Shown here in pieces: positions 1-40,178 of a stretch of 40,178 nt of DNA. The number at the start of each line of letters is the position of its first letter. The stretch's first letter is position 1. This DNA comes from Acaryochloris sp. IP29b_bin.137 (GTDB lineage Bacteria > Cyanobacteriota > Cyanobacteriia > Thermosynechococcales > Thermosynechococcaceae): contig NZ_JANQOP010000300.1 of NCBI RefSeq assembly GCF_028285745.1, positions 1 through 40,178 of the forward strand. The letters are read 5' to 3'. The notes under the pieces are model-generated. The model made no database searches, was not told where the DNA came from, and was given only the letters and a program-made list of their open reading frames with translations. A program made the position numbers and the translations under genes.

Positions 1-35
1 CGCTGTTACTCCTTTAAGTTTGAGGTTGAGCTTCC

Positions 36-1667
36 ATGGCTAAACGCATTATTTATAACGAGAATGCTCGTCGCGCCCTTGAAAAAGGGATGGATATCCT
101 CTGTGAATCCGTGGCAGTGACATTAGGCCCTAAGGGTCGCAATGTCGTTCTGGAAAAGAAATTTGGCGCCCCCCAGATCGTTAATGATGGGGTCACCATT
201 GCGAAGGAAATTGAGCTTGAAGACAACATTGAGAACACGGGTGTTGCCTTAATTCGTCAAGCTGCTTCTAAAACGAATGATGCAGCTGGAGACGGTACCA
301 CAACGGCTACTGTTTTAGCCCATGCCATGGTTAAAGAAGGGATGCGCAATGTTGTGGCTGGTGCGAATGCGATTTCCCTCAAGCGTGGGATTGAAAAGGC
401 GGCTGGTTTTCTTGTGGAGAAAATTGCTGAGCATGCCCGCCCGGTTGAAGACTCCAAGGCAATCGCCCAAGTAGGTACGATTTCCGCTGGAAACGATGAT
501 GAAGTCGGTGAAATGATTTCTAGTGCCATGGATAAAGTGGGCAAAGAAGGGGTCATTTCCCTGGAAGAAGGCAAATCCATGACCACCGAACTGGAGGTCA
601 CTGAAGGGATGCGCTTTGAAAAAGGCTATATCTCTCCTTACTTTGCAACGGATACCGAGCGGATGGAGGCTGTGCTTGACGAGCCTTATGTGTTGCTGAC
701 GGACAAGAAAATTACCCTTGTGCAAGATTTGGTACCCGTGCTGGAGCAAGCCGCTCGTGCCGGTAAGCCCTTGCTGGTCATTGCTGAAGATATTGAAAAA
801 GAGGCCTTAGCGACGCTAGTCGTCAATCGTTTACGGGGTGTCTTGAATGTAGCGGCAGTGAAAGCACCCGGTTTTGGTGACCGCCGTAAAGCGATGCTGG
901 AAGATATTGCCGTTTTGACGGGCGGTCAGGTGATTACTGAGGATGCGGGTCTCAAGCTAGAAAGCGCCAAGCTGGAAATGATGGGTCAAGCTCGCCGAAT
1001 CACCATTACTAAGGACACCACAACCTTAGTGGCTGAAGGTAATGAAACGGACGTTCAAGCCCGCTGCGAACAAATTCGCCGTCAGATGGATGAGACGGAG
1101 TCCTCCTACGATAAAGAAAAGCTGCAAGAGCGCCTAGCTAAGCTTGCAGGGGGTGTGGCTGTGATCAAAGTCGGTGCTGCAACTGAAACTGAAATGAAGG
1201 ATCGGAAGCTCCGCTTAGAAGATGCGATCAACTCTACTAAAGCTGCTGTAGAAGAAGGGATTGTTCCAGGTGGCGGTACCACCTTGGCTCACCTTGGTCC
1301 TCAACTTGCCTCTTGGGCCGCGGATAACTTAACTGGCGAAGAGCTGATTGGCGCCACCATCGTAGAACGGGCCTTAACTGCCCCTTTGAAGCGTATTGCT
1401 GAGAATGCGGGTCAAAATGGTGCCGTTATCGCTGAGCGAGTGCGCGAGAAGGAGTTCAACGTAGGCTTCGATGCATCAGTCAATGAGTTCACTGATATGT
1501 TTGCGGCTGGCATTGTCGATCCTGCCAAGGTAACTCGTTCTGCCCTGCAAAATGCCGCTTCCATTGCTGGCATGGTTCTCACCACTGAGTGCATTATTTC
1601 TGATAAGCCTGAGCCGAAGGAAAATGCGCCTGCTGGTGCTGGCATGGGTGGAGACTTTGACTACTAA
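36..1667 (+). CDS. groEL: 60 kDa chaperonin GroEL
   Basis: This is a 543-residue chaperonin subunit that forms the double-ring cage in which cytosolic proteins fold with ATP and the GroES lid. The start MAKRIIYNE, the ATP-site motif [11 protein letters not shown] near residue 86, and the [11 protein letters not shown] motif near residue 412 are all intact, and length is normal for the family. The C-terminus ends in GGDFDY rather than the long GGM-repeat tail of many GroELs. Cyanobacteria often carry two groEL genes, one with groES and one alone. Only 35 bases lie upstream in the window, so it cannot be seen whether groES precedes it. A GAGGTTGAG stretch just upstream may be the ribosome site. 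No HIP1 copy was seen inside the gene. Confidence 0.98.
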
Positions 1668-1695
1668 CTAAGGTCGCTGAACCCAAGTTATAAGC

Positions 1696-1726
1696 AAAGA
1701 GGGTGGCAAACACCGCCCTCTTTTTT
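1696..1726 (+). terminator. Rho-independent terminator of groEL
   Basis: An arm GAGGGTGG and its partner CCGCCCTC (one G-T pair) form a hairpin with a six-base loop, extended by AAA/TTT, and are followed directly by a run of six T. It lies 30 bases after the groEL stop. The opposite strand also ends in a short T-rich stretch, so it may weakly stop the convergent minus-strand operon too. Confidence 0.9.
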
Positions 1727-1746
1727 GCTCTGAACTGGCGGTTGAG

Positions 1747-2355
1747 CTATTGGAAATAAAAGGCCAAGAAAATATGAAAGCCCAACATAACGCAAAACAT
1801 ACTGACCAGGATGATATGGGTTGATAGCCAAACTAAGCGGAGTTTGCGAATCAGAGGTCCCTTCGAGACTTGGGGCAACCGCTTAGCTAAGCCATGCCAG
1901 CTTTGCGGAACCAAGCCAAAATATTTCTGGGAAGACTCCAAAATTCCTGTTTCGGCTACAACACCCACCAGGGCGGATAGGGCAACCCCAAAAAACACCC
2001 AGAGAAAAATTGCATTAAAGTTATCGCCAACGGCTCCGCCCGTATGGAGCAATACGATAGCCACAAGGGCAACCCCAACAAAAATATGCAAGCTACGCCA
2101 CAGCAGGATGGAGCCCGGCACCGAAATTTTCCACCGCCGTCCTCGTTTGCGAAGGGCTAGCACCAGTTCAAAAAGGACGAGAGCCAGAACAACAAACCCA
2201 GTGATCAGCTTATACAGATCAGTTTGGAGAATGATCAGAGCATTGAAGTTGCGATCGCGAAGCAGCGGAATATAAACCCCACTCAGAGCAAAGGGGGTCA
2301 AGATGGCTGCTAACACTAGCGTCAGAATAATAAGTGTAGAAAACCTAGGCTTCAT
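1747..2355 (-). CDS. Four-helix membrane protein, probable dihaem cytochrome b
   Basis: A 202-residue protein with four hydrophobic segments (about residues 7-30, 45-68, 86-135 in two parts, 172-200). Histidines sit at 90 and 104 in one helix and at 180 and 194 in the last helix, each pair 14 apart. That spacing is the classic pattern for two b-type haems held between two membrane helices, as in cytochrome b, b561-like and formate-dehydrogenase gamma families. A further His at 154 lies in a loop. I do not recognise an exact family. It is the last gene of a minus-strand series of haem proteins, 138 bases after the Tll0287-like gene. The likely role (inference) is moving electrons between membrane quinones and the exported cytochromes encoded upstream. 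The short start MKPRFS is the only reasonable one. Confidence 0.75.
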   Translation of the reverse strand: MKPRFSTLIILTLVLAAILTPFALSGVYIPLLRDRNFNALIILQTDLYKLITGFVVLALVLFELVLALRKRGRRWKISVPGSILLWRSLHIFVGVALVAIVLLHTGGAVGDNFNAIFLWVFFGVALSALVGVVAETGILESSQKYFGLVPQSWHGLAKRLPQVSKGPLIRKLRLVWLSTHIILVSMFCVMLGFHIFLAFYFQ

Positions 2356-2378
2356 AGCTTAACTAGGGTGATAGGACG

Positions 2379-2423
2379 TTGGAGCATTGGTTCACCCCTT
2401 CGAATTAGTAAAAAATGCTCCAA
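2379..2423 (-). other. Intercistronic inverted repeat
   Basis: TTGGAGCATT at 2379-2388 and its exact complement at 2414-2423 form 10-bp perfect arms around a 25-base spacer. It lies in the 138-base gap between the lipoprotein gene and the cytochrome b gene. No T-run follows on the minus strand, so it looks more like an mRNA-processing or stability hairpin, or a protein-binding dyad, than a terminator. Confidence 0.45.
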
Positions 2424-2493
2424 GGGACCGACTGGTGGTGCGATCCCTTTCCCCCATAGAGCGTCCTTCGCCTTTGGATAGTGCTATGGCGAC

Positions 2494-3147
2494 CTAAGCA
2501 CCGTCCAAAGGAATATTGATCATCACACCACCCATCACGTCATCCATTTTGAAGACCTTGTCGGGATAGCGCTCCTTATGAATAGGATGACTGTTATGAC
2601 AAGTAACACAAGCTTCTGCCACAGCCTTGTCTGGGTAGAGGGCAGAGAAATATTTCTTGCCACTGACCTCCTGATACTCTTTATAGGGTTCTCCCGTTTT
2701 CTCAACTTCCGCTATGGCCTTTTTCTCAAACTCATTTTTAGGCCCTTGAGCGTCATTAATGTACCAAGTAGAGATCAGGTTGTAGGTGAAAGCACTACCT
2801 GTCTCGGATGCAATTTCAGACCCGAGACGAAACATTTGGGCTGGCAGAGGGATGCCATCGCTGTTTTCCCAACCTTCGGTCGCTTCTATTTCCAGAACAC
2901 CATCTTCCTTGGGCTTACCCTCTAGTTTTTTGGCTCGATTCACCACATGTTTGGTATAAGCCGTTCGGTCCGAGGCTAAAGCGGTATGGATATAATCGGC
3001 TACTAATTCAGGCTTTACCCCTCCCGTTGCTTGAGATTCGGCCCCTCCGCTACAGGCCACAGCGGTAAAACAGATGGCTGCGGCTAGGGCAAAAAAGGCA
3101 AGGGTTCTTGAGCGCAAAGTTCTGAACCATTGTCGTGTCAAATTCAT
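2494..3147 (-). CDS. Tll0287-like (DUF3365) monohaem c lipoprotein
   Basis: A 217-residue exported protein. The N-terminus has basic residues, a hydrophobic stretch and an AVAC lipobox-like site with Cys32, so it is probably a lipoprotein. One c-type haem motif CVTCH lies at 180-184, within a segment typical of the DUF3365/Tll0287-like family, whose fold resembles a PAS domain. Tll0287 from Thermosynechococcus was reported to hold its haem with one His and one Cys ligand. Here the mature protein has no Cys apart from the lipobox and the two haem-linking Cys, so that ligation seems impossible in this copy. It follows the six-haem cytochrome gene by 46 bases and probably belongs to the same transcript. 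A redox or sensing role in the periplasm or lumen is inferred. Confidence 0.85.
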   Translation of the reverse strand: MNLTRQWFRTLRSRTLAFFALAAAICFTAVACSGGAESQATGGVKPELVADYIHTALASDRTAYTKHVVNRAKKLEGKPKEDGVLEIEATEGWENSDGIPLPAQMFRLGSEIASETGSAFTYNLISTWYINDAQGPKNEFEKKAIAEVEKTGEPYKEYQEVSGKKYFSALYPDKAVAEACVTCHNSHPIHKERYPDKVFKMDDVMGGVMINIPLDGA

Positions 3148-3193
3148 CTTGTGTCTCCTCTCAATGACATGCGATTCGTTTTGGTGGGATGGA

Positions 3194-3976
3194 CTACTCT
3201 GATTGGGAATTGCCCGACCGTTGTTTTTCTAGTGCACGGACCATTTTCAAAGTGTCCATCGATAAGGTGGGGGGTCGGGCAAAATTCGATTCCACTAAGT
3301 CGTCATCAAAAATGCTGTTGTAGGCAAATTCCATGCCGTGGCAATTCATACAGACCTCTTTCACCATGCGATCGCGTGGTAGTAACGTGAAGGTATTGTT
3401 GTGGTTGACCATCACCGTCCCTGATGCTGATGTTTGTCGGGGCAGATGGCAAGTGGCACAAGTCGTTGAAACTGTGGAAGGACGTGGGAGTGCCCCCTCT
3501 TCTCTCAGTAACTCAGCATGCCGGGAGTTCTTATAATTCAGCGAATGGGTGTCCTTATGGCAGGTCAGACAAGAATCAACCGAGGCCGGTAGCGTTTTCA
3601 CTGAATGCACATCATGGCAAGTATTACAGTTCATCTGCTTGTTATGGGCAGCCGCCTGCATTGGCAGATGAGCTAAGGCAGGTGTTAATGCGGTTTGTCC
3701 TTCCAAGAGGCGAATGCCATGCTTCCCGAGTAAAAAGGTATCCACTTGTGATTCATGGCAAGACCGACAGCTTTCGTGGTTGGGGCGCTGTGTCACCTGC
3801 TTAGTAGAACTATTTTGGTGACAACTGGAGCAGTTCACGTCAGCAAAGGCATGGGCACTTTGGGACCAACTCTGATTAATGGACTGGAGCTGGGCCTGAT
3901 CCACCGCCAATGCAGAAATGGTCAACCCGTTCCAGAGCACCAACAGCAACAACCCTTCCAAGACCCAATTCCTCAT
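3194..3976 (-). CDS. Exported six-haem cytochrome c
   Basis: A 260-residue protein with a Sec-type signal (MRNWVLEG, hydrophobic core, ALA before VDQ near residue 25). Six CXXCH motifs start at Cys 49, 70, 117, 136, 173 and 209, with additional histidines (His42, 67, 86, 103, 111, 124, 144, 153, 192) that could serve as distal ligands. Spacing and motifs such as CATCH and CMNCHG recall multihaem electron carriers of the cytochrome c7/NrfB/HAO-like world, but no catalytic lysine-type (CXXCK) haem site is present, so electron transfer is more likely than nitrite reduction. The last 40 residues are haem-free and charged. Its start overlaps the stop of the five-haem gene by four bases, so the two are probably translated together. 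Confidence 0.88.
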   Translation of the reverse strand: MRNWVLEGLLLLVLWNGLTISALAVDQAQLQSINQSWSQSAHAFADVNCSSCHQNSSTKQVTQRPNHESCRSCHESQVDTFLLGKHGIRLLEGQTALTPALAHLPMQAAAHNKQMNCNTCHDVHSVKTLPASVDSCLTCHKDTHSLNYKNSRHAELLREEGALPRPSTVSTTCATCHLPRQTSASGTVMVNHNNTFTLLPRDRMVKEVCMNCHGMEFAYNSIFDDDLVESNFARPPTLSMDTLKMVRALEKQRSGNSQSE

Positions 3977-4620
3977 GCTTGCCCTCCGAGAAGCTCTTTC
4001 CCCAAGTCAGGCTGAGGCGGTGCCGTCAATTCAGGCTTAAAGGTACGGGCTGGTAACGCAGGCTTAGGCAACATATCCGCTTGGCCCATACTCTGACGTA
4101 AAAAGCCCGTTGAAATACTGCGATGGTCGTGGAAATTATGACAGCCTGCTGTCCAACATCCATCCGGTGAAAACCCCTTATGACTGGCCAATTCCCCTTG
4201 AATAATGCCTTCATGGCAAATCATGCAGAGATCTGGTTTGAGATGCACCCCGCGATCAAACATATGCACATGTTCGTTGTGGCAAGTGGTGCAAGTTAAT
4301 ACCTCCAATTTCTCTAATTCAGCAGCCCATCGCAGATCTCGGAACTTCTTGGGGCCATGGGCATCTGTGGCCATTTCGGCCTCATGGCAGCGCATGCAAG
4401 TGTCATTACTCACCGGTTTAAACCCTTCATGACAAGAGGCGCACGACGCCTCAAACAAGAGATGTCCATTAGATGTCACGCCCGGTAAAAAGATCGTCTT
4501 GTGGTCTAAAGCAAAGGCGGCTCCCAACCAACCCATCACGAGTAAACACAGCACAATCACGGTATTTCTGACATTGAATAGAGCCGACAGACTCAAAAAT
4601 GATCTTTGCGTTTTGGCCAC
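3973..4620 (-). CDS. Membrane-anchored five-haem cytochrome c with one CX4CH site
   Basis: A 215-residue protein with one N-terminal hydrophobic segment (residues 19-38), either an uncleaved anchor or a signal ending at AFA. It has four CXXCH motifs (Cys 60, 75, 110, 132) and a fifth, spaced motif CWTAGCH at 155-161 (CX4CH), a form known from cytochrome c3 of Desulfovibrio. The C-terminal 45 residues are Pro-rich and haem-free. The first motif (SCASCHEG) resembles cytochrome c7/c3-type domains. It sits 18 bases after the triple-globin gene and overlaps the six-haem cytochrome by ATGA, so the two cytochromes are probably partners. It could pass electrons along the membrane face. The precise partner enzyme is unknown. 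Confidence 0.85.
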   Translation of the reverse strand: MAKTQRSFLSLSALFNVRNTVIVLCLLVMGWLGAAFALDHKTIFLPGVTSNGHLLFEASCASCHEGFKPVSNDTCMRCHEAEMATDAHGPKKFRDLRWAAELEKLEVLTCTTCHNEHVHMFDRGVHLKPDLCMICHEGIIQGELASHKGFSPDGCWTAGCHNFHDHRSISTGFLRQSMGQADMLPKPALPARTFKPELTAPPQPDLGKELLGGQA

Positions 4621-4638
4621 TACAATTGCCCTAAAAAA

Positions 4639-6120
4639 TTAGACCAGCAAAATGGCGATTATGATCGCAATAATGCCGCCACCTGCCAGACCCAATAGCA
4701 GGCCTGTTGGCCGATCAGATCCTGAAAAGTCGCTAGAAACATTAGCGGGCTCAGGCGAGGCAGGTATGGGCTGAGTTGAGTTCAAATCTAAATCTGACTG
4801 AGAGTAGTCGGCACCATCCAACATAATGGTGCTGATGGCCCCATAGGCATCCACCCAAGCTTGTTTGACCTCATCTGTCCACGCTGCGCCTAGAAATTCC
4901 TCAAAGGTTTTGAGTAGCGTATTACCCACCAACGGGTAATGCTCCGGTAAGGCCCCATATTTCACATGCCGAGCCCCCAGACCTGTGAGGGCATCTCCCA
5001 ATACGTCCGGCTTACGTAAATTTTCAACGACCAGAACCAGAGATTGCAGGAGTTTCTTGCTTTGCTGCTTAATATCCGTATTTGCGAATAAGGGTTGGGC
5101 AGCTGGGTAATCAGTGAATAAGTTGTCGTAAAAGCGATCTGCAAACTCATTGGCCATGGGCTTCACTTGAGCAAAGCTCGTTTCCAATAGCTCAACTTGC
5201 AAGCCAGAATCAGCAGGTGGCGCTGGAGTTTCTGGTTCGAGCTGAATATCTGCTTCGGAATAATCCGCTCCATCCAACATAATCGTGCTAATCGCACCAT
5301 AGGCATCCACCCAAGCCTGCTTGACCTCATCCGTCCAAGCTGACCCTAAAAATTGCCCAAAGGTCTTAAGCAGAGTATTGCCCACCAATGGATAATGCTC
5401 CGGTAAGGCCCCATACTTCACATGCCGAGCCCCCAGTCCCTGTAGTGCATCTCCCAAGACGTCTGGCTTGCGCAGGTTCTCCACAACCAAAACCAGAGAT
5501 TGCAGGAGCTTCTTGCTTTGTTGCTTAATATCCGTATTCGCGAATAAGGGTTGGGCGGCCGGGTAATCGGTGAACAAGTTTTCGTAGAAGCGATCTGCAA
5601 ACTCATTGGCGACAGGCTTGACTTGGGCAAAGCTCGTTTCCAATAACTCAACTTGCAAGCCGGAATCAGTAGGTGGCGCGGTAGCTTCTGGTTTGAGTTG
5701 AACATCAGCCTCTGAATAATCGGCACCGTCCAACATGATGGTGGTAATCGCCCCATAGGCATCTACCCAGGCTGTTTGAACCTCCTCAGTCCAGGCATCC
5801 CCTAGGTATTCTTCAAAGGTTTTGAGTAAGGTTGCCCCCACCAATGGGTAATGCTCGGGTAAGGCCCCATATTTCACATGTCGAGCACCAAGACCTTTTA
5901 GAGCATTACTCAACGTATCGGGTTTGCGCAGATTTTCAATCACTAGCACGAGAGACTGCAAGAGCTTGCCACCTTGCTTTTCCATGTCAGTTCCCTCAAA
6001 AAGAGGTTGGGCCTCTGGATAATCCGTGAATAAATGGTTATAAAAGCTTGAAACAAATTCATTGGCTTGAGGTTTTACTTTCTCAAAGCTACTTTCAAGA
6101 ATTTCGACTTGTAAGGCCAT
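4639..6120 (-). CDS. Triple-domain globin with C-terminal membrane anchor
   Basis: A 493-residue protein made of three globin domains in tandem with a period of 152 residues (about 1-140, 155-292, 307-444), followed by a Ser/Pro-rich linker and a hydrophobic tail (about 473-493) that ends at the C-terminus. Each domain keeps the key residues of flavohaemoglobin-like globins: Tyr B10 (27, 179, 331), Gln E7 (49, 201, 353) and proximal His F8 in ARHVKYG (81, 233, 385). This Tyr/Gln pocket is typical of tight O2 binding and NO dioxygenation. There is no reductase domain and no N-terminal signal, so the globins probably face the cytoplasm as a tail-anchored protein. It is the first gene of a run ending in cytochromes c and a probable cytochrome b. 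NO or O2 chemistry fed by them is inference. Confidence 0.9.
   Translation of the reverse strand: MALQVEILESSFEKVKPQANEFVSSFYNHLFTDYPEAQPLFEGTDMEKQGGKLLQSLVLVIENLRKPDTLSNALKGLGARHVKYGALPEHYPLVGATLLKTFEEYLGDAWTEEVQTAWVDAYGAITTIMLDGADYSEADVQLKPEATAPPTDSGLQVELLETSFAQVKPVANEFADRFYENLFTDYPAAQPLFANTDIKQQSKKLLQSLVLVVENLRKPDVLGDALQGLGARHVKYGALPEHYPLVGNTLLKTFGQFLGSAWTDEVKQAWVDAYGAISTIMLDGADYSEADIQLEPETPAPPADSGLQVELLETSFAQVKPMANEFADRFYDNLFTDYPAAQPLFANTDIKQQSKKLLQSLVLVVENLRKPDVLGDALTGLGARHVKYGALPEHYPLVGNTLLKTFEEFLGAAWTDEVKQAWVDAYGAISTIMLDGADYSQSDLDLNSTQPIPASPEPANVSSDFSGSDRPTGLLLGLAGGGIIAIIIAILLV
4753..6120 (-). repeat. Three 456-bp tandem globin modules
   Basis: The coding DNA of the triple globin consists of three units of 456 bp (6120-5665, 5664-5209, 5208-4753). 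Units 2 and 3 differ by only about a dozen residues and share long identical DNA stretches, whereas unit 1 is clearly more divergent. This points to a recent duplication of one module, and is a place where recombination or assembly collapse could change copy number. Confidence 0.85.
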
Positions 6121-6607
6121 AGATTCACCTATTAAAGATATTAAAATCAGAGGCTAGCTAAAAATATTCATCGTCTCAAAAAGCTGCTTTCAAGGATGAA
6201 AAAAGGAGTTAACAGCTCAATAAAGACAGATCAATCAGCACTCATTCATGGAGATTCTTTTTCTGCCTATTCAGGCCATAAAGAGATGGATTGAGCATTT
6301 TTAGAATGGACTTTTATAACACCAATTCACGCCAACCTTTCCGCATCATATGCGGATCAAAGACTGCTAAAACACCTTCACCCAAGATGATGCATTATGG
6401 ATATCTTGACATTCCCAAACAGCATTATGCTGCAAAATCAAAATATGCATTCAAAGGTAAAAAATAATTATTCAGCGGGTCGTATCAATTAATACAAATG
6501 GCATGATTGATAAGCCAAAAAACGCATGGCGCCGATGCGAAAACAGCATAATCAAGAGCAATTTTTGATAATGTAAATAGAACTAGTAAATAGTATAAAA
6601 ATATACA
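6121..6607. promoter_or_regulatory. 487-base AT-rich leader of the globin-cytochrome genes, with a dyad
   Basis: No credible gene is seen here. It separates the pentapeptide gene stop from the triple-globin start, so it must hold the promoter if the globin genes have their own. A perfect dyad lies at 6340-6356: TCCGCAT, three bases, ATGCGGA. This is a candidate operator about 220 bases upstream of the globin start. The rest is AT-rich with short A/T runs. No clear sigma70 -35/-10 pair stands out. Confidence 0.5.
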
Positions 6608-7534
6608 TTATTTAGGGATATTCAAAGCACCCCGTTTTCGTAGTAGTAATTTTTGCTCACTGGACAGCCCTTCTGCATCAGTAAAAATAGCCCCTGAAAC
6701 AATGCTGTTGGAAAAATCAACATTAAAAAGTTGAGTCTTTTCCAAATTGGCATCCCGAAAATCTGTCTGCTCTACTTTTGCTCCAGATAAGTCCGCCTGC
6801 TCTAAATAAGCACTATAGAAAGAAGCATGGTTCAAAAGAGTGTCGCGCATACAGGTTTGTCCTAAGAACACATGATCTAAACTGGCCTGTTGAAGTTGGG
6901 CTCCCTTTAAATTGGCCTGATCAAAGTTACTGCCGATTAAATCAGCCCCTGTAAAATCGGCCTTTTGCAAATCGGTCTGCACAAAGCGAGATCGTTCTAG
7001 ACGGGCATGGGCGAAAATGGCTTCAGGGAATTGAGCCTGACTCATATTGGCGTCATTAAGCTTTGCTCGACTAAAGTTAGCCCCTTTAAAATTCCCCTGA
7101 GACAGATCAGCTCTGATTAAAATGGCATCTCTAAAGGAGGCATATTGGCCAGTGGCTTCTGCTAAATCCACTGCCTCCAAAATAGCTGTGGCCGCATTCG
7201 CTTGACTTAAATGGGCACCATGGAGCTTGAGCTTAACCCCATGAATCCCCATCAAATTAGCCGAGTCGAGACGGGCAGAGGTAAATTGAGCTTCCGTTAG
7301 GAGAGCATCCTGCAGGCTAATTCCCGTGAGGGTTGCAAAGATCAAGATCGCCTCAGTAAAATCGGCTCGATTACAGGAGGCTTCGGATAAATTCGCCACC
7401 CGTAAATAGGCTTGTGGGAAATGACCATCATCCAGGGAGAATCCCTGCAAATTAATATTGCTGAGTTCTGCTCCTCGTAAAGAAATGCCTTGTTGAACTT
7501 TCGTTTGCACCTCTTCCGGTGTAAGAACGGCCAT
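6608..7534 (-). CDS. Pentapeptide-repeat protein
   Basis: A 308-residue protein built almost entirely of A(D/N)LXX-type pentapeptides (for example ADFTG, ADLIG, ANLKG, ADLSG) from about residue 20 to 285, expected to fold as a right-handed beta helix. There is no signal peptide or membrane segment, so it is probably cytoplasmic. The N-terminus reads MAVLTPEEVQTKVQQG, a helical cap seen in cyanobacterial members. It follows the CcsA-like gene by 39 bases and may be cotranscribed. Functions of this large cyanobacterial family are mostly unknown. A scaffold or protein-binding role is only a guess. An odd short tail (about 285-308, ending ALNIPK) lacks repeats. Confidence 0.9.
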   Translation of the reverse strand: MAVLTPEEVQTKVQQGISLRGAELSNINLQGFSLDDGHFPQAYLRVANLSEASCNRADFTEAILIFATLTGISLQDALLTEAQFTSARLDSANLMGIHGVKLKLHGAHLSQANAATAILEAVDLAEATGQYASFRDAILIRADLSQGNFKGANFSRAKLNDANMSQAQFPEAIFAHARLERSRFVQTDLQKADFTGADLIGSNFDQANLKGAQLQQASLDHVFLGQTCMRDTLLNHASFYSAYLEQADLSGAKVEQTDFRDANLEKTQLFNVDFSNSIVSGAIFTDAEGLSSEQKLLLRKRGALNIPK

Positions 7535-7573
7535 CGCTTAGTTTTCCAATTGGTTTGTATAAGGGGGACAGCA

Positions 7574-9274
7574 CTAAGCATCAGCAGTTTGCACTTCAGA
7601 TACCGAGGAAGAAGCACTGCGATGCTGCTGAGACCGATAGCGGAGAATGGTTGCCAGCACAAATAAGCTATCCATACCGACCAAACCGGCGATCAGCACT
7701 GCAGAACCGCCCGTACCGAATCCATAACTGTGTAATCCTGTTCCCAGCACAAAATTAACGCCATACCAAGCCATCAGTACGGCATTAAACCCTAAGACAC
7801 TGGCAACATTCATGCCAAATTGTCCTAACCAGCCCGCTAAACGACCATGAACAGGCGCTAAATAGCAAAGCAAGGCAATTAAAGCCCAGGTCTCTTTTGG
7901 ATCCCACCCCCAGAACCGACCCCAGGAAAAATGCGCCCAGATGCCCCCCAAAATAATGCCTGTCGTCAGCAACAATATCCCCACTTGAATCACTCGGGTA
8001 TTTAATCGGGACAGGGCCGTTGCCGTTGAACCGCCCTGGGGCTGTCGCCAATATTGCATCAGTGCCAGATGTCCTAAGCCCATGGCCAAGGCAAAGCTGG
8101 CATAGCTAAGGGTGATCGTGGGGACATGGATACTGAGCCAAAAGTTATCCCGCAATACAGGCACTAAGGGCTCAATACTGGGGTCCAGCACCGCGGGTAA
8201 GCTATCTGCCAGCAGCAGACAAACCACTGCCAACGGTGCTGCAGCTAACAAATAAGATCTGGCTCGGGTCTGTAGCTCAAAGTAAAAGGCTAAGGCGGCA
8301 ATTCCAAAACCAACCCACACCACAGATTCATACATATTGGTAACGGGGGGACGGCCTGCAATTTGCATGCGCAGGCCAAAGCCCAAGGCTTGGACCAAGA
8401 TGCCTCCGAGGAAGGTTCCCATGCCAGTCCAATACAAGTTAAAGCTGGGAACGAGTTGGCTCGTGAGGAGGACCAGAAATGCGATTCCATACAGTTTCCA
8501 AGCTTTACCAAAGGGATGGAAGTGATTGAAAAAGGCTTCCCGTTGCAACGTGGCCATCGCTGGATAAATCTCAGGACTTAAATCTGCTAGGGACTGCTGC
8601 AATAGGGCCGCAGGCTCTGCCAAAGACTCTAAATCATCCCCCTGGGCTTGATACTGCTGGTTGAGCTGTTCAAACTGGGTCTGAATCTTGGCCGCCATCT
8701 CAGGAGGATAAAGTTGTTCAGCGTCCGCAATCCCGACCCAAGTTCCTTTGATATCCATGGGGTGGGGCACCAGAGGCAAAGTTTGACTGCCAACCGTATC
8801 CAACATTAAATTGAGGCGATCTTCGAGGGTTAAGGCTTCTCGTTCATCTCGTGTCAGGGGTTGCTCTTGCAGCTGTTTGGTATGGGCTTGTTGCAAGATC
8901 AGACCCAAATCAGAATTAATCAGGGTAGAAAAGCTAAAGTGCTTTTGCTCCAAGGGCAGTCCCAATTGGGCTTTGAGGGGGCGATAGTTGACGAGAATAA
9001 AGGGCTCGTCATTCCAATCTCGGCTATTTAGCCACAAAGACCAATAGGTCTGTGGCGCATCTAAAACATCACCACTGGCTAGTTGATATCGCGATGCCCC
9101 ATGAATCGTGGTGACGGTTTCCCGGGCCACTGTATCTAAGGGCTTTTTGCGGCCATCCAACTGAACGGCCAACGTGTCCACTGCGGTTTGGGCAGGGGGT
9201 TGCCATTGACTTGACGGAGTGACCATTAAGACACAGGCGAGACAAAGTCCCCATAAAAATTTCAGTTGATTCAT
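7574..9274 (-). CDS. CcsA/ResC-like cytochrome c haem handling protein, long form
   Basis: A 566-residue integral membrane protein. The C-terminal half (about 260-545) has the haem-handling core: the tryptophan-rich WWD segment with WGWDPKETWALI at 455-466, flanking histidines in HVPTI (383), AHFSWG (448) and GLHSYG (515), and the upstream GRPPVTNMYES motif at 307-317. The N-terminal 250 residues are mainly soluble after a first hydrophobic segment (7-20), which is unusual, as ordinary cyanobacterial CcsA is about 320-350 residues. The domain probably faces the periplasm or lumen. System II complexes pass haem across the membrane and attach it to CXXCH cysteines. The start ATG overlaps the stop of the ResB-like gene by one base (TAATG), so the pair is coupled, as in fused CcsBA proteins. 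Probably dedicated to the nearby multihaem cytochromes (inference). Confidence 0.88.
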   Translation of the reverse strand: MNQLKFLWGLCLACVLMVTPSSQWQPPAQTAVDTLAVQLDGRKKPLDTVARETVTTIHGASRYQLASGDVLDAPQTYWSLWLNSRDWNDEPFILVNYRPLKAQLGLPLEQKHFSFSTLINSDLGLILQQAHTKQLQEQPLTRDEREALTLEDRLNLMLDTVGSQTLPLVPHPMDIKGTWVGIADAEQLYPPEMAAKIQTQFEQLNQQYQAQGDDLESLAEPAALLQQSLADLSPEIYPAMATLQREAFFNHFHPFGKAWKLYGIAFLVLLTSQLVPSFNLYWTGMGTFLGGILVQALGFGLRMQIAGRPPVTNMYESVVWVGFGIAALAFYFELQTRARSYLLAAAPLAVVCLLLADSLPAVLDPSIEPLVPVLRDNFWLSIHVPTITLSYASFALAMGLGHLALMQYWRQPQGGSTATALSRLNTRVIQVGILLLTTGIILGGIWAHFSWGRFWGWDPKETWALIALLCYLAPVHGRLAGWLGQFGMNVASVLGFNAVLMAWYGVNFVLGTGLHSYGFGTGGSAVLIAGLVGMDSLFVLATILRYRSQQHRSASSSVSEVQTADA

Positions 9275-11019
9275 TATCCGTCCTGAGGTGCAAGGGGCAT
9301 GGGGGCGGGCTTAGCCGCGATAGGTTCATTGGGTCTCTCTAACGCTGTAGCCCGTTTTTTGAATAGGGTGGGGCCGTAGAACATAACGCCTATACCCAAT
9401 ACGGTTAATAAGGCGCCATTCCAAGTCAACGCGGTCACCCATAGGGGTTCCCGTTTAACTTGCAGGGTGGATTGGTTTAAATCGCCTGGATTCCAGGAAG
9501 CTTGGGCAATTTTCCACCCCTGGTACCAGGTAGGATGATTCATCCAGACTGAGCGTCGTTGGGCTGATTCGCCCTGGAGATCTTCAATCCGAATCTGGCT
9601 GGTCCACATGGCTACCGAGTCGCTGCCTTCATTGCGCTCAACGATAAAATCATCCAAACCCACCCGAAAGGGTAAGGCCAGCATGCGAGGGCCAAAGGCC
9701 GCCATTTTGGGATGCGAACCATCGGCAATCAGTGTTGATTCTCCCCAGGTTAGCCATTGCTGCCCATCCGCTGAGGCCACTTGCAACGCCGGAACTCCTT
9801 CCATCCCAGGTGGAGTGGTCAGGCGCTCTTGGATTCGCTTCCCATGGGGGAGCCAGTCTGCCAGAGTGATTTTGAAATCTGCCCAGCCCGGCTGAATCAT
9901 TTGATCCATCACCAAAGGCCCTGAGGTAAAAGACTTAGAGGAGCGGGCTGCATAATAGAGATTTTGATTGGCAACCACGACTCGGAAGTAATCGCTAGCT
10001 GGGGGCGGCGGGACTTGATACTCCCAGTCCAAATCCAGTAAGGACTCATCCCCCGCCAAGATCGGCCCGGCCTGAGCAAAGACAAACCAGCGTTCTTGCA
10101 GATCAGCCTGGGTCACTTCTATTTCTAGGGCTGGATTTTGCCAATCCTGAGACGCCGTGATCGGCTGATTCTGGTCATCCAAGCGAAAATCTGGCCACAC
10201 ATTCAGTAGGTGAACCTGGATATCATTAATGACGGCATCATGACGGCGTAAGTCATCAATGGCCAGCGAGGTGTTTGCATCTCCTAACTTGATCAGTAGG
10301 GTTCCAGATGGATGGGCTTGCGTTTGAGCTGGATCGGCCAAGAGCTGTTGGAGATCGGTTTGATTTTCAGCTTGCCGTAGTTCTAGTTGGGCTGGTCCTA
10401 AATCCACCGTTTCAGCAGTAGGCGACAACCACTGATCGAAGGTTTGACCCATGCGATCGCTACTCAATACCAACCGGACGGCAGGGCTATCTGTAGCGTC
10501 TCCTGCTCGATAATCAACGGTTTCAACAGAATTATCGCTGTAGTCCAACAAGGTCAACCCAGCAAATTGGTGGGGTGAAATGACCTGGCCTGGCTTCACC
10601 ATCACCGCTGCCTGCTGAACTTGACCTTGATCATCCATCACTTCTAAGAGTTCACCCTCGACCCGCACCAAGTGATTAGCCGGTTGATCTGTGCGCACCA
10701 GCAAAAGTCCTTCTACACCTAGGTGAATCACCGCCGCAGAACCGGCAATCAGCACAATCAACCCTAAGTGAGTCAGGGCAAAGCCCACTTTTCGCGCCCC
10801 GCGCCAGGGATAACGGGAAAGGGTAGAGACACCCAAATTGACCGCGAGCAGAAACATCAAGGCTCCAAACCAAGGACTCTTATAGATCTGCTGTTGGACC
10901 GCCAGCGATCCAACTTTGCTTTCATAGAAGGTGGCCCAGATTAAAATACTTGCGATCGCACCTAATACGGGCACTGCCAGCTGAATAGAACCCAAAAAAC
11001 GGACAAGCTTGGCGACCAT
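9274..11019 (-). CDS. ResB/Ccs1-like cytochrome c assembly protein
   Basis: A 581-residue protein with three N-terminal membrane helices (about 10-30, 48-66, 78-100), a large soluble region (about 105-525) and a last helix (about 528-550): the ResB/Ccs1 layout. His84 in the FALTHLGL motif of the third helix sits where the haem-binding membrane His of CcsBA proteins lies. The soluble part is poorly conserved and longer than in some Ccs1. It forms the channel/chaperone partner of CcsA, holding apocytochrome and haem on the exported side. It is the first gene of the minus-strand haem block. The 11020-11262 gap upstream is shared with a divergent Uma2 gene and should contain its promoter. It looks like a second, divergent Ccs set beside the housekeeping one expected elsewhere in the genome (inference). 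Confidence 0.85.
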   Translation of the reverse strand: MVAKLVRFLGSIQLAVPVLGAIASILIWATFYESKVGSLAVQQQIYKSPWFGALMFLLAVNLGVSTLSRYPWRGARKVGFALTHLGLIVLIAGSAAVIHLGVEGLLLVRTDQPANHLVRVEGELLEVMDDQGQVQQAAVMVKPGQVISPHQFAGLTLLDYSDNSVETVDYRAGDATDSPAVRLVLSSDRMGQTFDQWLSPTAETVDLGPAQLELRQAENQTDLQQLLADPAQTQAHPSGTLLIKLGDANTSLAIDDLRRHDAVINDIQVHLLNVWPDFRLDDQNQPITASQDWQNPALEIEVTQADLQERWFVFAQAGPILAGDESLLDLDWEYQVPPPPASDYFRVVVANQNLYYAARSSKSFTSGPLVMDQMIQPGWADFKITLADWLPHGKRIQERLTTPPGMEGVPALQVASADGQQWLTWGESTLIADGSHPKMAAFGPRMLALPFRVGLDDFIVERNEGSDSVAMWTSQIRIEDLQGESAQRRSVWMNHPTWYQGWKIAQASWNPGDLNQSTLQVKREPLWVTALTWNGALLTVLGIGVMFYGPTLFKKRATALERPNEPIAAKPAPMPLAPQDG

Positions 11020-11262
11020 GAAGACCTCAGATAACCAGCACTATGCCCCTATTTAGTCGGAATTAGTTGCCCTATAAAGTAGTGGATGTATCAAATTGAA
11101 GGTCAACAGTGAGAAATTAATCCGTATTTTGCACAGTACCTATGCATAATGTGAATGTTTATGCCGTAGTGTTTCTGCTTTATGCACATAGAGGCTTTAT
11201 CTATTTTGCTAAGAGGCCAGATAGATAAAGATATGATAAGAGGGTGCGATCAATGTCTACCC

Positions 11263-11925
11263 ATGACTCTTTCTCTAGACAAAACTGAATCGCTTAGTTT
11301 CCAGCGTCGAGATGCGACTTGGCAAGACTATGTGGCCATTCGAGATGGGGAAGACGACTGGCGCAAGATTGCCTTTCATGCAGGATGGCTATGGATCGAT
11401 ATGGGCACAGAAGGACCCAATCATGCTTCTTTTAGTGATTTAATGACGGCAATCTTTTTTGTTTGGGCGTTTTTGCATCCTGAGGAAGTGTTGCAATCCT
11501 ATGGTCGTTGCCTCTTTGAGCTACCGGACACCCATGCTTGTGCGCCTGATTTAGTGCTGTATAAGGGGGAAGATTTTCCCAGATGGCAACCGGGTGAACC
11601 ACGCCGTATTGAGCTGAATCGCCATCGTCTGCCTGACTTGGTAGGAGAAATTGCGGATACGACGCTGAACATCGACTTAGATGAGCAAAAGCGGCTGTAT
11701 GCAAGCTTGGGGATTGCTGAATATTGGGTGATTGATGTCAAAGGCCGACAGATTTTTGCCTTTGGGCTATCTGAAGACGGTGTATATGAAGCAATTCAAT
11801 CTTCACAGGTATTGACAGGCTTGCCGACTGACCTGGTAGAACAAACGCTAGAACGTTTAGCGGTGGAGACTAATACGGCAGCAGCAAATTGGCTGATGCA
11901 GCAGTTATTACCGATGAACCAATAG
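11263..11925 (+). CDS. Uma2 family endonuclease-like protein
   Basis: A 220-residue protein of the Uma2 (DUF820) family, a PD-(D/E)XK nuclease fold found in many copies in cyanobacteria. The expected elements are visible: APDLVLY with the first Asp near residue 100, VGEIAD with the Glu, then DEQKRLYASLGI with the Lys, and EYWVID near the end of the core. The track from an earlier ATG at 11182 would add 27 residues of unlike sequence. I chose 11263 because MTLSLDK begins like family members. Cellular role is not established for the family. A restriction or DNA-repair function is guessed from the fold only. It stands alone, divergent from the ResB-like gene. Confidence 0.8.
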   Translation: MTLSLDKTESLSFQRRDATWQDYVAIRDGEDDWRKIAFHAGWLWIDMGTEGPNHASFSDLMTAIFFVWAFLHPEEVLQSYGRCLFELPDTHACAPDLVLYKGEDFPRWQPGEPRRIELNRHRLPDLVGEIADTTLNIDLDEQKRLYASLGIAEYWVIDVKGRQIFAFGLSEDGVYEAIQSSQVLTGLPTDLVEQTLERLAVETNTAAANWLMQQLLPMNQ

Positions 11926-12073
11926 GGTCAAAACCGTATCGCTGCCCAATCAAGGTCTATTCTTGCGGGTCAATCGTATCTAGAGAATGGTTCAGTTGAA
12001 GCGCCTGGACAAACCCAACCTGAAGATCTACAACAATAAGTACTGTGATATCCCCCTTCCTGCCCTTGTACTG

Positions 12074-12733
12074 ATGCCTTCCCAAGATTCGAAACCACCT
12101 GCGATCGCAGATTTACGGTGTGACTATCGGTTAAAAGCATTGTTAGAAACCGAAGTGAATGCCAATCCGATTCAGCAATTCCAACTTTGGTTTGATCAAG
12201 CCCTACAAGCAGACTTGCCAGAACCCAATGCCATGACCTTAGCGACTGTCAGTGCCGATGGGAGACCGTCAGCGCGGATAGTCCTGTTAAAAGGGGTTGA
12301 TCCAGCGGGGTTTGTCTTTTATACCAACTACCAGAGCCGAAAAGGGCAGGAACTGGCCGCTACCCCTTGGGCGGCCTTGGTGTTTTGGTGGGCTGAGTTA
12401 GAGCGACAGGTGCGGATTGAAGGTCGAGTCAGCAAAGTTAGTGATACAGAAACCGAGACCTATTTTGATAGTCGTCCTCGGGGTAGCCAGCTTGGGGCTT
12501 GGGCCTCAGAACAGAGTCAAGTCATTTGCGATCGCATCGTCCTCGAACAGCGGCTGCAGGACTTAGAACAGCAATATCAAGATCAGTCCATTCCTCGTCC
12601 ACCCCATTGGGGCGGCTATCGGCTGCAGCCGGATTTGATTGAATTTTGGCAAGGCCGTCCGAACCGTCTCCACGATCGATTATGTTACCAACGCCAGGAT
12701 CAGTCTTGGGCCCTTCAACGATTATCCCCCTAA
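12074..12733 (+). CDS. pdxH: Pyridoxamine 5'-phosphate oxidase
   Basis: A 219-residue FMN enzyme that oxidises pyridoxine or pyridoxamine 5'-phosphate to pyridoxal 5'-phosphate. The sequence shows [22 protein letters not shown] (broken here as [15 protein letters not shown] and IVLLKG), YTNYQSRKG, the [13 protein letters not shown] phosphate/FMN segment, and the C-terminal [14 protein letters not shown] motif. Length from 12074 matches the family. A longer reading from 11987 adds 29 residues that do not resemble PdxH. The gene is followed after 13 bases by the PlsY-like fusion gene, suggesting an operon. A HIP1 copy lies at 12101 and another at 12538. Confidence 0.95.
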
Positions 12734-12746
12734 GGGTAAATGGCCC

Positions 12747-14033
12747 ATGACCTTAATCCAAGTTTGGGGGTGTTTACTGATCTTTGTTCTTTGCCCCGTA
12801 CTCGGAGGACTGCCCATCGCGGAATGGCTGATTTCGCGACTGCCCACCACCCAATTCTTCAACCTCAAAACACTGATCACAGGAAGTGTAGAAGCCAGCA
12901 AAGGGGTGGCCTCTGTGGCCCTGGCTCGCTATTACTTTCCGATGGATGCCACTTGGTGGTTGATAGCGCTGATTGCCTTACTCTTTGGTCAGTTTGGATT
13001 GCGAAAGTCAAAGCAGATATGGGGAGTGGCGGCAGGTTGCCTGACCTATAGTTGGCAAATTACCTTTTTGATGGTGCTGATCGGTGGCATTGGCCTGACC
13101 TTACTGCGAGAACGTCGCCTGGGACGAATAGGCTTATGGGTGTTATTCCCCATTGTTGTGGGACTCCATAGTCAACAGGGTGCTCAAGTCCTCGCAGCAA
13201 TCGGTCTCAGTAGTCTCTTCGTTTGGATGGACGATCAGTTTCCTGACGTATCCCCATCTTCTGTGAGCCAGGACCAAGCCCTGATGACGGTTTCGGCCGC
13301 CAACGATGCCCATTTGTTTGGTTTCTTTCGGCGCGATCGCAATATCCGCACCCTGAACCATCCCCTTAAGGCCGATCAGGTGGGGCAAATGGCAGCAACC
13401 CTTAGCCAACTCAAAGCTTTAGGACAAAACGTACCACCCAGTTGGGTATTGCCACCGGGCGATGACGCGAATCCGCTAATCCAGTTACTCAATCCCAGTC
13501 CAGAACAACCTCTAATGATTCGATCGAGTGTGATTGGGGCGGTCCAGTTGGATGCCGATCCACCACCTGAACCCATTTATCAAATTACCTCTCGTCGAGC
13601 TTTAGCTCAGGTGATTGGGGCCTGCCGCACTGCCTATAGCATCACCCCAGCCTCCCCCAGATCCCATGATCGAGGGGTAGCGGTGATCGTCCAAGTCCAA
13701 ATTAAGGGGCAATTGAGCGGACTGGCCTGGCGTCAAAGCACCCCAAATGGCGATTCCACCGTGGTCATTACGGGGGGGCCAGGTGCAACGCCTGCTGAAG
13801 CATTGATGCATCCGTCGACTCAACAGATCCAGGTATCGATTCCAGAAGAAGCTCATGCTTATGCGCTCAGCCCAACGCAACCTTTGCCGTCACAACTGGT
13901 ACAAAAAATTGTCTCAATAACTCAGGCCGTCGAGAACCACTGTTCTGGCATTCCACAACGGATTGAATGGAGTGATGACGGATCGACGCTATGGGTATTA
14001 GCAGTAAGTCCTCACAAGACCGCCTATGCTTAA
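12747..14033 (+). CDS. PlsY-like membrane domain fused to a PPDK/PEP-synthase-like N-terminal domain
   Basis: A 428-residue protein. Residues 1-170 form five or six membrane segments resembling the acyl-phosphate:glycerol-3-phosphate acyltransferase PlsY (GGLPIAEWLI, EASKGVASVAL), but the usual GNPGATN and FKGGKGVAT motifs are not recognisable. Residues 210-420 resemble the ATP-grasp part of pyruvate phosphate dikinase or PEP synthase: VPPSWVLP, MIRSS, IYQITS, VAVIVQVQ, GLAW and GGPGA. The phosphohistidine and PEP-binding domains are absent. The start at 12747 has AAGGG ten bases upstream. An earlier in-frame ATG at 12639 lies inside pdxH and is unlikely. Enzyme activity for either half is doubtful. 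It could be a regulatory or structural relative in lipid synthesis. No exact family recognised. Confidence 0.7.
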   Translation: MTLIQVWGCLLIFVLCPVLGGLPIAEWLISRLPTTQFFNLKTLITGSVEASKGVASVALARYYFPMDATWWLIALIALLFGQFGLRKSKQIWGVAAGCLTYSWQITFLMVLIGGIGLTLLRERRLGRIGLWVLFPIVVGLHSQQGAQVLAAIGLSSLFVWMDDQFPDVSPSSVSQDQALMTVSAANDAHLFGFFRRDRNIRTLNHPLKADQVGQMAATLSQLKALGQNVPPSWVLPPGDDANPLIQLLNPSPEQPLMIRSSVIGAVQLDADPPPEPIYQITSRRALAQVIGACRTAYSITPASPRSHDRGVAVIVQVQIKGQLSGLAWRQSTPNGDSTVVITGGPGATPAEALMHPSTQQIQVSIPEEAHAYALSPTQPLPSQLVQKIVSITQAVENHCSGIPQRIEWSDDGSTLWVLAVSPHKTAYA

Positions 14034-14132
14034 TCCACTTTCCATTAGAACAGACTTAAAGGATGGGCTGAGTGTCAGCTCCAACGGCTCAGTTTACATA
14101 AACTCTAAACGTGTGATAGCGTTAATGTCTAC

Positions 14133-14206
14133 GGACGCATAGCTCAGTTGGTTAGAGCACCACGTTGACATCGTGGGGGTCTCCCGTTCGAGTCGGGATG
14201 TGTCCA
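14133..14206 (+). tRNA. tRNA-Val (GAC)
   Basis: The acceptor arms GGACGCA and TGTGTCC pair (one G-T). The D-arm AGCTCAGTTGGTTAGAGC, the anticodon stem CCACG/CGTGG with loop TTGACAT (anticodon GAC), and the T-loop GTTCGAGTC are all present, with discriminator A. CCA is not encoded. The gene lies between the PlsY-like fusion and a variable region. Confidence 0.95.
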
Positions 14207-14648
14207 TTGGCCGTAATTCTTATACCTGGTGAGGCATTGTCAACTTAACCGCCAATCTCAAGAACTAGGCACTATTTTTCAACAATAGGCTCAAGATGTA
14301 AGTTTAAGCAGCAGCGCTCAGACCCGTCAATTCATGCCAGCTGCTAAAACGCTGACTCAGCGTATCTCTAAATTCAGGTGCAGATGGTTGATGGTGCTAC
14401 AGAACTGAAACAGGCATGACGCAACTACCACCATTGACGACATAAATTGATGACCTCAAAGAGAAACTTTGCCAAGTCGTGTATTATCATGAAACCATTT
14501 AATTTGGTGATTTCGGTTGTAATAGCAATAAGTTTTTTGGAAAATTTTTATAGCTCAAGTTATAGGATGAATTTAAAGTAGTGGGGATTCTAGCAGTAGA
14601 TGTAAATGATTTACACTTCCTTGGGTGTATACCAACAAAGGGTGAGGC
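14207..14648. other. 442-base stretch without a clear gene
   Basis: This lies between tRNA-Val and the GH5 gene. No complete ORF of note is present. On the minus strand, 14304-14390 reads as an open stretch ending in SSWHELTGLSAAA and a stop, which could be the tail of a decayed gene, but it is too short to identify. The last 150 bases are AT-rich and should hold the GH5 promoter. Confidence 0.4.
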
Positions 14649-15911
14649 ATGAAAAAGAATCTTATCCAATTGCTATTCTCAATACCATTAATACTGTCGG
14701 CACAAGCGGTATATGCTGCGCCTAATTTGGTCGATCCCTGGACCATGGTTAAACGACTCGGCGTCGGTATCAATGCGGTTTGTCGAGGAACCAGTTCTGG
14801 AGGTGATCCGGTTTGGCAGAAACGATTTGCCACAGACATCGCTAATGCAGGATTCGATACTGTACGTTTATGGGCGAAACCAAGTGCAAAGGATACTGGA
14901 GGTCCACCTAACTACATTGTTAAAGCCAGCTACTGGGCTAACATCGAAGCTCAGATTGACGACAGTTTGAATGCAGGTCTTAACGTAATCCTGGTAGTAG
15001 ATGAAAAGTGGTATTCAGGTTCGTATAATCAATACAATAAACCTAGTAATACCGCAGCGCAAAAAAAGGCAATCTTGGACCGCATTGTTAAATTTTGGGC
15101 ACAAGCCTCTAAGCGTTGGAAAAACAAATCAGAAAACCTAGTTTATCAGATACTGAACGAACCAGCAGCGACTCATGGCCTCTCATGGAGCATGCCTTCA
15201 AATGCAGTCTACATGAAGCTATTGAAGGATTCTGTAAAGGCAATACGTGCGAATGACAAGAATCGTAATATTACTTTCTTTGCCAGAAATCACTGGAACA
15301 TATCACAAATTCGCCCTAAGGATATCCCTGGCTTAGGAGCTTATTATTTTGGTTCACAGCACGGTTATCCCGGTAAAGACTTTCATTCACGGGGGAAAGC
15401 ACTCTGGGGACCAAGCAATTCTCAAGTGACTGAAATGAATCAATACTTTAATAAGATCTCAACCTTCGTCAATGACAAATCACGTCATAGTGATGGTAAG
15501 AGACATCCAGTTGCCATTACCGAATTCGGTACTCGTCACAAAGCTAAATTTGGAGGCCCATCAACTTGGGTTTATAAGAATGGCCGTATCGAAGAAAAAG
15601 AAAGAGCCCAATATACAGATTACATCGTAAAGCGAGCCCGTAAAAACGACATTGCGATCCTACTCCATTCAGGCCCTGCAGCGGGAAATGGCTTCAACTT
15701 TTCAATCTATCGCCACACCAATGCTGTCGGCAAGCGTTGGACTTATCCACGGATCGTAGACAGCATAACTAAGTATTCAAGTAGCAGTTCCGCATCCCCA
15801 TCAACTTCCTCTAACTCCCACCTGGAAATTTTTTCGGGTGCATTGCCTAGTCTGAGTTTTGGAGGCTTTGCAATGCTCGCTCTTTCGGAATTTGGGGTAA
15901 TTGAAGGGTAG
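14649..15911 (+). CDS. Secreted glycoside hydrolase family 5-like protein
   Basis: A 420-residue protein with a signal peptide (about 1-23, ending AVYA). The middle has the (beta/alpha)8 signature of GH5/cellulase-type enzymes: TVRLWAKP near 71, QILNEP with the probable acid/base Glu171, NHW near 214, and AITEFGT with the probable nucleophile Glu292. Such enzymes cut beta-1,4-linked glucans or mannans with retention; substrate cannot be told here. A Ser-rich linker (about 373-387) leads to a 33-residue tail that resembles no binding module and may be a truncated or shifted remnant. The gene is alone on its strand, less GC-rich than pdxH, and next to a tRNA, which fits acquisition by transfer (inference). 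Confidence 0.8.
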   Translation: MKKNLIQLLFSIPLILSAQAVYAAPNLVDPWTMVKRLGVGINAVCRGTSSGGDPVWQKRFATDIANAGFDTVRLWAKPSAKDTGGPPNYIVKASYWANIEAQIDDSLNAGLNVILVVDEKWYSGSYNQYNKPSNTAAQKKAILDRIVKFWAQASKRWKNKSENLVYQILNEPAATHGLSWSMPSNAVYMKLLKDSVKAIRANDKNRNITFFARNHWNISQIRPKDIPGLGAYYFGSQHGYPGKDFHSRGKALWGPSNSQVTEMNQYFNKISTFVNDKSRHSDGKRHPVAITEFGTRHKAKFGGPSTWVYKNGRIEEKERAQYTDYIVKRARKNDIAILLHSGPAAGNGFNFSIYRHTNAVGKRWTYPRIVDSITKYSSSSSASPSTSSNSHLEIFSGALPSLSFGGFAMLALSEFGVIEG

Positions 15912-15941
15912 CCATAATGGACGGATGAGAATGCATCGCCG

Positions 15942-16367
15942 TTATTTTTGTTGAGCAGCTTGTTCCACAATTAACTCCACTTCTTGGCCATAGGACAACT
16001 CTAGGGTGTGACCATCTGGATCGCGCAAGAAGGCCCAGTAACCAATCGGATAACCTGAATCCTTGGGACCATCTAATAGAATGCCTTTCTGCTTGGCTTG
16101 GTCACAAAGGCGTTCCAATTCTTCGCGACTGTGACAGCCCACACCCAAATGGGCCAAAGGTGATAACACTGGGTGTACCACATCCTTTTGAATCAACACA
16201 ATCACGAAGGGTCGAGTGCCATCGGACAACCACACTACCGGAATGCCTGAAGATCCATCGACCCGTTTATGTACCACCTGCATTCGGGCATAGGTGGAAT
16301 AGAACTCAATACTGCGACCAATGTCAGCAACTGGGAGGGCAATATGGGTCAATCCGATATCTCTCAT
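15942..16367 (-). CDS. VOC family (glyoxalase-like) protein
   Basis: A 141-residue single vicinal-oxygen-chelate protein. It begins IGLTHIALPVADI with His8 as a likely metal ligand, has HLGVGC in the middle, and ends the fold with LRDPDGHTLELSYGQ carrying the usual Glu. These are the metal positions of glyoxalase/dioxygenase-type enzymes that act on small molecules. The substrate is unknown. The last 10 residues (VEQAAQQK) are a short tail. It converges with the GH5 gene, 30 bases apart. Confidence 0.85.
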   Translation of the reverse strand: MRDIGLTHIALPVADIGRSIEFYSTYARMQVVHKRVDGSSGIPVVWLSDGTRPFVIVLIQKDVVHPVLSPLAHLGVGCHSREELERLCDQAKQKGILLDGPKDSGYPIGYWAFLRDPDGHTLELSYGQEVELIVEQAAQQK

Positions 16368-16588
16368 GACGTATGAAGAAGAGTATTTCTAACAGTATCA
16401 GGATGGTTCAAGAGATGGCGTCATATACAGCCCATTGGCCTGCCCCTGTGACCCACCATACAACATCACCTGGGGTAGATCGTGCATGATGGTTCTATCC
16501 AAAGGGTTAAGTCTTTTGTTTTGATTACAGCTCCACCGTGAATCTGGGTACCTTATGAGCAGAGCCGGGGGCAGTTAGGAAGAGGTTC

Positions 16589-17458
16589 ATGCGTCGGTAC
16601 TTTAATTTTTTTATTCGCTGGGGAATATTAGGGGCAACCCTTATTTTTTTGATCAAGACCCTGTTGAGCCACTGGCAAGATGTCAAAGCGCTGGAATTGC
16701 AACATCAAGCTTGGTTATACGGTTGTGCTGCATTTGCGATCGCACTCTTCGCCCAACTCTGGTTAGGAGTATTGTGGTGCTGGATTTTAGCGGCTTTCAA
16801 ACATCCACTCCCCAAACGCTGGGCCATTATCACTTTTCTTAGACATACCCCCGCTAAATATATTCCTGGCAGTGTGTGGCATTTATATGGTCAGGTCAAA
16901 GCCGCCCAGAAAAAAGGCTTAGGGCTGGAGTTAGCGACGCTCAGTGTTTTGTTAGAACCGCTCTTTGTCATTGCGGGGGCTATGGGATTGGCTTTATGGA
17001 ATACGCCCTACGCTCTTTTACTTGGAGCCTTACTGGGCGTTATTTTGCTTATCCTTCACCCTCGAGTTCTCAACTTTTTGTGGCAACAGGTGCGCAAACT
17101 CAAAGGCAAACAGGTGAGTGGGATACAGATGCAATATTATCCACTACGAGTTTTGTTTGGCGCAATCCTATTTATGGTGTTACGAGGAATCATTTTTATT
17201 CTGATTGTTTTGGCCTTTACCCCCATTAATTGGGCAGCTTTCAGTCCACTCATGAGTGGTTTTAGTATGGCTTGGCTGCTCAGCTTAGTCATTCCCACCC
17301 CTGCAGGCATGGGGGTATTTGAAGCGTCGGCGATTGATATTTTGCATCCTTACCTTTCACCTGGGTTACTGTTAGCGGCAGTCGCCATCTATCGATTCGT
17401 GAACGTGGGGGCTGAGATGATGGGGGCAGGGTGCGCTTACTTGCTTAAGGACGGATAA
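16589..17458 (+). CDS. AglD/MprF-flippase-like integral membrane protein (UPF0104)
   Basis: A 289-residue protein with about seven to eight membrane helices, resembling the lysylphosphatidylglycerol synthase transmembrane region family (UPF0104/AglD). Visible family marks are FLRHTPAKYIPGSVWH near 85-100, the PTPAGMGVFEA segment near 240, and YRFVNVGAE near 265. Relatives move or modify lipid-linked molecules. No substrate can be assigned here. It ends 82 bases before the probable start of the thioesterase gene. The start MRRYFNFFIR has an AGGAAGAGG ribosome site just upstream. A HIP1 copy lies at 16736. Confidence 0.8.
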   Translation: MRRYFNFFIRWGILGATLIFLIKTLLSHWQDVKALELQHQAWLYGCAAFAIALFAQLWLGVLWCWILAAFKHPLPKRWAIITFLRHTPAKYIPGSVWHLYGQVKAAQKKGLGLELATLSVLLEPLFVIAGAMGLALWNTPYALLLGALLGVILLILHPRVLNFLWQQVRKLKGKQVSGIQMQYYPLRVLFGAILFMVLRGIIFILIVLAFTPINWAAFSPLMSGFSMAWLLSLVIPTPAGMGVFEASAIDILHPYLSPGLLLAAVAIYRFVNVGAEMMGAGCAYLLKDG

Positions 17459-17540
17459 GACTTAAATTTTTTCCACAGTGAGGCAATACTTTCTGATCGA
17501 GAGGGGACCTTCTATGTCTATCCTCTTAATATTCAGTATT

Positions 17541-17966
17541 ATGCAATCGCCCATGTACACTCGCACCGTCCGTCTCCAAGATACCGATGCCGCAGGAGTA
17601 GTCTATTTCACCAGCGCACTGGATATCTGCCACGAAGCCTTTGAAGATTCACTGATGGGAGCGGGGATGGATATTCGCACCTTTTTCAGTAATCCTGATA
17701 TTGCTACCCCGATTGTCCATGCGGATATTGATTTTCTAAAACCTAGCTTTTGTGGCGATCAGTTAATGCTTCAACTCAGCACCCATCAACTGGCAGAGGA
17801 TGAGTTTGAGGTTCGCTACAACATTACGGCAGTGAATAAAGGGGAACGACTGATTGCCAAAGCGACGATTCGGCATGTGTGCATTAATCCCATTAATCGC
17901 CAACGCCAACCGCTACCAGAAGAATTGGTGACATGGATTCAGCGATGGAGTTTAGCGATGAGCTGA
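17541..17966 (+). CDS. Hotdog-fold acyl-CoA thioesterase, probable DHNA-CoA thioesterase
   Basis: About 141 residues with the 4-hydroxybenzoyl-CoA thioesterase signature: YTRTVRLQDTDAAGVVYF, where the Asp after T-D is catalytic, then FLKPSFCGD and the closing CINPINRQRQPLP. Cyanobacterial members of this type (Slr0204-like) hydrolyse 1,4-dihydroxy-2-naphthoyl-CoA in phylloquinone synthesis, and this is the likely role. The start is uncertain: ATG at 17514 has a GAGAGGGGA site upstream but gives extra hydrophobic residues (MSILLIFS), and 17553 is also possible. I chose 17541 because the length fits the family. Confidence 0.85.
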   Translation: MQSPMYTRTVRLQDTDAAGVVYFTSALDICHEAFEDSLMGAGMDIRTFFSNPDIATPIVHADIDFLKPSFCGDQLMLQLSTHQLAEDEFEVRYNITAVNKGERLIAKATIRHVCINPINRQRQPLPEELVTWIQRWSLAMS

Positions 17967-18087
17967 ATCCTGATTAAATTTGATCTGTGTGATAGCGTAG
18001 CACCCAATCCCACGCTTTGCTATAGGCTCAGCATCATTACCCTTGGTTGGGAATATCACCTCTGACTTGATGGAATCTTGTTTTAAT

Positions 18088-19608
18088 TCAACGATTGGCA
18101 CTTAATAAATAATTTAATCTGGCATAGCTCTGAAGAGGATACAGTTTAGATTGAGAGGAGGTTAACTCGGCCAGTGTTGAAGTTGCCACTGCGCAACTAG
18201 GAGGCTGGTAACAACGCAAATACTCACGGAGATAAGGCAATAGTCGCAGACCATCTTCCTGGTTGCATAATAAGGAGCGACTCTGGAGAGATTGCAAGGC
18301 AGGCAAGAAATCGACTGTTGAAATGAGATCTTTGAGGACTAGTGCTTCATAAAGTTGATCTAAGGTGACGGTGCCTGTCTCTGACGCAATACAGTTAACG
18401 ATTTGCTGTTCAGAAAGCGCTAGCCGTTGGAGCTGTTGATTCAGAAGTTGCTGGATGGTGCCAAATACGAAGTTACCTTGGTCTATCCACTTAGAAACTT
18501 GGCGATGAAATAGAGATGTGACGTTGGTAGCGGCCACTTTCAGGGCGTAAGGATTGCCACCATAGTAGGTGTGTAAGGTTGCCGCATCTGTTTGGGTTGC
18601 TTCTACCGCTTGCTGGTTTAAGAGCGAATGAGTCTCTAATGAAGATAGTCCTTGTAAATAAAGGGTTTGCACGGTGGGGTGATTGCGCAAGTTAATGCCA
18701 ATCGGTTGTTCTCGACTGGTCAGGATGACACAACTTTGATGGGGAGAATCCATTAAGTGGCGGAGGAGTTGACCATACGCTTGATGATTAGGTCGATAGC
18801 TTCCTCCCATTTGTCCCGGTTGCAAGATGGTTTCAAAATTATCCAAAACCAATAAACACCGATGGTGGCGGAAATATTGCATCAGCATTTCGATTCGGGC
18901 ATCAATGTGAGTGAACCATGCTGAAGGGTTTTGCTCATCTGTTTTAATGATGTTGGCAAAGGTGTCGGCGAAGTTTGGCGCATTGCGAAGGGAACGCCAG
19001 ATGACCTTTTGGGATTGATCTTGTAGGTGGTGAATAACTTGTTGAACTAGAGAGGTTTTGCCAATACCCGCCATTCCTAGAAGACTAATGAGTTGGGTTG
19101 GGTGTTTGCGTTCAATACTTTGTGCTGTGTGAGTTAGCCACTGGATCAAGTTTTTCTGTTCCTGTTGGCGACCTATAAAGAGTTGACCCTGATTGGAATA
19201 GAGATGGTTGCGGGCATCAGACCATGGAAGTAGACAGGCTGTTTGATCTGAGACAAGTTCAACTTTCGTAGAGTAAGCGTTGATATTGCTCTTGGCTTGT
19301 TGAGATATGGGGAAAAGACTAGCCATCTCTTCTACCTCATGACCTGAGGTTTGATTTTTCTGTTCTAGGCGACGGAACACAACATGTAGGTTCCTTTTTG
19401 TCACTTTTTGTTTCAAGGCTTGAGATAACTTTTGCCAGAGTTGATAGCCAACATGTCTGACGTAATCGGTGTCATAGCCGCAGGTTTCAGCTATTTCTTG
19501 GTATGATTTGCCCTCCCAGGATAAGCGAAAGATATCTTGGTGGAGGTTCTTGAAGTGAGAGGGATCAAGAGCTGTATCAATTAAGGCTAAGGCATCCTCA
19601 ATAGTCAT
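18088..19608 (-). CDS. STAND-type NB-ARC ATPase with vMAP-like N-terminal domain
   Basis: A 506-residue protein. Residues 1-80 resemble the vMAP/HTH-like N-terminal domain common in cyanobacterial NB-ARC proteins (SWEGKSYQEIAETCGY, LWQKLS). The NTPase has Walker A GMAGIGKTS at 178-186, Walker B CLLVLDNFE at 251-259, and the TSREQP sensor near 310. The helical ARC region follows up to about 470. The usual C-terminal sensor repeats (WD40 or TPR) are missing, and the protein stops soon after. The following 120 bases contain no repeat remnant that I can read. STAND proteins act as switches in signalling and in phage defence, but no defence gene is adjacent. Start chosen at MTIEDAL, as in homologues. 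An upstream ATG at 19665 would add 19 hydrophobic residues. Confidence 0.85.
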   Translation of the reverse strand: MTIEDALALIDTALDPSHFKNLHQDIFRLSWEGKSYQEIAETCGYDTDYVRHVGYQLWQKLSQALKQKVTKRNLHVVFRRLEQKNQTSGHEVEEMASLFPISQQAKSNINAYSTKVELVSDQTACLLPWSDARNHLYSNQGQLFIGRQQEQKNLIQWLTHTAQSIERKHPTQLISLLGMAGIGKTSLVQQVIHHLQDQSQKVIWRSLRNAPNFADTFANIIKTDEQNPSAWFTHIDARIEMLMQYFRHHRCLLVLDNFETILQPGQMGGSYRPNHQAYGQLLRHLMDSPHQSCVILTSREQPIGINLRNHPTVQTLYLQGLSSLETHSLLNQQAVEATQTDAATLHTYYGGNPYALKVAATNVTSLFHRQVSKWIDQGNFVFGTIQQLLNQQLQRLALSEQQIVNCIASETGTVTLDQLYEALVLKDLISTVDFLPALQSLQSRSLLCNQEDGLRLLPYLREYLRCYQPPSCAVATSTLAELTSSQSKLYPLQSYARLNYLLSANR

Positions 19609-20148
19609 TCGTTGTTGTCTGCACAAGTAGAGTATTCCAACAAGACCAGATGTAATTAAGATCACATCCTTCTGTACTAACTATCAGTTCTTAGTATCAG
19701 ATTTATGCAAAATTGATAGTAGTGAGATATTTCTTTGAGTGCCAAAGAAAATTCAATCTGATAGTAGAACGAATCCCCTAATCCATGCAGACATTTTTTC
19801 GAGCCATTTTTCTAAATATATCTTCATGTTAAATAAGTCACTTTTTAACACTGTCATATAGCGAAACTAAGTTGTACCTTTATGTAAAAGTTCTATCAAT
19901 TTCTAAATGGCGTACTGGAATAATTGAAAAATTATAAATTCATATAGAGCTATTACGGAAAAATATTGAAGTTTTCGAGAATCACAAGAACAAAATTTTA
20001 TCTCAAAAAAAATAGACTAAATACCTTATTTATACCTATTAGTACTCATGAGATATTGAATATGATTTAAGTTTAGGATTTTCTCAGTACATTAAATTTT
20101 ATTTTTAAGTTTGTCGTCTGAAATAAAGTGAAAGCCAAGGTGAGTCAT
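19609..20148. other. 540-base AT-rich intergenic region
   Basis: A divergent spacer between the STAND ATPase and the secretin-like gene. No gene is visible. TTTCTTTG at 19730-19737 and CAAAGAAA at 19743-19750 make an 8-bp inverted repeat with a five-base loop, near two copies of TGATAGTAG (about 19714 and 19759), a possible regulatory site for the ATPase gene. The right half is very AT-rich. AAGGTGA at 20137-20143 is the ribosome site for the next gene. Confidence 0.4.
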
Positions 20149-22236
20149 ATGAATTATAAATCAATCACTATTTCTATCTTACTTAGCACAATTACTTGTC
20201 TAGGAGCAAACTCATCCACATATGCAGTTGATGGAGAAGATTTTGTAACTGCAGAACAAGAGGTAACAACTTCAAGGCCAGCTAACTCTAAACCAGATGG
20301 AGATACAACGCCAAAACCTTTAGCATCTACTACTAATTCTCAATCAGAAACAGATTGCAACAATTTAGAATTAGATCCCAAAAAACTGAAAAGTAAAAGA
20401 GTTGAGTTGTTCTACTATCGAAATGCTAATAATATTATTTCTATATTGAATAAGCTTCCTATTAAAAAACTTAAAGGTTGTGCCACGGAGCTACCTTTAA
20501 ATGCACCGGCAGCTAACGCAGGAGTAGGGCGTGGAGGTGGAAACGTCATATTACTATACGGCACACAAGAATATATCGATAGAACTCACAGATTGATTAC
20601 CGCTCTTGATCTCCCCCTTACTGGCATTAATTTACAGTTATGGGGTATACAAGTCTCAAGCAACAAGCCAGAAAAATTAGCTGAAGCAATGACTAAAGTG
20701 CGTGGAGAAATAGACCAAACACAACAATTTATTCGAGATTCTTTCAGTTTGTTGCAACAATTCACTGTTGATAAATTAGAGGACCATTCCAATTTTGAGA
20801 ATGGTTTTTTGTCTGTAGTGGAAGCAATTGGATATGAAGAATTCTTAGACCCTTCCCGCAGATTATCACTACTAGATGTCATTGTTATTGGGAATTTTGT
20901 TAAAGATCCTGTCACATACTACGAAGAACTATACGAAAAATTCAACGAGCTTCAGAATAATCCAAAATATCAGCAATATTTTGCTGATGCTCAAGAAGCA
21001 GGATATTATCCATTTAATAGATTTCTGCATTCCCGTGGATTTACCTTTCAATGTCCACCAGAACATCAAATTAAATCGATAAAGACAGATAAGGAAAAAT
21101 GCAAAGTAGCATGGAAATTAAATCCAAGAAAGACAGCACAAGGAGAAAATCTAGTTCTTAAGCTAGCACTAAAAAGACGGAAAGCTATCTTAGAATTTGC
21201 TTTTCAGTATGCAAACTTCGTTTCAAATCCAGACTCTTTTAATTTTGAAAGACTGTCAAAGACTGCCGATGCTGTTAATACCGAATTACAAGATATGTCT
21301 AATGTAATCCAGAAAGACATTAGCGAATTCTATACTAGACCAACGCTAGCTAAGATTCAAAAAGTAGTTCGTAAGACAAAAAAAGTGACTTTCGCACAAG
21401 TCGGTAGAAATACAGTCTCTAGTTTGAACGGAGTTTCAACATTTATTAACTCCAAATCTAATAATGTTTTTCAAGTTGCCGAATCACAAGATGCTCATGA
21501 ATTATTGACAAGAGCTAAAAGTCTTCAAGGGCTTGTACCAGAAGCTTTGGGGCTACCAAACGCTGCTGCACTCACTAATTCTGGTGTACCAGCATCTCAA
21601 CTATTAGGGCTTGCGGTTGCATTAACTGAACAAAGAATTAAACCTGTTGAAGCACAAACAGGAACTAGCTTGACCGTTACACCTGGTATACTCCGTAATC
21701 TCACTTCAGCTGAACTAAATCTACATTTAATAGTTGCTGATCCAAAATTTACTCCAACTGGTGATAATGGAAGTTCGAAACCACAAATTTCAAGAGTGGG
21801 TGTGCAAGAGGTAATTACTACTGTTTACACTCAAGCTGTAGACTTTTTTGACCTTTCAACCTTTACACACCAAGCAACATTAGATGGAGGACGGTTTCGT
21901 ATTCCAGTTATAGGCCACCTATGGCATGCTATATTTGGTGGAATTCCAGGACTTGGTGATCTATTTAGCTTCTCTAGAGGTAATCAAAATGTATTTCATG
22001 AAAGTCTATTATTGACAAATTCATTTATCATCCCAACACCATTAGGGATTGGCCAGAATTTTCCAATTGTCTCTCAAGAAGCTAGAGGTAAATACTCACT
22101 AGAACCAAATGAATCGGCTGGAACAATTCCATTTTGTAAGACTCAATTTCAACTAACAGAGTATTTGAACCTTATAGCACCAACTCCAATAGGAGCTTCA
22201 CAGCATATAGAAGCCCCTTGCAGGGAATTCAGATAG
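20149..22236 (+). CDS. AT-rich secretin-like secreted protein
   Basis: A 695-residue protein with a signal peptide (MNYKSITIS, hydrophobic core, cleavage near STYAVDG). After a Thr/Ser-rich stretch, residues 84-157 look like a secretin short N-domain (RVELFYYRNANNIISILNKL, NVILLYGTQEYIDR, ALDLPLTG). Near the C-terminus (about 580-635) RIPVIGHLW, GIPGLGDLF and ESLLLTNSFIIPT match the last strands of the GspD/PilQ secretin pore, with the order PVIG...IPGLGDLF...ESLL...IPT. The middle 400 residues are poorly conserved and helical. The usual secretin beta-barrel region is only partly recognisable. Base composition is visibly more AT-rich than ilvD or pdxH, suggesting transfer. No pilus or type II genes lie nearby. 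AAGGTGA precedes the chosen start. A GTG at 20128 is less likely. Confidence 0.7.
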   Translation: MNYKSITISILLSTITCLGANSSTYAVDGEDFVTAEQEVTTSRPANSKPDGDTTPKPLASTTNSQSETDCNNLELDPKKLKSKRVELFYYRNANNIISILNKLPIKKLKGCATELPLNAPAANAGVGRGGGNVILLYGTQEYIDRTHRLITALDLPLTGINLQLWGIQVSSNKPEKLAEAMTKVRGEIDQTQQFIRDSFSLLQQFTVDKLEDHSNFENGFLSVVEAIGYEEFLDPSRRLSLLDVIVIGNFVKDPVTYYEELYEKFNELQNNPKYQQYFADAQEAGYYPFNRFLHSRGFTFQCPPEHQIKSIKTDKEKCKVAWKLNPRKTAQGENLVLKLALKRRKAILEFAFQYANFVSNPDSFNFERLSKTADAVNTELQDMSNVIQKDISEFYTRPTLAKIQKVVRKTKKVTFAQVGRNTVSSLNGVSTFINSKSNNVFQVAESQDAHELLTRAKSLQGLVPEALGLPNAAALTNSGVPASQLLGLAVALTEQRIKPVEAQTGTSLTVTPGILRNLTSAELNLHLIVADPKFTPTGDNGSSKPQISRVGVQEVITTVYTQAVDFFDLSTFTHQATLDGGRFRIPVIGHLWHAIFGGIPGLGDLFSFSRGNQNVFHESLLLTNSFIIPTPLGIGQNFPIVSQEARGKYSLEPNESAGTIPFCKTQFQLTEYLNLIAPTPIGASQHIEAPCREFR

Positions 22237-22756
22237 TCTTAATATTAGTTTTAGTATTACTTATAAATTTCAAATGGAATAATTCTTACATCACTGTAGC
22301 GCTAGTTCAAGATTTAAGTTTGCCATACAATTTGTTAACTCTGAGATGGCATCAAATTTGGGAATGGAATAACTGTTGTGATATATGACTTTAGAAATTA
22401 GAAAATCAAAAATATTTTTTTATATTAACTATATTAAAAATAGACACTAAAAAAACTATTTGTAATTATTTTTAGATTACAGAATGAATTAAATAATCCT
22501 CTAAATCTCAATAATTAGAAAGGTATAATATTTAATATCAAATAACTATTTATCTCCAGTTTATTTATTCTATTAATTCGTAAATTTTATGGATATAGAA
22601 ACTGAAATGAGTTGCGAAAATTATTTTCTACCTAAATTGGCATAGACAAAGATTTTGCTTCCATAAATAAGTTTACATTGCTATATGATGAGATTTTTTT
22701 AATCTACATATTTTTACCTCTTTTGTTGAAAAAGAAACATTTTTATGAGGTCTGAC
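22237..22756. other. 520-base AT-rich intergenic region
   Basis: A strongly AT-rich spacer between two plus-strand genes. No ORF, tRNA or clear repeat is seen. GAGG at 22747-22750 is the ribosome site for the membrane-protein gene. Confidence 0.4.
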
Positions 22757-23443
22757 ATGGCAGAAAGATCAACAAAACTCAAATCGACAACAATAACAAC
22801 AAAAAACAACATTTTTGACTATAGAACCCTTAGACTAATAATTGGTTTAATAGCCTGCTTGTTACCTATTGTTGTTAGTTTCTTCTCCTCACAGACACTT
22901 GCATCTATTAGTGCCTCATACTATACAGAAGGTCGTGATTGGTTTGTAGGATTACTCTTTATTGTCGGTAGTTTTTTATTAGCCTACAATGGCCATACGC
23001 GAAAACAATTAGTGGCTAGTAAAATCGCAGCCTTTGCTGCCATTGGTATTGCTATTTTCCCAACTGCTTGTGAGAAATGTGAAGCAGGCTTTATATCCAC
23101 TCTGCACTACATCTCTGCAGCCATCCTCTTTTCAATTTTGGCTTATTTCTGTCTAGGACCATTTAGAAAAAAATTTAAAGGGGAAATTAGCAATAAACAA
23201 AGTCGTCGGAACACTCTTTATCTAATTTGCGGAATAGTGATGATAATTTGCATGCTGGGTATGGCTATTGCAAATTTTGCTCTTCCAGTTGAATTGGTAG
23301 CTAGGCTGAGATTGATATATTGGGGTGAAGCAATTGGCCTCGGCGCATTTGGTGTTGCATGGTTTGTCTCCGGAAAAGCATTACCATTTTTTGCCGACCC
23401 CAGCGAACGCTTGAAGTTAGAGAAAGCCTTAGCCCCTAGGTGA
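22757..23443 (+). CDS. Conserved multi-pass membrane protein of unknown function
   Basis: A 228-residue protein with about six membrane helices and charged ends. I recognise only that it resembles a family of DUF998-like hypothetical membrane proteins: SISASYYTEGRDWFVG, a block AIFPTACEKC with two Cys near residue 105, and HYISAAILF are its best-conserved-looking parts. The paired Cys (near 108 and 111) face a loop and could bind metal or form a disulfide. The N-terminal 25 residues are polar (many Thr, Lys, Asn). The start is chosen because GAGG lies six bases upstream. The gene is AT-rich like its upstream neighbour. No function is proposed. Confidence 0.75.
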   Translation: MAERSTKLKSTTITTKNNIFDYRTLRLIIGLIACLLPIVVSFFSSQTLASISASYYTEGRDWFVGLLFIVGSFLLAYNGHTRKQLVASKIAAFAAIGIAIFPTACEKCEAGFISTLHYISAAILFSILAYFCLGPFRKKFKGEISNKQSRRNTLYLICGIVMIICMLGMAIANFALPVELVARLRLIYWGEAIGLGAFGVAWFVSGKALPFFADPSERLKLEKALAPR

Positions 23444-23464
23444 TTTTAATTGTCTTACCTTTCT

Positions 23465-23497
23465 AGTTAGGAGAGGAGTACTTCTCCTCTCCTAACT
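23465..23497. terminator. Long perfect hairpin between convergent genes
   Basis: AGTTAGGAGAGGAG and its exact complement form a 14-bp perfect stem around a five-base loop. It lies between the convergent membrane-protein and ilvD genes. There is no long T-run on either side, so stopping transcription in both directions by hairpin strength is inferred. Confidence 0.75.
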
Positions 23498-23531
23498 ACT
23501 GCCTTTAATAGTGAGTAACTAAAACTTGACT

Positions 23532-25217
23532 TTAGAAGATGTCAAAATCAGTTACTGCGCCAATACTACTAGACGATACCAGCTTGGCATATTTCGCCAA
23601 AACTCCTTTGATATATAGAGGCTGAGGTTTTTCCCACTTAGCCTTCCGCGTCTCCAGTTCCTGATCAGACACATGTACCTCCAACTTTCGGGCATGGGCA
23701 TCAATCGTAATCATATCCCCCTCCTGCACCAGGGCAATCGTTCCCCCCACCGCAGCTTCCGGGGCTACATGCCCGACCACCATGCCGTAAGTTCCACCGG
23801 AAAAGCGGCCATCCGTAATCAATCCCACTGAGTTCCCCAAACCTGCGCCAATAATCGCAGATGTGGGTGCTAGCATCTCTCGCATCCCAGGGCCGCCCTT
23901 CGGCCCTTCATACCGCACTACGATGATATCATTGGCCTGAATTTTACCTGCCAAAATCGCATCCAAGCAAGCCTCTTCCGATTCAAACACGCGGGCTGGA
24001 CCCGTAATTTGAGGATTTTTAATGCCCGTGATTTTGGCAACCGCTCCTTCCGTGGCCAGGTTACCCCGGAGTATAGCGAGGTGGCCTTGTTTATACATGG
24101 GATTGTCCCAAGGCCGAATCACATCCTGATTGGGGGACGGCTCTGATGGCACATCCGCCAACTGCTCAGCCACGGTTTTACCCGTGATCGTTAGGGCATC
24201 ACCGTGGAGGAGACCCTGCTCCAACAACATTTTCATTACCAAAGGAATACCACCCGCCTTGTGGAGATCCGTGGCAACGTAGCGTCCCGACGGTTTGAGA
24301 TCGCAGATCACCGGGACTTTGGCCCGGATGGTTTCAAAGTCATCGAGGGTGAGGGGATCTCCCGCCGCACGAGAAATAGCTAGTAAGTGAAGGACGGCAT
24401 TAGTCGAGCCACCGACAGCCATGATCACAGAAATGGCATTTTCAAAGGCTTTGCGGGTCAGAATATCGCGGGGTAAGATTTGCTGGCGAATCGCCTCCAC
24501 TAAAACCGCCGCCGACTGCTCTGCACTTTCGGCTTTTTCCTCATCTTCCGCTGCCATCGTCGAGGAATACATCAGGCTCATGCCCATGGCTTCAAAGGCA
24601 GACGACATGGTATTGGCTGTATACATGCCGCCGCAAGATCCAGCACCGGGGCAGGCATGTTTCTCCACTGCCGTTAACTGTGCTTTATCAATCCGTCCCG
24701 CACTGTACTCCCCAACGGCTTCAAAGGCGCTGACGACGGTGAGGTCTTTACCGTTCAAATGACCCGGTTTGATCGTACCGCCGTAGACAAAGATGGCAGG
24801 AATATTCATTCGGGCCATGGCGAGCATAGCACCCGGCATATTTTTATCACAGCCGCCAATGGCTAACACCCCATCCATACTCTGGCCCATACAGGCGGTT
24901 TCGATGGAGTCTGCAATCACTTCCCGGGAGACCAAGGAATATTTCATCCCTTCTGTGCCCATGGAAATACCGTCGCTGATAGTGATGGTGCCGAACTTCT
25001 GAGGCATGGCTCCTGCCGTTCTGATCCGAGCCTCGGCCCGAGTGGCTAGGGCGTCTATGCCCATATTGCAGGGGGTAATCGTACTGAAGCCGTTGGCGAG
25101 TCCGACAATCGGCTTGGTAAAATCATCATCACCAAAGCCCACAGCCCGAAGCATAGCTCGGTTGGGGGCTCGTTGAACGCCTTGGGTAACAGCTTGACTG
25201 TTGCGATTGTCAGACAT
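23532..25217 (-). CDS. ilvD: Dihydroxy-acid dehydratase
   Basis: A 561-residue enzyme that dehydrates 2,3-dihydroxy acids in valine, isoleucine, leucine and pantothenate synthesis. The cluster cysteines are present at 50 (ITPCNMG), 123 (GGCDKNMPG) and 195 ([14 protein letters not shown]), the set seen in the [2Fe-2S] type that resists oxygen in photosynthetic organisms. The C-terminal active-site region [14 protein letters not shown] is intact. Length is normal and the start MSDNRNSQ is the clear choice. Its 5' end faces lepB across 388 bases, so the genes have separate promoters. Confidence 0.97.
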
Positions 25218-25605
25218 GGGGTCTCTTCTTTATTAGATTCGGATTCGGACGTCAGAGAAGGCAACGATTACACCAGGGCTGGATCAAACTCGGCATGGAA
25301 CCATCAATCTTTCTCAACTGTCTATTGTCTCAGAATCAATGTTGTGTGGGAAGCGACACCCTGAGTCCCCTGGATGGGCGACTTTCCTATATTGCATCTC
25401 GTTCTTGACTTCCAGTTGTTCGGACAAGCCGTCTGTCGCTCCTGGCCAGTCTAGGGGGTGGGAGTCCTGCAATGGAACAGTTGTTGATTGGGCACCAGAG
25501 TTGACCCGGCGGGATTGTGTTATAACTCAATTTACTGGGAAAACTGATTCGTAAGGCATTTCCACTCCTATCCCTATCGTTCAAGGCCTGCACCGTTCAA
25601 CCTCT
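25218..25605. promoter_or_regulatory. 388-base divergent spacer between ilvD and lepB
   Basis: It must carry promoters for both genes. TTGACC at 25501 and TATAAC at 25521 lie upstream of lepB, but are only 14 bases apart, short for a standard sigma70 promoter, so this is weak. Short ORFs on either strand do not look like genes. Confidence 0.3.
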
Positions 25606-26280
25606 ATGACGCAACCCCAACCGCCTGAGCTGCAACAATCGAAACAACCAGAAGAATCTTGGTGGGTGGAAGCAGCCAAGACGGTTGGCCTCAGTTTACT
25701 GTTAGCGTTTGGTATTCGCACCTTTGTGGCAGAAGCTCGGTTTATTCCGTCAGGGTCGATGGAGCCGACATTGCAAATTCACGATCGCTTAATTATCGAC
25801 AAAGTCACCTACCGCTTTCGCGATCCAGAACGAGGCGATATCGTCGTGTTTAACCCAACAGAGTCCTTAAAGCGAGCTAACTTTCAAGAAGCATTTATTA
25901 AACGGATAATTGGTATTCCCGGCGACCGGGTTGAGATAAAAAATGGGATTGTGTGGGTCAACCATCAGCCGATTAAAGAAAACTACACCGCCGAGGGGGT
26001 TACCAGTAGTCCTAGTGCCGAGCATTGCCGCAATAATTTTGTCACTGCAGATATCGATAGCACGCCCATTGAGCCGCCCGTTCCCGTCTTTCTGGATAAG
26101 CCCCGCACAATTCCAGATAAGCATTACCTCGTTCTAGGGGATAACCGGGGCAATAGCTACGATGGCCGCTGTTGGGGATTAGTGGCCCATGCAGATTTAG
26201 TGGGACGAGCGGTCTTCCGTTTTCTTCCCTTTGGCCGGATTGGGACTTTGCCCGCCGCTGAAGTCACGGTTAACGAATAG
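25606..26280 (+). CDS. lepB: Signal peptidase I
   Basis: A 224-residue membrane serine protease that removes signal peptides from Sec-exported proteins. One N-terminal helix (about 23-42) is followed by the catalytic box FIPSGSMEPTL with Ser51 and by the lysine box FIKRIIGIPGD with Lys99. The later motif GDNRGNSYDGRCWG (box E) is intact. Length fits cyanobacterial forms, which often occur as two paralogues, one linked to thylakoid processing. Three bases separate its stop from the stop of the convergent phytase-like gene, so transcripts likely overlap. Confidence 0.96.
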   Translation: MTQPQPPELQQSKQPEESWWVEAAKTVGLSLLLAFGIRTFVAEARFIPSGSMEPTLQIHDRLIIDKVTYRFRDPERGDIVVFNPTESLKRANFQEAFIKRIIGIPGDRVEIKNGIVWVNHQPIKENYTAEGVTSSPSAEHCRNNFVTADIDSTPIEPPVPVFLDKPRTIPDKHYLVLGDNRGNSYDGRCWGLVAHADLVGRAVFRFLPFGRIGTLPAAEVTVNE

Positions 26281-26283
26281 AAT

Positions 26284-27441
26284 TTAGGACACGAGCTGTC
26301 GATCTTGGCGCAGGCGGAACAGCAAGAATTGGGTGGGTTGACTCGATTCAAAATTGTTGTCGCTGACGACGATCAGGGATTGGCTACCGTCGGCCAATGG
26401 TGGCCCCCACATCATGCCTTCTAAGTTGCTGCCAGGAATTTTGAGCTGTTTTAGATCGAGAAGCAGTTGTTTTTGGATAGGTGTAATGCCCGTGAGATCG
26501 TCGGGCAGCGGATCAAGTTTTGAGGTATCTCTCGCTAGGGCAGTCGTGATTTGGAAGAGTTCAGTTCTGAATCCGGTGATGGGGCTATAGGAGCGCTCAA
26601 GACTAAGAAAATGGCCACCACTGTCTACGGTCAAAAGTTCTGTGAGACCGTTAATCCCCTTAAGCAGATCGGCTGGCTTCAAAGGATAGAGATAATTGGC
26701 TAAGAATTGAGGCTGAGGTTCGCCGATCCAATAGTGGAGGAGACGATTATAAAGTTGAGTTTCCCCTTCAGTCTGGGCTTCCGGGTAATCTTGCTGTAAG
26801 GGCGCTTCAATGGCGGTAAAGATGCGATCGCCTTCTGGATTCAAGGTTAAGGCTTCAAACCCCCGATTATCATCAACGCCGTGGGGGGGCGGTTCGGGAT
26901 TGTCCTCAGTGGTAGGGATGGGCAAAAATTGCTGGGGTAAGGTCAACTGCTGCTGCCATTGACCCTGCAGATCAAATTCGATCAGAGCTGGTGGACTTTG
27001 GCGTCGGGAGACCCCTTCACTGCTCACCCACAGCGTGTCTTGAGGTGTTAAGGCTAATCCTTCTGGATCAAGTCGATCAGTCGCATAGGGCTGGGCTTGT
27101 TCGTTTTGGAGGAAGGTGACCGCTTCGATTGCAAGGGTTTCAATCTGGGGACGTTCGGGGTTGCCTTGATCTAATTTTAGGTTCAAGGTGTAGAACCGAG
27201 GTTGAGCCCGATCGTCAGACAAGGCATAGATGCGATCGCGCTTTCGATCATAGGTAATTGCTGAAATGCCACCGACGTGAGTTCCGTCAAACTCCGTTTG
27301 ATGGAGCGAGTACTCCCCCAAATAATCCAAAGACAGATTCAAGAAAATACGGGCTTCTGCCGTCACTTGGGGCAGATTACAGCCCGTTAGCAGCAGGGCA
27401 CAGCAAACTAGCGATAGACAATACCGCAATAGCCTGATCAC
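26284..27441 (-). CDS. Phytase-like (PF13449) lipoprotein
   Basis: A 385-residue protein with a lipoprotein signal (LLLTGC, Cys21), so it is probably anchored on the exported face of a membrane. The mature part resembles the esterase-like activity of phytase family, a beta-propeller-like fold: HVGGISAITYD, DRIYALSDDR, LDPEGLAL, VSSEGVSR, NRGFEALTL and LEGMMWGP. Enzyme activity of most members is untested, so function is uncertain. A DUF1499 gene lies directly upstream, two bases away, and both are on the minus strand, suggesting cotranscription. HIP1 copies lie at 26824 and 27232. Confidence 0.85.
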   Translation of the reverse strand: MIRLLRYCLSLVCCALLLTGCNLPQVTAEARIFLNLSLDYLGEYSLHQTEFDGTHVGGISAITYDRKRDRIYALSDDRAQPRFYTLNLKLDQGNPERPQIETLAIEAVTFLQNEQAQPYATDRLDPEGLALTPQDTLWVSSEGVSRRQSPPALIEFDLQGQWQQQLTLPQQFLPIPTTEDNPEPPPHGVDDNRGFEALTLNPEGDRIFTAIEAPLQQDYPEAQTEGETQLYNRLLHYWIGEPQPQFLANYLYPLKPADLLKGINGLTELLTVDSGGHFLSLERSYSPITGFRTELFQITTALARDTSKLDPLPDDLTGITPIQKQLLLDLKQLKIPGSNLEGMMWGPPLADGSQSLIVVSDNNFESSQPTQFLLFRLRQDRQLVS

Positions 27442-27443
27442 GT

Positions 27444-27953
27444 CTATGCACCTAAGTCTCGAAGGGCCAGTCGAATTTGTTCCATGCGCCTACGATTGAT
27501 GCCCAGGTCAGATTCTCCTAAGCGCGAGGCAGAGCGCATCTGAATCAGATTTTCATCTGCAGGGAAATAAAACTCGCCGTCATCCACAAATCCCAACAGG
27601 CGACTGCTGGATGCAAATCGGATATAGTCGGCGGTTTGCTCAATCACTTGGGTGCGCGGGACAACCGTTAATACTTTTAACACCGTCGCCCGGGCCGTCT
27701 CTCGATCGCTGCTATAAGACAGGGGTGCGATCGCATGATCCGCATCTGCATTTTGACTCACTACACAGTTGGGGGACTCTGGGCAGGGGGAGAGTTGACC
27801 GTCGCGAACGCCTAACTCAGGCGGTGTGCCCGCGAACAAGCCTGCTGCTCCGGGTAACGCGCCCAGGGAAGGACTTGTCAGGGGGGAGGACAGACCCCCA
27901 TTCCCCAAAGAGAATAACCCCACTAAGACGAGGGAGATCAATGTGTGAACCAT
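27444..27953 (-). CDS. DUF1499 family exported protein
   Basis: A 169-residue protein with a hydrophobic N-terminus (about 3-20) and a Ser/Gly/Pro-rich stretch, then the DUF1499 core: LSPCPESPNCVVSQ near 54-67, the SYSSDRETAR segment, YIRFASSSRLLGFVDDGEF and IQMRSASRLGESDLGINRRR. The two Cys in the first motif are typical. The function of the family is not known. It starts the pair with the phytase-like gene, with a 222-base divergent gap to the Ada-like gene holding the promoters. Confidence 0.9.
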   Translation of the reverse strand: MVHTLISLVLVGLFSLGNGGLSSPLTSPSLGALPGAAGLFAGTPPELGVRDGQLSPCPESPNCVVSQNADADHAIAPLSYSSDRETARATVLKVLTVVPRTQVIEQTADYIRFASSSRLLGFVDDGEFYFPADENLIQMRSASRLGESDLGINRRRMEQIRLALRDLGA

Positions 27954-28175
27954 AGATTTGTTAGGTCTGAATGACGCATTCTACCTGCAGTGTACAAGCA
28001 TCCTGACCAAAGCGGGGGCTTTCTATCAGGGTAGTTGTGGGTGCAGACCCAGCCGTAGCGTTGTGGCATCTGGTCGAGGGATTGACTGGAGATTTTAGAT
28101 CCGCAAGAAACGGGTGGTATTTACGCCTCCCTCTCGATACCGTAGAGGAGCATCCCTGAATCATAATGTGGTCCT

Positions 28176-29036
28176 ATGCCCTCTCCAGAAACCCTTACCA
28201 GTGAAGTTGACACCTACGATCGCATCGCCAAAGCGATCGCCTTTATCCGGCAGCATCACCTCGAACAGCCCAACTTGTCGACCATCGCCCAGCACGTCAA
28301 TCTGAGTGAATATCACTTCCAACGGTTGTTTACCCAATGGGCAGGCATTAGCCCCAAGCGCTTTCTCCAATACCTCACCTTGGCCTATGCAAAGTCTAGG
28401 ATTGCCGATACCCCAAATCTGCTGGACCTAACTGAGACGGTGGGACTTTCTAGCCCTGGACGTTTGCACGATCTATTTGTCACCCTGGAAGCGATGTCCC
28501 CTGGCGAATATCGAGCAGGGGGGGCGGGTTTACAGATCCGTTATGGCGTGCATCAAACGCCTTTTGGCCATTGCCTAATTGCCCTAACGGGCCGGGGGAT
28601 TTGCAACATCCATTTTGTGGACACTACCGATGAGGAAACGGTGCTGCTTCCCCTCCGTCTGGCCTGGCCTCAAGCCTCAATCCTTCAGGATCAGGGGGCA
28701 ACGGGTGAGATCTGTGATCAGATCTTCCATGCCGCTGCATCCACCCCGTTAACCCTCTATCTCAAAGGCACCAATTTTCAGATTCAGGTGTGGCAAGCCC
28801 TATTGAACATTCCCTTTGGGGGACTGACCACTTACCAAGCCTTAGCCACTGCCATTGGCAAACCCACGGCTGCACGGGCAATCGGCAATGCAGTGGGTTG
28901 CAACCCGGTTGCCTATCTGATTCCTTGTCATCGGGTGATTCGTGGATCAGGGGAAATGGGGGGCTATCGATGGGGATGCGATCGCAAAGCCGCAATTCTG
29001 GGTTGGGAAGCCAGCCAAATCCAAGGGCAGACTTGA
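28176..29036 (+). CDS. AraC-type regulator fused to O6-methylguanine-DNA methyltransferase (Ada-like)
   Basis: A 286-residue two-domain protein. Residues 13-115 are an AraC-type DNA-binding domain (two helix-turn-helix units, LSEYHFQRLFTQWAG). Residues 120-280 are a methylguanine methyltransferase with the suicidal active site PCHRV (Cys251) and the upstream helix AARAIGNAVGCNP. It removes methyl groups from O6-alkylguanine. The N-terminal Ada zinc domain that senses phosphotriester damage is missing, as in several shorter Ada forms, so whether it activates transcription by methylation is unclear. HIP1 copies lie at 28233 and 28978. It leads a short plus-strand run with the DUF3303 and acetyltransferase genes. 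Confidence 0.93.
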   Translation: MPSPETLTSEVDTYDRIAKAIAFIRQHHLEQPNLSTIAQHVNLSEYHFQRLFTQWAGISPKRFLQYLTLAYAKSRIADTPNLLDLTETVGLSSPGRLHDLFVTLEAMSPGEYRAGGAGLQIRYGVHQTPFGHCLIALTGRGICNIHFVDTTDEETVLLPLRLAWPQASILQDQGATGEICDQIFHAAASTPLTLYLKGTNFQIQVWQALLNIPFGGLTTYQALATAIGKPTAARAIGNAVGCNPVAYLIPCHRVIRGSGEMGGYRWGCDRKAAILGWEASQIQGQT

Positions 29037-29073
29037 AATCCTATTTCGTGGGAAGCAAAATGAGGTACTGATG

Positions 29074-29334
29074 ATGCCAAAATTTATGGTGATTGAAACG
29101 TTCAAGCCCAATTGTCGAACCCTTGCATATGAGCGATTTCATCAGAAAGGTCGTCTTCTACCGCCTGGCCTCCAATATTTAGATAGCTGGCTGGAAGCTG
29201 AAGGGAATCGATGTTTTCAACTGATGGAGACCTCTGATCCAGCTTTATTTGACAAGTGGATTGCCCACTGGGGAGATCTCGTATCGTTTGATGTTATTGA
29301 ACTTGGCGAGAAGCCATCATCATCAGCCTTATAA
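29074..29334 (+). CDS. DUF3303 family small protein
   Basis: An 86-residue protein beginning MPKFMVIETF and carrying the DUF3303 marks LLPPGLQYLDSWLE, CFQLMETSDP and WIAHWGDLVSFDVIEL, a dimeric ferredoxin-like fold related to YCII-type proteins. The function is unknown. GAGGT eight bases upstream supports this start or the ATG three bases earlier. It lies 37 bases after the Ada-like gene and 34 bases before the acetyltransferase, so these may share a transcript. Confidence 0.85.
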   Translation: MPKFMVIETFKPNCRTLAYERFHQKGRLLPPGLQYLDSWLEAEGNRCFQLMETSDPALFDKWIAHWGDLVSFDVIELGEKPSSSAL

Positions 29335-29368
29335 GCTGCTTTTACCTGAATCCAAATGGAAATTTGCC

Positions 29369-29836
29369 ATGATTCGACCCACTCAACCCGAGGATACAAC
29401 CGCCATTCTAGCCATCGCTAAGGCGATTGGATTCCAGTCAGACGAACTGGAGGTTCTAAGCGAAATGCTGGTGGATACGTTTAATGGCAATCGCGAGCAG
29501 TTTTGGTTTACCGATGACGATCAGGGTCCTGTAGGGGTTGCCTACTGTGCCTCAGAGCGGATGACGACCGGAACCTGGAATCTGCTCTTTCTTGCCGTTC
29601 ATCCCGAACATCAGGGACAGGGACGAGGCACCGCCCTTGTGCATTATGTTGAGCAAGTCTTGACCGCTCAAGGCGTTCGTCAACTCCTGGTCGAAACATC
29701 AGGATTGCCCAGTTTTAAGCGTACACAAACGTTTTATCGCCAATGTGGTTACGAAGCGGAAGCCCGCATTCGTGAGTTCTATGCGGCAGGAGATGACAAG
29801 ATCGTTTACAGAAAGGTCCTCAAAGCAGAGAGTTAG
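29369..29836 (+). CDS. GNAT family N-acetyltransferase
   Basis: A 155-residue acetyltransferase. The acetyl-CoA motif FLAVHPEHQGQGRGTALVHY lies near residues 70-89, followed by the alpha/beta end ETSGLPSFKRTQTFYRQCGY. The substrate is unknown. Start MIRPTQPED is typical, while an earlier start in the same frame at 29249 would overlap the DUF3303 gene. Confidence 0.9.
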   Translation: MIRPTQPEDTTAILAIAKAIGFQSDELEVLSEMLVDTFNGNREQFWFTDDDQGPVGVAYCASERMTTGTWNLLFLAVHPEHQGQGRGTALVHYVEQVLTAQGVRQLLVETSGLPSFKRTQTFYRQCGYEAEARIREFYAAGDDKIVYRKVLKAES

Positions 29837-29947
29837 GACAACTGCTTAGCGATACCCTGTCCCTCCTTGCTGATCAATGGGCCATTGCCCTGAATATCGT
29901 GAGCTTTAAGCACAACAATAATGATGAAGACCATAGCCCCATCGATA

Positions 29948-31231
29948 TTATGGGGATTTTGAATTTAGCAGAATCGTCTCTCTGTGCCGCAATGTAGTGA
30001 TCGCCACATCCCAAGGCATGGTAAAGGATTGAAATGATTCGGGAGAAATACGATCTTTATCTAAATCAATGACAACGGCTTCCAATATGTTTAATAAACG
30101 CTGCCTGGCTTGATTTAACTGTTCAAGGTCATGGGTTGACTGAATGGTCTTGATTAGATCGAGCAGTTGGAGATTGTACATGTCTGCTCGATTTTTCTGC
30201 CGACCAATAAGCCAAAGGCGAAGTTGCCACATACCCGAGATCCCCAATACCCCCAGAGACAGAAATAAACCGAGTAATTCGGCATATTGGACCCAAAAGC
30301 TGGGTTGGTTTTTGTTGTAGTACTGCTCTGCGCCTGGATGCAGGGGCCAACCTAAGAATTCCTGAGATTGAGGGGGTTCAATATTGTAAGCGGGAGGGTA
30401 TTGATTGACCAATTCCATTTTGTGTTTTTGGAGAACCCGAGTGATGGCGTAGATGACATCATCTCTAACTTGGTGCTGAGCAATCAGAAGGGCGCGAACG
30501 GCGATAGTTTTTATGGCTTGATCGGGAACGGGCAGGATGCCATTGTAAGTGCCGATCGGGATAGAGGCTGATTCCAAATAGGGATAGGTTAACCGTAGAG
30601 CATCCGTTTGCCGAATCGGCAGCAAACGGATCGTTGGGGAACGCAATACCTGCTTGAGGGCCGTACTGCCTGGCCGAATAACTTGGAATAAAGCATCCAC
30701 CTCCCCCTTTTGTAATTGGGTGTAGGCGTCTGCTGTGGAGGGTGATGGCTGTAGTTGTTCGGTCTGGATTCCGTAATGTTGAGCAATGGGCATAAACAGT
30801 TGATATGCCCCACTCCCCTTTGGGGGTAAACCAACCTGTTTCCCCTGCAGATCGGCCATCGTTTCAATCCCTGACTGGGTATTGACCAGAACATGACCCA
30901 CCTCCGGGAACAGGTTCGCCACGGCTTGGGCAGATGCTTGCACCGGGGAATCGCCTTGGATCAGCGCCAATTGGGCCGTGTCATGATCAATCAACTTTAA
31001 ATTTCGCGCCGATCCTGCTGTCGTGATGACCTTAATTTGGATATGAGGGTAATGGCGGGCCACGACTTTGGCTAACGCTTGACCAAAGGCATAATATTCA
31101 CCAGATGGACTGGCCGTGGCCAAAGTCAAAACATGGATCCGTCGATGCTCTCGCCACAGCTGAATGGACAGTCCTCCGGCCGTTAGTAGGCTAAGCAGCA
31201 AAAGAGTGAAGGTAATACGACCGCGATTCAT
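29948..31231 (-). CDS. TAXI family TRAP-type solute-binding protein with C-terminal membrane extension
   Basis: A 427-residue protein. An N-terminal hydrophobic segment (about 6-24) anchors or exports it. Residues 34-320 resemble TAXI-type binding proteins of TRAP transporters: LATASPSGEYYAFGQALA, TTAGSARNLKLID, ALIQGDSP, PPKGSGAYQLF. A second membrane helix (about 321-345) and a soluble charged tail of 80 residues follow. No TRAP membrane subunits (DctQM-type) are present next to it. The extra helix and the tail suggest that it is a membrane-bound sensor or an orphan receptor, not a simple periplasmic carrier (inference). It is divergent from the dipeptidase gene. Confidence 0.85.
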   Translation of the reverse strand: MNRGRITFTLLLLSLLTAGGLSIQLWREHRRIHVLTLATASPSGEYYAFGQALAKVVARHYPHIQIKVITTAGSARNLKLIDHDTAQLALIQGDSPVQASAQAVANLFPEVGHVLVNTQSGIETMADLQGKQVGLPPKGSGAYQLFMPIAQHYGIQTEQLQPSPSTADAYTQLQKGEVDALFQVIRPGSTALKQVLRSPTIRLLPIRQTDALRLTYPYLESASIPIGTYNGILPVPDQAIKTIAVRALLIAQHQVRDDVIYAITRVLQKHKMELVNQYPPAYNIEPPQSQEFLGWPLHPGAEQYYNKNQPSFWVQYAELLGLFLSLGVLGISGMWQLRLWLIGRQKNRADMYNLQLLDLIKTIQSTHDLEQLNQARQRLLNILEAVVIDLDKDRISPESFQSFTMPWDVAITTLRHRETILLNSKSP

Positions 31232-31308
31232 TGTTACAGAAAGGCCAAAGTAAAAAGAATCATTCGTGTCAGCAAGTTAGGATTGAGGGTGTTGAGCCTG
31301 CTTCGACC

Positions 31309-32502
31309 ATGTCAAGACGTCGGCAACGCTTCAGTAAACCGATTAAGCGATGGGTAATATTAGGTGTGATTGGATTTGCGATCGCACTTTACCTTATCTT
31401 TGCTCAATTACCGACTTTTGTAGACAAACGCTTAAACCCCGTCCTCACCCTGCCCCCCTACTCGGTTCCTGCAGAAGCTGCCGAAGTGCATGATCGCTTA
31501 TGGGTTGCCGACCTCCATGCCGATTCATTGCTATGGGGTAGAGATTTAAGCCAGCGCCATCAACAAGGACATATTGACCTCCCTCGGTTGCAAACCGCCA
31601 ATGTGGCCCTCCAAATATTTACCGTTGTTACCCAAGTTCCTAGCAACCTCAAGCTAGAGGGAAATACCCCCGATTCTGATGACATTATTAAGTTGGCGGT
31701 AGTCCAGGGATGGCCGTTGGCGACCTGGCATAGTTTGCTGGCCAGAGCGTTACATCAGGGGCAACAGCTCCATACGCTCGCCCAGTCTCAGGCACAATTC
31801 CGCTTAATCGAAACCCAATCAGACCTACAGCGCTTTATTCGTGACCGAAAACAACAGCCTCAATTAACGGCGGGTATTTTGGGACTGGAAGGTGCCCATG
31901 CCCTAGAAGGCCGACTAGAGAATGTTGAGCGGCTGTATCAAGCCGGATTTAGAATGCTGGGTTTAGCTCATTTCTTTGATACTGAAGTGGGAGGATCGGC
32001 GCACGGCAGCCAGCAAGGCGGCTTAACCCCACTGGGGCGACAAGTGGTGCTGCAGGCTCAGGAAAAACATATGCTGTTAGACTTAGCCCACTCTTCATCC
32101 CAAGTAATCAATGAGGTGGTGGCGCTTAGTCGCCAACCTGTGGTGGTCTCCCATACGGGTGTGAAGGGGACTTGTGATAATGTCCGCAATCTCTCTGATC
32201 GTCAAATTAAGGCGATTGCGAATACTGGGGGCGTGATTGGCATCGGGTTTTGGCCAAGGGCAGTGTGCGGCGATGATGCCCAGGCGATTGCCCAAGCGAT
32301 TCGCTACGTGGCGGATTTAGTCGGGGTGGATCATGTCAGTTTAGGGTCAGACTTTGATGGGGCCGTTCATGCCCCCTTTGATGTCACCGGATTACCCCTG
32401 CTGACTGCGGCCTTACAAGCAGAGGGATTCTCCACTGAGGAGATTGGTAAGATTATGGGAGGAAATACATTACGGGTGCTACAGGCAGTTCTACCTGCTT
32501 AG
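31309..32502 (+). CDS. Membrane-anchored M19 (renal dipeptidase-like) peptidase
   Basis: A 397-residue metallopeptidase that cleaves dipeptides. An N-terminal helix (about 17-34) anchors it, with the catalytic domain outside. The metal site reads DLHADSLLWG (HXD), GLEGAHALEG (Glu), LDLAHSS, VVSHTGVKG, and GSDFDGAV: the full M19 set. The start at 31309 (MSRRRQRF) gives a normal N-terminus. An in-frame TTG at 31231 would overlap the divergent TAXI gene start and is unlikely. The VOC gene follows after 11 bases. A HIP1 copy lies at 31378. Confidence 0.92.
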   Translation: MSRRRQRFSKPIKRWVILGVIGFAIALYLIFAQLPTFVDKRLNPVLTLPPYSVPAEAAEVHDRLWVADLHADSLLWGRDLSQRHQQGHIDLPRLQTANVALQIFTVVTQVPSNLKLEGNTPDSDDIIKLAVVQGWPLATWHSLLARALHQGQQLHTLAQSQAQFRLIETQSDLQRFIRDRKQQPQLTAGILGLEGAHALEGRLENVERLYQAGFRMLGLAHFFDTEVGGSAHGSQQGGLTPLGRQVVLQAQEKHMLLDLAHSSSQVINEVVALSRQPVVVSHTGVKGTCDNVRNLSDRQIKAIANTGGVIGIGFWPRAVCGDDAQAIAQAIRYVADLVGVDHVSLGSDFDGAVHAPFDVTGLPLLTAALQAEGFSTEEIGKIMGGNTLRVLQAVLPA

Positions 32503-32513
32503 GGGTTGGAGAG

Positions 32514-32954
32514 ATGAATACATTAGCCAAAGGCAAGCTGCGTAAAACCCATCACTTTGCCTTGAATGTGAAAGATCTGCAAGCCTCGCGCCATTTTTAT
32601 GGCAACATTTTGGGCTTACATGAGTTGACGGGATCTGAAGTCCCAGAAACCTTAGTAGAACTCGTAAAACAGGAGCGAATTAGTAACTTTATTACTCCCG
32701 ATGGGTGGGTGTTGGATTTATTTTGGGAGCCTGATTTATCCCCTCCGCATCCAGACCCAGAGCAGCAGTTTACCCGCGCCAATCATCTCGCTTTTGATAT
32801 TGCCCCAGGCGCCTTTGACGAAGCCGTGCAGGTTTTGCGTGCGAATCAAGTTGCGATCGCACAAGGCCCAGTCACCCGACCCACCGGGCGCGGCATCTAC
32901 TTCTATGACCCCGATGGATTCTTACTCGAAATCCGCTGTGACCCCGTAAACTAG
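32514..32954 (+). CDS. VOC family (glyoxalase/dioxygenase-like) protein
   Basis: A 146-residue VOC protein: HHFALNVKDLQASRHFYGNI at the start (His), ANHLAFDIAPG in the second half (His) and YDPDGFLLEIRCD (Glu) at the end, the usual metal ligands. The substrate is unknown. It is 11 bases after the dipeptidase gene and its stop overlaps the stop of the convergent aminotransferase gene by four bases. HIP1 lies at 32853. Confidence 0.88.
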   Translation: MNTLAKGKLRKTHHFALNVKDLQASRHFYGNILGLHELTGSEVPETLVELVKQERISNFITPDGWVLDLFWEPDLSPPHPDPEQQFTRANHLAFDIAPGAFDEAVQVLRANQVAIAQGPVTRPTGRGIYFYDPDGFLLEIRCDPVN

Positions 32955-34099
32955 CGTTTCAAGGTTTGCTTAAAGGCATCTAAAATCATACGGACGTTTT
33001 CAGGACGGCTATTAAAGCCCATCAGGCCAATTCGCCAAGCTTTGCCCGCCAGCTCGCCTAAACCATTGCCGATCTCAATATTGAAATTCTTCAGGAATTG
33101 CTGAGTAACCGCTTTGCCATCTACCCCCTCTGGGATACGCACCGTAATCAGGGAAGGCAATCGATGCTGACGCTCCACATAACACTCTAGTCCGATTTCA
33201 GCTAGCCCTTCCCAGAGCAGCTCAGCATTGGACTGATGCCGAGCCCAGCGTTCGGCTAGCCCTTCTTCGGCAATCAGGCGGAGGGCTTCCCGAAACCCAT
33301 AGATCATATTAATCGGAGCCGTATGGTGATAAGTCCGCTCTGACCCCCAATATTTACCCACCATCGACATATCCAAATACCAGTTGGGTACCTTATTCTG
33401 TCGGTTGTTGAGCTTCTCGACCGCTCGGGGTCCCAACGTGAAAGGGCTAATTCCCGGTGGGCAGCTCAAACATTTTTGGCTACCGCTATAGGCCATATCC
33501 ACCCCCCATGCATCCAAAAATAGGGGTAAGCCACCCAAACTGGTGACTGTATCTGCCAACAGCAAACAATTATATTCCCGGCATAGGTTGCCCACCCCAT
33601 CTAAGGGCTGACAGGCTCCGGTGGACGTCTCAGCATGAACCAGCCCCAAAATCTTGGGACGATGCTCTTCTAGCCCCGCTTTTAATTCATCCAGGGAAAA
33701 GACCTCTCCCCAGGGTTTGTCAATGCGACGCACATCCGCCCCATAACGTCCGGCCATATCCATCATCCGATGGCCGAAATACCCATTTACCCCCACTAAG
33801 ATTACATCTCCCGGTTCGACGGTATTCGCCAATGTAGCTTCCATCGCTGCGCTACCCGTGGCGCTCACCGGTATCGTGGTTGGATTCTCCGTCTGCCAAG
33901 CATATTTGAGCAGAGACTGGACCTCATTCATCAGCTCGATAAAACAGGGATCTAAGTGACCGACTTGGCGCATCCCCAAGGCTTGCAAGACTCGAGGATG
34001 GGCATTCGATGGCCCGGGTCCCATGAGCAGACGGGGGGGGACATCTAGTTGAGCGGTTTGCTGACGATGGGTCTCATTAATGGTGACAGTGAAGGTCAT
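32951..34099 (-). CDS. Alanine/serine-glyoxylate-type aminotransferase
   Basis: A 382-residue PLP enzyme of fold type I, class V. Signs are the start LLMGPGPSNAHPRVL, SATGSAAMEATLANTVEPGD for the phosphate end of PLP, LADTVTSLGG for the Asp that meets the ring, and GSQKCLSCPPG with the Schiff-base Lys209. Cyanobacterial members take part in photorespiratory glyoxylate metabolism and were historically also named soluble hydrogenase small subunit. Exact amino donor is not decided by the sequence alone. It is divergent from rpoZ across 251 bases. Confidence 0.92.
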   Translation of the reverse strand: MTFTVTINETHRQQTAQLDVPPRLLMGPGPSNAHPRVLQALGMRQVGHLDPCFIELMNEVQSLLKYAWQTENPTTIPVSATGSAAMEATLANTVEPGDVILVGVNGYFGHRMMDMAGRYGADVRRIDKPWGEVFSLDELKAGLEEHRPKILGLVHAETSTGACQPLDGVGNLCREYNCLLLADTVTSLGGLPLFLDAWGVDMAYSGSQKCLSCPPGISPFTLGPRAVEKLNNRQNKVPNWYLDMSMVGKYWGSERTYHHTAPINMIYGFREALRLIAEEGLAERWARHQSNAELLWEGLAEIGLECYVERQHRLPSLITVRIPEGVDGKAVTQQFLKNFNIEIGNGLGELAGKAWRIGLMGFNSRPENVRMILDAFKQTLKR

Positions 34100-34350
34100 A
34101 GGAAGGGGTCGAGTAGAAGAGGGTCAGTTAAAGGACTGATCCGGTCAGGCTAATGGGATAAGTGACAACTTGAGCCGGGTCAAAGGTGAAGCATGTAAGC
34201 CACTGCCACATCAAAATAACGTGCAGGCCTTAAGGATGCTTTGCATATCCTACAATCAATCAGTCCCCGGACTCAGGGTTTGCGACCTACTCCACTCTGA
34301 ACGAGAGCATTGTTGCTAAACTGGTAATCAGCAAATTCTAGAGAAACCTT

Positions 34351-34581
34351 ATGTCTAAGCGCCCCACCATCGACACAACGCACATTATGCGGCGAGCCGA
34401 AGAATTAATTAGTGCGTCTTCCAATCGCTATCGCATTACGGTGCAAGTTGCGAATCGGGCCAAGAAGCGTCGTCGGCGTGAGAACTTAGAAGATTTTGAT
34501 GATGCAGGCATGAAATCTGTGATGCAGGCCATTATTGAAATGTCGGATGAACTAACGCAACCGGAGATTATTGGCGAGTGA
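34351..34581 (+). CDS. rpoZ: RNA polymerase omega subunit
   Basis: A 76-residue protein with the cyanobacterial omega form: [37 protein letters not shown], and an acidic end. Omega helps assemble RNA polymerase by holding beta-prime, and in cyanobacteria supports primary sigma recruitment. Its stop overlaps the GTG start of the next gene (GTGA), so the two are translationally coupled. The region upstream (34100-34350) contains the promoter. Confidence 0.95.
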
Positions 34582-35261
34582 GCGCTCAGCAGACTCTAAT
34601 TCAGCATTCCAATCGGGCATTGATTTGTGCATCCTTGGCTGTGTGCGGCTGGATGGTTGCTCAACCAGCGATAGCCCAGAGAATCAATCCTAAGATTGCG
34701 GCCGATGCAGTATACTCCCAATTGCCAGAGTTACCCAAGGAAAATCAATATCAACGCAAGAAGGGGAATAAACCGGCTACGAACAGTACCCTAGTCAGTC
34801 GGTTTATCCAGTATCACACGCTGGTTAAAGGGCGATCTCCCCAGTATCGGTTTGACTGGAAAATCACCTTAGCAGACTATCTAGGGCTCTACGAAAACCT
34901 GCGAGAAGAACAATATCCAGGGCATGCGTTTCTAAAAGAGAGTGCAATGGAGGGCGATCGCAAGTTGATTCGCCAGTTAACCCGTAAACAGCGACTCGCT
35001 CTAACTCAAATCCTCAGCGATCTCTACGCCAGTCAAGCCCCACAACAACAGGCAGCGCCGTCAGCAGAGAAATCCCAGCCGGAATCGGCAAAGCCCGCTA
35101 ATCCAGAGCCAGAGCCGATCACCCGACCGAAAATCATTCCTTTACCTAGTTCAGGGAGTGCAGATCTCTTACGGCCCCAAGCACCGCCAAAATCAAGCTC
35201 TCCCCAGTCAACGACCCCCGCTCGTAAGCCCACGGGTGAGGCTCAAAAGCTCTCATTTTAA
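34578..35261 (+). CDS. Exported protein of unknown function, coupled to rpoZ
   Basis: A 227-residue protein starting at GTG. It has a signal peptide (about 1-33, ending QPAIAQ), a folded part (about 35-155) with [31 protein letters not shown] and an alpha-helical end, then a Pro/Ala/Ser-rich disordered tail (about 156-227). I do not recognise a characterised family. Similar secreted genes next to rpoZ are known to me in cyanobacteria, but no function. GTG overlaps the rpoZ TGA, and DUF1818 follows 9 bases later, so the three form one unit. HIP1 lies at 34954. Confidence 0.85.
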
Positions 35262-35270
35262 TGGTGAGGA

Positions 35271-35633
35271 ATGGATCGACAGCTCAAAGAGGGCAAAGGT
35301 TGGCGATTAGGATGGCAGCCTAGCGCGACCTTTCCCGCCCTATTGGGGACAAATCAATGGGCGGTAGAGCTGACTGCAACGGAGTTTGTTGATTTTCGAC
35401 GTCTACTCTTGCAATTAATCGATTCAGTCGCGCAATTACAAGATCAATTGATGGTGGAGGAAACCATTGCCTGTGAGGCGAGTAGTGATTTGATTTGGGT
35501 GGAGGTGAGGGGCTATCCTCAGCAGTTTAATCTCAGTTTTATCCTCTTAAGCGGTCGCCGAGCGGAAGGGCAGTGGTCGGTGGAAAGCACTGCTGAATTG
35601 GTAGGGGCTATCCAAACAATCGAGGTCTTTTAA
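35271..35633 (+). CDS. DUF1818 family protein
   Basis: A 120-residue cytoplasmic protein of the cyanobacteria/plastid DUF1818 family: KEGKGWRLGWQP at the start, GTNQWAVELTATEFVDFRRLL, and WSVESTAELVGAIQTIEVF at the end. The function is not known. It is the third gene of the rpoZ unit, with tRNA-Pro 32 bases downstream. Confidence 0.9.
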   Translation: MDRQLKEGKGWRLGWQPSATFPALLGTNQWAVELTATEFVDFRRLLLQLIDSVAQLQDQLMVEETIACEASSDLIWVEVRGYPQQFNLSFILLSGRRAEGQWSVESTAELVGAIQTIEVF

Positions 35634-35665
35634 TCAGGGTTTTATGTTAGGCTTGTAAAGCAAAA

Positions 35666-35739
35666 CGGGGCGTAGCGCAGCTTGGTAGCGCACCACTTTG
35701 GGGTAGTGGGGGTCGTGGGTTCAAATCCCGCCGCTCCGA
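35666..35739 (+). tRNA. tRNA-Pro (GGG)
   Basis: Acceptor arms CGGGGCG and CGCTCCG pair (one G-T). The D-arm GCGCAGCTTGGTAGCGC, the anticodon arm CCACT/AGTGG with loop TTGGGGT (anticodon GGG), and the T-arm GTGGG TTCAAAT CCCGC are intact, with discriminator A. Just downstream is an integrase remnant, so its 3' end may have been the phage attachment site. Confidence 0.95.
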
Positions 35740-35747
35740 TTCTATTC

Positions 35748-35770
35748 AAACCTCCTTTGGTAGGGGGTTT
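35748..35770 (+). terminator. Probable terminator after tRNA-Pro
   Basis: AAACCTCC and GGGGGTTT pair (one T-G) around a seven-base loop, followed by TGTTG. It lies nine bases past the tRNA. The T-run is short, so strength is uncertain. Confidence 0.6.
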
Positions 35771-36012
35771 TGTTGCTTTAAACTCCTTGATTTCCGGCTC
35801 TGCCTATTCTCAATAAGCGGGGCAGTTTGGGGCATTTTAGGGGTGCTTAGGTCAATAATTGGGATAAAATCGAGATACTGAATTATTGATAAAAACGTTA
35901 TATGGTAAGGATTTTAGAAGATATTGAGAACCCGATTGAGATGAACTCACAATCTCAATTCGTATCCTAATCGAAACCAACGCGGAGAAAGGCAGCCAAG
36001 GGGACTGTTGTC

Positions 36013-36848
36013 GTGCAAGTCTTCAAAGAGCGTTTAAGGCTAGTTTGGAGCTATCTTGGCAAACGCTACTACCTCTATATTGGATTGCCAGATTCCACGG
36101 TGAACCGGATGGTTGCTGAGCAAAAGGCCCGCCAGACTGAGCTGGACATGGCCAGCGATAACTCCGATCCTAGTCTGAAAAAGTATAAGCCTCAGTCTGT
36201 TTCCAAAAAGAAGCAAATTACAGCAGTGGCACTTTCCCAACAGTACACGGATTACAAAGCTGCAGAGTTGTATCAGCGATCGCTAGAAAAGTACAATGCA
36301 GCGCAAACCTACCTGAGAAGATATTTTAAGGATAAACCTGCCAGCGCTATTTCAGAGCGAGAGGCTAAACAGTTCACTGATTGGCTTGCGCAGAAACTAG
36401 CTCCCATTACTGCTAAAGAACGACTTACTCTGGTTAAGGCTTGCTGGGCTTAGGCACTACGAAGAGACGTTTTATCAGACAACCCCTGGAGAGATTTAGT
36501 CTCCAGAATAAAAATTCCGCCAAAACAAATGCCGAAACCGTTCACCTGTGAAGAGATCGGGGCTATTATTCTTGCCTTCAGAACTGATCGCTACTATTAC
36601 CACTACTCTGATTACGTAGATCCTATTTGGGACAAGGTTGCCGTATAGGTGAAGCCATGGGGCTGAGATGGAAACACCTTTCAGAAGATTGTTCCACGGT
36701 CGATCGGCGAAACACTCAGTCGTGGGGTTCGTAAGGCTACTAAAACTAACCGGGCGAGATTTGTGACACTCACAGAAAAGCTGACCAAGATGCTGATAGG
36801 ACGTCGCCCGCCAGATTTCAAAGCAGACGTTGAAACTATCTGGAGCTA
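36013..36848 (+). pseudogene. Decayed phage-type tyrosine integrase
   Basis: The first 146 codons from 36013 are open and resemble the arm-binding and core-binding domains of tyrosine recombinases (YYLYIGLPDSTVNRMVAEQ, QQYTDYKAAELYQRSLEKYN). A TAG at 36451 interrupts the frame, but the reading continues (NPWRDLVSRIKIPPKQMPKP, FTCEEIGAII). The catalytic-domain piece GCRIGEAMGLRWKHL at about 36639-36683 is in another frame, with a frame return near 36700 (GVRKATKTNRARF). The C-terminal catalytic HXXR and Tyr segment is missing. It is therefore a dead integrase with at least one stop and two compensating frameshifts, lying 270 bases from tRNA-Pro: the expected place for a left prophage end. Confidence 0.85.
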
Positions 36849-37361
36849 TTGGCTAAAAAACTTGAGGTCAATATTAAATGGCTAGTGTTGGGCCGAGGAC
36901 CTATTCGGCGGTCGGATGGGGAGATTGGTGGTGATGGCACCTATGTCCAAATCCCCCTTTATGATGCTCGAGCAAGGGCTGGGGAAGGCATGATTGCTGA
37001 AGATAAGGAGCAAATCGAGGAGCTGATCGCGTTTAGTCGATCCTGGATTCGCAGTGAATTACGCACTAGTCCAGCTCAGTTGAGTTTGATTCATGTCAGT
37101 GGAGATTCGATGGAACCAACCCTGCGACCTGGGGATGTGGTGCTGGTGGATCAGCACCAAGCTGAAGGGGGTCCGGATGGGGGTTATGTGTTGCGCTGGG
37201 ATGGGCATCTGCAAATTAAACGTCTGCATTGGCTATCAGGAAAGGTTTTGAAGATTATTAGTGATAATCCCATCTATCAACCGATTGAGGTGGATTTATC
37301 TCAGTTGACAGAGGAGTTTCAGATTATTGGCCGAGTGATTTGGGGAGGCAAGCGGTTCTGA
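36849..37361 (+). CDS. S24 peptidase domain of a phage-type repressor, N-terminus lost
   Basis: A 170-residue reading frame with a TTG start. Residues 80-165 are an S24/LexA-like self-cleaving domain: VSGDSMEPTLRPGD with nucleophile Ser87, and HLQIKRLHW with Lys124. The first 18 residues (AKKLEVNIKWLVLGRGP) match the end of an XRE helix-turn-helix domain, but the helices before it are absent: upstream in this frame is a TGA within integrase-like DNA. A deletion between integrase and repressor explains this. An ATG at 36990 after GGGGAAGG could be used instead. It may be non-functional in DNA binding or act as a dominant partner (inference). Confidence 0.65.
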   Translation: MAKKLEVNIKWLVLGRGPIRRSDGEIGGDGTYVQIPLYDARARAGEGMIAEDKEQIEELIAFSRSWIRSELRTSPAQLSLIHVSGDSMEPTLRPGDVVLVDQHQAEGGPDGGYVLRWDGHLQIKRLHWLSGKVLKIISDNPIYQPIEVDLSQLTEEFQIIGRVIWGGKRF

Positions 37362-37391
37362 ACTTTGGTAATTGATGCAGGGTTTTGATGA

Positions 37392-38300
37392 CTACTCAAC
37401 ACCTTTAAAACGCCAGGGAACTGGATCAACTGCTACCCCATGCAGGTAAAGACCCCAGTGCAGGTGCGGGCCGGTTGATGCTCCCGTTGAGCCAACACCA
37501 CCGATCCGCTGCCCTGCGGTGACAAAGTCTCCTTCAGCAACGTCTATGCGGCTTAGGTGAATCATAATGCTCAACACGCCCTGACCGTGATCGATACCGA
37601 TGGTGTTTCCGTGGAGTTCGAAGCCGTCAACCACTCTTCCCACTAGCCGGACATAACCTGCCGCTGGGGAGACTACGGGCGACCCAGTGGCGGCAGCGTA
37701 ATCTACGCCTCGGTGGTAATAGTCTTTAGCAAACACGCCGTTGTAATATCGCCGGACACCAAATTCAGTACTGACATAGCCCTGGCTAGGGCGGGCCAGC
37801 GCGCCTTTCCAATAACGCTTTGGGGTGACGATGCGCTTGAATTTGTCGACGCGGTCAAATTCGTGATCGGTCCCCAAGTCGCTGCTGCCCGAGGGGAGCC
37901 AAATGCGCTGGGTGGCGAAGGAGCGACCTGCCAGGTTTACGGTTAGGTGACGCGATACGTCTGAGCCAGAAACATTCAATGTTAGCTGTCCAGGGGTATC
38001 TAGTGGACTAGTGGGAATCAATGCCCGATAACGATTGCCGGATACCTGAAAGCTGGGATAGTTGGTGCCGTTGACGGAAACAACTGGGGCAGTGCCAGCC
38101 GTTGAAGCGCTAGAGATCACGACCGAGATGGTATCGCCCAGCCTGGGGTTCGTTGGTGAGAGTGTCACCTCGTAGGCATGGGCGGCAGGACTCCAAAGGC
38201 GACCGCTGGCGACTGTGCTGACCATTGCCCCCACCATCGAGAGAAAAGCCCGACGCCTTATACGAGGGGAAATGACAGGACAAATTTTGGGTTGCTTCAT
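37392..38300 (-). CDS. Tat-exported M23 family metallopeptidase
   Basis: A 302-residue protein with a twin-arginine signal (IRRRAFLSMVG, then a moderate hydrophobic core, cleavage near AHAYE). Residues about 45-130 look like an Ig-like domain. The C-terminal 120 residues are a LytM/M23 endopeptidase: YYHRGVDYAAATGSPV holds the first His and the Asp, and HLHWGL holds the last zinc-site His pair, with MIHLSRID between. Such enzymes cut cell-wall peptide crosslinks or act as regulators. All zinc residues are present, so activity is expected. It converges with the S24 gene, 30 bases apart, and lies beyond the phage scar. Confidence 0.92.
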   Translation of the reverse strand: MKQPKICPVISPRIRRRAFLSMVGAMVSTVASGRLWSPAAHAYEVTLSPTNPRLGDTISVVISSASTAGTAPVVSVNGTNYPSFQVSGNRYRALIPTSPLDTPGQLTLNVSGSDVSRHLTVNLAGRSFATQRIWLPSGSSDLGTDHEFDRVDKFKRIVTPKRYWKGALARPSQGYVSTEFGVRRYYNGVFAKDYYHRGVDYAAATGSPVVSPAAGYVRLVGRVVDGFELHGNTIGIDHGQGVLSIMIHLSRIDVAEGDFVTAGQRIGGVGSTGASTGPHLHWGLYLHGVAVDPVPWRFKGVE

Positions 38301-38719
38301 AGCTTAAGGGGATTCAAAGCTCAATTTCTTGTTTACAAGCGTAACCATTCCAACTTAGGTAAGAGAAAAACATCTAAAAGCCTTATCCAAGAGCATCTTT
38401 AAAGATAGTAATTACCAATCCTGATCCAATCTATTTGTTGAAGCTAATAATACTCGTCTATTTGTTGAAGCTAATAATACTCGTCTATCATACGGTCCAA
38501 ATTTCTTAAACCCTCAAAAAGGATGATCTTCCCCAAATAAACCTCTTTTTATATTCTTTTGTCCTCATAATATTCAGGATTTGGTAGCACTGCAAGCTAG
38601 AGCATATATTGCCATTGCCTTTCAGCTCCATGCTCTTTCATTTGGTTAATCGTTGTCATAACTCTACAAGGTCTAAAATTAAACATAAACCTTTCCCGAC
38701 CATAACAGCACTAGCAACA
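38301..38719. repeat. 419-base intergenic region with a 27-bp tandem duplication
   Basis: No gene is seen between the M23 peptidase and the SelO-like gene. At 38431-38484 a 27-bp unit (CTATTTGTTGAAGCTAATAA plus seven more bases) occurs twice in direct tandem, with four further matching bases. It has no spacers and is not CRISPR. It looks like a recent slippage duplication. Promoters for both flanking divergent genes should be here. Confidence 0.7.
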
Positions 38720-40178
38720 ATGTCATATCCAGCTAAACCGTCTGCTGAGCCCTGCGTAACGACCTTCGATGAATTTGTTCAATTGGCGGATTATTCTCTG
38801 ATGGACACCTTAAATGCCGATCCTGATGCCACGGTCGATGGAGATGATCATCGTGCCCGCCAGGTTTTTTCTGGTCATTTCGTACCTGTGACACCCAAGC
38901 CGCTTGCAGAACCAGAATATGTAGCTCACAGCAGCACTTTTTTTAAGGAACTTGGGTTAAGCAATGAGCTGGCGCTGAATGAAAAATTTCGCCATGTATT
39001 TTCGGGTGATATCACTGCTGCCCATGAGCCTATGCGTCAGGTTGGCTGGGCGACGGGTTATGCCCTATCGATTCTTGGCACCGAATATATCCAACAATGT
39101 CCATTTGGTACGGGTAATGGTTATGGCGATGGTCGGGCGATATCTGTGTTTGAAGGAATCATCAATGGCCAACGCTGGGAAATGCAACTGAAGGGAGGTG
39201 GCCCAACACCATATTGCCGTGGTGGTGACGGCCGCGCAGTACTCCGTTCAAGTGTGCGTGAGTTTCTAGCACAAGAATATATGCAGGCTTTAGGTGTGCC
39301 AACATCGCGTGCTTTGACCCTGTATGTTTCTAAATCTGAGACTGTTAAGCGGCCTTGGTATTCACAAAACTCCTACTCCACTGACCCTGATATTTTGGTG
39401 GACGATCCTGTGGCCATTTCAACTCGCGTTGCACCCTCGTTTTTGCGCGTGGGGCAGCTAGAGTTATTTGCCCGCCGCGCTCGCAACAATGCTCATCCAA
39501 GAGCATTAGAAGAGTTGAGCATGATCGTGTCTCATTTAATTGAGCGAGAATACAAACGCGACATTAGTCAAAATCTTGGTTTTACAAATCAACTGGTTGA
39601 GTTGGCTAAGCTATTTCGCCAGCGTCTTACGTCACTGGTGGCCAACTGGCTACGTGTTGGTTATTGCCAGGGTAATTTTAACAGTGACAACTGCGCCGCT
39701 GGTGGCTTTACCCTCGACTATGGACCCTTTGGGTTTTGTGAAATTTTTGACCCTTGGTTTCAACCTTGGACCGGTGGCGCCGAACAATTTTCATTCTTCT
39801 ATCAGCCCATCGCAGCAGAAGCGAATTATTATATGTTTTGGAAAGCGGTGAGACCTCTACTGGCAGAAGATGCTGAAGCATTAGAACAGTTTGACCAAAT
39901 AGGCCGTGGCTTTGCAGAAGCCATGCAACAACAAGTCCAAAAAATGTGGGCAGCCAAACTGGGCTTGACTGAATTTACCCCAGAGCTGTTTAAGACATTA
40001 ATGCAGTTAATGACTGACTCAGAGGTAGATTACACCATTTTCTTCCGGGAGTTATCCCACATACCAGAGGATGTCTCAGCCTTGAAAAAGAGCTTCTATG
40101 GTAAAACGTCACAACAACTCGACGAGCAATGGCAATCTTGGCTAAACAGCTGGCGCGACCTTGTCATTAAGGACGGTA
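38720..40178 (+). CDS. selO: SelO-like protein adenylyltransferase (5' part, runs off window)
   Basis: 486 codons are visible, with no stop before the window end. SelO is a pseudokinase that transfers AMP to proteins. Family signs are [24 protein letters not shown] (split: Lys158, then [14 protein letters not shown] at 170-182), [14 protein letters not shown] and [11 protein letters not shown] with TLDYGPFGF (Asn324, Asp333 as metal ligands). The usual GYGGHQFGXWAGQLGDGRA loop is replaced by a shorter [12 protein letters not shown] at 129-140, so this is a divergent member. The start MSYPAKPS at 38720 has no clear ribosome site. It stands alone and faces right out of the window. Confidence 0.85.

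Follow-up and report, generated by a model that had tools for sequence, protein, structure and literature searches.

Multihaem wires are a hallmark of metal-reducing bacteria, and in NADPH oxidases and ferric reductases a cytosolic NAD(P)H-FAD module passes electrons outward through two stacked b haems, with histidine pairs, spaced by about 13 residues, on two helices. In Bradyrhizobium, the narK-bjgb-flp-nasC operon supplies a single-domain globin and a flavoprotein that counter NO from nitrate assimilation, under NasST (PMC4724949). The stand-alone sCache_heme class shows redox behavior, and the stand-alone protein bound neither O2 nor NO strongly (PMC12889525). Open-access papers yielded no system with a gene set matching the one described here, a five-gene cluster in a 40,178-nucleotide stretch of DNA (the window) from the cyanobacterium Acaryochloris sp. 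IP29b_bin.137 (contig NZ_JANQOP010000300.1). We propose, giving it about an even chance, that this cluster encodes a nitrogen-controlled haem relay across the membrane and a cytosolic globin removing NO, which would together manage nitrogen oxides.

A conserved five-gene unit

All five open reading frames were confirmed at 1747-6120, adjacent and on the minus strand (Table 1). The sequence-only reading of this DNA had credited them with about 17 haems, and the motif tally arrives at the same predicted total: 3 in the globin, 5 (four CXXCH and one CX4CH) and 6 (CXXCH) in the two multihaem cytochromes, 1 (CXXCH) in the lipoprotein and 2 of b type. Pfam also matches c3/c7-type cytochromes in the cluster. 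By their coordinates, the globin and pentahaem genes are 18 bases apart, the penta- and hexahaem genes overlap by 4 bases, and gaps of 46 and 138 bases follow; the first three genes had been noted earlier as tightly packed.

Table 1. Predicted features of the haem gene cluster and its surroundings in the window
Feature	Position	Strand	Remarks
Three-domain flavohaemoglobin-type globin protein, 493 aa	4639..6120	-	Pfam Globin x3, C-terminal hydrophobic tail
Pentahaem cytochrome c, 4 CXXCH + 1 CX4CH	3973..4620	-	GTG start; alignment of 17 sequences
Hexahaem cytochrome c	3194..3976	-	6 CXXCH + six more conserved His, 56 sequences
Tll0287/sCache_heme lipoprotein, one haem c	2494..3147	-	PF11845, lipobox Cys32
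Cytochrome b, about five transmembrane helices, two HX13H pairs	1747..2355	-	Four His invariant, 51/51 sequences
NtcA box GTATTAATTGATAC	6482..6495	-	Begins 375 bases upstream of globin start codon
-10 box TACCTT	6454..6459	-	Exactly 22 bases from NtcA box
Long CcsA/ResC-type cytochrome c synthase subunit, 566 aa	7574..9274	-	PF01578; associated maturation gene
ResB/Ccs1 partner, 581 aa	9274..11019	-	PF05140; associated maturation gene, in 31 loci
Pentapeptide-repeat protein, frequent neighbor	6608..7534	-	34 loci

The pentahaem gene is present in 35 of 390 cyanobacterial genomes (~9%, about one in eleven sampled). The cytochrome b gene also occurs in 35 of the 390, a set that coincides with the pentahaem carriers except for contig ends, the fragmented G375 and the decayed G150; a few proteobacteria carry the unit as well. 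Both the order globin-pentahaem-hexahaem-Tll-cytochrome b and the strand are invariant across all complete cyanobacterial loci, haem-motif counts are identical among all complete copies, and the 4-base overlap between the penta- and hexahaem genes is seen again in 47 of 56 loci. Because motif counts are constant, the cytochrome b histidines invariant and the overlap recurrent, a chance arrangement is excluded, and by these sequence comparisons the five genes are one real unit. That they form a single system had been suggested from the window, with missing co-occurrence in related genomes named as the observation that would speak against it; the genes keep their order and co-occur across cyanobacterial families. 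Plasmid carriage was rejected since the pentahaem protein has no plasmid match, and weak matches from pattern searches outside cyanobacteria (L120-L124) apparently reflect generic CXXCH similarity.

A multidomain globin with an intact ligand pocket

Three Globin domains are recognized by Pfam in the window protein (E 9e-58), relatives carry one to five per protein, and 3s1i, 3ubc and 3wfw were among the closest solved structures in a sequence search. TyrB10, PheCD1, GlnE7 and HisF8, which we take to be the pocket positions by comparison with Hmp, are found in 96 of 96 operon globin domains. The pocket is intact and, as read from these residues, is of the O2/NO-handling type. It is shared with flavohaemoglobin (Hmp), whereas the FAD/NAD reductase domain that Hmp carries at the C-terminus of the same chain is missing from the operon globin, whose chain consists of globin domains and a hydrophobic tail only; its score against NF009805 is 226.8 bits (cut-off 432). 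The protein has no apparent signal peptide, and the globin domains are therefore predicted to be cytosolic. The hydrophobic C-terminal tail is present in 42 of 52 loci and absent in 10. Every cyanobacterial locus long enough to show the globin has kept it. An apparent globin downstream of cytochrome b in L115 was discarded, its open reading frame ending in Rieske-type sequence.

Multihaem cytochromes and a haem lipoprotein

The pentahaem protein has an N-terminal signal or anchor helix and an unchanged motif count in all complete cyanobacterial loci, and its CX4CH motif (CWTAGCH) is invariant in the alignment of 17 sequences. In the hexahaem protein, the 12 histidines conserved among 56 sequences are enough for six bis-His haems. 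Proteobacteria hold the 5 + 6 haems in one fused 11-haem protein, where cyanobacteria have two proteins. PDB sequence searches identified neither the pentahaem nor the hexahaem protein. In NCBIfam, DmsE/MtrA-type models ranked with the best resemblances for the hexahaem protein and the fused 11-haem protein but fell far under curated cut-offs: TIGR03508 (DmsE/MtrA decahaem) gave 40.5 bits against 192.2 and TIGR03153 (NrfH/NapC quinol dehydrogenases) 19 bits against 134.2. Membership of the NrfH/NapC family was rejected on that score, and of the DmsE/MtrA family on its score and on the presence of 5 and 6 haems instead of ten. The c3-type CXXCH pairs are shared with the DmsE/MtrA-type decahaem cytochromes of extracellular respiration, but the recurrent neighbors of this operon include no porin or terminal reductase gene.

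The lipoprotein matches PF11845 (Tll0287-like, E 7.8e-21), with CXXCH in 54 of 54 sequences and a conserved lipobox cysteine, and its moderate-confidence model has a Cache fold with 5b82 as the first Foldseek match (E 2.6e-6). It shares PF11845, CXXCH, the Cache fold and a stand-alone form with Tll0287/sCache_heme (PDB 5b82; PMC12889525), but differs in being the fixed partner of a multihaem wire and in its haem ligation. H54 and H67 are conserved in cyanobacteria, with K or M at position 67 in alphaproteobacteria; there is no conserved cysteine besides those of the lipobox and CXXCH, so Tll0287-style Cys/His ligation cannot apply in its usual form. A role as NO sensor, like signaling sCache_heme proteins, was rejected because the stand-alone class is redox-type (PMC12889525) and no signaling domain is attached.

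Cytochrome b, reductase fusions and proteobacterial relatives

The two invariant histidine pairs of cytochrome b, H90/H104 and H180/H194, give it a dihaem signature. No Pfam or NCBIfam model recognizes the sequence and a PDB sequence search gave no significant match. An AlphaFold2 model of usable confidence (pLDDT 82) drew no significant fold match in Foldseek: the top match had an E of about 1, and b561 and SpNOX figured near the top without reaching significance. By sequence family and by fold, then, the protein does not match the ferric reductase/NOX or cytochrome b561 families. With no confident structural match, its topology rests on hydrophobicity, charge and fusions.

By hhalign (probability 97%) the window cytochrome b belongs to the family of the C-terminal domain in proteobacterial reductase fusions, which retain the HX13H pairs. 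In L137 and L145 this domain is fused N-terminally to Pyr_redox_2-Rubredoxin_C-BFD, and in L146, from another lineage, to BFD-FAD_binding_6-NAD_binding_1. We infer that the fusions place a cytosolic NAD(P)H-type flavin/[2Fe-2S] module beside the inner haem. No reductase gene recurs in the cyanobacterial loci, which makes any cytosolic donor there conjectural. Compared with NADPH oxidases and ferric reductases, the histidine pairs are present and the NAD(P)H flavin module is found in the proteobacterial fusions, though not in cyanobacterial clusters; the operon cytochrome b lacks a Ferric_reduct match and differs in helix count, and the relay adds a [2Fe-2S] step and has 11 c haems as output.

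In four alphaproteobacterial loci (L135-L138), relay and globin adjoin NasS- and NasT-like genes, followed, in loci of sufficient length, by NirB (TIGR02374, 922 bits) and a NasA-like reductase. L145 and L146 have the whole relay with no nitrate genes alongside and no globin in the locus or found elsewhere in the genome; the relay's own job may therefore not be NO. These two loci are also what might be expected if the relay exported surplus reductant to the periplasm or surface at carbon excess, for metal reduction or as a safety valve, with the globin a separate NO scavenger. Reductase fusions suggest the outward flow that such export needs, the hexahaem protein has bis-His sites only, as in conduits, and there is weak kinship to DmsE/MtrC-type models. 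We nonetheless consider this account rather unlikely, given the nitrate-operon context of L135-L138, the retention of the globin in all sufficiently long cyanobacterial loci and the lack, among recurrent neighbor gene clusters, of any resembling an outer-membrane porin or surface cytochrome.

Flow could also run inward, from the periplasm or lumen through the Tll lipoprotein, the 11-haem wire and cytochrome b, and keep the cytosolic globin (or nitrate reductase) reduced. A globin needs a reductase partner, and cyanobacterial loci pair tethered globins with no reductase module; the BFD [2Fe-2S] of the alphaproteobacterial fusion could feed the BFD of the NasA-like protein. Yet the relay persists in relatives that lack a globin, inward flow would make the NAD(P)H-type modules superfluous and the operon encodes no periplasmic donor, all of which makes inward flow quite improbable.

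Predicted nitrogen control and nitrogen context

The NtcA box and -10 box of the window are laid out in agreement with PMC3898017 and PMC9430850, and a near-identical NtcA-type site with equal spacing occurs in two further Acaryochloris loci (L031, L064). Upstream of the globin in 52 loci, GTAN8TAC was found in 31, compared with 2.7 +/- 1.6 (max 8) in dinucleotide shuffles, and other half-site spacings in at most 4; GTAN8TAC with TAN3T at 20-24 bases, mostly exactly 22, was found within 400 bases in 21 of the 52 against 0.3 (max 2) in shuffles. Some loci have absent or non-canonical sites. These counts suggest that the window and many other loci have a canonical NtcA-type promoter ahead of the globin gene, predicting nitrogen control; NtcA regulates far more than nitrate.

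Scores for nifH exceed the cut-off in 16 of 35 carriers, including the window's genome, and not in the other 19, and nitrogen fixation as the purpose of the operon was rejected on this count. Oxygen management, with tethered globins and relay binding or consuming O2 in nitrogen-starved cells, for instance to protect nitrogenase, would suit the NtcA-type promoter, the nifH-bearing carriers and a pocket fit for tight O2 binding. It is set against the 19 carriers without nifH above cut-off, the nitrate assimilation indicated by alphaproteobacterial loci and a cytochrome b with no apparent oxidase-type site, and we judge it very unlikely.

For a nitrogen-controlled relay with an NO-removing globin, Bradyrhizobium offers a precedent (PMC4724949): L135-L138 hold equivalents of its single-domain flavohaemoglobin-type globin, its NAD(P)H flavoprotein and its assimilatory nitrate reductase. 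The gene content of this Nas/Bjgb/Flp-type system is largely matched in the alphaproteobacterial loci but not in the cyanobacterial clusters, which have no nitrate genes and an NtcA-type promoter in place of NasST, and narK-bjgb-flp-nasC itself is without cytochrome b, multihaem cytochromes or Tll lipoprotein. A narB-like gene was found in 23 of 23 high-quality carriers; such a gene should be widespread among cyanobacteria, and for that reason it was not counted as evidence.

A candidate dedicated cytochrome c synthase

Full-length homologues of the long CcsA encoded upstream (Table 1) occur in 35 of 390 genomes, 32 of which also have the pentahaem gene, an almost perfect co-occurrence, and this synthase is apparently a dedicated one. 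NrfI, CcsA1 and SirE haem lyases are likewise second, specialized synthases encoded with cytochromes of non-standard motif (CXXCK, CX15CH or CX12NKGCH, where the motif here is CX4CH; PMC6976685). The cyanobacterial case differs in being a System II CcsA/ResB pair, with dedication predicted from sequence.

Proposed pathway and implications

The reading that we favor draws on the conservation of the unit and its predicted haem sites, the reductase fusions, the NtcA-type promoter, the nitrate context in alphaproteobacteria, the globin pocket and the Bradyrhizobium precedent. Its relay architecture is well supported, and we infer the outward direction, the topology and NO as the globin's substrate. 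Electrons would enter the dihaem cytochrome b from NAD(P)H by way of the fused flavin/[2Fe-2S] modules in proteobacteria, or from a cytosolic donor, perhaps ferredoxin, in cyanobacteria, then cross the membrane to the 11-haem wire (5 + 6 haems) and reach, in the periplasm or lumen, the Tll0287-type haem lipoprotein. Apart from this relay, a cytosolic flavohaemoglobin-type globin, often membrane-tethered and with up to five repeats, would remove NO (or bind O2). Turned on alongside nitrogen assimilation, relay and globin would most likely manage the resulting NO and nitrite.

The sequence-only reading had pictured quinone-linked electrons running through the cytochromes to or from a membrane globin that handles O2 or NO. 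Part of this fits: there is one system, the likely dihaem cytochrome b has its two HX13H pairs, and the pocket in all operon globin domains is of the right type. Quinone linkage found no support, with the proteobacterial cytochrome b fused to NAD(P)H-type modules instead; a membrane globin is at odds with the predicted cytosolic location and the loci lacking a tail anchor; and flow to or from the globin is not supported by L145 and L146, whose relay is whole without one.

More broadly, and with less confidence, oxygenic phototrophs may possess an unrecognized nitrogen-controlled electron export, served by a cytochrome c synthase of its own and shielded on the cytosolic side by polymeric globin, a possibility we lean against. 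Photosynthetic or NAD(P)H reductant would pass through the dihaem cytochrome b and the 11-haem wire to an extracytosolic acceptor, which could be NO, nitrite or some other oxidant, whether in solution or solid.

A multihaem wire conserved in ~9% of the cyanobacterial genomes sampled would give oxygenic phototrophs a further redox pathway and bear on how cyanobacteria send electrons outside the cell. The Tll0287 family, without a settled function, gains a fixed partner set, and single-domain globins, which often have no known reductase, gain a candidate membrane partner. The operon also lends itself to asking, in a natural setting, if a CX4CH haem requires a System II synthase dedicated to it.

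The haem genes form a conserved unit

The sequence-only reading proposed five adjacent ORFs, all of which are present; Pfam matches their products to Globin (three times), c3/c7-type multihaem cytochromes and a Tll0287-like domain, whereas the fifth, the cytochrome b, has no match among Pfam or NCBIfam models and is the sole part of the cluster outside known families. The proposed total of about 17 haems agrees with our site count (3 + 5 + 6 + 1 + 2 = 17), in which the pentahaem protein contributes a fifth motif of CX4CH type, invariant in the cyanobacterial alignment.

The idea that these genes are one system is borne out by their order, since globin, pentahaem cytochrome, hexahaem cytochrome, Tll (a Tll0287/sCache_heme-type haem lipoprotein) and cytochrome b follow one another on a single strand in all sufficiently long cyanobacterial loci. 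Among 390 cyanobacterial genomes, 35 carry the pentahaem gene and a profile search finds the cytochrome b in 35 as well, 33 of which have both. The two genomes with only the pentahaem gene (G229, G366) have locus contigs of ~3.1 kb that end short of cytochrome b, and those with only cytochrome b are fragmented (G375) or decayed (G150). A named search added loci from Acaryochloris, Moorena, Leptolyngbya, Xenococcus, Roseofilum, Symploca, Hyella, Prochloron, Spirulina and others, and the 4-base overlap of the pentahaem and hexahaem genes is kept in 47 of 56 loci. The cluster parts decay together, because in G150 (L127) transposase-like ORFs interrupt cytochrome b, a stop lies inside the long ccsA, and the pentahaem, hexahaem and Tll genes are lost.

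Coordinates of the cluster and of associated features (L, locus holding cluster homologues)
Location	Strand	Feature	Remark
Window 36-1667	+	groEL-type chaperonin gene	Convergent with 3' end of cluster
Window 1747-6120	-	Haem cluster	Five genes
Window 6495-6454		NtcA-type promoter pattern	GTATTAATTGATAC-N22-TACCTT
Window 6608-7534		Pentapeptide-repeat protein gene	Beside cluster, as in 33 other loci
Window 7574-11019	-	Long CcsA and ResB pair	CcsA co-occurs almost perfectly with haem cluster
L075:5418-7772		Five-domain globin protein	Several domains 94-98% identical
L096:2142-2618		Rieske [2Fe-2S] lipoprotein-like gene	Near resB-ccsA pair
L119:6701-7948		Cytochrome b fused to GPP34 (Golgi phosphoprotein 3) domain	Alphaproteobacterium
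L145:12313-12849		Hemerythrin-domain protein gene	Upstream of relay genes

Globin and cytochrome components

The globin protein carries one to five domains (in 19, 25, 6, 1 and 1 loci, respectively; n = 52), with TyrB10, PheCD1, GlnE7 and HisF8 in all 96 domains and a C-terminal hydrophobic tail in 42 of 52 loci. No signal peptide is apparent in this protein, so we take it to be cytosolic. Repeats within one protein reach 99% identity, and the array therefore seems homogenised or recently duplicated; the L075 protein suggests recent repeat expansion. Downstream of cytochrome b, L073, L079, L080, L081, L117 and some others have a second, distinct globin of 175-180 aa whose C-terminal extension, of GELTFYEWLDLYGE type, is conserved.

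The hexahaem protein has six CXXCH motifs and exactly six further conserved histidines, a complement suited to six bis-His haems, which would leave no catalytic site open and point to a role in electron transfer. In Tll, the lipobox and CXXCH are conserved and the first match of the structure model is Tll0287 (5b82), with no conserved counterpart of the Tll0287 axial Cys among cluster Tll proteins. Hydrophobicity gives cytochrome b about five helices, and the pairs H90/H104 and H180/H194, invariant in 51 of 51 sequences, are predicted to hold two b haems. Positive-inside charge and N-terminal fusions in proteobacteria would make H90 and H180 face the cytosol and H104 and H194 face outwards.

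Maturation genes

Frequent neighbours are a TxlA/HCF164-like thioredoxin gene directly downstream (37 loci), ResB (31 loci) and a long CcsA of ~570 residues (32 loci). Full-length long CcsA was detected in 35 of the 390 genomes. Of these, 32 carry the pentahaem gene and the others are G188 (its contig stops within the globin gene, L125), G375 and G150. Three carriers lack it: G217, G348 and G195, which has part of a copy where a contig ends. Other genomes show only the shorter housekeeping CcsA, which most carriers possess too. Specialised lyases for atypical haem motifs are known in other systems (PMC6976685), making long CcsA/ResB, by analogy, a reasonable candidate for a dedicated cytochrome c synthase acting on the CX4CH haem. 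Rieske lipoprotein-like genes, found near the resB-ccsA pair in 19 loci, possibly encode a further electron carrier. ChaN-type haem-binding protein genes lie near the cluster in L089, L110, L113, L114 and six others.

An NtcA-type promoter pattern

Within the 400 bases that precede the globin gene, GTAN8TAC is present in 31 of 52 loci, against 2.7 +/- 1.6 (maximum 8) in dinucleotide shuffles, though the loci include related strains that do not count as independent, and an exact box is absent from many. NtcA half-sites at other spacings reach at most 4 loci, and the highest count for ten other half-site palindromes is 13 (GATN8ATC). The box followed by TAN3T at 20-24 bases, usually 22, occurs in 21 of 52 loci vs 0.3 (maximum 2) in shuffles; applied to sequence upstream of the loci's other genes, this test gives 0-1, or 6 for the hexahaem gene, within coding sequence. 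The promoter layout in the window matches that of canonical NtcA-activated promoters (PMC3898017, PMC9430850), which would put the cluster under nitrogen control.

Proteobacterial relatives and proposed function

The 'Rhodospirillales' MAG locus L119 led to four more genomes of its order with all five cluster components, where the pentahaem and hexahaem proteins are fused into an 11-haem protein (10 CXXCH, one CX4CH) and Tll and globin match at 42-43% and 43-44%. In these alphaproteobacterial loci (L135-L138), a NirB-like FAD/NAD(P)-Rubredoxin_C-BFD protein, as tested in L137, has cytochrome b as its C-terminal domain (hhalign probability 97%). NasS-like (NMT1_2) and NasT-like (ANTAR) genes lie upstream and, in loci of sufficient length, NirB and NasA-like molybdoenzyme genes downstream, the Nas assignments being based on domains and context and the NasA-like protein scoring under NCBIfam cut-offs; L138 also has Nrt-like transporter genes. 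In two further Pseudomonadota (L145, L146), the relay of cytochrome b, multihaem cytochromes and Tll adjoins no nitrate genes and no globin was detected anywhere in the genome; the L146 reductase is of a different type (BFD, FAD_binding_6, NAD_binding_1). Since the same cytochrome b is joined to NAD(P)H-type modules of two or more kinds, these fusions suggest that electrons enter on its cytosolic side.

Sequence itself shows the components, how they are linked, the promoter pattern, the fusions and the surrounding operon; the direction of electron flow, the compartments and NO as substrate are predicted. Electrons would most likely pass from a cytosolic reductant through the dihaem cytochrome b and 11 c haems to the Tll lipoprotein and an acceptor, with the globin most likely an add-on removing NO, a role like that proposed for Bjgb alongside the nitrate reductase of Bradyrhizobium (PMC4724949). 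We found no open-access paper describing this gene set, which as a system would pair a variant form of transmembrane haem conduit with an NO defence resembling Nas/Bjgb.
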